A stretch of 64,000 nucleotides of DNA. It comes from Chryseobacterium gleum. Its GTDB lineage: Bacteria > Bacteroidota > Bacteroidia > Flavobacteriales_D > Sanyastnellaceae. The position numbers were made by a program, and so were the translations under genes. Positions 1 through 64,000 of this stretch are shown in pieces (position 1 is the stretch's first letter; each line of letters opens with the position of its first letter). Where the stretch lies: contig CAMCVP010000001.1 of the NCBI GenBank assembly GCA_945881835.1, positions 186,001 through 250,000 of the forward strand, in the 5' to 3' direction. Below the pieces are notes generated by a model, which ran no database searches, was not told where the DNA came from, and saw only the letters and a program-made list of their open reading frames with translations.

Positions 1-25
1 TCTTTGAAAACGACGAAGCAATGAA

Positions 26-1447
26 TTAATTTTTTTCGAACAGTGTCACTGCCTCTAAGTGTGAGGTGTGTGGAAACTGATCAACGAAACTAATTTTCTT
101 CAAGTTATATCCTGAGAGAATAAGTGTCTCGCAATCTCTTGCTTGAGTGGCTGGATTGCATGAAATATAAACGATGCGCTTCGCGTCGAGTCCTATAACT
201 TTTCTTAGCGTCTTAGGTGAAATTCCACCACGCGGCGGGTCAAGGACAAGCGTATTGATTTGATTTTGAAATTGCGGTTGTTCCAACAAGAATTTCCCTA
301 CATCTGCTGCGAAGAATTCGATATTCGAAACGTTGTTTTCCTGGGCGTTTTTCTTTGCGTCGTCAATGGCAGCTTCCACAATGTCTACTCCTACAACCGG
401 CAACGACGTTTTCTGCGCAATGAGTTGTCCGATTGTTCCTGTTCCGCAGAACAGATCGAGGATATATCCATTTGGAACTTCTTCCGGATTGCAGTAATCT
501 ATGGCTTTGGTATAAAGTCTTTCAGCGCTTTTCGGATTGGTTTGAAAGAAGCTCTTCATGTTTACTTTGAACTTCAATCCCAATAAAATTTCTTCGATCT
601 CCGAATTTCCATAGAGCAGGTGTGAAGAGCCATTCAAAGGCTCAGCACGGTCTCCTGTGTCGTCGTTCAGCGTATGAATAATTCCTCCGCAACGCTCTCC
701 GAGTATATCTAAAACGAGTTTCACAAATCCATCGCGATCAAACTGTTCCAGTCCTTCCGATGAAGTAACAAGATTGATCAGAAGCAAGTCGTGTGTGAAT
801 GATTTTCGAACCACAACATAGCGAAAGAATCCTTGGCGTTTCGGTGGATGCCAAGCAGGAAGTCCGCTGTTTATGCAAAAGGTGCGAATGCGATGCAGGT
901 TGTTTTCGAATGTCGCATCGAAGAGACCCGATTCCGCATCCAGATTTTCAACCATCCACCATGTTCCTCTGTGCTTGAAACCTAATCCGAAATCATCGAG
1001 TTCCGTTTTGGTTGGAAGGTCATAGCGGATAGCGCTGAAGCTGTACTCCATTTTATTTCTGTAGTTCCAAACAGAAGGAGATTCAATGTATTCGTCGAAC
1101 AGTTCAGCAATGTTTTCAATTTTACCAATGCGCTTGTAGAGTTGAAGGCACGAATCTTTTTTCGCTTCGTGTTGCTTCTCTATGGGCCAAGCAGCGTATG
1201 GCGCGCCGGGAATGCGCTGGTAAGGCAAGTCTATTTCATCTGGAGAATTTTCAAGCACTTCAATCAATTTGCAATTTGCAAATCGCTTGTCGGACTTGAT
1301 CACTTGTGCACGCACGAGTTGTCCCGGGAATGTGTTTTCAACAAAAACAGTAAAATCGCCTTTGTCGGTTTTCAATAGCCCTATTCCATTGCCTCCAAAG
1401 GCAAAGCGGTCTATTTTAATGTCGAGTATTTGGTTTCTTTTTAGCAC
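26..1447 (-). CDS. rlmD: 23S rRNA (uracil-C5)-methyltransferase, RlmD/RumA family
   Basis: SAM-dependent m5U methyltransferase of the TrmA/RumA family, expected to modify 23S rRNA (U1939 in E. coli). Seen: an N-terminal TRAM-like beta segment (ILDIKIDRFAFGGNGIG), a Rossmann motif I (LDLFCGTGTIG), the substrate motif DPPRGG, and the catalytic cysteine motif YISCNPATQARD near the C-terminus. The frame stays open far upstream only because it runs into the 12-nt tandem array, which would add about 65 low-complexity residues. I choose the GTG at 1447: it precedes the conserved N-terminus and has TATATTTG exactly 4 nt upstream (1452-1459). The length of about 473 aa fits the family. Whether it is RlmD or a paralogue such as RlmCD cannot be decided by eye. 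Confidence 0.93.
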   Translation of the reverse strand: MLKRNQILDIKIDRFAFGGNGIGLLKTDKGDFTVFVENTFPGQLVRAQVIKSDKRFANCKLIEVLENSPDEIDLPYQRIPGAPYAAWPIEKQHEAKKDSCLQLYKRIGKIENIAELFDEYIESPSVWNYRNKMEYSFSAIRYDLPTKTELDDFGLGFKHRGTWWMVENLDAESGLFDATFENNLHRIRTFCINSGLPAWHPPKRQGFFRYVVVRKSFTHDLLLINLVTSSEGLEQFDRDGFVKLVLDILGERCGGIIHTLNDDTGDRAEPLNGSSHLLYGNSEIEEILLGLKFKVNMKSFFQTNPKSAERLYTKAIDYCNPEEVPNGYILDLFCGTGTIGQLIAQKTSLPVVGVDIVEAAIDDAKKNAQENNVSNIEFFAADVGKFLLEQPQFQNQINTLVLDPPRGGISPKTLRKVIGLDAKRIVYISCNPATQARDCETLILSGYNLKKISFVDQFPHTSHLEAVTLFEKN

Positions 1448-1451
1448 GGGG

Positions 1452-1459
1452 CAAATATA
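1452..1459 (-). promoter_or_regulatory. -7-like element TATATTTG just before rlmD
   Basis: TATATTTG on the minus strand matches the Bacteroidota -7 consensus TAnnTTTG. It ends 4 nt before the GTG start of rlmD, so the transcript would start at or next to the start codon. The upstream -33 region falls inside the tandem array and no clear TTTG is seen there. Confidence 0.55.
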
Positions 1460-1470
1460 TGTGCGGAGCA

Positions 1471-1638
1471 AGATACTTTGTAAGATTCTTCGAAAGATGC
1501 TTTGCAAGATACTTTGTAAGATACTTTGTAAGATTCTTCGAAAGATGCTTTGCAAGATACTTCGTAAGATTCTCCGAAAGGTCTCGCGAAGCGTCTTGTG
1601 CAACATCTTGTGTAACATCTCGCGTAGCGTCTTGCGAA
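1471..1638. repeat. 12-nt tandem array with covarying micro-palindromes (14 units)
   Basis: Fourteen consecutive 12-nt units without an indel fill the divergent rlmD/Septknot intergenic region. The first nine read AGA plus a 9-nt palindrome: TAC-TTT-GTA, TTC-TTC-GAA, TGC-TTT-GCA and variants with TTC or TCC loops. The middle stem base changes (A, T, G) together with its partner (T, A, C). The last five units follow the same period in a shifted form; on the minus strand they read GC-nnn-GC or GT-nnn-AC joined by five-base AAGAY or GAGAY linkers. Because 12 is a multiple of 3, the array keeps several frames open, so neighbouring genes appear too long at their 5' ends. Confidence 0.92.
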
Positions 1639-1674
1639 GCATTGATTATCTTCGTTGAAACAAAAAACACAGTT

Positions 1675-2010
1675 ATGAAATCGATCGTTCTACTTTTTGC
1701 ATTGTGCGCATTTGGAATTAGCGCGAATGCTCAGAAGATTTATTCAGTAGATGCTGAATACAAGGCGCAGGTGAAGGTTTATGTGGTAGACGCCGAGTAC
1801 AAGGCAGATTTGTTGGTTTACAAGGAGAATGCGGAATACAAAGCGGGCAACAACGACGGACGTTGGTATTTCGTAGATGCAGAATACAAGGCAAATAAGA
1901 AAATATATTTTGAAGATGCCGAGTACAAAGCTGATTTGAAAATTTACTTTGTCGACGCGGAGTACAAAGCAGGTTGGAAGAATGCTTCTAAGAAGCAGTT
2001 ATTGTACTAA
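1675..2010 (+). CDS. Exported Septknot/DUF6150-like repeat protein
   Basis: Small exported protein of 111 aa. An N-terminal signal peptide (MKSIVLLFALCAFGISANAQ) is followed by six copies of a short motif close to VDAEYKA, mostly 12-14 residues apart and alternating with KVY/KIY strands. This pattern resembles the DUF6150/Septknot family, an all-beta repeat fold; that assignment is from memory of the motif and the biochemical role is unknown. The start at 1675 is chosen because it begins the signal peptide; the frame is open further upstream only through the tandem array. Its 3' end overlaps a convergent micro-ORF by 23 bp. Confidence 0.8.
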   Translation: MKSIVLLFALCAFGISANAQKIYSVDAEYKAQVKVYVVDAEYKADLLVYKENAEYKAGNNDGRWYFVDAEYKANKKIYFEDAEYKADLKIYFVDAEYKAGWKNASKKQLLY

Positions 2011-2134
2011 CCTTATTTGCTTCTAGCTTTTTCATTTTTTTAATGTAAGCAACAGTCAGGGCGTCAAGTGACTTTGATTTGCCTTTGCTTTTCATGAATG
2101 ATTCAGCGTATTCTTTAAGATTTTTTTTATTCAT
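1988..2134 (-). CDS. 48-aa basic protein coupled to the GNAT-like gene
   Basis: ATG at 2134 to TAG at 1988 gives a 48-residue, lysine-rich, probably helical protein beginning MNKKNLKEYAESFMKSKG. Its start codon lies inside the end of the upstream gene (shared bases ATGAATAA, 8-nt overlap), which suggests translational coupling. It is not recognised. Size, basic charge and overlap with a GNAT-like gene are reminiscent of an antitoxin or accessory subunit, but this is inference. It also overlaps the 3' end of the convergent Septknot gene by 23 bp, so it could still be a chance ORF. Confidence 0.5.
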   Translation of the reverse strand: MNKKNLKEYAESFMKSKGKSKSLDALTVAYIKKMKKLEANKVSTITAS

Positions 2135-2654
2135 TTTTGCTGAAGTATTTGTCAACGAGTTCTTTCGATTCCCTGGAGTTAATCATCATCCGGCCTCTAC
2201 CAATGTGAACTGCTTTTAGCGCTGTTTTATAATGATCAATTAGTTTGGTTTTGGCATCAAAAGCAACTACACCTTCGAATCCCTTTTCAAAAGACAATTT
2301 ACAAATAAAAGCAACAAGATTTCCAAGAACACCGAGATATTTTTTATTGGGTTTTCTGTTTGAAGGAGCGTTTTCAATCAGGATTATAAATAGAAAATTG
2401 GTTCTGTTTTCAAATGCAATTAGGCCTTGTGTTTCATCCTCAAAGTCTGCTAGAGTTAATTTATAAATTGAGCAATCAGGATATTCTTTTGGAAGGGTTT
2501 TCCAACTGAAAAAGCACTGATACTTCTTGTTATATCTTTTCAATTCATTGTGGGAAACAAGAATAGTTTTTGTGGCCTTTATTTCGCCAGAAATTCTATT
2601 TTCTATTGAACTGGTTAATTTGTCGATTCGGAATTTGAGAAATTTAGTTTGCAT
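2127..2654 (-). CDS. GNAT-fold acetyltransferase-like protein
   Basis: 175-aa cytosolic protein without signal peptide. The C-terminal half resembles a GNAT core: a segment around GVLGNLVAFICKLSFEKGFE could be the helix after the acetyl-CoA pyrophosphate loop, followed by GVVAFDAKTKLIDHYKTALKA, which resembles the strand-helix before the last GNAT strands. The canonical Q/RxxGxG/A motif is degenerate. The N-terminal half (ETQGLIAFENRTNFLFIILIE) looks like the central beta strands. Substrate is unknown. It overlaps the downstream 48-aa ORF by 8 nt, an arrangement known for GNAT toxins with small partners, although in most such modules the antitoxin is upstream. Confidence 0.65.
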   Translation of the reverse strand: MQTKFLKFRIDKLTSSIENRISGEIKATKTILVSHNELKRYNKKYQCFFSWKTLPKEYPDCSIYKLTLADFEDETQGLIAFENRTNFLFIILIENAPSNRKPNKKYLGVLGNLVAFICKLSFEKGFEGVVAFDAKTKLIDHYKTALKAVHIGRGRMMINSRESKELVDKYFSKNE

Positions 2655-2725
2655 TGTTTTAGCACTAAATTTCAGATTAGTTTTTTACAGTCTAGGCAAA
2701 TGCATATTCATATAAATGGCATAAA

Positions 2726-4162
2726 ATGATTGAAGAGTTACTAAATTCGTCCATGCGAAAAATAAATTTGTTTCTTCCAATAATACTGGCATTTGCTGTT
2801 ACACTTGGGCTTCCGAATTGGTTGTCGTGGAATGAACGGGTAGTATTGTCAACGGTTTTAGTTATGCTGTGGTGGTGGATATCTGAAGTGATACCCATGG
2901 CGGTTACGGCGCTAGTTCCGATGTTGGTTTTTCCAATAGCGAATGTCATGAGCATGGAAAAGGCGGTGGTGCCTTACGCCGATAAATTTGTCTTTTTGTT
3001 TCTCGGTGGATTTCTTCTGGCGTTGGCCATTGAGAAACACGGATTACATAAACGCATTGCTTTTCGTTTGTTAGATCTAGCGGGTAACGCGAAGGCGAGA
3101 ATTTTACTTGCCGTCATGTTGTCTTCATACGTGTTGAGCATGTGGATTAGCAATACCGCAACTGCCATGATGTTGATTCCGATAGCTGCTTCTGTTGGGC
3201 ATTTGCTTGCGGCTCACAATCACGAAGCAAAATTTAAACGGGCGTTGGTTTTGGGAGTTGCGTATGCAGCGAGCATAGGCGGCATGGCCACTTTAATTGG
3301 AACTCCGCCAAACGTTGCGGCTGCAGGCATTGTGAAGGAACAGTTTGGTGAAGAGATTTCTTTCTTGGATTGGATGAAGTTCGGAGTTCCATTTTCATTA
3401 ATCTTGTTGCTTCTGGTGTTTTTGGTTCTTTCTAAGATTCATTTTAAACGGAAAGAGACTATTGATGGGGCTCATGAAGAATTACATCGGCTTCGCAAGG
3501 AGATGGGAGGTATCTCGAAGACTGAACGCAGAGTGTTGTATATCTTCGTCGGAGCGGTGCTCTGTTGGATTTTCCAATCTCCGATTTCATCTGCATTGAA
3601 AATACCTGCTTTCAATGACACCTGGATTGCTCTGGCCTTCGGATTGTCTTTGTTTTTTATTCCAAGAGTGTCGGCCATACCGAATGAGCGTTCGGTTGGA
3701 TTGTTGGAATGGTCTGATACGGAGAAATTATCGTGGGGAGTGTTGTTGATGTTCGGAGGAGGGTTAGCACTATCGCTTGCCTTTAAAGAAGTTGGTTTGT
3801 TGGAACGCTTGTCGCAATGGCTTGCTTTGGTAAACGTTGGGAGTTCTACCGTTTATTTAATTATGTTATGTGGAATAGGTCTCTTGCTTACAGCGCTCAT
3901 GAGCAACTTGGCAATGGTTACCTTGTTTGTTCCAATTGTCGGCGTTTTGGCACAGGCCAACGGAATTTCTCCAGCCGCGTGGGCCATTCCCGTTACGTTG
4001 GCTGCGAGTTGTGATTTCATGTTTCCCATGAGCACTCCGCCGAATGCGATTGCTTACGGAACAGGTTGGGTGAAGGCCAAGGATATGTTCACCATTGGAA
4101 TTGTGGTGAATGTGATTTCGTTTTTGTTGTTGGCTGGGATGGTTTATTTTATTGCTCTATAG
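2726..4162 (+). CDS. DASS/SLC13 family sodium-coupled anion symporter
   Basis: Inner-membrane transporter of about 478 aa with 11-12 hydrophobic segments. DASS signatures are visible: the first SNT motif (ISNTATAMMLIPIA), TLIGTPPN after it, and in the second inverted half MSNLAMVTLFVPI and FMFPMSTPPNAIAYGTG. DASS members co-transport Na+ with C4/C6 dicarboxylates or sulfate; the Ser-Asn-Thr signature and Thr/Pro-rich tips suggest a dicarboxylate carrier, but the substrate cannot be fixed. The second repeat has SNL rather than SNT. An alternative ATG at 2753 would begin just before the first hydrophobic helix. It ends 6 bp inside the convergent lipoprotein gene. Confidence 0.9.
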   Translation: MIEELLNSSMRKINLFLPIILAFAVTLGLPNWLSWNERVVLSTVLVMLWWWISEVIPMAVTALVPMLVFPIANVMSMEKAVVPYADKFVFLFLGGFLLALAIEKHGLHKRIAFRLLDLAGNAKARILLAVMLSSYVLSMWISNTATAMMLIPIAASVGHLLAAHNHEAKFKRALVLGVAYAASIGGMATLIGTPPNVAAAGIVKEQFGEEISFLDWMKFGVPFSLILLLLVFLVLSKIHFKRKETIDGAHEELHRLRKEMGGISKTERRVLYIFVGAVLCWIFQSPISSALKIPAFNDTWIALAFGLSLFFIPRVSAIPNERSVGLLEWSDTEKLSWGVLLMFGGGLALSLAFKEVGLLERLSQWLALVNVGSSTVYLIMLCGIGLLLTALMSNLAMVTLFVPIVGVLAQANGISPAAWAIPVTLAASCDFMFPMSTPPNAIAYGTGWVKAKDMFTIGIVVNVISFLLLAGMVYFIAL

Positions 4163-4798
4163 GCCGTATATAGCCAATAGAATTATGACTAAAAGAACTG
4201 TCACCCCCACTGCCACCCCCATTATATAAAGTGGCCAACAAATGATACGCCAGTATTGTTTTATCTTGTTCAAGTAGTAACTTTCATTTGGACTTCTTTT
4301 CGCTAACATTCGAATTTTCTTAATCACGAGAAGATTAATAAAAAGTAAAGGCATGTATAAAAAAGAAAAAGGGAAGATGGTCAGTACCGCTGAGATAATG
4401 AGATACTTTGTTCGTCGGTCGAGCTCTGCTCTCTCTTTTTCGTTGAGTGGTGTGTTTTCAGTTTCAAGAGAAATTGCTCCGCCGGGCTCTACCACATTCC
4501 TAGTTACATAATCTTCATCTGTCTTAGACGGATTGCTTGGAACAATGGTGTCTTTTTCTAAAACATTTTCATGAATAGGCAAGACCGAGCTGGTTTCTTC
4601 GGGAAGGATTATCGAGGAATTCTTTGAAGCAGCAAGAATGGGTAAAGCATGATTCGCTTCAGGTGCATCGAATTCTTGGTTTTCTTTTCTTGAATGAAAC
4701 CATTCAACATGATAGCCTGAAGAATACAATTGCTTCTCCATTGAGCAAGAAGATAGCGCTATACATGAAATGATGGCTAAGAAGATCCTGTTTTTCAT
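4157..4798 (-). CDS. Lipoprotein with two C-terminal TM helices (YSSGYH family)
   Basis: 213-aa predicted lipoprotein. The signal peptide ends in a lipobox (LSSC) and is followed at once by CSMEKQLYSSGYHVEWFHSR. A hydrophilic, probably disordered region (about 40-130) precedes two hydrophobic helices (about 131-160 and 183-213). The same post-lipobox motif C-x-EK-x(2)-YSSGYH-x(2)-W occurs in the gene at 14178-15293, so the two are paralogues. No function is known to me. A lipoprotein anchor plus C-terminal membrane helices in one small protein is unusual. TATTTTCA lies 4 nt before the ATG. Confidence 0.75.
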   Translation of the reverse strand: MKNRIFLAIISCIALSSCSMEKQLYSSGYHVEWFHSRKENQEFDAPEANHALPILAASKNSSIILPEETSSVLPIHENVLEKDTIVPSNPSKTDEDYVTRNVVEPGGAISLETENTPLNEKERAELDRRTKYLIISAVLTIFPFSFLYMPLLFINLLVIKKIRMLAKRSPNESYYLNKIKQYWRIICWPLYIMGVAVGVTVLLVIILLAIYGL

Positions 4799-4838
4799 GA
4801 AGTGAAAATACAGATGAAATTTTAAATTGAAAAATCGT

Positions 4839-6020
4839 TTATTTCACGAAGGAAATTAAATTCCTGTCAACGCCAATCTTCTTTAATTCGCCATTCGTAC
4901 CAGCAATGATGTAATGCTCTGCCATTTCATTTCCAAGAAGATCATTGATCTTTCTTCTGATCTTCGAAATGGTTTCACTTATTTTTTGAGTGTTCGCATT
5001 ATCTGTGCGCTCATTGATGCGCTTCGATGCGGTATCTCTGGTAGAGGTTGGACTGACTTTTAAATATAATTCAGTGAGCTCCTCTCTGTGCTCATCGAGC
5101 ATGTTAAGTTTCACGCCTTCAGGTTTGCCTAAGAAAAACAGATAGATTGTTTTTTCAATCTTATCGAGTTTTAATTCAATATTAGCAAGGTCGGGGAATT
5201 GAATAGTGAAATTCGGTCCGCTGATGCTCATTCGACTCGGTTTCTTCAACAAAGAGTAACGATCTCTGAATAAGATTTCGCTGCGAGTGGCTTCCATAAT
5301 TTCAAAAACTTGATTGGCGAGAAGTGGGTCGACTTGTTTGTCTTCCAAACGCTTGACACAATCGGAGCATAAGTCTGCCGTTCGAATTTTTAAGATGAGC
5401 TCGTTTTTGTTTCCACAAAAATCATTCATGCATCCAACCGATGTTTGATGCACGCCTTCAGACATCTCACGAATGTCTGAGAACATATAGTGACGCAGCA
5501 AATGCGTAGTGATGAGATAGACGATACTTGCTCGTGAAAATCCAGGTAGATAAAATCCCAGTCCAGATGTTTGAACGAATCCATTTCTTCCTCCTTTAGG
5601 ATCTGGCGCAGCAAACCAGTTGAATTCATTGCCTTTGTCGGTAAGAAGAATAACGAATTCAAATTCTGAAATGTCGTTAGAATTTCTAAACTTTTTGCAT
5701 CGGTCGAAAATGTCTTCCCATCTTAATCGAGTTAGTTTCTCAGGTGCTTCGTGATAATAAGCCTTTTCGGAATAGCTAATTTCGCTGATAGAGTAACAGA
5801 CTTCATGATGTAACATTTCATCAGGCAACGAATGAGAGGTGTCTCGACCTATCTCATCATTGTTGTAGAATTCGAAGCCTAGGTCGTCTTCAAACACGGG
5901 CTCATCTACTGTAGAGACAAATTCGAGCGGACCCGAAAACGATTGCAATTGTTGCAAAATTTCGTGGTAGGCAGCTTGGTCTACTTCTTCTGATTTTAAT
6001 AAATGAACCCGTGTTCGCAT
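4839..6020 (-). CDS. Cys4 zinc-site protein with winged-helix-like C-terminus, unknown function
   Basis: 393 aa, no signal peptide or membrane helix. Residues about 118-195 (EFVILLTDKGNEFNWFAAPD onward) look like an alpha/beta domain. It leads into a four-cysteine site, C197-x4-C202 ... C218-x2-C221, in a conserved-looking stretch (GCMNDFCGNK, RTADLCSDC), probably binding zinc. The region has the look of zincin-like domains but contains no HExxH, so no protease activity is claimed. The last 50 residues (ISKIRRKINDLLG ... EHYIIAGTNGELKKI) resemble an OmpR-type winged helix. It is 17 bp downstream of the vWA gene and likely co-transcribed with it and the ATPase. Confidence 0.6.
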   Translation of the reverse strand: MRTRVHLLKSEEVDQAAYHEILQQLQSFSGPLEFVSTVDEPVFEDDLGFEFYNNDEIGRDTSHSLPDEMLHHEVCYSISEISYSEKAYYHEAPEKLTRLRWEDIFDRCKKFRNSNDISEFEFVILLTDKGNEFNWFAAPDPKGGRNGFVQTSGLGFYLPGFSRASIVYLITTHLLRHYMFSDIREMSEGVHQTSVGCMNDFCGNKNELILKIRTADLCSDCVKRLEDKQVDPLLANQVFEIMEATRSEILFRDRYSLLKKPSRMSISGPNFTIQFPDLANIELKLDKIEKTIYLFFLGKPEGVKLNMLDEHREELTELYLKVSPTSTRDTASKRINERTDNANTQKISETISKIRRKINDLLGNEMAEHYIIAGTNGELKKIGVDRNLISFVK

Positions 6021-6037
6021 GACGATAAATTTAATAA

Positions 6038-6673
6038 TTATAATTCACCAAAACCTTCCCAATTTTTGCCAGATCTTTTCTGATGAATGGAATTCTCCAG
6101 TGCATCAGCGGCAAAGTGCATGGTGTCTTTGATGTTCGCTTTTTGTGAAGAGTAAACACGTGATTGTTGCATGTTCAATCTGCTGGCTGCTCCCCAAGCA
6201 TCTATGTCAGCCCCAATGAAGGCGAAGTTCCAGTTACCAGTTGCCTCCAATTCTTTAATCGAAGAAGAGATTTCAGGGAATTTGAACATGCGTGATGCGT
6301 TCTCTCCTCCGTCGGTGAAGATGACAATCATTACTGTTCCGTTCTTTTCTTTCAGGTCACGTCCAACTGCATATTTCATACGGTTGATCACAGTGCCTAT
6401 TGCGTCGAGCAATCCAGTCATACCGTCTAGCACGTAATCTTGTTCCGTAAGCACAGGTAGTTCTGCCGCAGGCAGGTTTTCGAATACCAGTTCAGGACTG
6501 TCTGAGAAAAGAGTGAGAGAGACATAGATGGGCTGATCTAAGTTGCGCTCTTGAATGGCCTTAATGGAATGAAGCTTTTCATTCAAACCTTCAAGGGTTT
6601 CTTTGTAATGCGATTGCATGCTTCCACTTTTGTCCAAGACAATGTGGTAATGGGTGGCGTTTTGTTTATTCAT
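6038..6673 (-). CDS. von Willebrand factor A (vWA) domain protein
   Basis: 211-aa cytosolic protein that is essentially one vWA domain. The MIDAS metal site is complete at the N-terminus: HIVLDKSGSMQSHYKETLEG supplies DxSxS, and the downstream Thr (LDGMTGLLDAIG) and Asp (VIFTDGGENAS) positions are visible. vWA proteins bind partners through the metal and often act as adaptors for ATPases. It sits between an ABC-like ATPase (upstream, 72-bp gap) and the Cys4/winged-helix-like gene (17-bp gap), so it may link the two. A CACCTTTG element, close to the -7 consensus, lies in the upstream gap. Confidence 0.85.
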   Translation of the reverse strand: MNKQNATHYHIVLDKSGSMQSHYKETLEGLNEKLHSIKAIQERNLDQPIYVSLTLFSDSPELVFENLPAAELPVLTEQDYVLDGMTGLLDAIGTVINRMKYAVGRDLKEKNGTVMIVIFTDGGENASRMFKFPEISSSIKELEATGNWNFAFIGADIDAWGAASRLNMQQSRVYSSQKANIKDTMHFAADALENSIHQKRSGKNWEGFGEL

Positions 6674-6745
6674 TTTGTTTAATTATTTCTGCAAAGGTGT
6701 GGTGTTGAACAAGGCTAAGTAAAGTTTTGACAACCTTGTTTTTTT

Positions 6746-8170
6746 TTAGTTGAAGTGAAGTTGAAGTGGGATTTTTCTCTTCCAGTTTTCCTCGATTTTA
6801 TTGGTGTTGTAGAGCGAAGGGAAGACTTCGTTTCGTTTGGTAATGGTGTGCTGACTTACATAGGCGGTATGGTTTTTTTTGTTTTTAATGAAGTGGTAAA
6901 TTCGAATTTCAGACTTCTTAATTTTCTTCGATCGAATCAATTCTTTCGTGAGCGATTCAACGTGCGTGCCTCGCGTTTCGAAGAAGAAATAATATTTAGG
7001 AAAATGCTTAATGAGGTTTTTTATGAATGGACCTAATTCAGTTACCGGCATAAGATTTTCCAAATTGTCTATGTACATCCAACCGTAGTCGTTGTGAAAG
7101 TTGAATTCACTGTGCATGTCATGATGAGAGATAATCTGTGTGAGCATGAATATTTTCCTTTGCTCCGTTGAACTCAACTGGTAGTATTGAACACGTTTCT
7201 TGTTTGCATATTCGAAGAGGTAAGAATATCCATAGTTGTTTCCTTCGCTGTCATTGATCTCGGAACGAATGGGCTTAGGCAATCCGAAGTCTTTAAAAAT
7301 CGGAGTGATCTTTTTTTCTTCGGAGAAAATTTCGAACTCGTCTAGTTTCTTAAATCCATCTTCAATCTTTTTGAATGCGGTTGGCGCGAAGCGATTGAAG
7401 CTCTGCGTCGTGTTGAGAATGTTTCGTTGAAAGTAAAGTCCTAACGTCGAGAAGCATTGACGAACAAACCAGGAGAGTGATTCAGCGAACTCGTCTAGGC
7501 CATTGAAGTCTGTGATTTCGAAAAGTTGAAAGAAAAAATCTTGAAAGGGGAGATCACTGTCTTGCTTGGGTCCTTTTTTTCTCATTTTCAAAGCAGGAGT
7601 TCGCTGAAAGAATTCGCGCTCTGCCTGTCCAATAAAATTCGAGTCATCGGCTAATCGAAAGACAGCAATTAGCAATTCAGATCGGGTTGGACAGTCCTCT
7701 GCAAGTGGGGCATCCTTTTCTTGTTTTGAAAGGAAGTCTCGTGCTGCCTCGAAAAGATTAAGAGTAGGAAGGGTGAATAGTTCACCGTCGCCGTTGATGT
7801 ATTCAAATACAATTTCTTCATTGAAGACAATGGTGAAATGCGAGAGCTCTCCTTCGCCTTGCTTTTTCGATGGTTTGAATTCATAGTTTTGGGTAAAGAC
7901 GCCAATTTCTGCGCGCACTTCAAAGGCTATCTTCAAAGGCTTGCTTTTGTCGTGCAAGATGTTCTCGAAGTTGGCGTGCGGACCGAATGACTGGAAGTGT
8001 TTCACTTCCTTCATTTCTTGGTCGTTACTTGGAAACAATTCGATGAGTTTAAATAAGCTACTTTTTCCAGTGGCTAATTCTCCATAAAGGAAATTTAATC
8101 TTCCTATTTCCCATGTTTGTTTTTCTTGAAATACCGTGAAATTCTCGGCGTGAATGAAGATTTGATGCAT
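6746..8170 (-). CDS. ABC/SMC-like AAA ATPase, unknown system
   Basis: 474-aa soluble ATPase starting MHQIFIHAENFTVFQEK at 8170; the frame is open further upstream but this ATG begins the ABC-type first strand. Walker A is GELATGKSS (about residues 32-40). An ABC-signature-like QLSSTEQRKIF (about 358) precedes a Walker B-like WMYIDNLEN (about 393), where the usual D-E is replaced by D-N-L-E. A switch-like histidine appears in FFETRGTHVESL. The order resembles overcoming-lysogenization-defect/AAA_21-type ATPases found in conflict systems, but no nuclease domain follows. TACTTTCG at 8188-8195 is the likely -7 element. It is the first gene of a three-gene unit. Confidence 0.7.
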   Translation of the reverse strand: MHQIFIHAENFTVFQEKQTWEIGRLNFLYGELATGKSSLFKLIELFPSNDQEMKEVKHFQSFGPHANFENILHDKSKPLKIAFEVRAEIGVFTQNYEFKPSKKQGEGELSHFTIVFNEEIVFEYINGDGELFTLPTLNLFEAARDFLSKQEKDAPLAEDCPTRSELLIAVFRLADDSNFIGQAEREFFQRTPALKMRKKGPKQDSDLPFQDFFFQLFEITDFNGLDEFAESLSWFVRQCFSTLGLYFQRNILNTTQSFNRFAPTAFKKIEDGFKKLDEFEIFSEEKKITPIFKDFGLPKPIRSEINDSEGNNYGYSYLFEYANKKRVQYYQLSSTEQRKIFMLTQIISHHDMHSEFNFHNDYGWMYIDNLENLMPVTELGPFIKNLIKHFPKYYFFFETRGTHVESLTKELIRSKKIKKSEIRIYHFIKNKKNHTAYVSQHTITKRNEVFPSLYNTNKIEENWKRKIPLQLHFN

Positions 8171-8549
8171 AGTTTTTTGTCTCTTGGCGAAAGTATTTGT
8201 TAGGTGTGCAGTTATGCTGCATTTAAAAAAAGGCAAAGCAGTGGCCGTTCCTGTGTGTGCGGGAAGTCCCGTAAATAGAGGATTTTGGCTATTAAAAAAA
8301 TAAAAGGGGTGATTTCTTCAAATCGGGACATCAAAAGTAGAATGACATCTCGCGCGAAGGAGCAAATAGTTTTTAACTGTTGAAAAAATGAAGGGTGAGT
8401 ACCCCTGTTCAAAAATATTTATTTTCAATAATGATAAGGGTCTTATAAAATTTCGAAATAAATTTCAACAACGAATTTAATTTTTGGCACGGTCAAATAA
8501 TTATCCACAATGGAAAGGAAGGTGCATTTTCGTCCTAATTTCACTTCCT
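8171..8549. other. Divergent intergenic region, ATPase operon / xseA
   Basis: 379 bp with no convincing gene. On the minus strand TACTTTCG (8188-8195) is a probable -7 element for the ATPase operon. A short perfect palindrome CGGGA-AG-TCCCG lies near 8260. On the plus strand AATTTTTG near 8476-8484 is a possible -7 element for xseA. A 66-codon open frame on the minus strand (8212-8412) has no recognisable features and is not called. Confidence 0.5.
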
Positions 8550-9920
8550 ATGTCAGCCTCGAAAAAAACATTCACCCTTCTTCAACTCACGCAAAGTATT
8601 CGAAAAGCCCTGGAAGTCTCATTTGACGGGCGTTATTGGATCGTAGCGGAAATGAATAAGTTGAACCTTTATCCGAAAAGTGGACATGCCTATCCGGAAC
8701 TTGTGGAAAAGCAAGACGGCGTGATTGTGGCTGAAATGCGCGCCAATCTTTGGAAGAACGATTATGAGCGAATCAATCAGAATTTTATTCAAGTATTGAA
8801 GGAGCCCTTAAAGGACGGAATTAAAGTGCTTATGAATGTCTCGGTCGGATTCGATTCGAAATACGGCATTTCGCTAACCATACATGAAATAGATGAGAAT
8901 TACACGTTAGGCGATTTAGAGCAAGAAAAGCAGAACAGCATTCAAGCGCTAAAGAAACAAGGCATTTTTGATTTGAATCGAAAGAAGTTGCTGCCTATGC
9001 TAGCGCAACGCTTGGCTATTATCTCTGTGGCGAACAGCAAGGGATATCAGGATTTCACGCATGTGCTCGACGAGAATCAGTGGCAGTACAAATTCTTCCA
9101 CATGCTCTTTCCTTCTTTGTTACAAGGCGATAAGGCTGTTGCAGATCTGACCAATCAACTCAATCGCATTCGTAAAGTAGCTCATCATTTCGATGCTGTC
9201 GTAATTGTGCGAGGTGGAGGCGGAGATATAGGATTGGCCTGCTACAACAATGTTAACTTGTGCAAAGTCATTGCCGAGTTTCCACTGCCCGTGCTTACAG
9301 GTATTGGTCATCGTGTGAACGAATCGGTTGCCGATATGGTGGCTTATAAGAATCTGATTACTCCAACAGATCTTGGTAATTACTTCATTCAAAAGTTTCA
9401 TAATTTCTCTCTGCCCGTTCAGCGCGCTGAAGAAGCCTTAGCAGATAAATCATTACGCCTTCTTTCAGAAACGAAATCGAAGTTGCATGCCTTCGTGCTG
9501 CTGTTTCGTTCGGTAGTTGAAACAACCTTAGTGAAGAACACTTCGAAAATTGAAACGCTTCGCGTGGGGTTGCGCACCAAGACAATTCAGCTGGTGACTA
9601 ACGAAAAAGGAAGTATTCAGAAACTTTCCACAGCATTGGCCAATGACGCGCGGACACTCCTCACAGCAGAACGCGTTTCCGTTTCCAAATTACAGGAAGG
9701 AATGAAAAACCGAATAAACGTTCGGTTGTCGAAGGAAGAGATGAAAGTAAACGGATTGGAGAACAGTGTTCGCTTGTTAGATCCTCGCAATGTGTTGAAG
9801 CGCGGGTTCAGTATAACCTTGGTCAACGGAAAAGCAGTGACCGATGAGAACGAAGTTCAGTCTGGCGAAGAGATAACAACGCTGCTTTATAATGGAACAT
9901 TAAAATCTAGAAAAGAATAA
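8550..9920 (+). CDS. xseA: Exodeoxyribonuclease VII large subunit
   Basis: Catalytic subunit of exonuclease VII, which degrades single-stranded DNA from either end in complex with several XseB subunits. Seen: an N-terminal OB-fold typical of XseA (LLQLTQSIRKALEVSFDGRYWIVAEMNKL), the nuclease core with IVRGGGGD and ITGIGHRVNESVADMVA-type residues (LTGIGHRVNES, KNLITPTD), a long coiled coil (about 290-410), and the C-terminal LLDPRNVLKRGFSI motif. I start at 8550 (MSASKKTFTL); the 22 extra residues possible upstream are not family-like. It is 5 bp upstream of xseB, as expected for a co-translated pair. Confidence 0.93.
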   Translation: MSASKKTFTLLQLTQSIRKALEVSFDGRYWIVAEMNKLNLYPKSGHAYPELVEKQDGVIVAEMRANLWKNDYERINQNFIQVLKEPLKDGIKVLMNVSVGFDSKYGISLTIHEIDENYTLGDLEQEKQNSIQALKKQGIFDLNRKKLLPMLAQRLAIISVANSKGYQDFTHVLDENQWQYKFFHMLFPSLLQGDKAVADLTNQLNRIRKVAHHFDAVVIVRGGGGDIGLACYNNVNLCKVIAEFPLPVLTGIGHRVNESVADMVAYKNLITPTDLGNYFIQKFHNFSLPVQRAEEALADKSLRLLSETKSKLHAFVLLFRSVVETTLVKNTSKIETLRVGLRTKTIQLVTNEKGSIQKLSTALANDARTLLTAERVSVSKLQEGMKNRINVRLSKEEMKVNGLENSVRLLDPRNVLKRGFSITLVNGKAVTDENEVQSGEEITTLLYNGTLKSRKE

Positions 9921-9925
9921 ATCAT

Positions 9926-10126
9926 ATGAGCGAAACAACAATAAATTATGCCCGTGCCTTCGAAGAGTTGCAGGCCATTGTAACGGAAATTGAATTGGGA
10001 CAAATTACAGTAGACATTTTATCTGAGAAGGTGAAACGCGCTTCCGAGTTAATTGCAATCTGTAAAACGAAATTGTCTTCGACAGAGGAGGATGTGAATC
10101 AGATTTTGAAGGAACTGGAGGGGTAG
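9926..10126 (+). CDS. xseB: Exodeoxyribonuclease VII small subunit
   Basis: 66-aa all-helical protein of the XseB family: YARAFEELQAIVTEIELGQI followed by the second helix (ILSEKVKRASELIAICKTKL). These two helices form the coiled coil that binds the XseA stem. Its length is typical. It follows xseA by 5 bp. The stop codon (10124-10126) is followed immediately by a short copy of the micro-hairpin repeat. Confidence 0.93.
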   Translation: MSETTINYARAFEELQAIVTEIELGQITVDILSEKVKRASELIAICKTKLSSTEEDVNQILKELEG

Positions 10127-10163
10127 ATTCTTCGAAAGATGTTGCACAAGATTGCTTCGCAAA
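10127..10163 (+). repeat. Short micro-hairpin chain after xseB
   Basis: Directly after the xseB stop codon come three short palindromes: TTC-TTC-GAA, GT-TGC-AC and TGC-TTC-GCA, joined by AGAT and AAGAT linkers. It has the same design and period as the array at 1471-1638. It may act as a weak 3' structure between xseB and the next gene. Confidence 0.75.
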
Positions 10164-10183
10164 GTTGTCCTTAATATTGCACA

Positions 10184-10807
10184 ATGAAAATAGAAATTTG
10201 GAGCGACATCGTTTGTCCGTTTTGTTATATCGGGAAGCGTCATTTAGAACAAGCTATTGCGAAGACGGGAAAGATTGTGGAGATTGAATGGAAGAGCTTT
10301 CAATTAGATCCGAGCGTGACCGCTGATGATGCAGGTGCTTCGGTAGTGGAGCATTTAGCTGAGAAGAAGGGAATGTCCATTGAGCATGTGAACGGCATGA
10401 TGGGACGTGTAGAGTCGATGGCTCTAGAAGCTGGATTGGATATGAAATTACGAAGTTCATTCGTGATGAATACCTTTCATGCACATCGTGTGTTGCATTT
10501 CGCGAAGTCGTTAGGAAAAGGATCTGAATTGAAAGAAGCGTTTTTAAAAGCACACTTCACAGACAATATGAATTTGAATGAAGAGGAAAATCTGATTCAA
10601 GTTGCTGTTTCTGTTGGATTGAATGAAGCCGATGTTCAACGTGTTTTATCTTCCAATGAATTTGAAGAGGCCGTGAACGAAGATGCCTACACTGCTCAAC
10701 AGTTCGGTGCTCGCGGAGTTCCGTTCTTTGTCTTCAATAGAGAGTCGGCAGTTTCAGGCGCTCAGCCTGTAGAGGTTTTCGAACAGATTCTGAATGAGAT
10801 GAACTAA
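10184..10807 (+). CDS. DsbA/FrnE family thioredoxin-fold oxidoreductase
   Basis: 207-aa cytosolic protein (no signal peptide) of the FrnE branch of DsbA-like proteins. The active site CPFCYIGKRH follows the first strand (IEIWSDIVCPFC), and the cis-Pro motif appears as GARGVPFFVFN. The alpha-helical insert (about 60-150) is typical of FrnE/2-hydroxychromene-2-carboxylate isomerase-type domains. FrnE homologues act as disulfide isomerases or glutathione-linked enzymes in polyketide or stress contexts; the substrate here is unknown. TAATATTG (10172-10179) ends 4 nt before the ATG. Confidence 0.88.
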   Translation: MKIEIWSDIVCPFCYIGKRHLEQAIAKTGKIVEIEWKSFQLDPSVTADDAGASVVEHLAEKKGMSIEHVNGMMGRVESMALEAGLDMKLRSSFVMNTFHAHRVLHFAKSLGKGSELKEAFLKAHFTDNMNLNEEENLIQVAVSVGLNEADVQRVLSSNEFEEAVNEDAYTAQQFGARGVPFFVFNRESAVSGAQPVEVFEQILNEMN

Positions 10808-10819
10808 ATTTTTCGATTT

Positions 10820-13453
10820 GTGAAAACATCACTTTTGAATCTTCGAATACTGTTCTTTGCTTGGCTTGCTTCATTGCAATTACACGCGCAAATCTTGCCA
10901 TACAAAGACTCGAACCATTCGGTTGAAGTGCGCGTGAAAGATTTGCTTTCGCGCATGACTGCTGAAGAAAAGTTCTATCAAGTCTTTATGATCGCGCACG
11001 ATGGAGTATTCCAAGAGTCCGACTATACTCACGGGATTTTCGGAATTGAAATGAACACTTCGGGTTTGAATGAGGCTGCAGGACAACAAATGTTAGATTA
11101 TTCAAAAGGAAATGCAATTGAGACTGAACTCGCCGAAATGCTGCGAATTCAAAAGTATTTGGTTACACAAACGAGATTGGGTATTCCAGCAATTTTTTTC
11201 GGAGAGTCGTTGCACGGAGTGGTAGCGAAGGGAGGTGTTACTTATCCGCAATCCATAGCTCTTGCAGCAAGTTTTAACACATCGTTGATGGAAGAAGTTT
11301 CGGATGCGATTGCTACCGCTTCTTTCCAACGCGGATGGCGCATGGTGCTCTCTCCGGTGGTGAACATTGCAACCGATGTTCGTTGGGGAAGGACGGAAGA
11401 GACCTACGGGGAAGACCCCTATTTATCAAGTCTCTTCGGAGCCGCATTCGTCCGTGCTTTCGAATCGAAGAACATTGTTGCTACGCCGAAGCACTTTGTT
11501 GCAAACGTGGGCGAAGGCGGAAGAGACAGCTATCCCATTCATCTCGACGACAAGGCCTTGAATGAAATTCACTATCCGCCTTTCCGTGCGTGTTTCGATG
11601 CGGGAGCCCGCGGGGTGATGGCTAGTTACAATTCGCTTAACGGAGTTCCTTGTAGCATGAATGCCGATCTCCTTCAACATACATTAAAAGAAAATTGGAA
11701 GTTCAACGGCGTTGTTATTTCAGATGCCGGCGCTGTGGGTGGAGCGAATGTCTTGCACAACACTTCGCCCGATTATCCAACTAGCGGAAAGCAGGCCATT
11801 GAAAATGGAATGGATGTTATTTTTCAAACGTCTATTCATCACGACAAATTATTTTCTTCGCCCTTTTTGAAAAATGAAGTGCGTATATCTGCTTTGGATT
11901 CGGCTGTTGCACGCGTCTTACGTGTGAAGTTTGAATTGGGATTGTTCGAGAATCCGTATGCGGAATATCATGAAACAGATTTGAAGGTTCAGCAAGAGCT
12001 TGCTTTGAAAGCAGCGGAGGAATCCATTGTGTTATTGAAGAATGAAAACAATGTTTTGCCGCTTTCTTTCAATTATAAAAGAATCCTAGTGGTGGGTGAA
12101 GACGCGACTGACTGTCGTTTGGGCGGATACAGCGGAAGTGGCTATTCCTTGGTGAATGTTTTCGATGGAATGAAGGAACATTACGAAGGCAATGTTGGAA
12201 TAGAATACACTCGCGGAAGTAGCCGCAGAATTGAAGAGGAGGAAATTCTTCCGGAAGAAAATTTGTCAGAGATTCACGCGCGCTATTTTTCTGAATTGAA
12301 TTTTCAAGGTGTTGAAGTAGTGAAGAATTGGAAGGGTGTGTTGGATTTTTATTACACGTTCTATTCGCCCGATGAGCAAATTCAAAAAGAAAAATTCAGT
12401 GCGAAATTTGAAACGGTATTCACGCCTTTCGATAACAATTGGGAAGCCATTGGGTTGAAGGGTAACGACGGATTCCGCATGTATGTGAACAATGAATTGG
12501 TCGTTGATCAGTGGGAAAAAGTTTCGTTTCATTCGGTTCTTCATTCTATGAAATTGGAAAAAGGAAAGTCGTACAATCTTCGAATTGAATTTCGAGAAAC
12601 CTTTGGAAACGCTCAATTGACGTTGGTTGGAAGAAGAAAGAATGCAGACACAGAAGAATTTCAAAGAGCAATTTCACTATCGAAAAAAGCCGATGCAATT
12701 GTTGTAGTTGCCGGAATTGAAGAAGGAGAGTTTCAAGACAGAAGTAAGTTATCCCTACCGGGAAATCAAGAGGAGTTGATCTTAGAATTAGCGAAGACGG
12801 GCAAGCCGATTGTTGTTGTTTTAGTTGGCGGGAGCGCCATTGTTATGGAGCGTTGGTTGAACGAAGTAGATGGTGTTGTTATGATGTGGTATGCAGGAGA
12901 ACAGCAGGGGTATGCTCTTGCGAATGTTTTATCTGGAAAGGTAAATCCAAGCGGAAAATTACCCATCACTTTTCCGCGTCATGAAGGACAGTTGCCGTTG
13001 AGTTATTGGCATGAGCCAACCGGAAGAGGAAGTGATTACATTGATGGAACTGGGCTTCCACTTTTTCCTTTTGGATATGGGAAGAGTTACACTTCGTTTT
13101 CATTGAATGACTTGAACGCTAACGAAAAGGGAGAGGGGAGAAATAAGTATTGTGAGGTTTCAATTAAATTGAAGAACACGGGTGCAGTGGCTGGAAGTGA
13201 AGTGGTGCAGATGTATGTTCAACGTCCGAATTCACAGCGCGCGGAGGCCGTTCAAAAGTTGAAAGGGTTTCAGAAAGTTTTCCTTCAACCCAACGAAGAA
13301 AAAGAATTGATTTTCCGAGTTGGTCAGCAAGAACTTCAGGAATACATTGGGAACAATGAATGGAAGTTTCAGCCAGGAAAATACCGTGTTATGTTTGGCA
13401 GTTCAAGCAGAGAAATTCAGCAGGAATTTTTGTGGGAGTATTCTGGGAATTGA
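10820..13453 (+). CDS. Secreted GH3 beta-glycosidase with PA14 insert
   Basis: 877-aa exported glycoside hydrolase family 3 enzyme, a beta-glucosidase or beta-xylosidase type. GTG start at 10820, then a signal peptide to LHAQ (about residue 24). The GH3 N-terminal barrel spans about 35-370; the nucleophile is probably Asp302 in FNGVVISDAGAVGG, and the substrate-binding ATPKHFVAN motif is seen. The GH3 C-terminal domain (about 390-780) is interrupted by a PA14-like insert (about 475-640, GNDGFRMYVNNELVVDQWE region), which usually shapes the active site or binds carbohydrate. A fibronectin III-like domain ends the protein. No T9SS sorting domain or lipobox is seen, so it is likely periplasmic. 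It lies 12 bp after the FrnE-like gene. Confidence 0.9.
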   Translation: MKTSLLNLRILFFAWLASLQLHAQILPYKDSNHSVEVRVKDLLSRMTAEEKFYQVFMIAHDGVFQESDYTHGIFGIEMNTSGLNEAAGQQMLDYSKGNAIETELAEMLRIQKYLVTQTRLGIPAIFFGESLHGVVAKGGVTYPQSIALAASFNTSLMEEVSDAIATASFQRGWRMVLSPVVNIATDVRWGRTEETYGEDPYLSSLFGAAFVRAFESKNIVATPKHFVANVGEGGRDSYPIHLDDKALNEIHYPPFRACFDAGARGVMASYNSLNGVPCSMNADLLQHTLKENWKFNGVVISDAGAVGGANVLHNTSPDYPTSGKQAIENGMDVIFQTSIHHDKLFSSPFLKNEVRISALDSAVARVLRVKFELGLFENPYAEYHETDLKVQQELALKAAEESIVLLKNENNVLPLSFNYKRILVVGEDATDCRLGGYSGSGYSLVNVFDGMKEHYEGNVGIEYTRGSSRRIEEEEILPEENLSEIHARYFSELNFQGVEVVKNWKGVLDFYYTFYSPDEQIQKEKFSAKFETVFTPFDNNWEAIGLKGNDGFRMYVNNELVVDQWEKVSFHSVLHSMKLEKGKSYNLRIEFRETFGNAQLTLVGRRKNADTEEFQRAISLSKKADAIVVVAGIEEGEFQDRSKLSLPGNQEELILELAKTGKPIVVVLVGGSAIVMERWLNEVDGVVMMWYAGEQQGYALANVLSGKVNPSGKLPITFPRHEGQLPLSYWHEPTGRGSDYIDGTGLPLFPFGYGKSYTSFSLNDLNANEKGEGRNKYCEVSIKLKNTGAVAGSEVVQMYVQRPNSQRAEAVQKLKGFQKVFLQPNEEKELIFRVGQQELQEYIGNNEWKFQPGKYRVMFGSSSREIQQEFLWEYSGN

Positions 13454-13551
13454 TTGTTGCGTGTTTATTGAAATTCCAATGCGAACAACTCTGGTGCATA
13501 GTTGTTTCAAAGTCTAAATAAGAAATAACTTTACTAAAAATATAGATTGAT

Positions 13552-14184
13552 ATGAATGCAGTAGAAGCAATGCAGTGGAGATACGCGGTGAAGGCCATGA
13601 ATGGAGAGAAAGTAAGCGACGATAAGATTGATCGCATATTGGAAGCGATACGTTTGTCACCGTCTTCAAGCGGATTGCAGCCATACGAATTGTTGTTTGT
13701 AACAAATCCAGAATTGAAGACTCAGCTGAGAGCAGCAGCGCACAACCAAAGTCAGGTTGAAGACTGCTCACACCTTTTGGTTTTCGCGGCCTGGGATACG
13801 TATACAGAGGAGCGCATTAACAAGTGGTTCGATTTAGTGAATGAAGTAAGAGGGGTGAAGAGTGAGGGTTGGGAGAACTATCGCAATAGTATTTTGAAAG
13901 CTTATCCTCCACGTCCTGCTGAAGTGAATTTCGAGCATGCATCGAAGCAAGCGTATATTGCTCTGGGAATTGCCATGCTAGCAGCAGCAATGGAAGAAGT
14001 AGACTGCACGCCTATGGAAGGATTTATTCCTGCTGAAGTCGACCGCATTCTAGGTCTTGAAGCGAAAGGATTGAAGTCGGTGCTTCTACTTCCATTGGGA
14101 TATAGAAATCCTGAGAAGGATTATTTAATCAATGCGAAGAAGGTGAGGAAGTCGATGAACGATTTCGTTCATGAGGTTTATTGA
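13552..14184 (+). CDS. Nitroreductase family NAD(P)H oxidoreductase
   Basis: 210-aa flavoenzyme of the NfsB/nitroreductase family that reduces quinones, nitro compounds or enones using NAD(P)H and FMN. Seen: the FMN-binding N-terminus (AMQWRYAVKAMNGEKVSDD, with ILEAIRLSPSSSGLQPYE) and the C-terminal segment ALGIAMLAAAMEEVDCTPMEGF with KSVLLLPLGYRNPEKD. Length is normal. The physiological substrate is unknown. The gene overlaps the convergent lipoprotein gene by 7 bp. Confidence 0.9.
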   Translation: MNAVEAMQWRYAVKAMNGEKVSDDKIDRILEAIRLSPSSSGLQPYELLFVTNPELKTQLRAAAHNQSQVEDCSHLLVFAAWDTYTEERINKWFDLVNEVRGVKSEGWENYRNSILKAYPPRPAEVNFEHASKQAYIALGIAMLAAAMEEVDCTPMEGFIPAEVDRILGLEAKGLKSVLLLPLGYRNPEKDYLINAKKVRKSMNDFVHEVY

Positions 14185-15293
14185 ATCAAGTTGAGTTCGT
14201 CTTTGGTGTTCGCTTTTTTTATTGCGAGAATTATCTGAATCAGTATTGAGATAAGCAGAATTAGAATAATTGCGGGTATTGCGTTGATTGCTGCAGTTGA
14301 GGCTTCAAGGGCGAGAATCAATATAGTTAGACTGCTGAGTACAAGGAAGACTTTGTTGATCTTTATCCTCTGAACTATCTTATCTAATTTCATTTGTAAT
14401 GATTTCTTATCTGGAATGACAGAGGAGGGCGGCGGTGGCGCTACTGTTTCATTATTCATCAGTCCATTTCTCTCTACGATAAGTCGTTTGCGTTTAATAG
14501 TATGAACAATGAAAACAATCAAACAGGTTAATCCAACTGGAAAGAAATAGGTCACCGTTAAAATACTTGGCGGAAGAAATATAAGTCTAGTGATATTGTG
14601 CCTTTTTATTTGTTTGTTCAGTTCAGCCAGGCGTGCGGCATAAGTTTCTGGGTTTTGTGGAGTGTTAAACTGGTTGCGATCATTGTTTTTCTTGTTGTAG
14701 TACAATAGACTCTGTTTTACATGTTTGTTTTTTGCAATTGTAAATGCGATGATTAAGATAATCGAAGTGGCAGCCCCAACGACGCCAAGTCCAAGTAGCA
14801 CAAGTCCTAAAGGGTTTCCCGATTCAAATAAAATCACAACGCTACCAAAAAAGGCAACAATACTTAGAAGTAATGTAACCCAAGAAAATACTAAGCGTCT
14901 TGTGTCTTTTTGTTCTTGATCATACTTTCCTGATGATTTAACTTCATACTGACTCGGTTTCTTAGTTTCAGGAACGGTGTCGGTATTTGAAATCGACGAG
15001 TGTAGCTTTTTTATTTTGGAATTTATTTTCCCAAAAGTGAGTGAAGTGACTTTGTTATTTTGAATGGTGTCTATAGAAGCTTTACTATCTCTGTTGTTCT
15101 TATCCTCTTCAGATTTCGGGATATTCAGCAGGCTATACTTTTCAGATTTGAAATTAGTAGCCGTTGTTTTCTTTGGAATAAACTTTTGGACATTCCATGT
15201 GGTGTGATATCCGCTCGAGTATCGCTTTTTTTCTATTGTGCATCCGTTTAATAAAAGTGCGCAGAAAATTATCAACGTAAGAATTTTCGACAT
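14178..15293 (-). CDS. Lipoprotein with four predicted TM helices (YSSGYH family)
   Basis: About 371 aa from the ATG at 15293, which begins the signal peptide MSKILTLIIFCALLLNGC ending in a lipobox. It is followed by CTIEKKRYSSGYHTTWN, the same motif as in the protein at 4157-4798. A long polar linker (about 30-130) precedes two hydrophobic pairs, about 135-190 and 240-265, and a further pair near the C-terminus (about 315-360). No catalytic motif is recognised. The larger size compared with its paralogue comes from a duplicated helix-pair module separated by a polar segment with PPPPSS. An upstream in-frame start at 15317 is possible but would spoil the signal peptide. Confidence 0.7.
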   Translation of the reverse strand: MSKILTLIIFCALLLNGCTIEKKRYSSGYHTTWNVQKFIPKKTTATNFKSEKYSLLNIPKSEEDKNNRDSKASIDTIQNNKVTSLTFGKINSKIKKLHSSISNTDTVPETKKPSQYEVKSSGKYDQEQKDTRRLVFSWVTLLLSIVAFFGSVVILFESGNPLGLVLLGLGVVGAATSIILIIAFTIAKNKHVKQSLLYYNKKNNDRNQFNTPQNPETYAARLAELNKQIKRHNITRLIFLPPSILTVTYFFPVGLTCLIVFIVHTIKRKRLIVERNGLMNNETVAPPPPSSVIPDKKSLQMKLDKIVQRIKINKVFLVLSSLTILILALEASTAAINAIPAIILILLISILIQIILAIKKANTKDELNLIQ

Positions 15294-15341
15294 AAATAGA
15301 ATAGTAAGGTTATTCAAAAGTATCGAAAAAATGGAAAATAC

Positions 15342-15374
15342 AAAAAGTCCCCAACTTGCGTTGAGGACTTTTTT
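15342..15374 (-). terminator. Terminator after tRNA-Arg
   Basis: Inverted repeat of about 13 bp with one mismatch and a TTGC loop (arms AAAAAGTCC...AAC and GTTG...GGACTTTTT). A and T runs on both sides make it a possible bidirectional intrinsic terminator. It lies 10 bp beyond the 3' end of tRNA-Arg and before the lipoprotein gene start. Confidence 0.8.
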
Positions 15375-15383
15375 GTCTCTTCG

Positions 15384-15457
15384 TGATCCCGAAGGGATTC
15401 GAACCCCTGGCCGTCTGCTTAGAAGGCAGATGCTCTATCCAACTGAGCTACGAGATC
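15384..15457 (-). tRNA. tRNA-Arg (anticodon TCT)
   Basis: 74-nt cloverleaf on the minus strand. Acceptor GATCTCG pairs with CGGGATC with one T-G wobble; D-arm TAGCTCAGTTGGATAGAGC; anticodon stem TCTGC/GCAGA with loop CTTCTAA giving anticodon TCT; T-arm loop GGTTCGAATC. CCA is not encoded. Confidence 0.96.
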
Positions 15458-15469
15458 AATCATCTATAA

Positions 15470-15500
15470 AAAAAGAAAGACAACCGAGTTGTCTTTTCTT
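15470..15500 (-). terminator. Hairpin between the two tRNA genes
   Basis: GACAAC-CGA-GTTGTC stem extended by A/T pairs, followed on the minus strand by a T run. This is a terminator-like or processing structure between tRNA-Pro and tRNA-Arg. Confidence 0.6.
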
Positions 15501-15502
15501 TG

Positions 15503-15576
15503 TCGGGGTGGCAGGATTCGAACCTACGACCTCCTGCTCCCAAAGCAGGCGCGATACCGGGCTACGCTACACCCCG
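15503..15576 (-). tRNA. tRNA-Pro (anticodon TGG)
   Basis: 74-nt cloverleaf on the minus strand. Acceptor CGGGGTG pairs perfectly with CACCCCG; D-arm GTAGCGTAGCCCGG region; anticodon stem CCTGC/GCAGG with loop TTTGGGA giving TGG; T-loop GTTCGAATC. CCA is not encoded. Confidence 0.96.
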
Positions 15577-15604
15577 AAATGCTCTTTAGCACCCTAAGGG
15601 GGTG

Positions 15605-15612
15605 CAAATATA
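15605..15612 (-). promoter_or_regulatory. -7 element of the tRNA promoter
   Basis: TATATTTG on the minus strand, 28 nt upstream of tRNA-Pro. A TTG sits about 18 nt further upstream, matching the Bacteroidota TTTG-N19-TAnnTTTG architecture. Confidence 0.7.
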
Positions 15613-15656
15613 CATCTCTTTTTGAATTTACAAGGAATCTCGTAATTCTTTTTTAT

Positions 15657-16484
15657 CTATTGCGCGAAAATGCTACGGGCATCAACGTTTGCACTAATCG
15701 GATTAATGACCATCGCAGGAATTCCTGCCTCGTTAGTGATTATTTTTTGCTCGGCATCTGCCCCAAAGGCGTGAATCAATCGCTCACCAGCGAAATTCAA
15801 AATGCAGATCAAATCAATCTCGGCGTATTGAGAATATTTAATAATCTCTTTCACAAATCCAGAACTGTCCTCTTCGGTAACTTTCGTCTTACAAGCAATT
15901 CCTCGCTCGTTGAAATAACCCTCAGCATAACTCATGTTGCGCTTCACTTGGTTATTCAAAAATTCGTCAGACTCTTTCGGACAAATAATATGCACTTCTG
16001 CGCTAAACTTCGCCGCAAGCTCACTCGCGAATTTTATCTTCTGCTTGGTTTCCTTGTGCAAGTCTAGAGGAACCAAAATTTTCTTGATATTGGCTGTGCG
16101 TGTAGTGTTTTCTTGAACAACAATAAACTGTGCGTCTGAATCCGAAATAACACGTAGGGCGTTACTACCAGTAATAAACTGCATGCCGCGCAATCCGTGA
16201 GTTCCCATTACCACCAATTCACCTGTAAGCTCTTCGGTAACTTTTGGTATTTCCTCGAAAATGCTTCCAACTCGAATAACAGGAACTGCGTTCACTCCTG
16301 TATTTTCTTTGAATTTAGCAATTTGATTGTTTAACTGCTCAAGTGCATTGGCTTCACTTGATTTGTCTTTCACAATGTGAAGAATTTCAACCGGAGTTCC
16401 GAGTGTTTTTGAAATTTCACATGCGTAATTTCCGGCAACATCTGAGATACTAGAGAAATCGGAAAGGACAATAATTTTCGACAT
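15657..16484 (-). CDS. Tandem universal stress protein (UspA)
   Basis: About 275 aa made of two UspA folds. The first half begins KIIVLSDFSS and carries the ATP-loop signature VMGTHGLRGMQFITGSNALRV (split here as GTHGLRGMQ and GSNAL). The second half starts IKKILVPLDLHKETKQK and is less conserved at that loop (FAGERLIHAFG), so perhaps only one domain binds nucleotide. I choose the start at 16484 (MSKIIVLSDF), which is 14 bp after the upstream usp gene; the longer frame would overlap it. Role is general stress or energy adaptation; the partner is unknown. Confidence 0.88.
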   Translation of the reverse strand: MSKIIVLSDFSSISDVAGNYACEISKTLGTPVEILHIVKDKSSEANALEQLNNQIAKFKENTGVNAVPVIRVGSIFEEIPKVTEELTGELVVMGTHGLRGMQFITGSNALRVISDSDAQFIVVQENTTRTANIKKILVPLDLHKETKQKIKFASELAAKFSAEVHIICPKESDEFLNNQVKRNMSYAEGYFNERGIACKTKVTEEDSSGFVKEIIKYSQYAEIDLICILNFAGERLIHAFGADAEQKIITNEAGIPAMVINPISANVDARSIFAQ

Positions 16485-16498
16485 ATCAATTAATTTTT

Positions 16499-17323
16499 TT
16501 AGTGCCACATAGGTATGAAATACACAGAATCGTCTTGCTGCTCTGGTGTAATCAACAACACCGGAATCTGCGCTTCGTTGTAAATTAAATCTTCTTCTTC
16601 CGTGCGTGGGAAAAGCGTGTATAAATATTCAAATGAAAAATTCACTGCACAAATCAAATCTGCGTCAACTGAAGCCGCATAGGCCACCACTGATTTAGCG
16701 AACGGTCTTTGGTCTTTTTCAATGTGCATGCTGAACGGAATGTTAGCGCTGCTAAATACCTCTTCAACTTTAGCAATCAACTCTTCATCGTTATCGCTTG
16801 CCACTTGCTGTGCAATGAAATAAACTTCACCGTTGAACAACTTCGCCATTTCAGCAAAGAAGGTTGCCTCTTCCAACAATTGCTGACGAAACGTTACAGG
16901 AATAACGATCTTTTTATATCCTTCTGGGCGAATGTGTCTTTGTTGAACCACAATGAATGGAGTGGTAGATTCAGAAACAACCTTTAGTGCAAGACTTCCC
17001 GTAATGCGCTGTAAACCGCGCATTCCGTGCGTTGGCATAACCACCAAACCGCAATGTTGAAGCTTAGCAATTTCATCGACAGTAGTAGAAAGCTCTCCTT
17101 CCTCAACAATTGTCTTCACTGTGCCCTCGAATGTCTCGCGAATGCGGTCAGCCCATTTGTTCAATTCGTTTTGAGCATGAGGAATATCGCTGTGGCTTTT
17201 CACCAAATGAAGCAAGACAATTTCAGAATTCGCCAGCCGAGCAATGAATTCTGCGTGAAGTATAGCGTTGTAGCTATCTTCCCTTAAATCGAAGGGAATA
17301 AGTATGCGATTAATGTTTTTCAT
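16499..17323 (-). CDS. Tandem universal stress protein (UspA)
   Basis: 274 aa with two UspA domains. Domain 1 starts INRILIPFDLREDSYNAILH and ends with the ATP-binding signature VMPTHGMRGLQRITGS; domain 2 starts YKKIVIPVTFRQQLLEE and has a degenerate loop. It is the first gene of a two-gene unit with its paralogue. A good -7 element, TACTTTTG, lies at 17335-17342 on the minus strand, 11 nt before the ATG. The two proteins share domain order and probably arose by tandem duplication. Confidence 0.9.
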   Translation of the reverse strand: MKNINRILIPFDLREDSYNAILHAEFIARLANSEIVLLHLVKSHSDIPHAQNELNKWADRIRETFEGTVKTIVEEGELSTTVDEIAKLQHCGLVVMPTHGMRGLQRITGSLALKVVSESTTPFIVVQQRHIRPEGYKKIVIPVTFRQQLLEEATFFAEMAKLFNGEVYFIAQQVASDNDEELIAKVEEVFSSANIPFSMHIEKDQRPFAKSVVAYAASVDADLICAVNFSFEYLYTLFPRTEEEDLIYNEAQIPVLLITPEQQDDSVYFIPMWH

Positions 17324-17404
17324 ATAAAGTGGTTCAAAAGTAATAAAGAATGCGCATCTTCGTTAATGAATTGTTTTACGAAATTTGCGATAATATCGAG
17401 CTTC

Positions 17405-18007
17405 ATGACAGAGTTAAGCGCTTTCTATTTACAAAACCTTGAACCTGTGTTGCAGCGCTTGAAAGACGGGCTGCATAAGCATTATTATTACCACGATGTT
17501 CGCCACACGCTAGATGTTATTGAGCAGTCCCAAGCCATTGGAAAGTTGGAAGGTGTAACGGAACGTGAGTTAGAGATTCTAAAAATATCAGCGCTGTTCC
17601 ACGATACAGGTTTTTTAAAGGTTCGTTCGGGACACGAGCAAGCAAGTGTAGATTTTTTTCAGGCGATAGGCGGACTTAGTGCGCTTACTTACGAAGATTG
17701 CGATACTATTTCCGGTTGCATTCGCGCAACGCATATGCCGCAGAATCCAATGAATCAACTCGAGCGCATTCTTTGCGATGCCGATTTGGATTATTTGGGA
17801 AGGGACGATTTTAGTTTAATTGGTGAAAACTTATTTCTTGAAATGAGTGCCTGCGGTGAAATGAGTGATCGATTCACATGGGATAACCTACAAGTTAAAT
17901 TTTTGGAAGCACACAACTATCACACCCCTTCCAATCAAAACCGAAGAAATGCGAAGAAGGAAGAGAATCTGAAAGAGGTTCGTCTACGTGTTGCTCAAAA
18001 AGGTTAA
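17405..18007 (+). CDS. HD-domain metal-dependent phosphohydrolase
   Basis: 200-aa cytosolic HD-superfamily protein. Metal ligands are visible in order: His in YYHDVRHTLDVIEQ, the HD doublet in ALFHDTGFL, a further His in IRATHMPQ, and Asp in LCDADLDYLGR. HD proteins of this kind hydrolyse nucleotides or cyclic nucleotides. It neighbours a putative adenylate cyclase, with stop codons meeting in a 4-bp convergent overlap, so a phosphodiesterase role is tempting but unproven. The start at 17405 gives a compact N-terminus; 17366 would add 13 residues. Confidence 0.85.
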   Translation: MTELSAFYLQNLEPVLQRLKDGLHKHYYYHDVRHTLDVIEQSQAIGKLEGVTERELEILKISALFHDTGFLKVRSGHEQASVDFFQAIGGLSALTYEDCDTISGCIRATHMPQNPMNQLERILCDADLDYLGRDDFSLIGENLFLEMSACGEMSDRFTWDNLQVKFLEAHNYHTPSNQNRRNAKKEENLKEVRLRVAQKG

Positions 18008-19023
18008 TTTGCTTTTTCGGCTAAGAACAATTCCATCTCGCCTTTTCCTTTCAACATCACATTTCCTTTCGATTCGTATTGAAATCCATTGTCAATGAGT
18101 GACTTCGTTGAGTCAGTAACCGTAACTTTCATAGGTGTTCCATTACTTTCAACACGTGCTGCAATGTTTACACTGTCGCCAAGAATATCGTAAATGAATC
18201 GTGACTTCCCGACAATCCCGGCAATGATTTCTCCGCTGTGAATGCCAATTCTGCAGGTCCATGCTTGCTTCGAAACCGCATTTCTTTTTTCAAGATATTC
18301 AATGAACTCATGCGCTATGGTAACCATTTCTTTCGCGTGATGGGAGCTGTCTGAACCAATTCCAGTAGTGGCCATATAAGCGTCTCCGATGGTCTTAATG
18401 CGCATGCCGTTGTTGCGTGAGCAAATCTCATCGAACTCGCTGAAAATTTCAGAGAGTTCTTCAATTAAAAATTCAGGAGTGAGGGTGGCAGTGATGGTGG
18501 TGAATCCAACAAAATCGCAAAACAGAATGCTCACATTTTTGTGAATTTCAGGGGTGTGTTTTCCCTTCACAATAAGATCGGAAATGACTTTATCTGGAAG
18601 AAGAATACGTAACAACGATTCCGATTTTCTTCTTTCCGCTTGAAGTGCAATGTGGGTGCTTATGCGCGCCATAACAATGTCCGGATTGAAAGGCTTAATA
18701 ATAAAATCTGCGCCACCCACTTTGAATCCACGCGTCTCATCAGCGACTTCATTCAGTGCCGTTAAAAAGATAACTGGAATTTTTTGCGTAATTGGGTTGC
18801 TCTTCAACTTTTCACATGCTGTGAATCCATCCATCTCAGGCATAACAATATCCAAAAGAATAAGATCAGGCTGTTGCTCTTGTTGGGCAATCTCTAAGGC
18901 TTTTTCACCGCTTTTCGCAATCTTCACACGGTAGTGATCTTTCAATAAGGCTGAAAGAACTTGTAGGTTTTCTACAGAATCGTCTACTGCTAAGATTAAA
19001 GGCTTTTGTTCTACGTTTTCCAC
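18004..19023 (-). CDS. Response regulator with class III adenylate cyclase output
   Basis: 339 aa: receiver domain (about 8-125, phospho-acceptor Asp58 in LILLDIVMPEMDG) joined by a short helical linker to a class III nucleotide cyclase domain (about 160-335). Catalytic residues look complete: metal Asp170 (LFCDFVGFT) and Asp214 (KTIGDAYM), purine-specifying Lys210 and Asp279 (IYDILGDSVN), and transition-state Asn286 and Arg290 (VNIAAR). The Lys/Asp pair predicts ATP rather than GTP as substrate. It is 16 bp downstream of a hybrid kinase with HPt, so phosphorelay-controlled cAMP synthesis is the likely role. Confidence 0.9.
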   Translation of the reverse strand: MENVEQKPLILAVDDSVENLQVLSALLKDHYRVKIAKSGEKALEIAQQEQQPDLILLDIVMPEMDGFTACEKLKSNPITQKIPVIFLTALNEVADETRGFKVGGADFIIKPFNPDIVMARISTHIALQAERRKSESLLRILLPDKVISDLIVKGKHTPEIHKNVSILFCDFVGFTTITATLTPEFLIEELSEIFSEFDEICSRNNGMRIKTIGDAYMATTGIGSDSSHHAKEMVTIAHEFIEYLEKRNAVSKQAWTCRIGIHSGEIIAGIVGKSRFIYDILGDSVNIAARVESNGTPMKVTVTDSTKSLIDNGFQYESKGNVMLKGKGEMELFLAEKAN

Positions 19024-19039
19024 TTAAAAAGTCGTTTTA

Positions 19040-21589
19040 TTATTTCTTCAAAATTTCTAAAGCAGCATCGAATTCAAATTCGTTCAGCGCTTTTTGTATG
19101 TCGGTTAGTTTCGATTTCATTTCGTCATTCAACGTGAATTTCGAAATCATCTCTTCACAAAGTTCTCCTGCTTGCATGTCATTGTCTTCAATGGCTTTCT
19201 CTAGCGCAGAAAGTCTTTCAATTAACTCATCATCGGAAACTTCTGTTGTAGCCGCCGCAATTTTTGCATTTGCTTTAACAAATTTTTCTATGATGGGAAG
19301 CTGTTTTTCCAACTTCGTAAATACAGCGATGGTTTTTTGCAAGTGCGAACTGTTCAATGTTGGATTCGCTTCTTGTGACACCGTTTTCAACTCACTTGAA
19401 ATCGGATGGGCCAGTTCGTAAATTTCTGTAATACCTATGTTTCCCGATACTCCAGCGATTGTGTGAAGTAATGCCGCTAGCTCAGAAACATTCTTTTCCA
19501 CCACGAGTTTCTGAGCTTTTGCTGTGGCGCCGGTGTAGTTGTCTACAAACGTCTTTAATAATTTGAAATACAAATCTTGCTTACCAGCAACACGCTTCAA
19601 TCCGTTTACGACATCTACTCCCTCAATTTGGAAAGGGGCGTCGCCGTCTGCAGTAGCATTCTGTTCAGCGAAGTTAGCTGCGGTCTTTGCACTGTCTTCG
19701 CCTTTGATGTATTTAATAAGTGCGTTGTACAGAATGTGCGGATCAATAGGCTTGGTGATGTGATCGTTCATTCCGGCCGACAAACTTTTTTCACGTTCGC
19801 CTTTCATGGCGTGAGCCGTCATGGCAAGAATGGGAAGACTTTTGAATCGTTCGTCTTGACGAATGTTTCGGGTTGCAGTAAGTCCATCCATCTCTGGCAT
19901 CTGAATGTCCATAAGCACACAGTCGTAGGTGTTCTCTTTTACCTTTTCCCAACCTTCTCTACCATTGCGTGCGAAGTCGGGTTCAATACCCACATCGCGC
20001 AGTAATTCAATGGCAAGTTCAAGGTTAATGTCGTTGTCTTCCACCAATAAGACTTTCGAATCTTTCAATGCTTCGCGGTAGTTCTCAATTACATCGACAT
20101 CTTTCGATTTGTCTAACACGCGTTTTTCACCTAAGTGAAGAATGCTGTTGATTGTGTCGTAGAGAATAGACGGGTTGATGGGCTTCAACAAGAAACCATC
20201 GATGAGTTTTTCCTTAGCGGCTTGGCGCACAGTGTCTACTCCGAACGCCGTTACCATAAGTACTGAAGGAACAGGATGCCCTTCCTTTTTGCGAAGTTCA
20301 GCAACGAGTTGAAGTCCGTCCATGCCGGGCATGCGCCAGTCTACAACGAGCAATGAGATAGGTCTCTGCGCGGCGTTTTCTGTTTCAAAAATTTCAATCG
20401 CTTCCTTCGCATTGTCTGTCATAATGACTTCAAAGCCAAAGGATGAAAGCATTTCTTCCAATACAATTCTTGCGCTGTCAGAATCATCGACCAGCAACGC
20501 GCGCATTCCGCTAATGGATTCTACTTTCGTGATGTTATTTGCTTCTTCGTTTGAAAGTGAGAAGAATGCGTTGAAGGAAAACTCAGAACCTTTACCGGCC
20601 TCACTCGTAACGGTGAGTTCACCATCCATCATCTCGACAATTTTTTTACAGATGGCGAGGCCTAAACCGGTTCCGCCGAATTTACGAGTGGTAGATAAAT
20701 CGGCTTGCTGAAACGGACGGAATAGTTTGTTCACCTGTTCTTCGGTCATTCCAATGCCACTGTCTTTAACCGCGAATCGAATGATAATTCCGTATGGAAG
20801 TTTGGTTACCACCTTGGCAAAAAGATGAACTTCTCCGTTTTCCGTGAACTTAGCTGCGTTGTCTGTTAGATTTAACAAAACCTGACGAAGACGCACGGAG
20901 TCTCCAAGAATAACCGGAGGAATATTGGGGTCAATGTGCGTAACCAATTCGACATCGTTCTTTTTCTGAAGTTTAACGTTAACGGCATCTGCGACATCAG
21001 AAACCAATTCTTCCAAATACAAATGTGTGCTTTCCAATGTGAGCTTGCCAGCTTCAATTTTCGAGAAGTCAAGAATGTCATCAATGATTCGGAGAAGATT
21101 TTTTGCAGATACTTCTACCTTTTGAACATAGTCTTTTTGCTTTTCGGAAAGCTCGGTTTTCTTCAATAAATAATTCATACCAATGATTGCGTTCATTGGT
21201 GTGCGAATCTCATGTGACATGTTTGCTAGGAATTCGCTTTTGGAAGCGTTGGCAGTGTCTGCAATTTCGCGCAAGGAAACCATTTGGTCGTAACGAACAT
21301 TAAGTTCGCCGTTTGTTTTGCGAACACGATCCATCTGTTGTCCAGCGAATGATGCAACAACGGCAAGAACGATGGGTGCTATATCAATAATCCACAACAT
21401 GGGTGTGCTTGCTTGACAAGCGAGCAGTTGCGAACAATTGAATCCCATGTTCTGAACATAACATTCTACAATTGTTCCAATAATAGGGAACATTAAACCA
21501 AAAAGTCCGCCATACAGCGCATACATTTTTTGCTCTGTTTTGAGGACTTTTCGAATAGCCGAAATTTTCTGGGTTGCTTTTGGTTCCAT
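19040..21589 (-). CDS. Hybrid sensor histidine kinase with two receivers and HPt
   Basis: 849-aa membrane kinase. Two hydrophobic segments (about 22-44 and 64-84) flank a short extracytoplasmic loop with Cys52 and Cys58. Then come HisKA (His126 in [13 protein letters not shown]), HATPase (about 230-345, DSGIGM and GGTGLGLAI), receiver 1 (Asp417, [11 protein letters not shown]), receiver 2 (Asp561, [11 protein letters not shown]) and an HPt domain (His709, [13 protein letters not shown]). There is no PAS domain, so sensing probably uses the membrane segment. A full His-Asp-His relay is encoded in one protein and the receiver-cyclase downstream is its probable final target. Confidence 0.93.
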
Positions 21590-21628
21590 GGTGCACGAAT
21601 TTACTTTAAAATTCGTGCACCTCAGAGT

Positions 21629-24250
21629 TTATGCTTCTTCTATTTTTTCGCCTTCAATTTCTTTGCGGAAGACGAGTGTTCCTTCAAACATATCCAATAC
21701 CACTGGTGCGGTCTTATCGATGGTTCCGGCAAGCAAATGTTTTGAAAGAATATTCAACACGTCTTTCTGTAACACACGCTTAACAGGGCGAGCGCCAAAC
21801 TGCGGGTCGTATCCCTTTTCGCTGAGCCATTCCAAGGCTTCTGGAGAAACCTTCAGAACAATGTCGTTCTTGCGAAGACGCTGCGCCAAAATGTGAAGTT
21901 GAATGGTTACGATTTCGCGAACTTCTTTCTTCAACAACGGAGGGAACATAATCACCTCGTCTATTCGATTTAAAAATTCAGGTCGAAGTGACTTCTTCAC
22001 CACTTCCATCACCTCTTCCTTCGTTTTTTCGAATAGGGAAGTTAGGTTCGTGTTGTCGTCAACGTGATTGTAATTTTCTTGAATAATGTGCGAGCCAATG
22101 TTGCTGGTCATGATCACAATGGTATTCTTGAAATTCGCAACACGTCCTTTGTTGTCTGTTAACCTTCCGTCGTCGAGCACTTGAAGTAGAATATTGAACA
22201 CATCGGGATGTGCTTTTTCAATCTCATCGAGCAATACAACTGAGTAGGGTTTTCTGCGTACGGCTTCGGTCAATTGTCCGCCTTCATCGTATCCAACATA
22301 GCCAGGAGGCGCTCCAACCAAGCGAGACACGCTGTGCTTCTCTTGAAACTCGCTCATGTCTATGCGCGTCATCGCGTTTTCGTCGTTGAATAAATATTCG
22401 CTCAGCGCCTTCGCTAATTCCGTTTTTCCAACTCCTGTAGTTCCAAGGAAAATAAAGGAACCAATCGGACGCTTTTCATCGCTTAATCCAGATCTGTTTC
22501 TGCGCACCGCATCGCTCACCGCGGCAATCGCTTCTTGTTGCCCAACGACACGCTTGTGCAATTCCTCTTCCATGCGCAATAATTTTTCGCGCTCGCTTTC
22601 CATCATGCGCGAAACCGGAATGCCTGTCCATGCAGCAACCACGTCTGCGATTTCTTCCGGATCAACTTCTTCCTTCACCATCTTGGTGTTGGTCTGAAGT
22701 TTTTGAAGTTCTTCGCGATCGGTTTCTATGGCTTGTTCTTTCTCACGAATTTTTCCATAACGAAGTTCTGCTACCAATCCGAAGTTTCCTTCGCGCTCGG
22801 CTTGTTCTGCTTGTACTTTGAAATGCTCAATATCTTTCTTCGCTTGCTGAATGCGCTCTACCACATCTTTTTCTGCTTTCCATTGTCCGTACAATCCGTT
22901 GCGCTCTTCTTGAAGATTGGCGATCTCTTCGCCAATTTCGTTCAATCGTGTAACATTGTTTTCACGCTTGATCGCTTCTCGTTCAATTTCCAATTGAAGA
23001 ATTTTGCGCTCAATCTCATCAAGTTCAGCGGGCTTGGAATTTATTTCCATGCGCAAGCGCGAAGCGGCTTCGTCAATCAAATCAATGGCTTTGTCTGGAA
23101 GGAAACGGTCACTGATGTAGCGGATTGAAAAATCCACTGCAGCAATAATCGCGTCGTCTTTTATTTGAACCTTGTGATGCGACTCGTATTTTTCTTTCAA
23201 TCCGCGAAGAATAGAAATCGCATCTTCTCGGCTAGGTTCGTTCACCATAACTTGTTGGAAGCGACGCTCAAGTGCTTTGTCTTTTTCAATGTATTTCTGA
23301 TATTCATTGAGCGTAGTTGCGCCTATGGCGCGTAGCTCTCCGCGAGCCAATGCAGGCTTCAAAATGTTCGCCGCATCCATAGCGCCTTCACCACCGCCTG
23401 CGCCAACGAGCGTATGAATTTCATCAATGAAAAGAATCAATTGCCCATCGCTTTCTTGCACTTCCTTCACTACCGATTTCAATCGCTCTTCGAATTCCCC
23501 TTTGTATTTCGCACCGGCTACAAGTGCGCCCATGTCTAGGCTGTAGATGGTTTTGTCTATCAGGTTTTCAGGAACGTCTTTGTTTATGATGCGGTGCGCA
23601 ATGCCTTCGGCTATGGCTGTTTTACCTACGCCGGGCTCACCAATAAGAATCGGATTGTTTTTCGTTCTGCGCGAAAGGATTTGAAGCACACGACGAATTT
23701 CTTCATCGCGACCAATCACAGGATCTAACTTACCGTCTTGCGCAAGTTTGTTCAGATTCTTCGCGTATTTTTCCAACGACTGAAACGTTTGTTCTTGGGT
23801 GGAAGACGTTGCGCGTTGTCCTTTGCGCATGTCGAGAAGCAAGGCCTTCAAGTCTTTGCTGTTCACACCACGGTCTTTCAACAACTGCGCTGAAGTATCC
23901 TTGGTGTCCATCATTCCCAAAAGCAAATGCTCAACAGTAACGAAGTCGTCTTTCATGCTACGCGCTTCGCCGCTGGCGCGCTGTAGCATGTCGGTTGCGC
24001 TTCGACTTAAATTAATTTCACCTCCGGTAACTTTCGGAAGTTTTTGCAATTCCAGTTGAACGGAATTGCTAACGGCTTCAACAGTGGTGTTGAATTTTTT
24101 CAATATAAATGGAAGAATGCGATCGTCTTCTTCGAGTATTCCTTTCAAAAGATGCAATCCCTCTATGCTGCCGTGTCCCATGCTCATAGCAATCTGCTGT
24201 GCGCGTTGAACGCTTTGCTGTGCTTTAAGTGTGAATTGTTCGAAGTTCAT
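21629..24250 (-). CDS. clpB: ATP-dependent disaggregase ClpB
   Basis: 873-aa Hsp100 chaperone that extracts polypeptides from aggregates together with DnaK. Seen: the N-terminal Clp repeat domain (about 1-145), AAA1 with Walker [10 protein letters not shown] and Walker [16 protein letters not shown], the long coiled-coil M domain (about 400-520), AAA2 with [10 protein letters not shown] and the [14 protein letters not shown] Walker B, and the C-terminal D2-small domain. Length is typical. No heat-shock operator such as CIRCE is seen upstream. Confidence 0.97.
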
Positions 24251-24402
24251 GTTGTATGAATTAAATTATTTGTCGCGTTGCTTTCAATAGCCTCGCCGAG
24301 GAGCAAATTCGGTAATTATTTCCGAATTGGAACTGATCTATGTGTCTAATAGGCAGATGGATATTGGATTGCACGACGAAAAGTCTTGATTGTTATCAGT
24401 TT

Positions 24403-24438
24403 GCGCAGCATCTTGTGAAACATCTTGCGCAGCATCTT
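24403..24438 (-). repeat. Short micro-hairpin chain after crcB
   Basis: Read on the minus strand, 12 nt after the crcB stop, the units are GC-TGC-GC, GT-TTC-AC and GC-TGC-GC joined by AAGAT linkers (12-nt period). The stems covary (GC/GC against GT/AC). Same family as 1471-1638 and 10127-10163. The rest of the 199-bp clpB-crcB gap holds nothing else recognisable. Confidence 0.75.
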
Positions 24439-24449
24439 TATTTACAGGT

Positions 24450-24815
24450 TTATTTAAAAGTGGAAATCCCTGCGATTAAACCTATACAGGCTATGTTAGT
24501 GATACAGATATTAATAACCGCCCATCCAAATTGCTGTTGTTGGAAAAGTTGAATCGTCTCCCAACTAAACGTGCTAAAGGTGCTCAAGCCACCGCAAAGT
24601 CCTGTTGTTAGAAAGAAGAGGGTGCGCGGGGAGAGGTTCGTTTTGCTTGCGAATGTGAATGTAATACCGATGATAACTGCTGCCGTTAAATTCGCGATGA
24701 GTGTACCAATGGGAAGTGAAATGTTCCATTGTTTGAATGGAAGTCCAATGATAAATCGAAGCACAGATCCAATGCCTCCACCGACAAAAATGAGAGCAAG
24801 TGTAATTCCGTTCAT
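24450..24815 (-). CDS. crcB: CrcB/Fluc fluoride channel
   Basis: 121-aa membrane protein with four hydrophobic helices. CrcB hallmarks are seen: GGGIGSVLRFIIG, the GTLIANL motif with the pore Asn, and GLCGGLSTFSTFSWE with the conserved Phe box and Na+-site region. Fluc channels export fluoride as dual-topology dimers; a single gene agrees with a homodimer. The ATG overlaps the end of the PAP2 gene by 4 bp. No fluoride riboswitch is seen, since the upstream region is coding. Confidence 0.93.
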   Translation of the reverse strand: MNGITLALIFVGGGIGSVLRFIIGLPFKQWNISLPIGTLIANLTAAVIIGITFTFASKTNLSPRTLFFLTTGLCGGLSTFSTFSWETIQLFQQQQFGWAVINICITNIACIGLIAGISTFK

Positions 24816-25372
24816 CTTTTAATGAAAGAAAAAAGCTTGTAGAAAACGTAACCAAACATTCCACCCATAAACCATCCCATTAGAATATCTGTGGGGAAGT
24901 GTACTCCAAGGTAGATTCGAGAAAGAGAGGTGATGAGTGTTGCGAAAATAAGAATAGTTTTCAATCGGTAATGTCTTGGTAATGCCAAGAGAACAAAGAA
25001 TGAAAGTGCTGCAAAATTACTGGCGTGTGAAGAATAAAATCCGTAATTACCGCCTTTGTATTCGTTGCCTTTTTTGTCTTTCGCGAAATGCAATTCGTCT
25101 TGAATTTTTATGGTGTGTGAAGGACGAAGACGTTGCACAGTGGGTTTGAAAATTCGACTTGAAACAAGGTCACTTATTCCAACGGATAGTGAAGCGAGAA
25201 TAACGGCGTAAAGTCCGAATTTTTTTCCGTGTGTGATGATCAATTGCCAAATGATGTAAGCGAACAAAGGAATCCAAGTAGCGGTGCCGCTTATGACGAG
25301 CATGGCCTTGTCGAGACCATAAATGGAAAGTCCGTTTATAGCTTTGAGCAGGGCAATGTCGAATTCAATCAT
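24812..25372 (-). CDS. PAP2 superfamily membrane phosphatase
   Basis: 186-aa membrane protein with 5-6 hydrophobic segments. The three-part phosphatase signature is complete: KPTVQRLRPSH, the FYSSHASN motif with its His, and SRIYLGVHFPTDILMG with the nucleophilic His. Bacterial relatives hydrolyse undecaprenyl pyrophosphate or phosphatidic acid/phosphatidylglycerol phosphate on the outer face of the inner membrane. It lies 5 bp after the acyl-CoA ligase, hinting at lipid turnover, and overlaps crcB by 4 bp. Confidence 0.88.
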   Translation of the reverse strand: MIEFDIALLKAINGLSIYGLDKAMLVISGTATWIPLFAYIIWQLIITHGKKFGLYAVILASLSVGISDLVSSRIFKPTVQRLRPSHTIKIQDELHFAKDKKGNEYKGGNYGFYSSHASNFAALSFFVLLALPRHYRLKTILIFATLITSLSRIYLGVHFPTDILMGWFMGGMFGYVFYKLFSFIKR

Positions 25373-25377
25373 AAGTG

Positions 25378-27132
25378 TTATGCGTAAATCTTGGCTATGC
25401 CATCGGCGTAGTTCTCAAGAATTTTTTTACGTTTCAATTTCAGCGTAGGCGTTATCTCTCCGCTTTCAACGGTGAAAGGTTTTGCAATCAAATGAATGCC
25501 TTTGATTTGTTCCCAATTTCCAAAACCGTTGTTCATCTCAGCAATGAACGCTTTGATTTCTTTGTTTAATTTTTCGTTTTGAATAATCTCCTCGTTCGAT
25601 AGCGAAGCAAATTCAGGGAAGTGAACTTTTGCATAGGCGCAATCCACAACAATCAATGCTCCTGGGAATTTTTGTCCGTCGCCAACTACCATGCACTGCT
25701 CAATGAAGTGCGATTCTTTCAAGGCGTTTTCGAGCACTTGTGGAGCAACATATTTACCTCCGCTTGTTTTGAAGAGCTCTTTCTTTCTATCTGTAATCTG
25801 AAGAAATCCGTCTTTAATAATTCCAATGTCTCCTGTACTTAACCATCCGTCGTTTAAGACTTCCGCTGTGGTCTCGGGATTTTTATAGTAGCCCATCATA
25901 ACCTGCGGACCTTTCACTAAAATTTCGCCATCGGCAGCAAATTTCAGTTCTGTTTTTGGAATAATCATTCCAACGGTACCCGGACGGTACATGTTGGGCG
26001 TGCGCAAGGTGTTTACTGAAATTACCGGAGATGTTTCCGTTAATCCATATCCTTCTTTAATTGGAATTCCAGCTGCTGTGAAGAATCGAGCCAGTCTCGG
26101 TTGAAGGGCAGCGGATCCGCAAGCAACAGCCCCAATTTCGGTAAGTCCCAACGCCGCTTTTACTTTACTGAAAACAAGTTTTTGCGCAATCTTCAATTTG
26201 AATTCATACCAACTTCCGTTCGCGCGCTCTGGTTCCCATTGAAGAGCAAGTTTAACAGCCCATTGGAAAAGCGATTTTTTTATTCCTGAATTCGATTCGC
26301 CTTTGGCAATAATTCCATCGAAGAATTTTTCGAGTAGGCGAGGAACCGCTGTGAAAATATGTGGTTTGTTTGCGATTAAATCGTCTTTGATATTGTCCAT
26401 GCCCGTTAGGGTAATACTCACGCTATTGTCGATGTACAAGTAATGCAACATGCGCTCATAAATATGACAAACCGGAAGGAAACTTACGCAGCGCGCTTTA
26501 CCTTTTTCCAAATAGGGAAGTCGATCTACACAATTCTCTACGTTGGAAGCAATGTTGCTGTGCGAAAGCATTACTCCCTTCGGAAGTCCGGTGGTTCCTG
26601 AGGTGTAGATGATGGTTGCTAGATATTCTGTCTTGATTTTATCTTTTCTCGATTGAACCTCCATCGAAGAATCTTCATTCAATGAAAATAATTCTTTCCA
26701 ATGTCTAGCACCTTCAATTTGTTCGAAGGTGAAAACCTCTTTCAATGAAGGGGTGTTTTCGCGGATATTTCGAATTTTATTGAGCAATTCCAGATTCGAT
26801 ACGAAACAAAGGGTAGCCTCGCTGTGATTCAAAATGTATTGAATGTCGTGCTCGGTCATTGTTGGATAAATCGGCACGTCAATAGCGCCAATTTGAAGTG
26901 CTGCGTGGTCGCAGATGTTCCATTCAGTGCGGCTTGCATCGGTGATTAACGCAATTTTCTGTCCGGGTTGAATACCATATTCAATAAGCCCGTTGCTTAA
27001 TTGATTAACACAATCAATGAATCTCTGGGTAGAATAGGTTTCCCACTCACCGTTGCATTTGCTGCGGAACATAACGTCAAGAGGAAGATGCTCCAATTGA
27101 TCGTAAGCGAAGTCGAATAATCTTTTGTACAT
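25378..27132 (-). CDS. Long-chain acyl-CoA synthetase (AMP-forming)
   Basis: 584-aa member of the ANL superfamily that activates fatty acids to acyl-CoA via acyl-AMP. Motifs seen: the P-loop-like TIIYTSGTTGLPKGVMLSH, the A5 motif GYGLTETSPV, the A7 segment WLSTGDIG, and the C-terminal A8/A10 hinge (DRKKELFKTSGGKYVAP). The family resembles FadD15/LACS-type bacterial ligases. It is 12 bp from the SRPBCC gene, and those 12 bp are exactly a TATATTCG motif (27137-27144) plus a 4-nt spacer, so an internal promoter is possible within the run. Confidence 0.92.
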   Translation of the reverse strand: MYKRLFDFAYDQLEHLPLDVMFRSKCNGEWETYSTQRFIDCVNQLSNGLIEYGIQPGQKIALITDASRTEWNICDHAALQIGAIDVPIYPTMTEHDIQYILNHSEATLCFVSNLELLNKIRNIRENTPSLKEVFTFEQIEGARHWKELFSLNEDSSMEVQSRKDKIKTEYLATIIYTSGTTGLPKGVMLSHSNIASNVENCVDRLPYLEKGKARCVSFLPVCHIYERMLHYLYIDNSVSITLTGMDNIKDDLIANKPHIFTAVPRLLEKFFDGIIAKGESNSGIKKSLFQWAVKLALQWEPERANGSWYEFKLKIAQKLVFSKVKAALGLTEIGAVACGSAALQPRLARFFTAAGIPIKEGYGLTETSPVISVNTLRTPNMYRPGTVGMIIPKTELKFAADGEILVKGPQVMMGYYKNPETTAEVLNDGWLSTGDIGIIKDGFLQITDRKKELFKTSGGKYVAPQVLENALKESHFIEQCMVVGDGQKFPGALIVVDCAYAKVHFPEFASLSNEEIIQNEKLNKEIKAFIAEMNNGFGNWEQIKGIHLIAKPFTVESGEITPTLKLKRKKILENYADGIAKIYA

Positions 27133-27144
27133 GAAACGAATATA

Positions 27145-27555
27145 CTAAACGAATTCTTTCGCTAGACGTTCGGACATGTAATCGAATAATTGTTGGAAGG
27201 GACCTTTCACCATCATTTCCATAAATGGGTTAATGGTTGCATCGCAATCTTGGTGAGCAGTGGTGGTGGTTCCGTTGCTTTTCAACTTTGCTTTCAACAC
27301 AAAAGGAAAGGGACTTTTGTCCGTGGTTTCAAAAGTTGTTTCAGCATCATCAGCATTTAAAACGGCATTCACGCGTTTCAATTCAATGGTGTAAACATTT
27401 TGAATTTTGAAGGAGCACGTGTCTTCTGTATTGCTCCAGTTTGAAATTTTATCTAAAGGCAGGAGGCGTTGAATGTTTGCCATGTTTTGCAAATATGCAT
27501 GCACCTCTGCAATAGGGGCATTGACTTCAACACTTTTACTAATGAATTTAGCCAT
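27145..27555 (-). CDS. SRPBCC/START-fold lipid-binding-like protein
   Basis: 136-aa protein starting MAKFISKSVEVNAPIAEVHA at 27555. The opening strand with PIAEVHAYLQNM followed by alternating beta strands and a long C-terminal helix (GPFQQLFDYMSERLAKEF) is the SRPBCC (Bet v 1-like) helix-grip pattern. These small proteins bind hydrophobic ligands or orthologously support membrane processes. The ligand is unknown; its place next to a fatty acyl-CoA ligase hints at lipids. It overlaps the end of pyrE by 8 bp, so the two are probably co-translated. Confidence 0.75.
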   Translation of the reverse strand: MAKFISKSVEVNAPIAEVHAYLQNMANIQRLLPLDKISNWSNTEDTCSFKIQNVYTIELKRVNAVLNADDAETTFETTDKSPFPFVLKAKLKSNGTTTTAHQDCDATINPFMEMMVKGPFQQLFDYMSERLAKEFV

Positions 27556-28216
27556 TGGGATTGTTTTCGAGGTAGGCAGCACTCCAAGCAGCTGGATTTT
27601 CTCTCCATACTTTTAGAGTGTTTAATTGCTCTTCCGTGATGTATTCTTTTTCCAATGCTTGTTGAAGCAATGCGTGATAATCTGTTAATGTGTGCAATTC
27701 AACGTTAGCCTCTAGGAACGCTGTTTTGGAAATGTCGAAATCGTAAGTGAAAATCGCAACCATTCCCATAACATCTAAACCAGCCTCACGAAGGGCTGAA
27801 ACAGCGCTTAAGCTGCTTTTACCCGTTGAAATAAGATCTTCAATGACTACAACTTTTTGATTCGGCTCAACTACACCTTCCACTTGATTTCCTAACCCGT
27901 GTTTTTTCGCTTCGCTGCGAACGTATGCGTATGGAATGCCCATTTCTTGCGCAACCAATGCTCCGATAGCGATTCCGCCAGTTGCTACACCAGCGATGAT
28001 GTCAGGAGTTCCGAATTTTTCTTGAATAGCATTCACGAACTGCTGGCGAATGTGTGTTCTGCAAATAGGGAACGAAAGGGTTTTGCGGTTGTCGCAATAA
28101 ATCGGTGACTTCATGCCGCTAGCCCAAGTGAATGGAGCTTGAGGTTTCAATTCAATTGCCTTAATTTGCAAAAGATAATCTGCTACTTGTAATCCTACTT
28201 CAATATTTGAATCCAT
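27548..28216 (-). CDS. pyrE: Orotate phosphoribosyltransferase
   Basis: 222-aa enzyme of de novo pyrimidine synthesis that converts orotate and PRPP to orotidine monophosphate. The PRPP-binding signature VVVIEDLISTGKSS is clear, as is FTWASGMKSPIYCDNR near the N-terminus and the flexible-loop region YVRSEAKKHGLGNQVEG. I use the start at 28216 (MDSNIEVGLQ): TATTTTCG lies exactly 4 nt upstream at 28221-28228. The start codon shares two bases with the start of the divergent NUDIX gene. Confidence 0.93.
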   Translation of the reverse strand: MDSNIEVGLQVADYLLQIKAIELKPQAPFTWASGMKSPIYCDNRKTLSFPICRTHIRQQFVNAIQEKFGTPDIIAGVATGGIAIGALVAQEMGIPYAYVRSEAKKHGLGNQVEGVVEPNQKVVVIEDLISTGKSSLSAVSALREAGLDVMGMVAIFTYDFDISKTAFLEANVELHTLTDYHALLQQALEKEYITEEQLNTLKVWRENPAAWSAAYLENNPNG

Positions 28217-28228
28217 GCCGCGAAAATA
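28202..28228. promoter_or_regulatory. Face-to-face promoter of pyrE and the NUDIX gene
   Basis: On the minus strand TATTTTCG (28221-28228) ends 4 nt before the pyrE ATG. On the plus strand AATATTTG (28202-28209) ends 5 nt before the NUDIX ATG. The two start codons share a CATG, so each -7 element lies inside the first codons of the opposite gene. Confidence 0.5.
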
Positions 28229-28715
28229 CATCGTCTCTCACCTCGGTCGCACATTAACTTTTTCACAAGAGGAGTTTTTTACTTATTTCGGGACTTACAA
28301 ACGAATTGATGCCGCAGGCGGATTGGTTCAAAATGGCTTTGGCGATTTTTTAATGATCAAGCGAAAGGGCTTTTGGGATCTTCCTAAAGGGAAAATTGAA
28401 ACGGGTGAAAACGATGAGGAAGGCGCTCTTCGAGAGGTTGAAGAAGAGACCGGTTTAATTGGAATGCATATTGAAAAGCATCTCGTCGATACCTTTCATA
28501 CCTATGAGCTCAAAGAAAAATGGGTACTTAAACGCAGCACGTGGTTCCTCATGAAGTGTGAAGGCGCCCCAGAATTGACCCCTCAAACAGAGGAAGAAAT
28601 TGAGCGTGTAGAATGGTGTTCAAAAGAATTGCTTGAATCTCGATTAGCGAAATCTTACGCAACAATAGCCTTAGTGTGGGAAGCTTTTAAAGCGACTTCC
28701 AACCTTGAGCACTAA
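28215..28715 (+). CDS. NUDIX hydrolase
   Basis: 166-aa protein with a full NUDIX box (GKIETGENDEEGALREVEEE plus TG), which coordinates Mg2+ and cleaves nucleoside diphosphate-linked substrates. DFLMIKRKGFWDLPKGK precedes the box as in Ap4A/ADP-ribose-type bacteroidal NUDIX proteins. Substrate is undetermined. The N-terminal extension before AAGGLVQNG is shorter than in many Bacteroidota homologues, which often add about 30 residues. Its 3' end overlaps the convergent thiL gene by 29 bp. Confidence 0.9.
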   Translation: MPRKYIVSHLGRTLTFSQEEFFTYFGTYKRIDAAGGLVQNGFGDFLMIKRKGFWDLPKGKIETGENDEEGALREVEEETGLIGMHIEKHLVDTFHTYELKEKWVLKRSTWFLMKCEGAPELTPQTEEEIERVEWCSKELLESRLAKSYATIALVWEAFKATSNLEH

Positions 28716-29718
28716 GCTTCACAGTTCCGCCGCCAATAGCCATCAATAGGTTTTCTCCGTCTTTCGCAGTGGCGTGACCAATGATACTCAAATTCGGATT
28801 GCCTTTGATTTTTTCGAAATCGTTTTGAGAAACCGTGAAGAGCAATTCATAATCTTCTCCACCGTTTAAGGCGCAGGTAGTAGGGTCAATGTTATGCTCT
28901 GCAGCGACATCGCGCGTTTCAGGGGCAATCGGCAACTTGTCTTCGTATATAGCGAAAGAACATTCGCTTTCTTCTGCAAGGTGAAGGATTTCAGAGGAGA
29001 GTCCGTCTGAAATGTCAATCATTGCCGTTGGTTTAACTTCAAGCTTAGCCAACAATTGAACAATGTCTAATCGCGCTTCAGGCTTTAATTGGCGAGACAG
29101 TATGTAATCGTAATTTTCAAGATTGGGTTGTGCAGTAGGAGCGCTTTTGAAAACTTCTTTTTCACGCTCCAACACTTGAAGGCCCATGTAAGCTCCGCCC
29201 AAATCTCCGGAAACAACCAACAAATCACCTTCTTTCACGGTACTTCTTAAAGTAATGTCCTCTTTGTTTGCATATCCGATTGCAGTAATTGAAATGACAC
29301 ATCCAGTAGGAATGGTGGTCGTGTCTCCGCCAACCAAATCAACACCGTAGGCCTCGCAAGCAGCCAGCATTCCAGAGTATAATTCTTCAAGCGCCTCAAC
29401 TGAATATTTGCTGCTTACGGCTAGTCCAACTGTGAATTGCGTTGGAGTCGCATTCATTGCGCAGATGTCGGAAAGATTCACCACAACGCTTTTGTAGCCC
29501 AAGTGTTTGAGTGGCGTGTACATTAAATCGAAATGCACGCCTTCAACCAACATATCGGTAGTCATGACCAACTGTTTTCCTTCAACCGGTTGCATCACTG
29601 CTGCATCATCTCCCGCATCGCGAATGGTTCCTTCGTTTTTCGGAATGAAATATTGAGTCAGATGCTTAATTAGCGTGAATTCTCCAAGAGCAGAAAGCTC
29701 GGTACGTTGTTGTTCCAT
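28687..29718 (-). CDS. thiL: Thiamine-monophosphate kinase
   Basis: 343-aa ATP-dependent kinase that makes thiamine diphosphate from thiamine monophosphate. PurM/ThiL fold motifs are seen: IRDAGDDAAVMQP at the N-terminus, MTTDMLVEGVHFDL, NLSDICAMNATP, the glycine-rich LVGGDTTT, and SDGLSSEI in the C-terminal half. Length is standard. TATCTTTG (29723-29730) lies 4 nt upstream of the ATG, so the mRNA may be leaderless. It follows recJ with a 17-bp gap. Confidence 0.93.
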   Translation of the reverse strand: MEQQRTELSALGEFTLIKHLTQYFIPKNEGTIRDAGDDAAVMQPVEGKQLVMTTDMLVEGVHFDLMYTPLKHLGYKSVVVNLSDICAMNATPTQFTVGLAVSSKYSVEALEELYSGMLAACEAYGVDLVGGDTTTIPTGCVISITAIGYANKEDITLRSTVKEGDLLVVSGDLGGAYMGLQVLEREKEVFKSAPTAQPNLENYDYILSRQLKPEARLDIVQLLAKLEVKPTAMIDISDGLSSEILHLAEESECSFAIYEDKLPIAPETRDVAAEHNIDPTTCALNGGEDYELLFTVSQNDFEKIKGNPNLSIIGHATAKDGENLLMAIGGGTVKLSAQGWKSL

Positions 29719-29735
29719 GGCGCAAAGATACTATG

Positions 29736-31460
29736 TTAACGACTCAATCGAATATCGAGAACCTCCAACTGAATGGAACTTTGACCGTTCCAAACGTTCT
29801 CATTGAGTTGAAAAAGGAGGTCAATTTCTTTTCCTTCCAAAATAGGAAAAACCCAATCTGCCATTTTGAAAGCTATTCCTTTCATCTCTGCCATGTTTCC
29901 CGCTTGCTTCACATGCAGTTGAAGGTGATCGGCATGCGCACCAACGAGTTTCGTGAATCTTGCGTTTTTAATGTTTTTTGAGAGGAACACGGGACGCATG
30001 TTTTCGGGACCGTGAGGCTCTAGAGGCTGAAGCGATTCAAAGAGTGGTAAAGAAATTTGATCGAATTGAATTTCGGTGTCATACAAATGGCATCGCTCAA
30101 TACGGACATTGTTGGAGAAGTTCCGAACGACTTCATCGAATGCCTCTCTGAAGGCAAAAAAGTTTTCAGATGTTAATTTGAGTCCAGCCGCCATGCTGTG
30201 TCCGCCGAACTGAATCAAATGTTCTTCGCACAGCGAAAGCATTTCATACACATCTATTCCTTCAATGGATCGAACGCTTCCTGAAAGAATGCCATCGTCT
30301 TCAACCAAGACAATGGTTGGTTTGTAATACGTTTCAATAAGTCTTGAAGCTACAATGCCAACGACTCCTTTGTGCCAGCCTTGTTTCTTCACCACTGTGG
30401 TGAAACTGTCTTGATAGAAGGCATCTCGTTCAATAATATCAAGCGCTTCTTGTGTTATGTTGCGGTCGAGTCCTTTTCGTTCTTGATTGTATTTTTCAAT
30501 TTCAGCCGCAACCGATTTGGCATCTTCAGCATTGTTAGTCAGGAGCACCTCAACTGCACGTTTTCCAGAAAAAATTCTTCCGGCAGCATTAATGCGCGGA
30601 GCAATTAAAAAGACCAGATCAACCACTTTCAAAACTTTCCCGCTGTGCTTGGCGTTCGCGAGAAGTTCGGCTATACCTGGACGGAAATGTGTGTTGATTT
30701 CTTTCAATCCGAAATGAAGAAGAACTCGGTTTTCAGAGGTAACCGGGACAATATCGGCTCCTGTTGCAACAGCGACAAGGTCAAGAAAGGAATAAGCAAA
30801 GTCGAGCGACTCGTTGTGATGAATGAACCAAGCGCAAATGACTTTGAATCCGACCGCACATCCGCAGAGGCCTTTATTTTCATAAGTGCAATCTTTCCTC
30901 TTCGGATTTACAATAGCAAAAGCAGGAGGAAGGGCTTCGGGTGTGTGGTGGTCACAAACGATGACGTCTATGCCATGGGTATTGCATTGTTCAATGCGTG
31001 GACCATCTTTAATGCCGCAGTCGAGCGTTACGATTAATGAAAAATTATTTTCATGGGCGAAGGCCACACCTGCTTCTGAAAATCCATAACCCTCTTTGTA
31101 TCTATCCGGAATATAAAAGTCACAATCGAATCCGATATGTTTGAGGAAACTATAAAACACAGCAACAGCCGTTGTTCCGTCAACATCGTAGTCTCCATAA
31201 ACAAGCACCTTCTCGTTTTTCTCTTTAGCGGATTTCAAACGCGAAATGGCCTTATCCATATCTTTCAGTCCGAAGGGGTTTAAAAGCTGATTTATTTCAG
31301 GATTTAGAAAGGTTCTAGCCTGTTCGGAGGTGCTGATTTTTCGAGAAAGCAAAATTTCAGCGAAAGCGTCGCTAATGTTTGATTTTACAGCAAGTTCAGC
31401 AATTTCTTCAGTGGAGAACTGCTCGCGCTTTTTCCAATTGTTTTCTTTAGGAGTACTCAT
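29736..31460 (-). CDS. recJ: Single-stranded-DNA-specific exonuclease RecJ
   Basis: About 574-aa 5'-3' ssDNA exonuclease for recombination and mismatch repair. DHH-family motifs are seen: motif I VLVYGDYDVDGTTAVAVF, motif II in the LIVTLDCGIKD strand, the DHH motif VIVCDHHTPE, and the DHHA1 segment (FGGHSMAAGLKL). The C-terminal OB-fold (about 450-575) is typical of RecJ. ATG at 31460 is used; TAACTTTG lies 6 nt before it (31467-31474). Confidence 0.94.
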   Translation of the reverse strand: MSTPKENNWKKREQFSTEEIAELAVKSNISDAFAEILLSRKISTSEQARTFLNPEINQLLNPFGLKDMDKAISRLKSAKEKNEKVLVYGDYDVDGTTAVAVFYSFLKHIGFDCDFYIPDRYKEGYGFSEAGVAFAHENNFSLIVTLDCGIKDGPRIEQCNTHGIDVIVCDHHTPEALPPAFAIVNPKRKDCTYENKGLCGCAVGFKVICAWFIHHNESLDFAYSFLDLVAVATGADIVPVTSENRVLLHFGLKEINTHFRPGIAELLANAKHSGKVLKVVDLVFLIAPRINAAGRIFSGKRAVEVLLTNNAEDAKSVAAEIEKYNQERKGLDRNITQEALDIIERDAFYQDSFTTVVKKQGWHKGVVGIVASRLIETYYKPTIVLVEDDGILSGSVRSIEGIDVYEMLSLCEEHLIQFGGHSMAAGLKLTSENFFAFREAFDEVVRNFSNNVRIERCHLYDTEIQFDQISLPLFESLQPLEPHGPENMRPVFLSKNIKNARFTKLVGAHADHLQLHVKQAGNMAEMKGIAFKMADWVFPILEGKEIDLLFQLNENVWNGQSSIQLEVLDIRLSR

Positions 31461-31549
31461 TTGCCACAAAGTTAGTGGCAGAAGTCGCGCAACCCTTTTT
31501 CATTTTATGCGGTCTTTTCGTATATTCGTACCCCAAACCTTTTAAAGAA

Positions 31550-32518
31550 ATGAATAAATCTTTACGTTCTGTTCTTTTACTCATGAGCATTTTCGGGATG
31601 TTCGTGTTGAACGGCTGTCTAAATGATGACAACAAAATTCCACCAAATTGTTATGACGGAATTTTGAATAACTCAGAGCAATTGGTAGATTGCGGAGGTC
31701 CAAACTGTGAGCAGTGCGATCACTGTATCGACGGTATTTGGCAACCAGAGTATGGTGAGACTTGTGTAGACTGTGGTGGAGAATGCGGGCCATGTGCTCC
31801 TTGTTCAAACTGTATCCAAGACGGAGATGAAGCAGGTATTGATTGTGGAGGTTCTAACTGTGGACCATGCGCTGCTCTTTGTGCAGATGGACTTTTAAAC
31901 GGAACTGAAACTCAAGTTGACTGCGGTGGAGCGTATTGCGAGGCTTGTCCAACTTGTACAGACGGATTAATGAACGGTACTGAAATTGGTGTTGACTGTG
32001 GTGGAACAAACTGTCCTCCATGTTCTACAGACGGTAACTGTACCAACGGAATCATTGACGGCGGTGCACAAGGTGAATTCTGGACAGACTGCGGCGGTGT
32101 TGACTGCGTAGCTTGTGACACGATTATTACCTTCACAGCGAACGGTGTAAACCACGTTGGGGTTGCGTCTTCTTGCACATTCTCTTATGCAGGTGGAACA
32201 GTGACTATCACAGGTTCAACACTTCAAGGCGGAACAATTGCATTTACAATGGCTGCTCCAGTAGCAGGATGGCAGAACGGTTCAGTAATCAATATGGCTA
32301 CTGCAACGAATCCAGCAAGCGTTATGGCGTTCACCAATGCAGCTGTTGCTCACAGCACTGCTTTCGGAACTTCAACCGCTACGGTAAACGTTGTGAAGTT
32401 CAGATCTACTCCGGCTCCAGGTGGAATTCGTTACACCTTCTCAGGTTTGTTGAAAAACTCTGCAGGAACTTCTACCATGAACATTACAAACGGTTTGGTA
32501 ATGGTGCCTCTTCAATAA
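31550..32518 (+). CDS. Lipoprotein with six Cys-rich CxDGxxNG...VDCGG repeats
   Basis: 322-aa predicted lipoprotein. The signal peptide ends in the lipobox VLNGC. Residues about 28-185 hold six imperfect modules of the form C-x-DG-x2-NG-x-E-x2-VDCGG-x2-C-x2-C (one lacks part of the spacing), each rich in Asp, Gly and paired Cys; they may form small disulfide- or calcium-bound knots. The C-terminal 130 residues are a Ser/Thr/Gly-rich beta domain. The repeats resemble those in surface proteins of Bacteroidota and Myxococcota; their role, adhesion or ligand binding, is unknown. TATATTCG near 31519-31526 fits a -7 element, and a strong terminator follows. Confidence 0.8.
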   Translation: MNKSLRSVLLLMSIFGMFVLNGCLNDDNKIPPNCYDGILNNSEQLVDCGGPNCEQCDHCIDGIWQPEYGETCVDCGGECGPCAPCSNCIQDGDEAGIDCGGSNCGPCAALCADGLLNGTETQVDCGGAYCEACPTCTDGLMNGTEIGVDCGGTNCPPCSTDGNCTNGIIDGGAQGEFWTDCGGVDCVACDTIITFTANGVNHVGVASSCTFSYAGGTVTITGSTLQGGTIAFTMAAPVAGWQNGSVINMATATNPASVMAFTNAAVAHSTAFGTSTATVNVVKFRSTPAPGGIRYTFSGLLKNSAGTSTMNITNGLVMVPLQ

Positions 32519-32540
32519 GAGACGCTATTCAAAAAATATC

Positions 32541-32568
32541 AAAAAGCCCTTCGAAAGAAGGGTTTTTT
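32541..32568 (+). terminator. Intrinsic terminator after the Cys-repeat lipoprotein
   Basis: 12-bp perfect stem (AAAAAGCCCTTC / GAAGGGTTTTTT) with a GAAA tetraloop and a T run. Confidence 0.9.
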
Positions 32569-32627
32569 ATTTCACCCTCAATTTCGTTTCTTTGCACCCA
32601 ATTTAGCAATGAACTAAACATAAGAAT

Positions 32628-33770
32628 ATGCATTTCGAATTATCAGAAGAACATTTGGCCGTGCAGGCTGCTGCAAGAGATTTCGCGCAGAACGTATTAA
32701 AACCAGGCGTAATTGAGCGCGACGAGCATCAACGTTTCCCAACCGAAGAAGTGAAGCAACTAGCGGAACTTGGATTCATGGGAATGATGGTGAATCCAGA
32801 AAATGGAGGAAGTGGAATGGATACGCTTTCATACGCCATTGCTATGGAAGAGATTTCTAAAATCGATGCTTCAACTTCAGTATGTATGAGTGTAAACAAC
32901 TCATTGGTGTGTTACGGTCTTGAAGCCTACGGAAACGCTGAGCAAAAAGAGAAATTCTTGAAACCTTTGGCGAGCGGAGAGAAAATTGGAGCGTTTTGTC
33001 TTTCTGAGCCAGAAGCTGGTTCTGACGCGACTTCTCAAAGAACCACTGCTGTTGACATGGGTGATTATTATTTGTTGAACGGTACAAAAAACTGGATCAC
33101 CAACGGAAGCACAGCTTCTACTTATTTAGTAATTGCACAAACAGATCCTGAAAAAGGACACAAAGGAATTAACGCGCTTATCGTAGAGCGTGGAATGGAA
33201 GGATTCATCGTTGGAGCGAAAGAAAACAAAATGGGTATTCGTGCAAGCGATACACACACGTTGTTATTCAACGACGTGAAAGTTCCAAAGGCGAACCGCA
33301 TTGGAGAAGACGGATTTGGTTTCAAATTCGCAATGAAGACCCTTAGCGGTGGACGTATTGGTATTGCTGCTCAAGCTTTAGGTATTGCTGCTGGTGCTTA
33401 CGAATTGGCTTTGGCTTATTCGAAAGAGCGTAAGGCATTCGGAAAAGAAATCTCACAACATCAAGCTATTGCTTTCAAATTAGCCGATATGGCTACTGAA
33501 ATCGAGGCTGCACGTTTGTTAGTGTACAAAGCGGCTTGGATGAAAGATCAAGGCATGAACTACGACGAAGCAAGCGCCATGGCGAAGTTGTACGCCTCTA
33601 CTGTTGCTATGAAGCACACGGTTGAAGCAGTTCAAATTCACGGTGGATACGGATTCGTGAAAGAGTATCACGTTGAGCGTATGATGCGCGATGCGAAGAT
33701 TACTCAGATCTACGAAGGAACAAGCGAAGTGCAAAAAATTGTCATTTCAAGAAGCGCACTTTCGAAGTAA
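32628..33770 (+). CDS. Acyl-CoA dehydrogenase (short/branched-chain type)
   Basis: 380-aa FAD enzyme that introduces the C2-C3 double bond in acyl-CoA during beta-oxidation or branched amino-acid breakdown. Seen: the FAD/substrate motifs GAFCLSEPEAGSDATSQRT and LNGTKNWITNGSTASTYLV (shown in part), the C-terminal FGKEISQHQAIAFKLADMA, and the catalytic-Glu region QIYEGTSEVQKIVISR, where the Glu position fits butyryl-CoA dehydrogenases. The chain length preference is not certain. It has its own terminator. Confidence 0.92.
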   Translation: MHFELSEEHLAVQAAARDFAQNVLKPGVIERDEHQRFPTEEVKQLAELGFMGMMVNPENGGSGMDTLSYAIAMEEISKIDASTSVCMSVNNSLVCYGLEAYGNAEQKEKFLKPLASGEKIGAFCLSEPEAGSDATSQRTTAVDMGDYYLLNGTKNWITNGSTASTYLVIAQTDPEKGHKGINALIVERGMEGFIVGAKENKMGIRASDTHTLLFNDVKVPKANRIGEDGFGFKFAMKTLSGGRIGIAAQALGIAAGAYELALAYSKERKAFGKEISQHQAIAFKLADMATEIEAARLLVYKAAWMKDQGMNYDEASAMAKLYASTVAMKHTVEAVQIHGGYGFVKEYHVERMMRDAKITQIYEGTSEVQKIVISRSALSK

Positions 33771-33791
33771 TCACTTTCGAAATTCATTAAC

Positions 33792-33819
33792 AAAGGGCTG
33801 TTGTAAGACAGCCCTTTTT
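33792..33819 (+). terminator. Intrinsic terminator after acyl-CoA dehydrogenase
   Basis: 10-bp stem (AAAGGGCTGT / ACAGCCCTTT) with a six-base loop followed by T residues. Confidence 0.88.
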
Positions 33820-33862
33820 GTTGGAATTCACTTCCATTCGAAATCTATTTTCGTAAGGAAGC

Positions 33863-35758
33863 ATGAACCCAATTAAACATACCTTACGTTTTGTTATAGC
33901 CCTTGTCCTTGCTGCAGTGGGAATAGGCGGCGTGTACTATTTTTTAAATCGAAGTCATGCTGAATGGACAAGTCCATTGGCCTTCATTCCTTCAACCGCA
34001 ACCGGTGTTGTAGAGTTGAAGAAAGCCGAAGCATTCGCTGAAGCCATTGAGTGGTCTGCAGAATTTTCATTGAATGAAGGAATAAGTCGAATGCTTCAAG
34101 AAGTTTCTGCCGATCCTCAAGGATTGAAATTCGAAAGTCAGTCTGTTTGGATCGTAGAAAACGGAGCAGATGATTTGATCGTTCTTCCCGTTGGATACGG
34201 TGAAGAAGGACAAGCGCTCGCTTCAAAATGGAATGCGAAAATTCCTGATTTGAAATTTCTTTTCCAAGAACCCTTTGCCATATATGGAAGTGGAAACGTA
34301 TCCCTTCCTGAAGAAGGAAATCAGCTCGACGATTCTCAATCATTCATGTGTGTGCAAGGAACCACTTCCTTCGATTCGAATTGCCATTATTATTTCAAAG
34401 TAGATCAGGATTGGACAGCCTTAGACGACATGCGAGGAAGTGAATCTTCGATGATTGCCGGATTCCAATGCAAGCCGCTCAACCTTCCAGCAAATCAATC
34501 GAGCTTCTCCTTCCAAAAAGTATTCACGAACGGAAGAACCAACACCAGTTATTGGTTTAAGGCTGTTCATGCAGGAAGTCCTCTTGCCTTGCTGACATAT
34601 CTCGATTCTCTTCGCCCGCAAGACGCCCGCAATTCGTTCTTAAGTGTGCGCATGGAACAAGAAGCAAAGAAGAATGCTTCGCTGTTAGATTGGTTGAACA
34701 ACAACGCCACCGGCGAATTGGCCATGGCTAATTTCGGAAGTGATACCCCTGACGAAAGTGGAATGATATACGCTTTGGGCTTGAAATCAGACAGTGTGAA
34801 TGTGAGCGTTTTGTTTTCAGATTCATTGGCTGTTGATCCGATTCGTGAAGCAAACGCAGCAGAACTCTTCGCAATGGATAAAATTTATCCGAGCGAGGTG
34901 AAATACTATGGTGTGCGATTCAAGAATTTCTTCATGTTCGCGGAAACAAGAGAACTCTTGTTGGCCCATCAGCAATATCTCGCAATTGCAGGGTCTATAG
35001 ATGCAAAAATGCCAGCCTTACCAAGCGGAGGAGTGGTCACTGGAGTGGATACGCAATATTCTAGTATAATCTCACCGAAGTTCAATAACCGCTGGCGAAT
35101 TTGGCATTACATGCCTGTTGAAAATCGAACTCAGGTGAGTTTGGTTAGTAAGGGTGCGGTTGAGCTTCAAACACAAGTTCAAGTGGCTGAGGATACTGTT
35201 TCAATTCCAACACAACCCACGCCAGAACCAGCGCCTGTTGTGGAATCTGGAAAAACCAAATCGGTAACAAATCACATTACAGGCAAGACGGAACAAGTCA
35301 AATATTCCGGTTCGAAAATCGAATGGGTAGCGAATGGAAAAACAACTTGGTCGGTAACGCTGTCGGCTGAAATTAGAGGCGTCGAACAAATCGACGCGTT
35401 TAAGAATGGAAAGAAGCAGCTCTTGATTTTAACGAACAGCCGACTTGAAATGCTTGATATCAACGGAAAGAATGTCGTTGGTTATCCTGTCGTTCTCTCT
35501 TCCAAGCCCTGCACGAACTTGTGCGTGGCCGATTACTCTGACGCACGGGATTACCGCATCTTCTTTGGCTGTTCCAACGGTACAATTTACAATTACATGT
35601 CGAATGGAAAGCCTACAGCGGGATGGAATGTAGCAAGCATGAAAGGTGATTTGCCTTCTTCCATTCAACATAAAAAAGTAAACGGACAAGACGAAATTCA
35701 AGTGAAACGAGCAAGCGGAAAAACAACAATCTTGAAACGAAACGGCGCAACGAAATAA
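33863..35758 (+). CDS. Membrane-anchored DUF3352-like protein with C-terminal beta domain
   Basis: 631 aa. One N-terminal hydrophobic segment (about 8-28) acts as an anchor. Residues about 35-450 resemble the DUF3352-type domain (AFIPSTATGVVELKKAEAFA at its start). After a Pro-rich linker (about 440-455), residues 465-625 form a beta-rich, propeller-like domain with a DINGKNVVGYPVVL strand and two Cys (KPCTNLCVADYS). Bacteroidota proteins with this layout are common but uncharacterised; a periplasmic role is inferred. TATTTTCG lies 9 nt before the ATG. The stop and the next start overlap (TAATG). Confidence 0.65.
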   Translation: MNPIKHTLRFVIALVLAAVGIGGVYYFLNRSHAEWTSPLAFIPSTATGVVELKKAEAFAEAIEWSAEFSLNEGISRMLQEVSADPQGLKFESQSVWIVENGADDLIVLPVGYGEEGQALASKWNAKIPDLKFLFQEPFAIYGSGNVSLPEEGNQLDDSQSFMCVQGTTSFDSNCHYYFKVDQDWTALDDMRGSESSMIAGFQCKPLNLPANQSSFSFQKVFTNGRTNTSYWFKAVHAGSPLALLTYLDSLRPQDARNSFLSVRMEQEAKKNASLLDWLNNNATGELAMANFGSDTPDESGMIYALGLKSDSVNVSVLFSDSLAVDPIREANAAELFAMDKIYPSEVKYYGVRFKNFFMFAETRELLLAHQQYLAIAGSIDAKMPALPSGGVVTGVDTQYSSIISPKFNNRWRIWHYMPVENRTQVSLVSKGAVELQTQVQVAEDTVSIPTQPTPEPAPVVESGKTKSVTNHITGKTEQVKYSGSKIEWVANGKTTWSVTLSAEIRGVEQIDAFKNGKKQLLILTNSRLEMLDINGKNVVGYPVVLSSKPCTNLCVADYSDARDYRIFFGCSNGTIYNYMSNGKPTAGWNVASMKGDLPSSIQHKKVNGQDEIQVKRASGKTTILKRNGATK

Positions 35759-36777
35759 TGAAAGCAATCTATTTAACGAAGTTCGGAAAAGCGCACGAGG
35801 CTTTTGAAATCAGAGAAGTTGCAGATCCGATTTTAGGCGAAGGAGAGGTGCGTGTGAAGGTGGAAGTTTCGGGATTGAATTTCGCAGATGTGTTGGGAAG
35901 GAAGGGGTTGTATCCCGCCCTGCCTGCGCCTCCTGTGGTTATGGGATACGATGTGGTTGGAATTGTGGAAGCTGTTGGTGAAGGAGTTTCTTCCAATTGG
36001 ATTGGAAAGCGTGTGGCTTGTTTAACGCGTTTCGGTGGTTATGCTGAAAAGGTTTGCACCGCTGTTACGGGTATTGCAGAACTTCCAGATTCCATTTCTT
36101 CCAACGAGGCCTGTGCCTTGGCCACGCAGTATGTGACGGCTTTGTACATGAGCGATTTTCTTCAACATACAAAATCGGGAGAGCGCGTGCTTATTCATGC
36201 CGCTGCTGGCGGAGTAGGAACAGCGTTGATTCAGTTGTTGAAGGAAAGAGGATGTGAAATTTTCGCAACGGTGGGAAGCGATGAAAAGGTGAATGCTCTT
36301 GCGAAGCAAGGCATTACAGCGGTGAATTACAATACCCATGATTATGAAGTTGAAATTCGAAAGCACTTGGGAAAAGCCAATCTTGATGTGACGTTCAATA
36401 GCATAGGAGGGAAGACGTTCAAGCAAGATATGCGCTTGTTGGGTGCAGGTGGAAGATTGATGTTGTTCGGATTTTCAGACCGCACCAGCAAGTGGGGTGG
36501 GAAGTTGGCGACTTTGAAGTTGGTGTTCGACATGGGAAGACTAATTCCTCTGTTATTGCTTGGAAAGAGTCAGTCTGTTCTTGGTGTGAACATGCTTAGA
36601 GTAGCAGACGAACATCCACAAATCATTGGAAAGCTCTTGAATCAATTGGTTCAGATGCATTCACAGGGGAAAATAAAGCCTGTTATTGGAGGTGAATATT
36701 CCTTTTCAGAAATAGCAAAAGCACATCAATATTTAGAGAGCCGAAAAAGCTCGGGAAAAATAATTTTGAGGTGGTGA
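35758..36777 (+). CDS. Quinone oxidoreductase-like MDR (zeta-crystallin family)
   Basis: 339-aa NAD(P)H-dependent medium-chain reductase without the zinc ligands of alcohol dehydrogenases. Seen: the GroES-like N-terminal fold (VSGLNFADVLGRKGLYP), the nucleotide motif HAAAGGVGTALIQL, and the C-terminal segment HQYLESRKSSGKIIL. The VAT-1-like subgroup reduces quinones or enones. It is translationally coupled to the preceding DUF3352-like gene by a TAATG overlap. Confidence 0.88.
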   Translation: MKAIYLTKFGKAHEAFEIREVADPILGEGEVRVKVEVSGLNFADVLGRKGLYPALPAPPVVMGYDVVGIVEAVGEGVSSNWIGKRVACLTRFGGYAEKVCTAVTGIAELPDSISSNEACALATQYVTALYMSDFLQHTKSGERVLIHAAAGGVGTALIQLLKERGCEIFATVGSDEKVNALAKQGITAVNYNTHDYEVEIRKHLGKANLDVTFNSIGGKTFKQDMRLLGAGGRLMLFGFSDRTSKWGGKLATLKLVFDMGRLIPLLLLGKSQSVLGVNMLRVADEHPQIIGKLLNQLVQMHSQGKIKPVIGGEYSFSEIAKAHQYLESRKSSGKIILRW

Positions 36778-36825
36778 ACCCCCTAACACTCATTTTCTTA
36801 TACATTCGCCAAGAATAAATTTTAT

Positions 36826-38763
36826 ATGTCAACGCAACACAAACTTTCCACAGCCGGATTACTTGTTACACTAGGTATTATTTACGGTGATATTGGAACA
36901 TCTCCATTGTATGTAATGAAGTCCATTGTAGGCGATAAGCCTATTAGTGAGATGCTTATTTATGGGGGTATTTCATGTGTATTCTGGACGTTGACTATTC
37001 AGACGACGATTAAGTATATCTGGATGACCCTTCGTGCCGATAACAAAGGTGAAGGTGGAATTTTCTCGTTGTTTAGTTTGGTGAAGCGAAGAGGGAAGTG
37101 GTTGTTCTGGCCGGCTATGATTGGCGCAGCAACGTTGTTGTGCGATGGTATCATTACTCCGCCAATTTCTGTGGCATCTGCTGTAGAAGGATTGAAAGTC
37201 TTTGATGAAGGCATTCCAGTGATGCCTATCGTATTGGCTATTCTTACGGGATTGTTTATGATTCAGCGATACGGAACCAAGTTGGTAGGTGTTGCCTTCG
37301 GTCCAATTATGCTTATCTGGTTCTCTATGCTTGCAGTATTGGGTGTGTACAATGCAATGTTGCACCCTGAAATTTTCAACGCGTTAAATCCGAAGTACGC
37401 CTACGATTTGTTGGCGAATTATCCGAAAGGATTTTGGTTGTTAGGAGCGGTGTTCCTTTGCACCACGGGTGCTGAGGCATTGTACAGTGATCTTGGCCAC
37501 TGCGGCCGAGCGAACATTCGGGTGACTTGGATTTTTGTGAAGACGGCATTGATCTTAAACTACATGGGTCAAGGTGCTTGGCTTATGCAACAAACAGAAT
37601 TATCAGGAAGAAATCCGTTTTTTGAAATCATGCCCGAGTGGTTCTTGTTACCTGGTGTTATCGTTGCGACTGTAGCTGCAGTTATCGCCAGTCAGGCATT
37701 GATCTCGGGATCATTCACACTTATCGGTGAGGCAATCAACTTGAACTTCTGGCCTCGTGTGGCTATTAAATTTCCAACAGAAACAAAGGGTCAACTTTAT
37801 ATACCTAGCGTGAACTGGTTGCTTTGGGCTGGATGTATAGGCGTTATGCTTTACTTCAAAGAGTCGGCACACATGGAAGCCGCTTACGGATTATTCATTA
37901 CGGTAGCCATGCTTATGACTACGCTGTTGCTTTCCTATTACCTGATTTACCACCGTCATTGGCCATTCATCTTGGTTGCAGGAATTGCCTCGCTCTTTTT
38001 TGCAGTTGAACTTTCGTTCTTCATAGCGAACTCGGTTAAGTTGAAAGAGGCGTGGATGATGTTGATTGTTTATGCCGGAATCCTAATGGTTATGTATGTA
38101 ACCATTCGCTATAGAAAATTCAGCAATGAACGCGTAGGATTCATTTCACTTGATCCACATATTGATACGTTAAGAAAACTTTCTGTGGATACAAATGTTC
38201 CGAAATACGCCACACATTTGGTGTACATGACGAAGGCTAGCTTTACAGATCAAGTAGAAAAATTGGTGATTGATTCTATTCTAGAGGGCACACCGAAGCG
38301 TGCCGATGTGTATTGGTTCTTGCACGTAGATCGCACGAACGAGCCTTATACCATGGAATACGAAGCGCAGGAATTGGTAGATGACCTAATCATTAAGGTA
38401 AACATCAAATTAGGATTCCGCGTTCAAGCGAAAGTGCACAATTACTTCTGCTTCATACTTCAAGATTTAGCAACGAAGAATCACTTCAATCGCATTCAAA
38501 AACCGGAGCCTTATGGAAGCTACAACAGCAGCATAGATGTGCGTTTCGTGGTGCTTCAAAAATATTTAAGTGTGGAAAATGAGTTGGGTGTAAACGAGAA
38601 CTTTGTTTTCGAAGCGCATCAATTCCTAAAGAGTATTTCTCTTACAGATATCGACGCTTGGGGATTGGAAGAAAATAGAACCTCGGTTGAAAAGGTATCT
38701 ATGGTTGTGAAAGGAGGCGAGCGCTGTCATTTGAACATGCGCGGGCACAAGATTCAATCCTAA
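36826..38763 (+). CDS. kup: KUP-family potassium uptake protein
   Basis: 645-aa transporter with about 12 transmembrane helices in the first 440 residues and a cytosolic C-terminal domain. Diagnostic: the N-terminal GIIYGDIGTSPLYVMKSI motif, CDGIITPPISVASAVEGL, and EALYSDLGHCGRANIRVTW. KUP systems take up K+ with protons. TACATTCG near 36798-36806 is a plausible -7 element. Its stop codon directly abuts the stop of the convergent ABC-F gene with no space for a terminator. Confidence 0.95.
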   Translation: MSTQHKLSTAGLLVTLGIIYGDIGTSPLYVMKSIVGDKPISEMLIYGGISCVFWTLTIQTTIKYIWMTLRADNKGEGGIFSLFSLVKRRGKWLFWPAMIGAATLLCDGIITPPISVASAVEGLKVFDEGIPVMPIVLAILTGLFMIQRYGTKLVGVAFGPIMLIWFSMLAVLGVYNAMLHPEIFNALNPKYAYDLLANYPKGFWLLGAVFLCTTGAEALYSDLGHCGRANIRVTWIFVKTALILNYMGQGAWLMQQTELSGRNPFFEIMPEWFLLPGVIVATVAAVIASQALISGSFTLIGEAINLNFWPRVAIKFPTETKGQLYIPSVNWLLWAGCIGVMLYFKESAHMEAAYGLFITVAMLMTTLLLSYYLIYHRHWPFILVAGIASLFFAVELSFFIANSVKLKEAWMMLIVYAGILMVMYVTIRYRKFSNERVGFISLDPHIDTLRKLSVDTNVPKYATHLVYMTKASFTDQVEKLVIDSILEGTPKRADVYWFLHVDRTNEPYTMEYEAQELVDDLIIKVNIKLGFRVQAKVHNYFCFILQDLATKNHFNRIQKPEPYGSYNSSIDVRFVVLQKYLSVENELGVNENFVFEAHQFLKSISLTDIDAWGLEENRTSVEKVSMVVKGGERCHLNMRGHKIQS

Positions 38764-40629
38764 TTACATCATCTCGGAAAGTTCTAACCAACGCATGGTT
38801 CCGTTGTCTATTTGATCAGACAACGTTCCAAGTTCTAAAGCTATTTTTTCCATCTGAACATGATCGGTAGCATTTAAAAGCTCAGCCTCAAGCTGGGCTT
38901 TTTTCTCTTCCCACAAAGGCAAATTCTTTTCGAGTGTTTCGAATTCGTGTTTGTCTTTGAATGAAATTTTTCCAGCAGGTTTTTTCTTTTCTTCTTTGTT
39001 GGAAGGAGAAGGTTCTTCTTGCTTCTTTGCTTCGGCAAGGCTTTCTCGCTTGGCCGATGCCTCGCTTAACACCGCGCGGAAATCGAGCGTGCTTCCAAGT
39101 AAATCATGCACGTTTCCTTTTCCATCTAAAAGAAATAAATGGTCAACCAATTTGTCGAGGAAGTATCTGTCGTGACTCACGATAACCAAGCAGCCAGGAA
39201 AGTTCAACAAGTAATCTTCCAACGCTGAAAGCGTGAATACGTCGAGGTCATTGGTAGGCTCATCGAGAATTAAGAAATTCGGATTCTTCATCAACACCAA
39301 AAGCAACTGCAAACGCTTGCGTTCGCCCCCGCTTAATTGATCAATGCGATTGAAGTGCATATGCTTCGGGAACAAAAATTTCTCGAGCATTTGGGATGCG
39401 CTAATGGTCTTTCCTTTTGCAAGTGGAATATAGTCTGCAACGTCGCGAATACACTCTATGAGTCGTTGTTCGGGAATTAAGTTCGAAGACGACTGCTCGT
39501 AAAATCCGAACACCACCGTTTCACCATTCACAATCTTTCCGCCGTCGGGCTCCATGCGCTTGGTCATGAGGTTTAGGAAAGTCGATTTTCCACAACCGTT
39601 TCTTCCAATGATACCAATACGTTCATTCGATTTGAAGACGTAGTCGAATCCGTCCATTACTGTGGAATCGCCCATAGACTTGGTGGCCTTAATGAATTCA
39701 ACCACCTTCGAACCCATGCGGGTAATGTTAATTTCAAGATCTAATTCGCCGTCTTCTGGTTTGCGTTTCAATTTGTCTTTCAACTCTTCGAAAGAATCCA
39801 TGCGACTTTTGCTTTTCGTTCCGCGGGCACGTGGCATGCGGCTCGCCCATTCGGCTTCGCGACGAAATAAATTTAAATTCTTGTCGCGTGAAGCAGCTTC
39901 AAGCTGCTCGCGCTCTGCTTTCTTTTCAAGATAATAAGAGAAATTTCCTTTGTACTTGTATAGCTCTCCGTTTTCCAATTCAAGAATTTCATTCGTAATG
40001 TTTTCCAAGAAATAACGATCGTGCGTTACCATGAACAAGGTCATGCGCGCCTTCGTTAAATATTCTTCCAACCACTCAATCATATCAAGATCCAAGTGGT
40101 TCGTAGGCTCATCGAGAATTAAAAAGTCTGCTTCTTCCAACAACACACGCGCCAATGCAATGCGTCGACGCTGACCACCGCTCATGTTGCCCATTTGTTG
40201 ATTCAGGTCAATAATATTAAGTGCGCCAAGAATTTGTTTCGCCTTCGCATCGTAGTCCCAAGCGTCGGCATGCTCCATCATGTCATGCGCCTCTTGAAGA
40301 CCTTCGCCGGTTTCAATAGCAATGTCGTAAGCACGAATGGCTTTGGTCATTGCGTTGTCTGCCGCGAAAAGAAAATCGAGTGCTGTTCCTTTGGCATCGA
40401 ACGCTTCGTCTTGAAGCAAGATGGCCCATTTAATTTCTTTGTTGAATGTTATTCTTCCTGCATCGGGTTCGTCTTTCCCTGCTAGCATGTGCAGCAACGT
40501 AGATTTTCCTGTTCCGTTCTTCGCAACCAATGCTACTTTTTGTCCTTCTTCAATTCCGAAAGAAAGGTCTGTAAACAACTCGCGAATACCGAAGGCCTTC
40601 GACACATTTTCAACTGATAATACATTCAT
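38764..40629 (-). CDS. ABC-F family ATPase (ribosome-associated type)
   Basis: 621-aa soluble protein with two ABC cassettes and no membrane domain. Cassette 1: Walker A GKNGTGKST-like AKNGTGKSTLL, signature MSGGQRRRIALA, Walker B FLILDEPTNHLDL. An interdomain P-site-tRNA-type linker (about 230-300) is rich in Arg and Lys (REAEWASRMPRARGTK). Cassette 2: GRNGCGKSTFL, LSGGERKRLQLL, LDEPTNDLDV. A charged C-terminal coiled coil follows (about 540-620). ABC-F members act on the ribosome; Uup/YfmR-like architecture fits best. Start at 40629 is chosen by the conserved MNVLSVENVSKAFG. Confidence 0.92.
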   Translation of the reverse strand: MNVLSVENVSKAFGIRELFTDLSFGIEEGQKVALVAKNGTGKSTLLHMLAGKDEPDAGRITFNKEIKWAILLQDEAFDAKGTALDFLFAADNAMTKAIRAYDIAIETGEGLQEAHDMMEHADAWDYDAKAKQILGALNIIDLNQQMGNMSGGQRRRIALARVLLEEADFLILDEPTNHLDLDMIEWLEEYLTKARMTLFMVTHDRYFLENITNEILELENGELYKYKGNFSYYLEKKAEREQLEAASRDKNLNLFRREAEWASRMPRARGTKSKSRMDSFEELKDKLKRKPEDGELDLEINITRMGSKVVEFIKATKSMGDSTVMDGFDYVFKSNERIGIIGRNGCGKSTFLNLMTKRMEPDGGKIVNGETVVFGFYEQSSSNLIPEQRLIECIRDVADYIPLAKGKTISASQMLEKFLFPKHMHFNRIDQLSGGERKRLQLLLVLMKNPNFLILDEPTNDLDVFTLSALEDYLLNFPGCLVIVSHDRYFLDKLVDHLFLLDGKGNVHDLLGSTLDFRAVLSEASAKRESLAEAKKQEEPSPSNKEEKKKPAGKISFKDKHEFETLEKNLPLWEEKKAQLEAELLNATDHVQMEKIALELGTLSDQIDNGTMRWLELSEMM

Positions 40630-40700
40630 GCCGCGAAGTTCGTTGAATTTGTTCAATTATAGCACAAGACAATCCCGCGCAATTGTGTTATTTTCGAAGA

Positions 40701-41147
40701 GTGAAATTTTACACATCTCCCTTTTCTGAAATTCCTTCTGTGAAAATGTATCGCATTCTTGCGTTGCGCGCGGATGTTTTTGTGGTTGAGCAAACGTGTG
40801 CGTATCAAGATTTAGATGGAAAAGATGAGCACGCTGTTTGGGTGTGGGCGGAAGATGAGAACGGCACTGTGCATGCAACCGCAAGACTTTTACCTGCGGG
40901 AATTTCATACAAGGAAATCAGCATTGGTCGTGTCTGCACGTCAATGGCATCGCGTCGCACTGGCCTTGGTAAATTATTAATGGAAGAATGTTTGAATCAG
41001 TGTGAACACATTTGGGGAAAGCAGACCATTGCCATTTCAGCACAGCAATATTTGTTGAAGTTTTATAACGAATTGGGATTTGTGGAAGAAGGCGAGATGT
41101 ATTTGGAAGACGATATTCCGCATTTGAAAATGAAACGCAAGGCATGA
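40701..41147 (+). CDS. GNAT acetyltransferase, ElaA family
   Basis: 148-aa protein of the ElaA family: LRADVFVVEQTCAYQDLDGKD and ATARLLP, then the acetyl-CoA loop SIGRVCTSMASRRTGLGKLLME and ISAQQYLLKFYNELGFVEEG near the end. Its substrate is unknown. GTG at 40701 is chosen: TATTTTCG (40689-40696) lies exactly 4 nt upstream and the ElaA N-terminus starts about here. Its stop overlaps the ATG of the next gene by 4 bp. Confidence 0.88.
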   Translation: MKFYTSPFSEIPSVKMYRILALRADVFVVEQTCAYQDLDGKDEHAVWVWAEDENGTVHATARLLPAGISYKEISIGRVCTSMASRRTGLGKLLMEECLNQCEHIWGKQTIAISAQQYLLKFYNELGFVEEGEMYLEDDIPHLKMKRKA

Positions 41148-42379
41148 ATATTTCAATCACGAAATACAACATTCACGAGTGGTTCATGGCTGCGGGTGTG
41201 TTCTGTATGAGTGTCTATTCGAAAGGCGTTACGATTTTTTTCGCCTTGTCTTTTTTAACCATGTTCATTCAAGTTTTTTCGGGTGGAAGGAAAATAGAAT
41301 GGTCTAGTTTTAACCGTTGGGCCTTTGTTATGTATGGCGTTTTTGCAGCGTTGCTGTTTTCTGGAATTTGGAACGAATGGAATCACAAGACCGCTCTTTC
41401 TGAAATTGAAACGAAGATTTCGTACCTCGCATTTCCGCTTTTGTTTTTATTCACCTCGAATGCTATTCTTCATTCGTTGAAGCGATTTCAATGGGCTTTG
41501 GTAAGCGGATGTGTCTTCTTCGCACTGATCAGTCATGTGCATGCAATCGCAGGTTTTTTCGAAACGGGATTGTGGGAAGAGTTTGTTTATGGAAGACTTT
41601 CGTGGACGTTTCATCCGACGTATTTAGGATTTTTCTATTTACTTTCCTTGGTGTTTTTAGCCGGGGAGTTTCTCGATTCAAACAATAAAAGGAAATCGAA
41701 TTTGCTGTTGTTAGGCGTTGTGTTCTTTTCTCTGGAAACCGCATTCGTGGCTTCACGCGCGGGCTTCTTGGCCTTGTTCTTATTCTATGCAATATTTGTC
41801 TTGTATGTTTTTCGAAATGGAAAAGATAGGAAGAAGGCCATGGTTGTGATTGTCTCTTCAGTGATTTCATTCTTCATTTTGTTCTTTGGCTTTTCGCCCA
41901 TTTCTGGAAGAGCGAAAGAGGCTGTTGAGAATTCCAAATCTATTTCAACCACAACGAAGGAAGAGAAAGTTGCGAGTACGAGTGAACGCATTGTGAGTTG
42001 GCAGACCGCGTGGGAAATTGGAAGAGATTATCCGTTGGGTGTTGGAACAGGAAATTGGAAGTCACATTTCAACGAACGATATCTTTTGAAAGGAGCAAAC
42101 TTCGCAGCGGAACATTCGCATCCTGCGCACAATGCTTATCTACAAATTTTAGTCGAATGGGGGTGGTTTGGGTTACTAACGTTATTGTCCTTGTTGTTTG
42201 CTGGATTGAGACGGGCTTGGCAGTTGAACGACTTGTTTTTTTTGGTTTTCGTCTTAGGGGTGTCTTTTCATTTCATTTTTGAAAGCATGCTCGAACTTCA
42301 GCAAGGCATTGTGTTTATTGGCTTCTGGATGTTCTTTCTTCTGCATAGAAAAATGAATTTTGCAGTCTCGAAGGCTTGA
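41144..42379 (+). CDS. O-antigen ligase/polymerase-like membrane protein
   Basis: 411-aa protein with about 11 hydrophobic segments. The periplasmic loop between the last helix sets carries the Wzy_C-type signature HPAHNAYLQILVEWGWFGLL, with the catalytic His expected in WaaL-like enzymes, and WKSHFNERYLLKG before it. The family joins or polymerises surface polysaccharide. It is coupled by ATGA to the ElaA-like gene; there is no other polysaccharide gene directly beside it, although a GT4 (46.7 kb) and a GT2 (60 kb) lie in the window. Confidence 0.82.
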   Translation: MNISITKYNIHEWFMAAGVFCMSVYSKGVTIFFALSFLTMFIQVFSGGRKIEWSSFNRWAFVMYGVFAALLFSGIWNEWNHKTALSEIETKISYLAFPLLFLFTSNAILHSLKRFQWALVSGCVFFALISHVHAIAGFFETGLWEEFVYGRLSWTFHPTYLGFFYLLSLVFLAGEFLDSNNKRKSNLLLLGVVFFSLETAFVASRAGFLALFLFYAIFVLYVFRNGKDRKKAMVVIVSSVISFFILFFGFSPISGRAKEAVENSKSISTTTKEEKVASTSERIVSWQTAWEIGRDYPLGVGTGNWKSHFNERYLLKGANFAAEHSHPAHNAYLQILVEWGWFGLLTLLSLLFAGLRRAWQLNDLFFLVFVLGVSFHFIFESMLELQQGIVFIGFWMFFLLHRKMNFAVSKA

Positions 42380-42438
42380 AAAAGGACTATTAGGACAAAT
42401 GCTTTATTTTTCTTAAATTCGTTGCGAAATTTATTTAA

Positions 42439-43761
42439 ATGGCAACAATAGAATTGAGGTTACCCAAAATGGGTGAGAGTGTCGCAGAAGCGTCTATTTT
42501 AAGTTGGTTAAAGAAGGAAGGCGATCGCGTTACCGCGGACGAGCCTTTGGTTGAAATAGCAACTGATAAGGTGAACAGCGAAGTGCCATCTCCTGAAGAT
42601 GGTATCTTGGTTTCTTGCCGTGTAAATGTTGGCGACACTGTTCAAGTTGGACATGTCATAGCCATTATTGAGACTGGAGACGGGGCGAGTGCACCTGCCC
42701 CTGTTACTGCTGCGGCTCCGGCTGTTGTAGAAACCTCGGCAGCTGTTGTTTCTTCTGCAACGACGGCCTCAGCTCCTGTTGCTGTGGTTTCTTCTTCAGA
42801 CAGATTTTACAGTCCGTTAGTGAAGAACATTGCGAAGCAAGAAAATATTTCTCAAGCCGAATTGGATAGCATTTCCGGAACAGGCCAAAACGGTCGCGTG
42901 ACGAAAGAAGATTTAATGGGATATATTTCCAACAGAGGAAATAAAGCGGTTTCTGCGCCAATAGCTGCGGAGCCTAGCGCATCAGCACCTAAAGTTGCTG
43001 CTCCTGCTGTTGAAGCTCCTCGCGTGAAGGGCCCAACGATTACTGTTGGTCCGAATGACGAGATTGTTGAAATGGATCGTATGCGCAGAATCATTGCCGA
43101 TCACATGGTTATGAGCACGCAAGTTTCTCCGCACGTGACGTCATATGTTGAAGCAGATTTGACCAACGTTGTAATGTGGAGAGAGAAGGTGAAGAAGCAA
43201 TTCGAAGCGAGCGCAAAAACGAAGTTAACTTTTACACCAATATTCATAGAAGCAGTTGCGAAAGCTATTCGCGACTTTCCTGGCGTGAATGCGAGTGTAG
43301 ATGGAAACAATATTGTTATACGTGGTGATATAAACATCGGAATGGCGGCGGCTCTTCCGTCGGGAAATTTAATTGTTCCGGTTATCAAAAATGCAGATCA
43401 GTTGAACTTGGTTGGTATTGCAAAAAAGGTAAATGATTTAGCTGAACGTGCAAGAGCGAATAAATTAACGCCAGATGAAATTCAAGGTGGAACGTATACG
43501 CTAACGAACGTAGGTTCTTTTGGAAATGTAATGGGCACCCCGATTATCAATCAGCCGCAAGTTGCTATATTAGCAGTTGGAGCTATTCGTAAGAAACCAG
43601 CGGTTATTGAAACTCCATCTGGCGATGCAATTGCTATTCGTCACATGATGTTTTTATCGCATTCCTACGATCACCGAATAGTTGACGGTGCATTGGGCGG
43701 ACGTTTTGTTCGTCGTGTTGCAGACTATTTGGAAGAGTGGGATGTAAATCGTGAAATATAA
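42439..43761 (+). CDS. 2-oxoacid dehydrogenase E2 (dihydrolipoyl acyltransferase)
   Basis: 440-aa E2 core. The lipoyl domain (about 1-80) has the lipoylated Lys44 in EIATDKVNSEVPSP. An Ala/Pro/Val linker follows (about 85-115), then the E1/E3-binding domain (about 118-160, YSPLVKNIAKQENISQAELD) and, after a second Ala-rich linker, the acyltransferase (about 205-440) with the catalytic SHSYDHRIVDGALGG. The single lipoyl domain and Asp-Lys-Val lipoyl site fit branched-chain or 2-oxoglutarate complexes better than pyruvate; no E1 or E3 is adjacent. Confidence 0.92.
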   Translation: MATIELRLPKMGESVAEASILSWLKKEGDRVTADEPLVEIATDKVNSEVPSPEDGILVSCRVNVGDTVQVGHVIAIIETGDGASAPAPVTAAAPAVVETSAAVVSSATTASAPVAVVSSSDRFYSPLVKNIAKQENISQAELDSISGTGQNGRVTKEDLMGYISNRGNKAVSAPIAAEPSASAPKVAAPAVEAPRVKGPTITVGPNDEIVEMDRMRRIIADHMVMSTQVSPHVTSYVEADLTNVVMWREKVKKQFEASAKTKLTFTPIFIEAVAKAIRDFPGVNASVDGNNIVIRGDINIGMAAALPSGNLIVPVIKNADQLNLVGIAKKVNDLAERARANKLTPDEIQGGTYTLTNVGSFGNVMGTPIINQPQVAILAVGAIRKKPAVIETPSGDAIAIRHMMFLSHSYDHRIVDGALGGRFVRRVADYLEEWDVNREI

Positions 43762-43781
43762 TTTTAGAAAATAAAATACCT

Positions 43782-45848
43782 ATGAAAACTCGTTTCTTTT
43801 CACTTTTGATTGTAGCGGTTGTTGCTATTAGCAACGCATGCGCGGCTTCGAATTTGGGTAAACCTGAATTTGTTGCAGCTTTTACCGAAGCCAACAGACT
43901 TATGGAAGAAAAATTTTGGGATCAAGCTGCGAAAGAGTGGAGGAACGTGTTGGTCATGGAACCTGAAAACCTCAATGTAAATTACAAGCTTGGCTTAAGC
44001 TTGCTACAAACCGAGAATAACAAGGTTGAAGCCTTGAGATTTTTGGAAAAAGCAACATCGCAACGGTTGAGCGCGAGTTACGATCCTTTTGATGCCTACG
44101 AGAAGAGTGCGCCCGTTGAAGCATATTATTACTTGGCTATTGCGCAGCATTTGAATATGAAATTCGATGAGTCTACAGAGAGTTTGCTCATGATGAAGTC
44201 TCAAATTAGTGAGAACCACCGTTTGATAAATCAAATCAATCGTGCAATCGAAGTGAATGAAGAAGCTAAGCGTCAGGTCGAAGATCCTAAGAAATATAAA
44301 ATTCAAAATGCAGGTTTTGTCATAAATGGTCCGTACGCTGATTTCGGTCCGGTTTTATCCTTCGACGAAAGCAGTATTTTCTTCACAAGCCGTCGTCTTC
44401 GCCCAGATTCAACTAACGCGAATATTCGTGATTTTGAAACGGATAAATATCGCGATGATATCTATGTTTCTTTCAAGGGTCGTGATGGACAATGGATTCA
44501 ACCTGAATTGTTGAATTTGAATTCGGATGATCATGATGCTACTATTTCTGTTTCTCCTGACGGAAATACATTGTTTATCTACCAAGATAGTCTTGGAGAT
44601 GGACAAGTAAAGTATTCGACCTTAATTGGTGAAACTTGGAACGCACCTGTAAAATTGGGTTCAGACATTAATTCGAAATATTGGGAAACCCATTGCACTA
44701 TTTCTGCGAATGGAAATGAATTGTACTTTGTTTCTGATCGTCCGAATGGACAAGGAAAGCGCGATATCTATCGTTGCAACAGAACAGAAAGCGGTTCATG
44801 GAGTGCGGCTGAGAATTTAGGTGGAGTTATTAATACATCTTATGACGAAGACGCACCTTTCTTAAGCCCAGATGGCGCGTATTTATATTTCGCATCGAAA
44901 GGACACGCCACTATGGGTGGTTTTGATTTATTCGTTAGTAAAAAGGATGAAAATGGAAATTGGGGAGCGCCAGAGAACATGGGTTATCCATTGAATACGG
45001 TAGACGATGATGTTTTCTTCCAGCCGATGGCAGACGGAAAGCGCGCCTACTACAGCTCTCGTCGCGACGGTGGAAGTGGCGATTTAGATATTTATGAAGT
45101 AGAAATGCCTGAGAAAAAGGGTGAGCAATTGGCAACGCTTAAGGGCATATTCAAACCTGTTAGCGGTAAGTCATTGCCAGAGAGTTTGAAGGTTATTTTG
45201 GTAAACACGAATTCGGGTGAAAAGCAAGAGACAAGAGGAAACAGCGGAGACGGTTCATTCATGGCTGTTTTGAAACCTTGCACTTCTTATCGCATTGAGT
45301 ATTTCGACGGTGTGGATAAAGTTAAATCGGAAGACTTATCTATTCCTTGCGATGGAGAGAAATATGAATACATGCGTGAGATTCAATTGGTCATGAAAGA
45401 GGTTGTGAAGGTTGATGAGATCAAATACGACAAAGAGAATCCAGTTCAAACGAAAATTGATGAGGCAGTGGGTTATGCTGAATACTCACACTTCTTCCTC
45501 TACGGAAAAAGCGAGTTCTCTGCGGATGAAAAAGAGTTCGTAGAATTTATTGCACTTTGTCAAAAGGTCATCGATCAAAAAGGCTTTGTAACCATAACCA
45601 TTGAGGGAAGTGCATCGAATGTGCCTTCAAGAGGAGTTATGACGAATGAAATGCTTTCGAGTGAGCGTTCTAAGAATGCCATGAGCGCAATGAAAAAGAC
45701 ATTTGATAAAAATGGCTATTTGGAAATTGTTGACTTCAAATTTGAAACACCAGTGAATTTAGTTCAAGGTAAGAAATATGAAAACGACGCAATTAACAAA
45801 CGTTCAGAGTACGAGAAAAATCAATACATCAAAGTAAAAGTTCAATAA
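43782..45848 (+). CDS. TPR-PD40-CRD-OmpA envelope protein (PorE-like)
   Basis: 688-aa exported protein with signal peptide (to about residue 22). TPR helices (about 28-160) are followed by WD40-like PD40 repeats (about 170-440, e.g. VLSFDESSIFFTSRRL, FLSPDGAYLYFASKG). Next comes a carboxypeptidase-regulatory-like beta domain (about 452-540) and an OmpA-like peptidoglycan-binding domain (about 560-688) with the NEMLSSERSKNAMSAM helix. This order is that of PorE, a T9SS component that may tie the machine to peptidoglycan; a T9SS role is inferred. It lies 20 bp after the E2 gene. Confidence 0.85.
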   Translation: MKTRFFSLLIVAVVAISNACAASNLGKPEFVAAFTEANRLMEEKFWDQAAKEWRNVLVMEPENLNVNYKLGLSLLQTENNKVEALRFLEKATSQRLSASYDPFDAYEKSAPVEAYYYLAIAQHLNMKFDESTESLLMMKSQISENHRLINQINRAIEVNEEAKRQVEDPKKYKIQNAGFVINGPYADFGPVLSFDESSIFFTSRRLRPDSTNANIRDFETDKYRDDIYVSFKGRDGQWIQPELLNLNSDDHDATISVSPDGNTLFIYQDSLGDGQVKYSTLIGETWNAPVKLGSDINSKYWETHCTISANGNELYFVSDRPNGQGKRDIYRCNRTESGSWSAAENLGGVINTSYDEDAPFLSPDGAYLYFASKGHATMGGFDLFVSKKDENGNWGAPENMGYPLNTVDDDVFFQPMADGKRAYYSSRRDGGSGDLDIYEVEMPEKKGEQLATLKGIFKPVSGKSLPESLKVILVNTNSGEKQETRGNSGDGSFMAVLKPCTSYRIEYFDGVDKVKSEDLSIPCDGEKYEYMREIQLVMKEVVKVDEIKYDKENPVQTKIDEAVGYAEYSHFFLYGKSEFSADEKEFVEFIALCQKVIDQKGFVTITIEGSASNVPSRGVMTNEMLSSERSKNAMSAMKKTFDKNGYLEIVDFKFETPVNLVQGKKYENDAINKRSEYEKNQYIKVKVQ

Positions 45849-45857
45849 GAATACTGC

Positions 45858-46649
45858 ATGCTTCATTTAAAGAGACCGTTGGTTTTTCTTGACCTGGAAA
45901 CCACCGGGACCGACGTTGCGAAAGATCGCATCGTAGAAATAGCTTTTGTAAAAGTTATGCCAAATGGAGCAACTGAAACGCTACCCGAGTTTAAAGACAC
46001 AAAGTTTTTAATTAATCCTGGAATGCCAATTCCCATTGAATCTTCTATGGTTCACGGGATATACGACGCCGATGTGAAGAATGCACCGTTGTTTTCAGAT
46101 TGCGCCCCCATGCTGAATGATTTCATCGAAGGATGTGACTTGGCTGGATTCAACAGCAATAAGTTCGATATTCCATTGCTAGCAGAAGAATTTCTTCGTG
46201 TTGGAATTCCATTTACGCTAGATGGAAGAAATACCGTGGACGTGCAAGTGCTTTTCCATAAACTAGAGCCAAGAAATTTATCGGCTGCATACAAATACTA
46301 CACGGGTGGAACCCTTGAGAATGCTCACTCGGCTTTGATAGATACACAGGCTACCTACGATGTTTTTAAAGGTATGTTTGAAAAGTACAAAGACGAAGAG
46401 CGCGCCCTTCCAACTTCAATTGAAGAAATTGAAACCATGAGCAGCTATGGAAAAAGAGCAGACCTCATTGGCAATCTTCAGTACAACGAAGAAGGTGACA
46501 TGGTATTCGGATTTGGAAAGCACAAGGGTGTGAAAGTAGCTGATGTGCTAACGCGTGAGCCGGGTTATTTCGGTTGGATGATGAATGCCGATTTCCCTTT
46601 GTACACGAAGGAAGTCCTTCGTAAGTTTCGAAACAACATGATGGCTTAA
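45858..46649 (+). CDS. DnaQ-like 3'-5' exonuclease with C-terminal DUF3820-like segment
   Basis: 263-aa DEDDh exonuclease. Motif ExoI FLDLETTGTDVAKDR, ExoII GFNSNKFDIPLL, and ExoIII HSALIDTQATYDV are all present, so it should be active. Residues about 210-263 (DMVFGFGKHKGVKVADVL) match the small domain also seen at the end of exodeoxyribonuclease X-type proteins and DUF3820. Possible roles are DNA polymerase III proofreading partner or DNA repair. It is 9 bp after the PorE-like gene and 4 bp before a glycosyltransferase gene. Confidence 0.9.
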   Translation: MLHLKRPLVFLDLETTGTDVAKDRIVEIAFVKVMPNGATETLPEFKDTKFLINPGMPIPIESSMVHGIYDADVKNAPLFSDCAPMLNDFIEGCDLAGFNSNKFDIPLLAEEFLRVGIPFTLDGRNTVDVQVLFHKLEPRNLSAAYKYYTGGTLENAHSALIDTQATYDVFKGMFEKYKDEERALPTSIEEIETMSSYGKRADLIGNLQYNEEGDMVFGFGKHKGVKVADVLTREPGYFGWMMNADFPLYTKEVLRKFRNNMMA

Positions 46650-46653
46650 AGCT

Positions 46654-47739
46654 ATGCGAGTTGCGGTCCTCGTCTCGAATGATCTTGCGTATGATCAACG
46701 AGTAAGTAAGATTTGCGATTCCCTTCAACATAAAAATTGGGAAGTAGAATTGGTAGGCGTTTTAAAGCCTGAGAGCATTTCCCTTCAACGTAATTATTCT
46801 ACTAAACGATTACGTGTATTCTTCAGTAAAGGACCGCTGTTTTACGTCATGCTGAATGTGCGCATGTTCTTCTTTCTACTATTTCATAAAACCGATGTCA
46901 TTTGGGCGAATGATCTAGATGTCTTGTGGCCAGCGGTTTTCATGAAGAAACTTCGAGGAACAAAAATCATTTACGACTCACATGAATATTTTACTGAAGC
47001 GGAAGGGCTAACCGGAAGAGAGCGCATTAAAGCCATTTGGATGCGCATTGAAGAACGTTGCATTCCTTTCGTAGATGTTTTTATTACAGTGAATGAAAGT
47101 ATAGCTGAAATCTACAGAGCGAAGTATAAGCGCGAAGTATTGGTTCAGCGCAACATGCCTGTTTTAGTGGAAGAGTTAGAGGAGGAAGCTGAATTGTTTG
47201 AAATGAAAACCGTTGTCCTTCAAGGCGCGTACATTGATCCCGATAGAGGCGGAATGGAGTTGGTTGAAGCCTTTCAATATTTGGAAGGAATTCAATTGCT
47301 CATTGTGGGTGCTGGAAGAGATTTAGCGAACATTAAGAATCGAATTGTTGAATTGCATTTGGAAGAAAAAGTGAAAGTCCTTCCGCGCATGTCCTATTTC
47401 GAATTGAAGAAGTTAACGCAACGTGTTCACCTTGGAGTTTCGCTAGACAAGCCGTTGCACTTGAACTACACGCTTTCTCTTCCAAATAAATTATTCGACT
47501 ACATTCATGCTGGAGTGCCTGTGCTGGTGAGCAATTTGGTTGAACCTGCGCGAATAGTGAATGAGTGTAAAGTTGGAGAAGTGGTCTCGGAAGTGACTCC
47601 TAAATCCATTGCTGAAGGAATTCAAAAAATCTTGAACTCTTCATCTTACGGAGCGTATAGAGCCGCCACTAAAAAAGCAAAGTCGGCGTTGCATTGGCAA
47701 GCCGACTTCGACAAACTAGATTTTTCTAAAATTTCTTAG
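46654..47739 (+). CDS. GT4-family glycosyltransferase
   Basis: 361-aa GT-B-fold enzyme. N-terminal Rossmann half starts MRVAVLVSNDLAYDQRVSKI and includes WANDLDVLWPAVFMKK and DSHEYFTEAEG; the nucleotide-sugar half has VLQGAYIDPDRGG and LLIVGAGRDLANIK, ending with YTLSLPNKLFDYIHAGVPVL-type GT4 residues. The likely job is adding a sugar to surface polysaccharide or lipid; donor and acceptor are unknown. It ends in a 4-bp overlap with the convergent outer-membrane gene. Confidence 0.88.
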   Translation: MRVAVLVSNDLAYDQRVSKICDSLQHKNWEVELVGVLKPESISLQRNYSTKRLRVFFSKGPLFYVMLNVRMFFFLLFHKTDVIWANDLDVLWPAVFMKKLRGTKIIYDSHEYFTEAEGLTGRERIKAIWMRIEERCIPFVDVFITVNESIAEIYRAKYKREVLVQRNMPVLVEELEEEAELFEMKTVVLQGAYIDPDRGGMELVEAFQYLEGIQLLIVGAGRDLANIKNRIVELHLEEKVKVLPRMSYFELKKLTQRVHLGVSLDKPLHLNYTLSLPNKLFDYIHAGVPVLVSNLVEPARIVNECKVGEVVSEVTPKSIAEGIQKILNSSSYGAYRAATKKAKSALHWQADFDKLDFSKIS

Positions 47740-48332
47740 AACAAAAATCCGACAGCAACGCCTGTGCGGACGAAGTATCCAACGTATGGACGAAACGCTT
47801 CGTTCGGCGCTTGAATGAAAGGGGCATCAGTTGAAACGCGCGTATCTCCACTGTTCCAGATGGTTCCGAAGTTAACGTCAATGCTAATCTTGTCTTGGAA
47901 AATTCTTTGGTATCCGAAGGACATCCCAACGCCACCTGTGTTGATGTTACGCTTGGTGTAATCGTAAATGCTCATGTAAGTGATTGGATCGTAGCCTAGG
48001 TAAACTTCTTCAAGGGCTTCCATGTATTGGTAACGTGCAAACATGGAAAGATAAATTCCTTCAGGAGCGTTGTATTTGCCCATGTAATAGCGGAATTCTG
48101 GAGTAATGGCAACGCGGGTAATGTAGCTGCTTGCAAATCCGTCGCTCTGATCTTGGTATAAACCTCCAATTACAAAACTTGATCTTTCTTTGGTTTGATG
48201 TTCGAAAGAGATGTTTGCGGTGCGCATGATCGGTGAAGAAATATCCAACTTCAGGATGTTCTTGTTTTGTGCTGAAACAACGCTTGTGGCCAATATCAAC
48301 ACGATTACGAATAACTTGCTTATAAACTGCAT
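47736..48332 (-). CDS. Outer-membrane beta-barrel protein (DUF3575-like)
   Basis: 198-aa exported protein starting at 48332 with signal peptide MQFISKLFVIVLILATSVVSAQ. The rest is strand-rich with alternating hydrophobic residues and ends FVRTGVAVGFLF, typical of an outer-membrane barrel C-terminus with terminal Phe. Around 8 strands fit the length. Bacteroidota proteins of this kind are often assigned DUF3575; function unknown. The longer upstream frame is not used because it lacks a signal peptide. Confidence 0.75.
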   Translation of the reverse strand: MQFISKLFVIVLILATSVVSAQNKNILKLDISSPIMRTANISFEHQTKERSSFVIGGLYQDQSDGFASSYITRVAITPEFRYYMGKYNAPEGIYLSMFARYQYMEALEEVYLGYDPITYMSIYDYTKRNINTGGVGMSFGYQRIFQDKISIDVNFGTIWNSGDTRVSTDAPFIQAPNEAFRPYVGYFVRTGVAVGFLF

Positions 48333-48393
48333 ATATTTTTCTTTTTGTATGAATAAATTTAGTGCAATTTCGCTTAGTCGAAACGAAAAAACT

Positions 48394-48612
48394 ATGACAA
48401 AAATTTTTAACATCATTTATCTCGGTTTAGCTCCAGTTTTATTCGGGTTAAGTTGGTTTATTTCTCATGAATTGTTCAATCACTTCATGAAGAATAAGGG
48501 AACGTTGGAAAATCCAGCGAAAGACAATTCATTAGTCTTCGCTTGCGGATTTTCATTCTTGTACCTGTTGGTGTTTTTTATCATACGTGACCTCTATCCG
48601 AAAAAAAAATAA
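48394..48612 (+). CDS. Small two-TM membrane protein
   Basis: 72-aa protein from ATG at 48394, with two hydrophobic segments (about 4-26 and 47-64) and a basic C-terminus (DLYPKKK). The polar loop holds HFMKNKGTLENPAKD. It is not recognised. The gene is divergent from the outer-membrane gene (61-bp gap) and 64 bp upstream of recA. Coding quality (balanced codons, clear membrane topology) supports a real gene. Confidence 0.65.
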   Translation: MTKIFNIIYLGLAPVLFGLSWFISHELFNHFMKNKGTLENPAKDNSLVFACGFSFLYLLVFFIIRDLYPKKK

Positions 48613-48676
48613 CAAGTCGTAAATACATTACAAGATCACACAACAAATTTGTCAAACATTTAAAAATTAAAGAAAC

Positions 48677-49681
48677 ATGTCAGAAGTAAATAAAGAAAAA
48701 TTGAAAGCCCTCCAACTAACCATGGATAAGTTGGAAAAGACTTACGGAAAGGGCGCTGTAATGAAATTAGGAGACACCGCTGTTGAAGCTATGGAATTCA
48801 TTCCAAGCGGATCATTGGGGTTAGACCTTGCATTGGGTATAGGCGGATTTCCGAAAGGAAGAATCGTAGAAATCTACGGTCCGGAATCTTCGGGTAAAAC
48901 AACCTTAGCCATTCACGCGATTGCAGAGTGTCAGAAGATGGGCGGTATTGCTGCTATCATCGATGCGGAGCACGCATTCGATAAGTTCTACGCAGAAGCA
49001 TTGGGCGTAGATACCGAAAACCTCTTGATCTCTCAGCCCGACAACGGTGAGCAAGGTTTAGAGATTGCGGACAACTTGATTCGTTCAGGAGCCATTGACT
49101 TGATTGTTATTGACTCTGTGGCTGCATTGACTCCGCGTTCAGAGATTGAAGGAGAGATGGGCGATTCAAACGTTGGTGTGCAAGCACGTTTAATGTCGAA
49201 GGCATTGCGTAAACTTACAGGTACCATTAGCAAGACAGGATGTTGCTGCATCTTCATTAACCAATTGCGTGAAAAGATTGGTGTCATGTTCGGTAACCCT
49301 GAAACCACAACAGGTGGTAATGCACTTAAATTCTACGCTTCCATTCGTATCGATATTCGTCGTTCAACACAATTGAAAGATGGAGAGAACGTAATTGGTA
49401 ATCACACCAAAGTGAAAGTGGTAAAGAACAAAGTTGCTCCACCATTCAGAACTGCTGAATTCGATATTATCTATGGTCAAGGTATTAGCCGTGTAGGCGA
49501 GTTGATTGACATGGGTGTCGATTTGGCGATTGTGAAAAAAGCAGGTTCTTGGTTCTCTTATGGTGAAACCAAATTAGGACAAGGACGCGATGCAGTAAAA
49601 CAATTGCTAGACGACAATCCAGAATTAATGGAAGAAATCGAAGGCAAAGTGAAAGCAGCACTTGCAGCTAAAACGGCATAA
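48677..49681 (+). CDS. recA: Recombinase RecA
   Basis: 334-aa recombinase. Walker [12 protein letters not shown], Walker [13 protein letters not shown], and the DNA-binding loop L2 region ([19 protein letters not shown]) are present, and [14 protein letters not shown] precedes the C-terminal domain. Length is slightly short but normal for Bacteroidota. No SOS box of known type can be called in the 64-bp upstream gap. A strong terminator follows. Confidence 0.98.
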
Positions 49682-49700
49682 GCTTATTTCATAGACAAAC

Positions 49701-49729
49701 AAAAAGAGGAACCAACGGTTCCTCTTTTT
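49701..49729. terminator. Bidirectional terminator between recA and the M42 peptidase
   Basis: 13-bp perfect stem (AAAAAGAGGAACC / GGTTCCTCTTTTT) with an AAC loop. A and T tracts on both sides serve the two convergent genes. Confidence 0.92.
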
Positions 49730-49748
49730 TATTTCCACGTAATTGGAA

Positions 49749-50864
49749 TTACTTGATGTATCTCCAATCTTGATTGTTCTTAATTCCTTTCAACGAATGA
49801 TAGATCAATTGAATCACTGCTTCAACGTCGTCTTTAGCAACCATTTCCACTGTCGTGTGCATGTAGCGCAAAGGAAGTGAAATAAGTGCACTCGCAACGC
49901 CTGCATTGCTGTAAGCGAAGGCATCGGTGTCTGTTCCCGTTGCGCGATAAACAGCAGCACGCTGAATGTCGATCTTATTCTTTTCAGCGGTAGTAACAAT
50001 GTGCTTCAACAAGTTGTTTTGAACCGCAGGTCCGTAGCTCAATACAGGCCCTCTGCCGCACGCTAAATCGCCGCTCATGATCTTGCTCATCATTGGAGTT
50101 TGCGTGTCGTGACAAACGTCTGTTACAATGGCAACATCGGGGTTAATGCGATGCGCAATCATTTCAGCACCACGCAATCCAATTTCTTCTTGAACCGAAT
50201 TCGTGAAGTACACACCGAATGGAAGCTTGTCTTTTTTCTCTTTCAGCATTCGCGCTACTTCAGCAATCATGAATCCACCAATGCGGTTGTCAAGTGCACG
50301 ACCCAAATAATATCTATCGTTCAACACCATGAATTCATCTTCGAACGTTGCAACGCAACCCACGTGAATGCCCATTTCTTCTACTTCGTCTTTAGATCTT
50401 GCACCCACATCCAAGAAAATATTTTTCATGGAAGGAGTTTCTTCTTTCTCTTGACGCACGTGAATGGCGGGCCATCCGAATACGCCTTTCACCAATCCTT
50501 TCGCGGTTTGAATATTTACGCGCATGGAAGGTGCAATCATGTGATCGCTTCCGCCATTGCGACGCAGGTATATAAATCCGTCGGGAGTTATGTAATGCAC
50601 GAACCACGCGATTTCATCGGCGTGTGCTTCAACTACAACTTTGTATTTTGCATCTGGATTAATTACTCCAACTACAGTACCGTAGGTGTCTACAATGTGG
50701 GTGTCGATGTATGGACGAATATAATCTAACCACATTTGCTGTCCGGGTGTTTCAAATCCGGTAGGCGCTATGTTGTTAATGTATTTCTCTAGAAACTCAT
50801 GACTTTTCGCATTCAAGATGCTCTTCGATTTTTTTGTAGCAGGTGCTTTTGTTTTCTTTGCCAT
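49749..50864 (-). CDS. M42 family metallo-aminopeptidase
   Basis: 371-aa cytosolic zinc peptidase of the M42 (glutamyl aminopeptidase/TET-like) family, which trims N-terminal residues from peptides. Zinc ligand and catalytic sites are visible: VVEAHADEIAWFV, GRALDNRIGGFM, the general-base VQEEIGLRGAEM, IVTDVCHDTQ and RYMHTTVEMV. The N-terminus is Lys-rich (MAKKTKAPATKKSKS). TATTTTTG lies 15 nt before the ATG and is a plausible -7 element. Confidence 0.9.
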   Translation of the reverse strand: MAKKTKAPATKKSKSILNAKSHEFLEKYINNIAPTGFETPGQQMWLDYIRPYIDTHIVDTYGTVVGVINPDAKYKVVVEAHADEIAWFVHYITPDGFIYLRRNGGSDHMIAPSMRVNIQTAKGLVKGVFGWPAIHVRQEKEETPSMKNIFLDVGARSKDEVEEMGIHVGCVATFEDEFMVLNDRYYLGRALDNRIGGFMIAEVARMLKEKKDKLPFGVYFTNSVQEEIGLRGAEMIAHRINPDVAIVTDVCHDTQTPMMSKIMSGDLACGRGPVLSYGPAVQNNLLKHIVTTAEKNKIDIQRAAVYRATGTDTDAFAYSNAGVASALISLPLRYMHTTVEMVAKDDVEAVIQLIYHSLKGIKNNQDWRYIK

Positions 50865-50910
50865 TGCAATTATTTGATTTCAAAAATAGGCTTGTAATAA
50901 CCCGTGGTGA

Positions 50911-51594
50911 ATGTATCAAGAAAATAGTTTAAACAAAACAGCGGTGAACAAATCGCGCACGAGAGAACTGTTGCAAACGGCAGACGGCTCGTTCACGTTG
51001 TTTATTCCGGAAGTGGAAGAGACGTATCACAGCACGCACGGCGCTGTTCAAGAGTCGATGCACGTGTTTATTGAAAACGGATTGTTTGTGTGTGAAGGGA
51101 AATCGTTGCGCATCTTGGAAGTTGGATTGGGAACGGGATTGAACGCGTCGTTAACGCTTCAGCATGCAACAAAAAAAATCGAATATTGCGCATTAGAACC
51201 TTATCCGTTATCGAAGGAAATCTTAGAAGAACTTTCAATCAATAAATCGGATCAGTTCGAAATGAAATTTCATTTATCAGCGCCGAACGAGTGGATTTCC
51301 ATCCACGAACAATTTTCATTTGCACGAATGGAAGTGGGGTTGGAAGAATTTCAGTCGGAAGAAAAATTCGATATCATTTATTACGATGCCTTTGGTCCTC
51401 GCGTAGAGCCTGGCTTGTGGACGTTGGAGCGCATGCAACAATGTTTCAATTTGTTGAATGAAGGCGGAATCTTCGTTACCTATTGCGCGAAAGGCGAAGT
51501 GCGTCGCAATCTTCAAGCGGCGGGGTTTGTTGTGGAACGGTTAGCGGGGCCGCCGGGCAAGCGCGAAATGCTTAGAGGGGTGAAACCCCTCTAG
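50911..51594 (+). CDS. mnmD: MnmD-type tRNA (mnm5s2U34) methyltransferase
   Basis: 227-aa SAM-dependent methyltransferase corresponding to the methyltransferase half of MnmC (DUF752), standalone as MnmD. Seen: TADGSFTLFIPEVEETYHS, the SAM loop EVGLGTGLNASL, and the family signature YYDAFGPRVEPGLWT. It should methylate the 5-aminomethyl group of wobble uridine 34 in tRNA. The last six codons and stop lie in a perfect 9-bp hairpin (51573-51593) that also opens the GAAT hairpin chain. Confidence 0.9.
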   Translation: MYQENSLNKTAVNKSRTRELLQTADGSFTLFIPEVEETYHSTHGAVQESMHVFIENGLFVCEGKSLRILEVGLGTGLNASLTLQHATKKIEYCALEPYPLSKEILEELSINKSDQFEMKFHLSAPNEWISIHEQFSFARMEVGLEEFQSEEKFDIIYYDAFGPRVEPGLWTLERMQQCFNLLNEGGIFVTYCAKGEVRRNLQAAGFVVERLAGPPGKREMLRGVKPL

Positions 51595-51647
51595 AATGTC
51601 TTTCAGACGAATGCCCTTCGGGCGAATGCTTCGCGTATGTATTTGAC
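51573..51647 (+). repeat. GAAT micro-hairpin chain A
   Basis: Five consecutive units: a 9-bp hairpin spanning the mnmD stop (arms TAGAGGGGT and ACCCCTCTA, loop GAA), then GAAT, GTCT-TTC-AGAC, GAAT, GCCC-TTC-GGGC, GAAT, GC-TTC-GC, and a weaker last unit GTATTTGAC after GTAT. Stems differ but loops are TTC or similar and the linker stays the same. Confidence 0.9.
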
Positions 51648-51667
51648 GTTTATGCAAAGTTGAGAGA

Positions 51668-51693
51668 AGTTAAGAAAAGGTAAGAGAGGGGAA
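51668..51693 (+). repeat. Purine-rich tract preceding chain B
   Basis: AGTTAAGAAAAGG then TAAGAGAGGGGAA. A near-identical 26-nt tract at 52539-52564 precedes chain D in the same way, with one substitution, and a shorter one is at 53118-53134. Confidence 0.8.
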
Positions 51694-51696
51694 AAT

Positions 51697-51746
51697 GTCT
51701 TTCAGACGAATGCCCTTCGGGCGAATGCTTCGCGAATGTCTTTGAC
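51697..51746 (+). repeat. GAAT micro-hairpin chain B
   Basis: GTCT-TTC-AGAC, GAAT, GCCC-TTC-GGGC, GAAT, GC-TTC-GC, GAAT, GTC-TTT-GAC. First three units are identical to chain A. It is bracketed by a purine-rich tract upstream and a pyrimidine-rich tract downstream. Confidence 0.9.
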
Positions 51747-51749
51747 GAA

Positions 51750-51783
51750 ATTCTCATTCTCATTCTCTTTGTGTTTCTCATTC
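51750..51783 (+). repeat. Pyrimidine-rich repeat, copy 1
   Basis: ATTCTC repeated, then TTTGTGTTTCTCATTC. Copies at 53207-53238 and 55924-55955 share the TTTGTGTTTCTCATTC end and the same preceding ATTCTC-type tract. Confidence 0.85.
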
Positions 51784-51819
51784 GATTTTGCACATATTTC
51801 CGGTGGAGTAATTAATATC

Positions 51820-51871
51820 GCCGAAGGCATTCGTTACAACGTAACATTCGCCAGAGGCATTCGTCAAAGAC
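51820..51871 (-). repeat. GAAT micro-hairpin chain C (inverted)
   Basis: Read on the minus strand the chain starts 1 nt after the methyltransferase stop: GTC-TTT-GAC, GAAT, GCC-TCT-GGC, GAAT, GTTAC-GTT-GTAAC, GAAT, GCC-TTC-GGC. All four stems are perfect and all differ in sequence or loop. Confidence 0.9.
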
Positions 51872-51872
51872 A

Positions 51873-52469
51873 TCACTTCCTTCCAACAAACCGCACAACA
51901 TCTGCAATACCAATGTGGTATTTTCCTTCGTTGAGTTCGACTTGTTTTTCTTCTAAAATTTCAAAGTGAATTCCGTGGAAGTCGCTCATGAGTGTTTCAA
52001 TGGAATAGAGCATTTGAATGTCTCGCGGTCCGCCGGAGTTGTTGTTGAGTTGAAGGGGATTGTACGCTTCGAGAATAACTGTGCCTCCTGGTTTTAGCCA
52101 GTTTTTTATTTTGCCGTGTAATTCAATTCGAAGTGTTTCGGGGAGATGCGAATAGATGAGTACAATGGCATCGAAGGTGTTGTCTTCAAAGTTAGCGTCG
52201 GCAACATTGCAAATTTCATAATTGATTTTCGCGTTGAAGGAAGCGGCTAGATCTATGGCTTTCTGTTTTCCAACTTCACTTATGTCGAAGGCCTCAACCT
52301 CCCATCCCAATGCTGCAGCATACGTGGCGTTGCGACCTTCCCCTTCGCAAGGAAATAGAATTTTTCCAACGGGAAGTTTATCGATTTGTTCTTTGAAAAA
52401 TTCGTTAGGCGTTTGTCCATAAGCAAACCCCTCTTCACTGTATCGTGCATTCCAAAATTCAGTATTCAT
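51873..52469 (-). CDS. Class I SAM-dependent methyltransferase (TehB-like)
   Basis: 198-aa methyltransferase. The SAM-binding motif I is LFPCEGEGRNATYAAALGW with the acidic strand VEAFDIS; motif III/IV appears as FDAIVLIYSHLP, and NWLKPGGTVILEAYN is the post-motif strand. This form is typical of TehB/thiopurine-like methyltransferases that act on small molecules; the substrate is unknown. It ends one base from hairpin chain C. Confidence 0.85.
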   Translation of the reverse strand: MNTEFWNARYSEEGFAYGQTPNEFFKEQIDKLPVGKILFPCEGEGRNATYAAALGWEVEAFDISEVGKQKAIDLAASFNAKINYEICNVADANFEDNTFDAIVLIYSHLPETLRIELHGKIKNWLKPGGTVILEAYNPLQLNNNSGGPRDIQMLYSIETLMSDFHGIHFEILEEKQVELNEGKYHIGIADVVRFVGRK

Positions 52470-52538
52470 ATCCGATTGTTTTCGCGAAGATGGTGAATCT
52501 GTTTTTGTGGTTTGGTGTCTGAAGTCACGCTTGAAAAA

Positions 52539-52564
52539 AGTTAAGAGAAGGTAAGAGAGGGGAA
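52539..52564 (+). repeat. Purine-rich tract preceding chain D
   Basis: AGTTAAGAGAAGG then TAAGAGAGGGGAA, near-identical to 51668-51693. Four bases separate it from chain D. Confidence 0.8.
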
Positions 52565-52568
52565 TAAT

Positions 52569-52622
52569 GTCTTTCAGACGAATGCCCTTCGGGCGAATGT
52601 TCTTTGAACGAATGTCTTCGAC
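52569..52622 (+). repeat. GAAT micro-hairpin chain D
   Basis: GTCT-TTC-AGAC, GAAT, GCCC-TTC-GGGC, GAAT, GTTC-TTT-GAAC, GAAT, GTC-TTC-GAC. Four perfect stems in a row. The end of the minus-strand ORF6N gene (stop at 52574) is made from this chain. Confidence 0.92.
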
Positions 52623-52993
52623 TTCCTAATCATGAAGATGTGCGAGTATTTGAGACACGAGTCCATCCATTTTAGAAAATGCAAACCATCGTTATTTAAA
52701 ACACCTGATAACATTGCCACTCCATACTCTGTGAAGACATACGGTAGTTTTCTTAATCCCATTTTTTCAGAATTGGATGTCACAATTTGTGACTTCCAAT
52801 TATCGAATTCCTCAGAGGTTAGCTGAAACATAAATTGTTCAGGAAATCGATTGGCGTTGCGCTTTACAGTTTGATTTAGAACTCTCGTTTGAACGTTATA
52901 CAACCGAGCTAAGTCTCTGTCAAACATAACTTGCTTGCCACGAATGATGAATATTCGCGATTCAATTTCCGACTTAATAAGCTTTTGTTCCAT
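52574..52993 (-). CDS. ORF6N domain protein, probably 3'-truncated
   Basis: 139 aa. Residues about 6-95 are a clear ORF6N/KilA-N-type DNA-binding domain (SRIFIIRGKQVMFDRDLARLY, VKRNANRFPEQFMFQLT, YVFTEYGVAMLSGVLNN). ORF6N proteins are usually 160-300 aa and continue with an alpha-helical segment. Here the sequence after VLNN loses that pattern, and the last 13 codons (TFVQRTFARRAFV) are encoded by hairpin chain D. Another frame would read MDGLVSQILAHLHD and stop, so a frameshift or recombination at the repeat is likely. ORF6N genes are common in phages and mobile islands. Confidence 0.7.
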   Translation of the reverse strand: MEQKLIKSEIESRIFIIRGKQVMFDRDLARLYNVQTRVLNQTVKRNANRFPEQFMFQLTSEEFDNWKSQIVTSNSEKMGLRKLPYVFTEYGVAMLSGVLNNDGLHFLKWMDSCLKYSHIFMIRKSKTFVQRTFARRAFV

Positions 52994-53073
52994 AAGACAA
53001 ACATATTTCTAGGATTTTGAAAACGCACTAACCTTTATATGCAGTTTATATGCTGTTTATTCCGGGGAAGAAT

Positions 53074-53105
53074 GTCTTTCAGACGAATGCTTGAATGTCT
53101 GCGAC
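53074..53105 (+). repeat. GAAT micro-hairpin chain E (degenerate)
   Basis: GTCT-TTC-AGAC, GAAT, then a decayed unit (GCTT), GAAT, GTC-TGC-GAC. It keeps linker spacing but has lost one hairpin. Confidence 0.8.
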
Positions 53106-53142
53106 GTTAATGAGAGGAGTTAAGAAAAGGGGAAGATGAATC

Positions 53143-53164
53143 GGATCGAAATATCTTTCGATCC
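53143..53164 (+). repeat. 9-bp hairpin with TATC loop, copy 1
   Basis: Perfect 9-bp stem (arms GGATCGAAA and TTTCGATCC) with loop TATC. It differs from the copy at 55891-55912 by a paired A-T to G-C change in the third base pair, so pairing is conserved. Confidence 0.9.
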
Positions 53165-53167
53165 TCA

Positions 53168-53238
53168 GGTAAGAGAAGATAAGAGAAAGTAAGAGGGGGG
53201 AAGAAAATTCATTCTCATTCTCTTTGTGTTTCTCATTC
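53168..53238 (+). repeat. Purine tract plus pyrimidine repeat, copy 2
   Basis: GGTAAGAGAAGATAAGAG and further GTAAGAGG-type purines to 53203, then the ATTCATTCTCATTC and TCTTTGTGTTTCTCATTC repeat (53207-53238). Same order as at 51668-51783 but without a GAAT chain between. Confidence 0.8.
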
Positions 53239-53326
53239 TAGTTCAGTCTCGTTGAATGGAAATAAATCAAGAATCTTGAAAAAAATGACAAGGAAGTATT
53301 GATTTTATTTGTTGAAAATCCTCAAC

Positions 53327-55882
53327 ATGAAAAGACTTCTACTCTTCAGTTTGCTCGTTTTTATTTTTCAGACTGCGAAAGCCCAACGCCTAGTGCCATT
53401 CGTAGTAAACAATCAGCAACACATCTTGAACGATGGCTTAGATAATTTCTCTTGCTATGATGGAGAATTGTTTCATGATTCTCTTTTTGTTTCAGTCAAT
53501 TATGGCGACACACTTAATCATTCTGCATTGAAAGTTCTGAAGGGTGATGTGCTATCGGAGGTTTCATTAAACTGGGATACCAAATATGGAAAAGTATTTG
53601 ATTTATTTGGCAGCTCGGAAAAACTATGTGCTGTGGGGACAAAGATTGATTCGATTGCAAATATTAATTATGCGAATCTTGCAATATTAGAAAACGGGGT
53701 TTGGAGTGAATACAGCTACCCTAACTACTCAAGATTTAGTTTCGGAACTGTTTTTAACAACAAGATTTTTTTGTTCTCTAATCTTTCACGTTCGGTATGC
53801 TTTTTTGAAAACGGAGTTTTTAATGAAATCGCTGTGGATTCAGTAGTGGATGCTCAGGTGTACGATGAGAAATTGTTTTTCATTGATAGGAATTATTCAG
53901 GTATCAATTATTTAGATTCTCTGGGTGAAGTGCACACCGAAGAAATAGCATGTGACTCATTGTTGCGATTTAGTATGGTAAACGGACAATTATTTGTTTC
54001 AGGAAAGTGCAATGAGTTTTTGTTTCGAAGGAATGAAAATGCAGAATGGGTGTTCGATGATTTGGGAGTCGATTTTAGCCCGTTCCGCACCACAAGTTTA
54101 GGAAGTGTTTATCTCTCACAAAGGGGCTATTTAGCCAATTTCACCAACGATATTCGACCTCAACTTCAATTCTATGCTCAGAGTAATTCTTATGAATTGC
54201 TTCAAAAAAACGAATTGAACAAGTACATTCTTAATGTCATAAACTTCGAAGGAAGAGAGTTTGCAATTTGTAGAAGTATTAGTGCTGTAGATGGAATGAA
54301 AGGTGGGATTTGCACGGTAGAAAATGGCTGGAAGCAGCAGAATATCTCAAATCAGCTTGTTTCAGAAACATCGTACCCTTCTTTTTCTTCCTATTTGTAC
54401 CAATCCTCTTATTTTACTTTTGATTTTCGCCCAATTGGTTTAGGATATAAGGATAATAAGGTTGTTTTTACTGCGGCTCCGCTTTTATATGGGATTAAGA
54501 ATGATTTAATTTCTGGAGTTGGAGGTTTATTCGAAACAGGTTTGAACGGTGCATATGCAGGTCCTTTATCTAATATTTATTCCAACGAATTCGCCAAGAA
54601 ATATGACAGAGTATGGAAGGTGAAACAAGCCGATATTGAATACCACAATCAACATTGGTACGAAGCGAATTATTCGGCTCCAATTGATATTTTGGAATGG
54701 CCAGGAAATGGTTCAATTGTAAATGGAGAACCTCAAATAATTGCACCCTTTCACGATGTAAATGGAAACAATATCTACGAGCCACAATTTGGAGATGCGC
54801 CAGAAATCAAAGGAGACGAGGCAACATTTTATATTGTTTCAGATGGAAGAGAAGTTTCACCAACGTTTCTTAACTCTAGTTATGAAAGCACTATTTCAAA
54901 TATAGAAATGTCGGTACTGACGTATCTCTTTCACAATGCTCCCAGCCAGGCTTTGAGTCAAACAGTTTTTACCGATTATCGCATAGTGCTGCGCGACGAG
55001 ACTCCCTTGAATGAATTTTATTTCGGAATGCACACTGATTTCGATTTAGGCTCAGGATTCGATGATTTTATTGGATGTGACAGTACCCGAAATTTAGTTT
55101 TCGGATACAATGCAGATGATTTTGATGAGCAGTCGTCCATGTCTTATGGTTATGCGAATGAGGTTCCAGCATGCGGTTATCGTTTATTAACCAGCAACAT
55201 AACATCAAGTGTTTATTTCAATGCGAGTTTAAGTCCTGTTTACGGTCAACCAAATACCAATGAGCAATTGTTTAATGTTTTGAAAGGAAAGCGAATTGAT
55301 GGTTCTTCAATTTTGAATCCAATTACTCAGCAGCAAACCTCTTTCATGTACAGCGGTGAAGTGGGCGTGCCTGGTGTTTGGAACGAAGTAAATGTTCAAA
55401 ATCCCGGTGGTGATCGACGATTGATAGTTTCTGCTTTTGTTGGTGATCTTCAACCCAACGTTCCGCTGTGTATTTCCGTTGCGCGAATTGTTGGTTCAGA
55501 CACCCTATCTGCTGGTAGCCCTTCAGTAAATGCAGTTTACAAAATGAAACAGTATTCAGACGAAGTGCAACAGTATTACGACCAATACCTTCAGACGACC
55601 GATTGCAATCAGTTGGTTGGTGTGGAAGAGGAAAGTGAAGATGCTTATGGAGTGAACGTATACCCCAATCCATCGAGCGATCGAGTGGCAGTTCAAGCAA
55701 CTCGAAGCTCCATCTGTAAGGTTGAGTTATTTAATCCAATTGGAAGTCTTATATACAGCGAATCCGGTCTCGAAGTGGGTGCTGTTATTATCGATGTAAA
55801 TGCTCTCGCAACGGGTTTGTATTCTGTTCGCGTGTACTTAAATGACGGAACAATTGAAGTGAGAAAAATTATTGTTGAATAG
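53327..55882 (+). CDS. Large secreted protein with T9SS type A sorting domain
   Basis: 851-aa cargo protein. ATG at 53327 starts the signal peptide MKRLLLFSLLVFIFQTAKAQ. Residues about 25-400 are rich in short beta repeats (VNYGDTLNHS, NGVWSEY, NGVFNE types), perhaps a propeller. A Bacteroidota module with DVNGNNIYEPQFGDAPEIKG and FGMHTDFDLGSGFDDFIGCD follows (about 470-600). The last 75 residues are the type A C-terminal sorting signal (VNVYPNPSSDRVAVQA ... TGLYSVRVYLNDGTIEVRKI). It should be exported by T9SS and anchored or released at the surface. Function unknown. Direct copies of a hairpin and a pyrimidine repeat lie on both sides. Confidence 0.88.
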   Translation: MKRLLLFSLLVFIFQTAKAQRLVPFVVNNQQHILNDGLDNFSCYDGELFHDSLFVSVNYGDTLNHSALKVLKGDVLSEVSLNWDTKYGKVFDLFGSSEKLCAVGTKIDSIANINYANLAILENGVWSEYSYPNYSRFSFGTVFNNKIFLFSNLSRSVCFFENGVFNEIAVDSVVDAQVYDEKLFFIDRNYSGINYLDSLGEVHTEEIACDSLLRFSMVNGQLFVSGKCNEFLFRRNENAEWVFDDLGVDFSPFRTTSLGSVYLSQRGYLANFTNDIRPQLQFYAQSNSYELLQKNELNKYILNVINFEGREFAICRSISAVDGMKGGICTVENGWKQQNISNQLVSETSYPSFSSYLYQSSYFTFDFRPIGLGYKDNKVVFTAAPLLYGIKNDLISGVGGLFETGLNGAYAGPLSNIYSNEFAKKYDRVWKVKQADIEYHNQHWYEANYSAPIDILEWPGNGSIVNGEPQIIAPFHDVNGNNIYEPQFGDAPEIKGDEATFYIVSDGREVSPTFLNSSYESTISNIEMSVLTYLFHNAPSQALSQTVFTDYRIVLRDETPLNEFYFGMHTDFDLGSGFDDFIGCDSTRNLVFGYNADDFDEQSSMSYGYANEVPACGYRLLTSNITSSVYFNASLSPVYGQPNTNEQLFNVLKGKRIDGSSILNPITQQQTSFMYSGEVGVPGVWNEVNVQNPGGDRRLIVSAFVGDLQPNVPLCISVARIVGSDTLSAGSPSVNAVYKMKQYSDEVQQYYDQYLQTTDCNQLVGVEEESEDAYGVNVYPNPSSDRVAVQATRSSICKVELFNPIGSLIYSESGLEVGAVIIDVNALATGLYSVRVYLNDGTIEVRKIIVE

Positions 55883-55890
55883 GTTTTATC

Positions 55891-55912
55891 GGGTCGAAAT
55901 ATCTTTCGACCC
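55891..55912 (+). repeat. 9-bp hairpin with TATC loop, copy 2
   Basis: Perfect 9-bp stem (arms GGGTCGAAA and TTTCGACCC), loop TATC, 8 nt after the stop codon of the T9SS gene. A terminator role is possible although no T run follows. Confidence 0.9.
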
Positions 55913-55923
55913 TAGAGAATAAA

Positions 55924-55955
55924 ATTCATTCTCATTCTGTTTGTGTTTCTCATTC
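55924..55955 (+). repeat. Pyrimidine-rich repeat, copy 3
   Basis: ATTCATTCTCATTCTG then TTTGTGTTTCTCATTC; one base from copy 2. With the hairpin it forms the right-hand direct repeat around the T9SS gene. Confidence 0.85.
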
Positions 55956-56076
55956 TGTATTGTGTCTTCTCATAAAAGTCGTAATTTAGTGTCAATGATA
56001 AAGCGGTTTTTTGGAATTAATTTCCAAAATGGTCACCAAATGATTGAAATAAGAACTCCTAAAGAAATTTTCAATT

Positions 56077-56232
56077 ATGGAAACGAAGAATAAAGATGTC
56101 TCCAAAACATTTGATGCAATTAAAGTTATGCGTCAAATTCGAGATAAATTAAGTCTCGAAATTATGAATATGACTTTTGAAGAAGAGCGTGCCTATATAG
56201 ATAAGCTGCTTTCAGAAGGAAATAAAAAGTAA
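56077..56232 (+). CDS. 51-aa antitoxin-like protein
   Basis: ATG at 56077 to TAA at 56232. The protein METKNKDVSKTFDAIKVMRQ continues IRDKLSLEIMNMTFEEERAY and ends in a Lys-rich tail. The KTFDAIKVMRxIRDKLS-IxxMTFEE pattern is that of short Bacteroidota proteins usually found before PIN- or RelE-type toxins, acting as antitoxins. No toxin gene follows here; the next gene is a convergent methyltransferase 12 bp away. A small upstream ORF (55995-56093) overlaps its start and is less convincing. Confidence 0.65.
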   Translation: METKNKDVSKTFDAIKVMRQIRDKLSLEIMNMTFEEERAYIDKLLSEGNKK

Positions 56233-56244
56233 ATCAGTCAGGTC

Positions 56245-57045
56245 CTAAGACCGTGCAACCCCCTCCAAAGCAAACACCAACGGCATTTTATTTCCGAAAT
56301 GCTTCACACGGAATTTTCCGGGTTCGAATTCTTCAGCGTGCTTGAAACAGGCATATGGAGAATAATCGAATTCTTGGAATTGAGTCAGCTGAAGGCCTTG
56401 TCCAAGAAGCGATGTAAGGACTTCGCTGGTAGAATGATTCCAATAAGCACACGTGATTTCAATGTCGGAAGTAGGATCGGCGTATGTGCCGGTGCTGGTT
56501 TCGATGTCCGGACCAGCATTGAAGTAATTGTATCCTAGCGTTTGAAAGTCATTGTCGAACATCCACATGACCGGATGAAATTCAACGAAAATAAATTTGC
56601 CTGAAGGCTTCAAGAAATGAGAAACAACGTCCGCCCAACGATTTAAATCGGGCAACCAACCAATGGTACCGTAACTGGTGAACACGATGTCGAATTTTTT
56701 GTCGAGGTGTTCCTTCAAATCATACACATTGCAACAAACAAACTCGGCGTTCAAATTCATTTGTGTATTCAGCTCTCTCGCTTTTTCAATGGCCGTGTCT
56801 GAAAGATCGACTCCCGTTACTTCAGCTCCCATGCGCGCTAGCGAGAGCGAATCTTGTCCGAAGTGACATTGCAAATGCAAGATAGATTTACCGCGAATGT
56901 CGCCGAGCAAATTCAATTCAATTTCATTCAATGAAGTTTTTCCATTCAGGAATTCTTCCAAAAAATAAAAATCAGATTTCATGTGAACAGCAACACGCTT
57001 GTTCCATGAGGTTCTGTTCATTTCAAACAACTCGCTCTGTTCCAT
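56245..57045 (-). CDS. Class I SAM-dependent methyltransferase
   Basis: 266-aa methyltransferase. Motif I HLQCHFGQDSLSLARMGAEV with VTGVDLSDTA, then the acidic motif FDIVFTSYGTIGWLPDLNRW and the post-motif FLKPSGKFIFVEFHPVMWMF. The C-terminal region (YNYFNAGPDIETSTGTYADP) is a family-specific lid. Small-molecule substrate probable, unknown. It is translationally coupled to the preceding conserved gene (TAATG overlap) and is the last gene of the murQ run. Confidence 0.85.
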   Translation of the reverse strand: MEQSELFEMNRTSWNKRVAVHMKSDFYFLEEFLNGKTSLNEIELNLLGDIRGKSILHLQCHFGQDSLSLARMGAEVTGVDLSDTAIEKARELNTQMNLNAEFVCCNVYDLKEHLDKKFDIVFTSYGTIGWLPDLNRWADVVSHFLKPSGKFIFVEFHPVMWMFDNDFQTLGYNYFNAGPDIETSTGTYADPTSDIEITCAYWNHSTSEVLTSLLGQGLQLTQFQEFDYSPYACFKHAEEFEPGKFRVKHFGNKMPLVFALEGVARS

Positions 57046-57617
57046 TATCCGATGCGTTTAACAACACTTGCACTTATTTTTTCGTAGAACTGATGCGGAT
57101 GTTGCGTGCGCCAATTCACTTCGTTCAAATTTCCACCCGAAACGAAATATTGATCAATGTAAGCCTTTGAAAAATCTTCCAACACGTGATCTCTGAAATT
57201 CACCAAGGCAATCCAACCGTCTTCATCGTTCACATCTTCAAACCACTCTTCGTAATAACAGTCGTCGCTCGTGTGGAAGTTCAACACGTTTTCTCCAATG
57301 AAAATGAACTTCGTTATTCCCTCATTTATTAGATGATCGGCGAACTCTCTCTTCAAAAACATGATGTCGTTGTACAGCAAATCGTTCCATTCACCAATCA
57401 ATTCAACAATCGCATAACCCTCGCCGTAGTGGGCGAAGAGAAGCTTCACGAACAGCGTCTGACTGCCAATGTTGTCCCACTGCGGATGAATATAAAAATC
57501 GTAAATCTTGTTGCTGAATTCGAATTCAGAATACTCTTGATTGTAAAACGGAGAAAGCTCATCTTCCTCAGCGCAATACAATCCTCTCCAATTATAATAA
57601 GGCTCTAACGTGTGCAT
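57045..57617 (-). CDS. Conserved protein of unknown function
   Basis: 190-aa acidic soluble protein with many aromatic residues (NWRGLYCAEEDELSPFYNQE, IDQYFVSGGNLNEVNWRT), no signal peptide and no membrane helix. It looks like a compact alpha/beta domain conserved in Bacteroidota, but I do not recognise its family. It lies 1 bp after murQ and overlaps the next methyltransferase start by 1 bp, so all three are probably one mRNA. Confidence 0.7.
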   Translation of the reverse strand: MHTLEPYYNWRGLYCAEEDELSPFYNQEYSEFEFSNKIYDFYIHPQWDNIGSQTLFVKLLFAHYGEGYAIVELIGEWNDLLYNDIMFLKREFADHLINEGITKFIFIGENVLNFHTSDDCYYEEWFEDVNDEDGWIALVNFRDHVLEDFSKAYIDQYFVSGGNLNEVNWRTQHPHQFYEKISASVVKRIG

Positions 57618-57618
57618 G

Positions 57619-58422
57619 TTATTTTTTCAACGAATCAACGGCTAATCTAACGCTTCCTTCTTTCAACAAAAGTGCTTTCGCTTCTTCTGCATTCAACCCT
57701 GTTTCTTCCATCACCATGCGCGTTCCGCGATCGACCAATTTGTAGTTGGAAAGCTGCATGTCTACCATCTTGTTTCCTTTCACATGCCCGAGTTGAATGA
57801 AGGTGCAGGTGGTAAGCATGTTCAACACTAATTTCTGCGCGGTTCCACTTTTCAATCGTGTACTTCCTGTAACAAACTCAGGTCCCACAACCACTTCAAC
57901 AGGGAATTTCGAAACAGCGGCAACAGCCGATCCCGCGTTGCAAACCACGCACCCAGTTGAAATGCCTTCTTCGTTGCATTTCTTCAACGCCCCAATAACG
58001 TAGGGAGTTCTTCCCGATGCAGCAATTCCAACCACCACATCGTTTTGAGTTATATTGAAAGTCTGAAGGTCTTTCCAGCCTTGTTCTTCATCGTCTTCAG
58101 CGAATTCAACCGCTTTGCGAATAGCACCGTCGCCTCCGGCAATAATTCCTATGACACGTCCGAAGTCTACTCCGAAGGTAGGTGGACATTCAGATGCGTC
58201 AACAATACCAAGCCTTCCGCTGGTGCCTGCGCCCATGTAAAAAAGTCTTCCGCCTTGTTTCATTTTCGAAACAATTACAGCAATCAAATTTTCAATTTGT
58301 GGAAGCGAAGCAGCCACGGCCTCAGGAACAGTGCGGTCTTCCGTATTCATGCCTTGAAGCAATTCCGAAGTGGATTTGCGTTCGAGTTCGTTGTGGTGGC
58401 TTGCAGATTCGGTTGTTGACAT
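57619..58422 (-). CDS. murQ: N-acetylmuramic acid 6-phosphate etherase
   Basis: 267-aa SIS-fold lyase that splits MurNAc-6-phosphate into GlcNAc-6-phosphate and lactate in peptidoglycan recycling. SIS signature GAGTSGRLGIVDASECPPTF is complete, with the catalytic Glu; the second half has GIAASGRTPYVIGALKK and SGTAQKLVLNMLTTC. Length is somewhat short compared with about 300 aa in E. coli but typical of Bacteroidota. A TACCTTCG element lies at 58441-58448. Confidence 0.95.
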   Translation of the reverse strand: MSTTESASHHNELERKSTSELLQGMNTEDRTVPEAVAASLPQIENLIAVIVSKMKQGGRLFYMGAGTSGRLGIVDASECPPTFGVDFGRVIGIIAGGDGAIRKAVEFAEDDEEQGWKDLQTFNITQNDVVVGIAASGRTPYVIGALKKCNEEGISTGCVVCNAGSAVAAVSKFPVEVVVGPEFVTGSTRLKSGTAQKLVLNMLTTCTFIQLGHVKGNKMVDMQLSNYKLVDRGTRMVMEETGLNAEEAKALLLKEGSVRLAVDSLKK

Positions 58423-58531
58423 GGGAAATGTTTTTCACAACGAAGGTAAGAAAGGTGTTCACAACCCGTTTCATTTACATGAAATCTTAAAGGCTGATTG
58501 TCTACTTTCGAAAGTGTAAAATGCAAATGAT

Positions 58532-60151
58532 ATGAAGAAAATTTTTTGGTTAATGTTGGTACTTTTCACTGCGGTGACAGCCAACGCACAAACAGATTCG
58601 ACCATAACAGGCGATGTAGATGTTGCAGCAAACGCAGCCAAGATGTTAAGTGCAGAGCACGAATACATCAAAGGCAACATGCGCGGAGCCATTACAATCT
58701 ATCGCGAAGTACTTGCGAATGATCCTGGGAACTACAAAGCGCAATTGGGTGAAGCCGAGTGTTATTACAACTTGAAGAAATATCCAGATGCTTTCAAATC
58801 CTTGGATAAAGCGGCTAAAATTAAAAAGGGTGTTCCAACGAAGGAACTAACGTTGTTCTACGCGAAGTGTTTTCACAGAACCGGCGAATTAGATCGCGCC
58901 ATTTCGGAATATCAAGCCTATTTGAAATTGGAAAAGGCGAAGTCCTACGAGGCAGACGAAGCGAACAAATTCATTCGTGAGTGTGAGTTCGCGAAACGCA
59001 AAATGGAAAAGCCAGTAGATGTAACTATCACAAATCTTGGCGGTGCTATCAATACCCGCTTGGAAGAATATGCGCCAAGTATTACTGCAGATGGCAAAAC
59101 GTTAGTTTTCACTTCTCGTCGCGACAACACGACTTCTCCTCCGGAGCGCATGGGAAAGAATATTGATGAAAAGGGAGATTTTAAATTTTATGAAGATATT
59201 TATTTCACAGAGAAGGATTCAGTAACGGGGGAGTGGGGCGATTGTGAGAAGCTTCCGGGTGCGGTGAATACATTCTATCACGATGCTGTTTTAAGTATTG
59301 TTCCAGACGGATCTATGATCTATGTCTATAAAAACGATGGTGACAATGCAGGCGATATTTTCTTCGCGAAGAAAGGCGAAGTAAAATGGCGTGAAGCCGA
59401 GCGTTTGCCAAAGTCAATTAACACTACGTTTTTTGAAGGAAGTGTTTCTCAGACTGCCGATGGAAAGAAATTGTATTTTGTTAGTGAGCGCATGGATGGA
59501 ATGGGAAGAGGTGATATTTATGTTTCAGAAAAGAATGGTTCTGCATGGGGAAAACCAAAGAACATGGGACCAGTGATTAATACTTCTTACGACGAAAAGT
59601 TCGTGTTTATTCATCCGAATGGAAAGACCTTGTTCTTCGCCTCAGCTGGACACCCGGGAATGGGAAGCTACGATGTATTTAAAACGGAATTGGTGAACGG
59701 TGTTTGGTCGAAACCAATCAATTTGGGTTACCCCATTAACACGGTGAATGAAGAGTCGACTTTCTCATTAACAAGCGACAACAAGACCATGTACATTGCA
59801 GCGGAATACGCCGATTCATATGGAGATCGTGACATTTACAAAGTAGATGTTTCGCGTTACCCTGTGATGAGTGAAGGCTATGAGAAGAGCGTGTATGCTC
59901 AGTTAATTGCCATTGTGCTCGATGTGAATGGTAAAGCTTCTAAAGGTGTGAAAGTGAAAGTGGAAGATGTAGATACGGGAGAAATTCTAACCGGAGAAAC
60001 CGACAAAGCGGGCTACTGCCGTGTGAATGTTCAAGGTGGAAAAACCTATGTTGTAACTGCTGAGAAAGACGGAAAGAAATTCTCCGAAGAAGTAACCATT
60101 GAAATGAAGAACAGCGGCGAGACCGTTCGTAAATGGGAAATTAGACTTTAA
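58532..60151 (+). CDS. TPR-PD40 exported protein with C-terminal CRD
   Basis: 539-aa protein with signal peptide (MKKIFWLMLVLFTAVTANAQ). TPR helices (about 35-150: MRGAITIYREVLANDPGNYK) are followed by PD40 repeats (about 165-440, with TADGKKLYFVSERMDGMGRG and HPNGKTLFFASAGHPGMGSY) and a carboxypeptidase-regulatory-like domain (about 460-539). It is a shorter paralogue of the protein at 43782-45848 but lacks an OmpA-like domain. T9SS or gliding-related role is inferred. TACTTTCG near 58504 fits a -7 element. It ends 4 bp inside the convergent glycosyltransferase gene. Confidence 0.82.
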   Translation: MKKIFWLMLVLFTAVTANAQTDSTITGDVDVAANAAKMLSAEHEYIKGNMRGAITIYREVLANDPGNYKAQLGEAECYYNLKKYPDAFKSLDKAAKIKKGVPTKELTLFYAKCFHRTGELDRAISEYQAYLKLEKAKSYEADEANKFIRECEFAKRKMEKPVDVTITNLGGAINTRLEEYAPSITADGKTLVFTSRRDNTTSPPERMGKNIDEKGDFKFYEDIYFTEKDSVTGEWGDCEKLPGAVNTFYHDAVLSIVPDGSMIYVYKNDGDNAGDIFFAKKGEVKWREAERLPKSINTTFFEGSVSQTADGKKLYFVSERMDGMGRGDIYVSEKNGSAWGKPKNMGPVINTSYDEKFVFIHPNGKTLFFASAGHPGMGSYDVFKTELVNGVWSKPINLGYPINTVNEESTFSLTSDNKTMYIAAEYADSYGDRDIYKVDVSRYPVMSEGYEKSVYAQLIAIVLDVNGKASKGVKVKVEDVDTGEILTGETDKAGYCRVNVQGGKTYVVTAEKDGKKFSEEVTIEMKNSGETVRKWEIRL

Positions 60152-62064
60152 TTCCCGAGTTGTTTGAATTGTGAAGTGAAGGATTTCAAATCCTTCCACC
60201 ACGAATAATCTTTTGCGTAGATGGCGTTCATTTGTTGGACGCCATCTTCGTTTAGAACCAGAGCGTTTTTATTCGGAGTCAAAATGCCATTTTTTATTTT
60301 CGGAAGTTGATTCGCGAATTCAGTGCTGACGCTTCCGTATCCCACCCACGATCTTTTTCCAACAAAAACCTTTAACGCATTGCTGAAAGCCGATGCTGGT
60401 TTTGAAGTGAAAAGAACAGAAGGAAAAAGAAGTAGCGTGAAGAAAGAACTAATGAAATCGAATGCGCGTTTTTGGCGTTTGTTCAGTGTGTTCGAAATGG
60501 AGTTCACTGTAACGAAGAAGCCTTCAGTAGCGCTTTGTATATGCTGACTTCCAATGATAAATAAACTTTCGGGTGGCGCAATTTTAAATTCAAGTTGAAG
60601 GGAAGAAAGCGTGCCCATTTCCGAAATAATTTCACTGCTGCTTAAATCTTTCGCACAGAAAATAACCTCTTGAATTTTGTGAATGCGAACATATTCGAAA
60701 AGCGAAAGACTGCGTGATTTTTCGGAATTCATTTGCTCGAAAGAAGCAATGGGATAGTCTATCTGATGTAAAAAAGTTTGAACGCGTGTACCTTCTTCTT
60801 CCGAACCAATGAGCAAAATTCTCTTTTTCGGATTGCCTTGCCAATTCCATTTTCCTGAAATGATTTTGCTGAACACCGCGTGTATAAGGGGAAGCGAAAC
60901 AATAGCAAACAAAGCGCTCAAAAGAATTACGATTCGCGAAAAGCGAATGGTTTCTGGAAGAAGTGAATAAATGAGCAGTGTAATAATTGAAACCAAAAGA
61001 ACGGGCTTAAGCGTGCGCTGCGGAAAGACGGGTTTGTCATAAGCGCCATTCAACCAATTTCCAATTAAAGTAAATGCTGTGATTACGCTTGCTGTGATGA
61101 GCATGAGTGAACCGTCGAAATTTTTCGATTGCCATTGCGAATAGTGATCGGCGAAGGTGTAGATGCCCATGCTGAGAACTGCTGCATCTGCAAGGGGCAG
61201 AAGGCTTGCCGTAACAACGCGCGATACTATGGAAACCGAAGCGCGCATCCACACGGCTACTTGAATGAAGAACGAAAACCATTTCGCATGAGAGGCCGAA
61301 AAGTGTTTGCGAGCGAAGATGATCATAGCATTGTAGAACACATAGACGTAATTCAAGCTGCCTTTCTTCGTGCTCTCTCCTTTGTAATGAATAATGCTGG
61401 TTTCAGGAAAATAATAATTCTTCCATCCGCCTTGAATAATCCGCCAGCTGAGGTCGATGTCTTCTCCGTACATGAAGAACGCTTCGTCAAGTAATCCCAC
61501 TTGATCCAAAGCTTTCTTCCGCATGAACATAAACGCTCCAGCTAGAATTTCAATCTCGCATGTTTCATCGTAGCTGAGATGTCCTAAATAATACCGATTG
61601 AATTTTTTGCTTTTTGGAAATATTTTCGAGATTCCAAAAATCTTATAAAAACTTGTTTCCGGAGTAGGAAGTCCGCGTTTCGATTCAGGAAGTAAAATTC
61701 CTTTTCCATCGACCATAGGAACGCCCAGTCCGCCTGCTTCCGGATGCGCATCCATGAAGTGCAGTACTTTAGAAAAAGTATCTTCCTTCACAACGGTATC
61801 TGGATTCAACAACAAGATGTATTCGCCTTTGGCAATGCGCATGCCTTGGTTGTTGGCTTTCGAAAAACCTGTGTTGTCTTTGTTTGCAATGAGATTCACC
61901 CAAGGGAATTTATCTTCCACCATTTCATTCGAACCGTCAACGCTGTTGTTGTCCACCACAATCACTTCAACATCTATTCCGCGCATAGCAGCGTGAACAG
62001 AAGCGAGGCATTGTTCAAGAAAATACTTGACGTTGTAGTTGACAATGATGACGGTTAAACGCAT
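60148..62064 (-). CDS. GT2 glycosyltransferase fused to membrane/Rossmann domain
   Basis: 638 aa from the ATG at 62064. Residues 1-235 form a GT-A-fold GT2 domain of the rhamnosyltransferase type (MRLTVIIVNYNVKYFLEQCL, LLLNPDTVVKED, and FMYGEDIDLSWRI with the ED-type base). Hydrophobic helices (about 260-400) follow, then a Rossmann-like segment (RILLIGSEEEGTRVQTFLH), and near the end KRAFDFISSFFTLLLFPSVL, which resembles the membrane entry of bacterial sugar transferases. It may couple sugar addition to a lipid carrier; the fusion is unusual. TATCTTAG lies 4 nt before the ATG. Confidence 0.82.
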   Translation of the reverse strand: MRLTVIIVNYNVKYFLEQCLASVHAAMRGIDVEVIVVDNNSVDGSNEMVEDKFPWVNLIANKDNTGFSKANNQGMRIAKGEYILLLNPDTVVKEDTFSKVLHFMDAHPEAGGLGVPMVDGKGILLPESKRGLPTPETSFYKIFGISKIFPKSKKFNRYYLGHLSYDETCEIEILAGAFMFMRKKALDQVGLLDEAFFMYGEDIDLSWRIIQGGWKNYYFPETSIIHYKGESTKKGSLNYVYVFYNAMIIFARKHFSASHAKWFSFFIQVAVWMRASVSIVSRVVTASLLPLADAAVLSMGIYTFADHYSQWQSKNFDGSLMLITASVITAFTLIGNWLNGAYDKPVFPQRTLKPVLLVSIITLLIYSLLPETIRFSRIVILLSALFAIVSLPLIHAVFSKIISGKWNWQGNPKKRILLIGSEEEGTRVQTFLHQIDYPIASFEQMNSEKSRSLSLFEYVRIHKIQEVIFCAKDLSSSEIISEMGTLSSLQLEFKIAPPESLFIIGSQHIQSATEGFFVTVNSISNTLNKRQKRAFDFISSFFTLLLFPSVLFTSKPASAFSNALKVFVGKRSWVGYGSVSTEFANQLPKIKNGILTPNKNALVLNEDGVQQMNAIYAKDYSWWKDLKSFTSQFKQLGN

Positions 62065-62081
62065 TTGGCTAAGATACAATA

Positions 62082-62696
62082 TCAAGAGTTTGCTTTTCCG
62101 TAAGGAACGCGTTGCTGCAAACTGCGTCCAAGCGTAATTTCATCGGTGTATTCCAACTCTGCGCCAACGGCAATGCCGCGAGCAATAGAGGTAATTTCAA
62201 TTGGAAGAGCTTGTAATTTTTTCGAGATATAAAACGCAGTGGTTTCTCCTTCCATAGTCGCATTGAAGGCGAAAATGATTTCAGTCACGTGATCACGCTC
62301 GCAGCGTTCCACTAAACTTTGAACGGTTAAGTCCGAAGGACCAATGCCGTCCATGGGAGAAATAAGTCCGCCTAATACATGATACAATCCGTGAAACTGC
62401 GAAGTGCCTTCCACCGCCATCACATCGCGAATATCTGCTACCACGCACACCGTTTGCTTGTCTCGTCGGTCGTTGGAACAAATTCCGCAGAGCTTATCGT
62501 CTGAAAGGTTGTGGCAATTCGAGCAGAATTGAACATGCTGTTTCATGAGTTGAAAGGAAGAAGAGAAGCGCTCCACTTCATCGTTCGAACGGCGCAGAAG
62601 ATCTAGCACCAAACGAAGCGCTGTCTTGCGTCCAATGCCAGGCAAAGACGACATTTGGTCAACGGCAGCTTCTATCCATTTCGAACTTGAACTCAT
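62082..62696 (-). CDS. recR: Recombination mediator RecR
   Basis: 204-aa RecFOR-pathway protein. N-terminal helix-hairpin-helix (MSSLPGIGRKTALRLVLDLL), C4 zinc finger (CSNCHNLSDDKLCGIC), and Toprim domain (VCVVADIRDVMAVE; FAFNATMEGETTAFYI) are in canonical order. I start at 62696 (MSSSSKWIEAAVDQ); a longer frame upstream is unlikely. TAATTTCG lies 5 nt upstream. Confidence 0.95.
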   Translation of the reverse strand: MSSSSKWIEAAVDQMSSLPGIGRKTALRLVLDLLRRSNDEVERFSSSFQLMKQHVQFCSNCHNLSDDKLCGICSNDRRDKQTVCVVADIRDVMAVEGTSQFHGLYHVLGGLISPMDGIGPSDLTVQSLVERCERDHVTEIIFAFNATMEGETTAFYISKKLQALPIEITSIARGIAVGAELEYTDEITLGRSLQQRVPYGKANS

Positions 62697-62786
62697 GGCA
62701 GCGAAATTACATGCTGTTGTTCGAAACCTTTTCAATAAACAAAAAGACTTTTCAAAAAAATCGATTAATTGCAAAGAAAAACGCGC

Positions 62787-64000
62787 ATGTCTCCTCTTGT
62801 AATTGCATTGGTTCTTATTGTGTACTTCATTGCTCTTTTCGCGGTGGCTGTTGTGACATCTAAAAAAGCCGACAACGCCTCGTTCTTCAAAGCGAATAAA
62901 AGTGCGTCTTGGGTTTTGGTTGCTTTCGGAATGATTGGCACATCTCTTTCAGGAGTGACCTTTGTTTCAGTGCCAGGAACCGTGAGTATTGTTGGCATGC
63001 AGTACTTCATGATGGCACTTGGATTTTTTGCAGGATATTTTGTCGTGGCTTTTGTTCTGTTGCCGCTCTACTACAAATTGAATTTGACTTCCATCTACTC
63101 GTATTTAGAAAAGCGCTTTGGTTCTCCGGCGTATGAGCTCGGTGCGTTATTTTTTATTCTGTCGCGAACAGTAGGCGCCTCGCTGCGCCTGTTCTTGGTG
63201 GTGAACGTCATTCAGTTTTTAATCATGGATGCGCTGGGAATTCCATTTGCGGTGACTGCTGGAATTACGCTGCTCATGATTTTGGCATACACCTACAACG
63301 GAGGTGTGAAGACGATTGTCTGGACAGACACCCTTCAAACATTTTTTATGTTGTCGGCCTTGGTGGGTTGTGTGATTTATATTTTGAATCAACTCGGTGG
63401 ATGGGATGCAGCGTGGCAAGCCATTTCTAGTACCAAGGCGACAAGCGGATTGGATTTGGCCTATGTGTTTAACGGCGATGTTCTGCATAAGAAGTATTTC
63501 TTGAAACAGTTTTTGGGCGGTGCATTCATTACGATTGCCATGACAGGATTGGATCAGGAAATGATGCAGAAGAACATCAGTGTTTCCAATTTGAAAGACT
63601 CACAGCGCAACATGATATCGTTCAGTGCGGTTATGGTAATTGTAGTTGGAATGTTCTTGTTTTTAGGTGCGTTGCTCTTCGTTTACATGCAGCAGTTTCA
63701 GTTGGAAAAAGCATACGTGGGCGATGCTATTTTCCCGAACATGGTTATGCAACACATGCCTCCAATTATGGGATTGTTGTTCATTGTAGGATTGGTGAGT
63801 GCGCTGTTTCCCTCGGCCGACGGGGCTATTACGGCGTTGACGGCTTCTTTTTGCATTGACTTGCTTCGCTTTTCGAGGATGGATAAAAGTGAAGAAGAGA
63901 AAGCAAAGATTCGCAAACGCGTCCATTTGGCCTTTACGGTTTTGTTCTTTTTCATCGTTCTTTATTTCCGTTGGTTGAATGAAAAGACGATTGTAGATCT
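62787..64000 (+). CDS. Sodium:solute symporter (SSS family), 3' end beyond the window
   Basis: Open from the ATG at 62787 to the window end (404 codons, no stop). Starts MSPLVIALVLIVYFIALFAV and has at least ten hydrophobic helices. SSS features: SFFKANKSASWVLVAFGMIG, GVTFVSVPGTV in TM2, YSYLEKRFGSPAYELGALFF with the LEKRFG signature, GGVKTIVWTDTLQTFFML, and a TM8-like FIVGLVSALFPSADGAITAL. LeuT-fold Na+-coupled uptake is expected; solute unknown (sialic acid, proline or sugar-type). Partial at its C-terminus. Confidence 0.9.
   Translation, partial: MSPLVIALVLIVYFIALFAVAVVTSKKADNASFFKANKSASWVLVAFGMIGTSLSGVTFVSVPGTVSIVGMQYFMMALGFFAGYFVVAFVLLPLYYKLNLTSIYSYLEKRFGSPAYELGALFFILSRTVGASLRLFLVVNVIQFLIMDALGIPFAVTAGITLLMILAYTYNGGVKTIVWTDTLQTFFMLSALVGCVIYILNQLGGWDAAWQAISSTKATSGLDLAYVFNGDVLHKKYFLKQFLGGAFITIAMTGLDQEMMQKNISVSNLKDSQRNMISFSAVMVIVVGMFLFLGALLFVYMQQFQLEKAYVGDAIFPNMVMQHMPPIMGLLFIVGLVSALFPSADGAITALTASFCIDLLRFSRMDKSEEEKAKIRKRVHLAFTVLFFFIVLYFRWLNEKTIVD

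Follow-up and report, generated by a model that had tools for sequence, protein, structure and literature searches.

The 12-nt repeats between rlmD and a DUF6150 gene form one among hundreds of such arrays in the genus, in which palindromy is kept and sequence is not: Watson-Crick pairing is strict on both strands, and arrays are present or absent, in frame, within unrelated housekeeping genes. The array behaves as if it were a self-spreading DNA element selected for shape and not for sequence. We put the chance at a little better than even that it is a copy of a DNA mini-hairpin array that moves and expands and can propagate only in palindromic form, in effect a genus-specific dispersed repeat.

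A sequence-only reading had reported 14 indel-free 12-nt units at 1471-1638 of the window (the whole 64,000-nucleotide stretch analysed), with the middle stem base of units 1-9 varying together with its partner. Both statements are correct and the coordinates are exact, although the array is slightly longer, spanning 1462-1641 with 15 palindromes, all of them (15/15) perfectly paired. Reading the flanks added the TGCGGAGCA hairpin (1462-1470), 5' of the first AGA, and TGCGAAGCA (1633-1641) completes the last palindrome on the right side. The true unit joins a 3-nt AGR spacer, here AGA or occasionally AGG, to a perfect 9-nt palindrome with a 3-bp stem and a 3-nt loop. The middle pair distinguishes TACTTTGTA, TTCTTCGAA, and TGCTTTGCA. 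The last five units, overlooked before, repeat this element in inverted orientation; their outer (C-G/T-A) and inner (C-G/T-A) pairs covary and distinguish CGCGTAGCG from TGTGTAACA.

Table 1 Arrays, genes, and putative promoter elements in the window.
Feature	Position	Strand	Details
rlmD-type 23S rRNA (uracil-5-)-methyltransferase	26..1447	-	likely start GTG at 1447-1445
Putative -7 box TATATTTG	1452..1459	-	just upstream of the likely rlmD start
Left half of the array, ten 9-nt mini-palindromes	1462..1578	+	AGA-separated; order TGCGGAGCA, TACTTTGTA, TTCTTCGAA, TGCTTTGCA, TACTTTGTA, TACTTTGTA, TTCTTCGAA, TGCTTTGCA, TACTTCGTA, TTCTCCGAA
Turning point, AGG next to TCT	1579..1584		spacers of both orientations back to back, no hairpin between
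Right half of the array, five units in opposite orientation	1585..1641	-	TCT-separated; GNA loops on the + strand; order on + CGCGAAGCG, TGTGCAACA, TGTGTAACA, CGCGTAGCG, TGCGAAGCA
Putative -7 box TATCTTCG	1647..1654	+	near match to TAnnTTTG on the DUF6150 side
DUF6150 protein gene	1675..2010	+	PF19647, E 3e-32
Second array	10117..10165	+	begins in the xseB stop codon (TAG+A); TTCTTCGAA AGA TGTTGCACA AGA TTGCTTCGCAA
Third array	24402..24437	-	TGCGCAGCA, TGTGAAACA, TGCGCAGCA with TCT on +; downstream of a crcB/fluC-like gene

Pairing across the genus was examined in 0.71 Mb of fetched DNA by taking all runs of at least three AGR spaced at period 12 and leaving the intervening 9-mer unconstrained. 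All three Watson-Crick pairs were present in 1,017 of the 1,309 AGR-anchored 9-mers, against a random expectation of 1/64, and in 108 of the 315 distinct ones, whereas other anchors gave about 0-7% fully paired 9-mers. Read in other registers, the same arrays yielded 31/1,135 (AAG anchor) and 6/537 (GAT). There were 20 stem types and many loops, and mutual information among distinct 9-mers was highest at positions 1-9, 2-8, and 3-7. A covariation alignment of 50 diverse three-unit windows, picked by array membership from arrays with at least a third of their units paired, had 95.3% of its cells paired and two-sided changes at 9/9 pairs. Double changes occupied 128 cells compared to 38 after shuffling, and the covariation score reached 0.746, as opposed to 0.197 for shuffled and at most 0.259 for slid registers.

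Only 2 of 450 cells in this alignment were G-U wobbles. Over all units, C-A/A-C mismatches (30) were not rarer than T-G/G-T mismatches (20), which leaves no one-strand RNA signature. Loops of the TNC type on the AGA strand, equivalent to GNA on the TCT strand, occurred in 739 of 1,016 fully paired units. Since C-GNA-G is the loop of extra-stable DNA mini-hairpins, this suggests the TCT strand as the folding strand. When the window array was folded as ssDNA or as RNA with nearest-neighbour methods, the result was no better than for shuffles (z -1.4 to +1.1); a 3-bp stem is therefore marginal on its own unless it is helped by GNA-loop stability or by a protein, and we make no claim of thermodynamic stability.

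The pairing rule is also maintained between species. Comparison of 252 orthologous run pairs with both flanks matching, comprising 151 distinct non-identical unit pairs, revealed 152 changes at the 3 loop sites and 50 that break a pair at the 6 stem sites, along with 38 compensated doubles, some of which may come from unit misalignment. Breaking changes are thus about six-fold rarer per site. The earlier proposal that this is not a normal minisatellite, which would have fallen had relatives broken pairs as often as they changed loops, is strongly upheld by these counts and by the covariation. The number of units differed in 174 of the 252 run pairs, and the arrays of close species have gained, lost, and replaced units. 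At the rlmD locus itself, copy number varies greatly across species: about 12, 10, and 35 AGA/TCT units are found in G004, G005, and G006, respectively, and a degenerate remnant in G007. G001 carries AGG-spaced units with other stems, despite flanks that are 93.9/99.4% identical in the pair table.

Inter-AGR stretches of 11 nt, found at array ends, formed 4-bp arms in 15 of 19 distinct cases, those of 13 nt formed 5-bp arms in 6 of 13, and those of 15 nt had arms of up to 6 bp; all of these lengthened units keep triloops. The even lengths 12 and 14 almost never paired (1/10 and 0/11), which points to growth by single-base-pair steps. The 12-nt period is thus not the constraint, and palindromes of 8 and 10 nt, their loops 2 or 4 nt long, were present as well. 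Orientation is also patterned. Hairpin-flanked AGR directly followed by YCT occurred 30 times in the set and the reverse, YCT followed by AGR, 0 times, and in multi-unit runs the AGA half lay left of the TCT half in 25/25. As a universal rule this order had to be demoted: 21 single YCT-hairpin-AGR junctions and composite arrays that repeat the motif make it only a tendency.

Arrays recur throughout the genus, with clear examples in eight of nine lake-type Flavobacteriales genomes and a degenerate remnant in the ninth; the related records are Flavobacteriales MAGs, several apparently from lakes. The window array as a DNA query gave 24 matches in its own genome and matched 8/8 other genomes of the genus (one weak match in G007), with no match in the 11 other genera tested. 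A search pattern that fixed only the spacers and the adjacent Y...R had 54 placements in G000 and up to 122 (G006), as compared with 3-4 for the reversed control in those two genomes. A second subfamily uses AGG spacers. These counts rest on searches and on fetched stretches biased to array-bearing sites, and array numbers are underestimated, since contig ends within or near arrays (G004:C49/C11, G002:C81, G003:C70, G005:C20) indicate that arrays may break short-read assemblies. Outside the genus, searches with a pattern and a covariance model turned up no convincing array in 199 order genomes, in 399 order genomes (covariance model), or in 395 genomes of the phylum. The only good match (G381:C308:1-1565, L321) lies on a short contig of a MAG from another family and is probably contamination; this contig encodes the same T9SS-type C-terminus protein family as array-bearing genes of the genus. 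Remaining matches outside the genus looked like chance, and viral contigs gave no match to one specific pattern. The MAG record CAMDFE010000113.1 (L061), titled Chryseobacterium gleum, has an rlmD 96% identical to that of this genus and is probably mislabelled.

The two further arrays in the window also vary between species. Downstream of xseB, where TTGCTTCGCAA has a 4-bp stem, the array of G000 comprises three units, and that of G004 is larger and of the AGG/CCT type. The site of the third array holds about 18 units in G006; G001 was rejected as a clean empty site here because about 85 bp including the array are missing. Locally distinct stem repertoires also occur, as in the sub-arrays at L187 3686-3768 and L215 about 2144-2170, where ACCGAAGGT, ACGGAACGT, and ACTGAAAGT, separated by TCT, share an A-T outer pair and have inner pairs of three types. 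Separate purine-rich coding repeats (GRQEGRQEVREVKRGEEE) lie near arrays at L203 1-170 and in L227, in a gene of unknown function, and their length varies between species.

Arrays also interrupt genes, which we named by sequence recognition: shikimate dehydrogenase (aroE), phosphoglucomutase, acetyl-CoA synthetase, a glycosyltransferase, a GNAT protein, exopolyphosphatase (Ppx), a cyclase/formamidase-like protein, FtsA, aspartokinase, and lipoproteins. In closely related species these arrays are absent or differ in number, with insertion or polymorphism between species in aroE, PGM, ACS, GT, cyclase, and Ppx. Most in-gene sites are too diverged for exact ends; in the GNAT gene the insertion is clean, the filled allele being exactly 36 nt (3x12) longer beside a native CAAGA. 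Both array orientations are found in messages, and arrays within genes are nearly always AGR-sense and read in the GAT/GGT frame, so that they encode (D/G)-x-x-(Q/K/E) tetrads. Coding-array lengths are mostly in-frame (12, 18), and 14-nt units are almost all non-coding. An A-T second pair, which would create TAA in that frame, was seen 0 times in coding arrays versus 59 times elsewhere, i.e. a unit survives within a gene only if it is free of stops. The residue at codon 4 is set by that at codon 2 (codon 2-codon 4: A/V-Q, S/C-K, P/R/L/H-E), a coupling that stems from DNA pairing and not from protein needs.

At the rlmD locus, the array lies between two divergent putative promoters. The Bacteroidetes -7 box has the consensus TAnnTTTG, and TATATTTG matches it. 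The rlmD-side TAnnTTTG is kept in G001 and G004-G007 and the TATCTTCG box is unchanged in position in relatives; both are likely -7 boxes. The array may alter the spacing or upstream contacts of these flanking promoters, and a secondary effect on both is possible. As an explanation of the array, however, the suggested role as a topology- or protein-binding element or as phase-variable spacing of a divergent promoter region is not supported, because the same arrays are also found downstream of genes and, whatever the orientation, between them, as well as in frame in unrelated housekeeping genes. Being open in several frames, the array leads ORF callers to add a spurious 65-aa N-terminus to rlmD (26-1642, minus strand); this extension, a translation of the array, is probably not real. 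On the other strand, array codons could be fused in frame to DUF6150 (1459-2010). The DUF6150 protein (1675-2010) is itself made up of DAEYKA motifs that recur about every 39 nt (TRF).

How such arrays might arise can be outlined as follows. A unit would need to fold as an ssDNA hairpin in order to be copied, whether within its array or to a new site that contains AGR. The likeliest copying steps would be slippage promoted by the hairpin or fold-back synthesis, either of them between AGR direct repeats at replication, or the action of an enzyme that cleaves and joins hairpin ssDNA. Living arrays would then be recently copied, intact palindromes, compensatory pairs would mark copy competence and not cell function, and the rlmD-locus array would be a passenger that the cell tolerates between two divergent promoters. 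That arrays disperse to new sites is inferred from presence and absence between species. More tentatively, and with a chance that we place clearly below even, the arrays may represent a repeat class that inherits secondary structure alone, its AGR-plus-palindrome units being copied and spread by an ssDNA-hairpin process, encoded by the cell or by an element, that responds to pairing and not to sequence; the resulting arrays would invade genes in frame and evolve by base-pair steps. A RAYT/Y1 transposase as universal mobiliser is rejected by genome distribution: Y1/RAYT-type transposases are absent from the array-rich G002, G003, G005, and G008, and G003 is 96% complete with one of the richest array sets.

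Among the alternatives, we give a modest chance to a purely mutational palindrome maker, in which fold-back template switching or polymerase hairpin elongation copies one arm onto the other with neither host selection nor element mobility. It would account for compensation, base-pair-step growth, and the turning points where AGR meets YCT. Usual template-switch substrates are far longer than 3-bp arms, which counts against it, and on its own it explains neither why hundreds of unlinked loci share one unit repertoire nor why the arrays are restricted to one genus. Polymerase elongation of hairpin-forming tandem repeats in vitro, as mentioned in PMC13061963, speaks in its favour. Structured RNA, i.e. 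strings of transcript hairpins in UTRs and mRNAs acting in stability, termination, or regulation, is unlikely: the pairs covary as in structured RNAs and arrays often lie near gene ends, yet G-U is almost lacking, G-T mismatches are not in excess over C-A, the RNA folds no better than shuffles, Rfam gave no match, messages contain both orientations, and close species differ in presence and absence. The last point is also a poor fit to the possible general case of hairpins selected for a cellular function.

Slightly less probable still is that the palindromes are duplex sites for a symmetric DNA-binding or nucleoid protein. Arrays are palindromic, evenly spaced, and often intergenic, and that of the window lies between two putative -7 boxes; a sequence-reading dimer should nevertheless preserve letters, which is at odds with 20 stem types and many loops, and neither arrays within coding genes nor arms that lengthen in base-pair steps around an unchanged triloop fit such a protein. 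We regard protein-level adaptation as very improbable. In-frame insertions in enzyme loops and lipoproteins would agree with selected D-x-x-Q/K linkers or surface loops, but about half of the arrays are intergenic and obey the same pairing rule, which already disfavours it, close species have empty alleles, and protein sequence explains neither the codon-2/codon-4 coupling nor the stem pairing. The least credible explanation is an ordinary, recently homogenised minisatellite whose pairing is a by-product of one palindromic founder. Higher-order 24/36/48-nt periods inside the window array show that normal tandem duplication also acts; the compensated changes across 20 stem types and the slid-register and shuffle controls speak against it all the same, and the depletion of breaking changes among orthologues refutes it.

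Covariation this strong is normally taken as proof of a functional RNA; here it marks DNA mini-palindromes, intergenic as well as coding, with no wobble pairs. Dispersed DNA repeats can therefore mimic RNA covariation, a warning to RNA-discovery pipelines, and such arrays create false ORF extensions, a warning to gene callers. The arrays also offer a natural system for studying in vivo copying promoted by very short DNA hairpins, the route by which palindromic selfish DNA gets into protein-coding genes, and the ways in which enzymes cope with linkers that are inserted rapidly.

No description of such arrays was found in the literature searched, and each known system shares only some of their features. 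As in a minisatellite/VNTR, tandem copy number varies between relatives, whereas a sequence-conserved unit drifting without a pairing rule is not what we observe. Rfam-type structured RNAs share the covariation but not the lack of G-U tolerance or of better-than-shuffle folding. The d(GCGNAGC) DNA mini-hairpins have a C-G-closed GNA triloop on a GC stem, with a Tm of up to 78 C for GCGAAGC (PMC4686876); this is a physical property and not a repeat family, and many array units have weaker A-T stems. Ogata and Miura (2000, as cited in PMC13061963) reported that DNA polymerases elongate hairpin-forming tandem repeats in vitro. There, too, growth needs self-complementary short units, although that process is in vitro and PMC13061963 describes no in vivo genomic family. 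REP/BIME elements, mobilised by TnpA_REP (RAYT), are likewise short, high-copy palindromes, recognised as folded ssDNA (PMC8266576). In contrast to the arrays with their AGR plus 9-nt palindrome, REPs are about 20-40 nt long, carry a GTAG motif that the arrays lack, and are mostly extragenic, and their cognate Y1 tyrosine transposase is missing from several array-rich genomes. PARCELs are tandem dyad-symmetry repeats inside ORFs, dispersed in genomes (PMC2996958). They differ in their 75-nt units, protein-level conservation (DUF285), and horizontal spread, while the arrays are 12-nt, without protein conservation, confined to one genus, and also intergenic, and encode tetrads in place of the 25-residue amphipathic DUF285 repeat. 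Closest are the Rickettsia palindromic elements (RPE), which PMC10969869 and PMC2996958 (citing Ogata 2000, 2002, 2005) summarise as palindromic selfish DNA, in frame in unrelated housekeeping genes and intergenic; coding palindromes are mentioned there for Wolbachia and Methanocaldococcus as well. Our arrays also insert in frame into unrelated protein-coding genes. RPEs, however, are single elements of about 100-150 bp with a conserved family sequence and encoded peptide, whereas the arrays consist of tandem 12-nt units of variable copy number that are defined by pairing and not by sequence, with 108 distinct perfect palindromes of 20 stem types. The arrays thus work like RPEs but are not RPEs.

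Follow-up and report, generated by a model that had tools for sequence, protein, structure and literature searches.

A T9SS cargo gene as a probable module of a gene-shuffling locus with REP/BIME-like composite repeats at its joints

A cargo gene between two methyltransferase genes

The window, that is, the whole stretch of 64,000 nucleotides analysed here, contains a gene that a preliminary description of the same DNA had called a T9SS cargo gene. The assignment was borne out, as the 851-aa product carries a T9SS type A sorting domain that scores above the cut-offs of both profiles (TIGR04183, 32.4 bits with a cut-off of 23; PF18962, 35.9 bits with a cut-off of 27). The features of the locus are listed in Table 1. 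Profile searches gave no family match for the 51-aa open reading frame (ORF) on its right side, and Rfam models found only two tRNAs in the window.

We compared nine genomes of the genus (G000 to G008), each from a separate species; G000 is the window's own genome (2.53 Mb). The eight relatives are mostly fragmented (70-260 contigs each), and repeats are where assemblies break, which counts against the rearrangements read from these relatives.

Table 1. Features of the cargo locus, with positions in the window
Feature	Position	Strand	Remarks
mnmC2-like tRNA methyltransferase gene, left border	50911..51594	+	NF033855, 185 bits (cut-off 136)
GAAT-tagged mini-hairpin arrays with a purine word between	51594..51749	+	
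Third copy of the pyrimidine word	51744..51783 (C1:237744-237783)	+	93%
SAM methyltransferase module, 198 aa (MTase198)	51873..52469	-	PF13649
Truncated ORF6N-domain module, 139 aa	52574..52993	-	PF10543; 289 aa in G007
GAAT-tagged mini-hairpin array	53070..53105	+	Breakpoint between ORF6N neighbour and cargo gene
Upstream hairpin GGATCGAAA-TATC-TTTCGATCC	53143..53164	+	Orthologous hairpins GGGTCG..CGACCC in G006 and G007
Purine word	53168..53204	+	Absent from the site in G006 and G007
Pyrimidine word, upstream	53200..53239	+	Absent from the site in G006 and G007
T9SS cargo gene, 851 aa	53327..55882	+	TIGR04183, PF18962; single here, tandem pair in relatives
Downstream hairpin GGGTCGAAA-TATC-TTTCGACCC	55891..55912	+	Directly past the stop codon; present in G006, decayed in G007
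Pyrimidine word, downstream	55917..55956	+	Window only
51-aa ORF	56077..56232	+	Near-identical sequence (L050) starts the small ORF pair in G007
SAM methyltransferase gene, 266 aa, right border	56245..57045	-	PF13649

The left border gene, mnmC2, was found in six of the nine genomes and the 266-aa methyltransferase gene in seven; the left side is not comparable in the three genomes without mnmC2 at the threshold used. Between these two genes, gene content and order differ in every species seen. The window has MTase198, the truncated ORF6N gene, the cargo gene, and the small ORF. In G007, two cargo genes are followed by a lipoprotein-like gene, a small pair (toxin-antitoxin-like as judged by eye), the ORF6N gene, and another gene. 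G006 has a two-gene pair (HEPN/MNT-like, again by eye), MTase198, two further genes, the ORF6N gene, and two cargo genes. Other gene sets occupy the locus in G003 and G002. MTase198 also adjoins mnmC2 in G002 and lies within the locus in G006 and G003, and remnants of the mnmC2 tail occur within the locus in G003 and G006.

A full-length cargo gene is present in three of the nine genomes (G000, G006, and G007). The other genomes, 71-96% complete, gave only short domain-level matches to it. G006 and G007 have two tandem paralogues and the window has one gene, which matches the first paralogue in its upstream region and signal peptide and the last paralogue of G007 in its C-terminus. We infer that the single gene is a fusion of the two paralogues. 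The change from two tandem genes to one would be best explained by recombination between the paralogues, a deletion that would have kept the downstream hairpin of the last gene.

Flanking hairpins and dispersed words

As the preliminary description had stated, hairpins with a 9-bp stem and a TATC loop stand before and after the gene and differ by one compensated pair (A-T to G-C), and a pyrimidine repeat (40 nt, 95% identity) is found on both sides. The hairpins keep orthologous sites, 5' of the (first) and 3' of the (last) cargo gene, in all three species with the full-length gene. As they are ancestral on both sides and different from each other, they do not represent a fresh duplication. 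The third pair of the upstream hairpin is G-C in both G006 and G007 and A-T in the window, which places the compensated change on the window's branch. From these comparisons, the hairpins appear to accompany the gene or gene pair while the neighbours change, and not to be its exchange points. The pyrimidine words are specific to the window's lineage.

The hairpin core occurs in the window at only these two places with zero mismatches, and at 8 places with up to three mismatches (1.75 expected). With up to one mismatch, the 2.53-Mb genome has it at five places, four of them exact, and the reversed-pattern control gave none; the looser pattern GGGGCGAAANATCTTTCGCCC gave 23 matches on both strands of the genome and none in the control. 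A duplication limited to the cargo gene was rejected, as the exact core also occurs at contigs C6 and C27, and the same hairpin is also copied within reading frames and at unrelated genes. We collected 29 distinct hairpin contexts, leaving out those shorter than 40 nt and opposite-strand duplicates. The 22 distinct 22-mers among them have 91.4% of cells paired and both-sided changes at five of the nine pairs, and their covariation score was 0.232, compared with 0.107 +/- 0.017 for shuffled rows (0/500 reached it) and at most 0.059 when the pairing was slid.

The 35-nt pyrimidine pattern matched twice in the window and never in shuffled sequences; with up to three mismatches, it matched four times in the 2.53-Mb genome (control, 0). 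A chance origin of the hairpins and the pyrimidine repeat was rejected by the shuffled and reversed-pattern controls. The 161-bp block upstream of the gene gave many weaker matches in the genome. When the four words were searched in 464 kb of the same contig, 23 matches were obtained (purine 8, pyrimidine 9, GAATG 4, and hairpin 2), and reversed controls gave 2 matches for the pyrimidine word and 0 for each of the others. Eleven of the 23 fall in the 4.4 kb of the cargo locus. The repeats are dispersed yet sparse, and concentrated at the cargo locus. The idea that they border most housekeeping genes, which the preliminary description had named as evidence against itself, was rejected by this low number. 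A 262-bp composite repeat from G006 gave 46, 0, 26, 54, 9, 17, 28, 55, and 19 matches in G000 to G008, respectively, with only 40 candidates scored in seven of the nine genomes. Elsewhere in the window's genome, the pyrimidine word stands in long inverted pairs (CATTCTGTTTCTC ... GAGAAACAGAATG) within several spacers of one stretch (C12:34000-38600, L125).

Joints between modules and words within proteins

Each array unit consists of a GAAT tag and, after it, a very short palindrome whose sequence is free. Among 97 distinct units, a count that includes stemless units from the pyrimidine word, 54.6% have stems of at least 3 bp, compared with 2.0% after shuffling the letters and 21.4% after swapping halves between units. 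A second family of tagged mini-hairpins, with GATCAA-type tags, was observed in the window's genome at C21:2900-4200 (L130) and in L048, and also near one Y1 transposase gene.

Several module joins fall exactly at a GAAT-tagged array. The stretch between the GAATG array and the start codon of the cargo gene is collinear in the window, G006, and G007, except for word insertions in the window; to the left of the array lies mnmC2 in G007 and the ORF6N gene in the window and G006. The breakpoint shared by the species is at the GAATG array, about 70 bp upstream of the upstream hairpin. A 20-mer, GAATGTCTTTCAGACGAATG, occurs 14 times, in five of the six locus sequences examined. To its left, the end of mnmC2 is joined to four different right partners (in the window, in G006, in G007, and at the G003 remnant). 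The ORF6N gene to the left of the joint is followed by the cargo gene (window and G006) or by another gene module (G007 and G003), and the cargo gene as the right partner has two different left partners. As the ORF6N-cargo adjacency is found in two independent genomes, and the adjacency of ORF6N to the other module also in two, random assembly error is argued against.

The same words are also found in frame within proteins. The ORF that follows the gene for an ECF sigma factor (PF04542, PF08281) contains four in-frame hairpin copies in the window's genome (G000:C17:21398-21841). It encodes a small membrane protein with matches in eight of the nine genomes. We read seven orthologues, including that of the window's genome (L123 and L148; orthologues L149-L154), and did not use a fragment from G006. 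The membrane part and the C-terminus are conserved, and the linker is a different mosaic of words in each orthologue: the hairpin peptide is present in 4/7, the purine word in 4/7, and the reverse pyrimidine word in 3/7. The palindromes lie in frame within otherwise intact genes, and all seven linkers are open, one of them (L153) in a frame that runs off its contig. The purine word (EVREVKRGEE) was also observed five times in frame within an ORF of about 367 aa in the window's genome (C1:51274-51708, L124).

Interpretation and comparison with known systems

We consider it probable (about 0.6) that the cargo gene belongs, as one module, to a gene-shuffling locus in which dispersed, REP/BIME-like composite repeats serve as joints. 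The vocabulary of these joints would consist of the GAAT-tagged mini-hairpin arrays, the TCGAAAnATCTTTCGA hairpin, the purine word, and the pyrimidine word. Recombination between nearly identical arrays of about 40-60 bp may join modules or remove them. As suggested by the junction sequences, this would be homologous recombination, most simply of the RecA type.

The idea of a cassette gained or lost through direct repeats, put forward in the preliminary description, stood in part. The gene is patchy among the species, its neighbours vary, and the breakpoints lie within repeats. That the hairpin-pyrimidine units are themselves the cassette ends, recombination between which gains or loses the cargo gene, is improbable in our judgement. 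These units do flank the gene as direct repeats, and the hairpins stay beside it when its neighbours differ. In G008, where no full-length cargo gene is present, one hairpin-purine-pyrimidine unit adjoins mnmC2, as would be expected of an empty site; this match is only suggestive, since the contig stops about 400 bp past the unit. No within-species empty site was seen among the genomes compared, all of which are separate species. However, the pyrimidine units are specific to the window, the breakpoint was observed at the GAATG array, and the only copy-number change seen lies between the paralogues. The sign of a cassette-like locus was real, but the wrong repeat had been chosen as the joint.

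The hairpins might instead be ordinary selected RNA elements (a terminator or stabiliser of the mRNA end, and a 5'-UTR structure), with the rearranged locus an unrelated hot spot. The downstream hairpin starts 8 bp past the stop codon in the window and lies close behind it in all three species, and the changes are compensated, one of them on an orthologous copy. We consider this account quite unlikely, however, as no U-run follows the hairpin, the same hairpin is found within reading frames and at unrelated genes, and the rearrangement breakpoints adjoin it. An integron-like process also seems unlikely, although relatives of the window do have a candidate enzyme and site. G007 encodes a 280-aa Xer/IntI-like tyrosine recombinase (G007:C75, L209:5062-5901) with 222.7 bits for NF040815 (cut-off 220) and 224.6 bits for TIGR02249 (cut-off 265). 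A conserved site of about 80 bp (TTTAnCTAACCGCAACA...GGGTAGGTTTGT...) lies directly after its gene, and a truncated copy of the recombinase with the site occurs in G002:C33 (L210 from 4160). Copies of the site stand before modules in G002, G003, G006, G007, and G008 as well, and in an integron-like process the recombinase would act there. Yet none of the nine genomes passes the cut-off for an integron integrase (best, 224.6 of 265 bits), and both-sided changes were seen at 0 of the 13 predicted pairs when the site was examined for an attC-like covarying hairpin in nine copies (seven from the search and two added by hand, with one unrelated row dropped). Membership in the integrons was rejected on these two grounds. 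Moreover, the site is absent at the cargo gene. It contains TAGGTTTG, which we take to fit the Bacteroidetes promoter element; thus, the site may be a promoter.

Chromosomal integron cassette arrays contain unrelated small genes, some of them toxin-antitoxin-like pairs, with repeats between. The present locus resembles them in all these respects; it differs in having no integrase above the cut-off, no covarying attC hairpin, and mixed gene orientation. A match to Flavo-1 RNA (RF01705) above the gathering score was found in one composite repeat of G002 (L118:2301-2370, G002:C38) and not at the window's repeats. Of the several words in the composite repeat, Flavo-1 corresponds to a single one; this RNA motif is thereby linked to the word mosaic.

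The closest known kind of element is the REP/BIME repeat. As far as described in the available portions of PMC3733652 and PMC6006769, the likeness to REP, BIME, and REPIN elements includes short compensated hairpins, a short constant tag that precedes stems of varying sequence, mosaic composites in either orientation, intergenic dispersal with some in-frame copies, and, at one Y1 transposase gene, an adjoining array. A 20-40 nt palindrome in many copies was found here (the 29 contexts, with compensated stems), as was a BIME-like mosaic in which palindromes of either orientation are combined with other motifs (a plus array, the pyrimidine word, and a minus array), a composite matched in eight of the nine genomes. 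The tag is GAAT, unlike the GT[AG]G or CGTC given in the same portions of these sources (PMC3733652, PMC6006769); at the foot of the hairpin, GTAG was found in only two of the 29 contexts, most having ATCG or ATAG. The present stems are also only 2-5 bp, in tandem arrays, and the arrays are interspersed with the purine and pyrimidine words and form joints between gene modules. With Rickettsia palindromic elements (RPEs), the locus shares palindromic repeat DNA in frame within genes (PMC10969869 and PMC3733652, in the parts available). RPEs are insertions of about 150 bp according to the accessible text of PMC10969869, whereas here several words of about 20-30 nt build one linker, in a mosaic that differs by species. 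In-frame REP-type insertions are known from the available portions of PMC10969869, PMC3733652, and PMC6006769, and those portions contain no description of a linker made wholly of several words differing between species.

In a REPtron, an array lies beside the Y1 transposase gene. Two Y1 transposase genes were found in the window's genome. Five GAATG tags lie within about 250 bp of one of them; the second has no GAATG array, and the TCGAAATATC hairpin was not seen beside either gene. Both proteins have a YIQNQ motif of the Y----Q type, which belongs to class 1 and class 3, not to the classical REP-associated classes, in the part of PMC6006769 available to us. Hairpin cleavage by a Y1 (HUH) transposase could help to spread the words. 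Throughout the genus, one hairpin-tagged word set might both recombine modules and rewrite protein linkers in frame, and a Y1- or Xer-type enzyme would spread it through its action on the GAAT mini-hairpins; we offer this only as a tentative extension, held with low confidence.

In the open-access literature searched, we found no relevant report on Bacteroidetes integrons or on intergenic repeats that shuffle genes. REP-like repeats are generally seen as passive or regulatory elements. As the same repeat block lies at the exact joint of different gene combinations in related species, whether repeats drive changes in gene content becomes a testable question. The species-specific, in-frame mosaic of the linker suggests that one repeat vocabulary may shape gene order and protein sequence alike.
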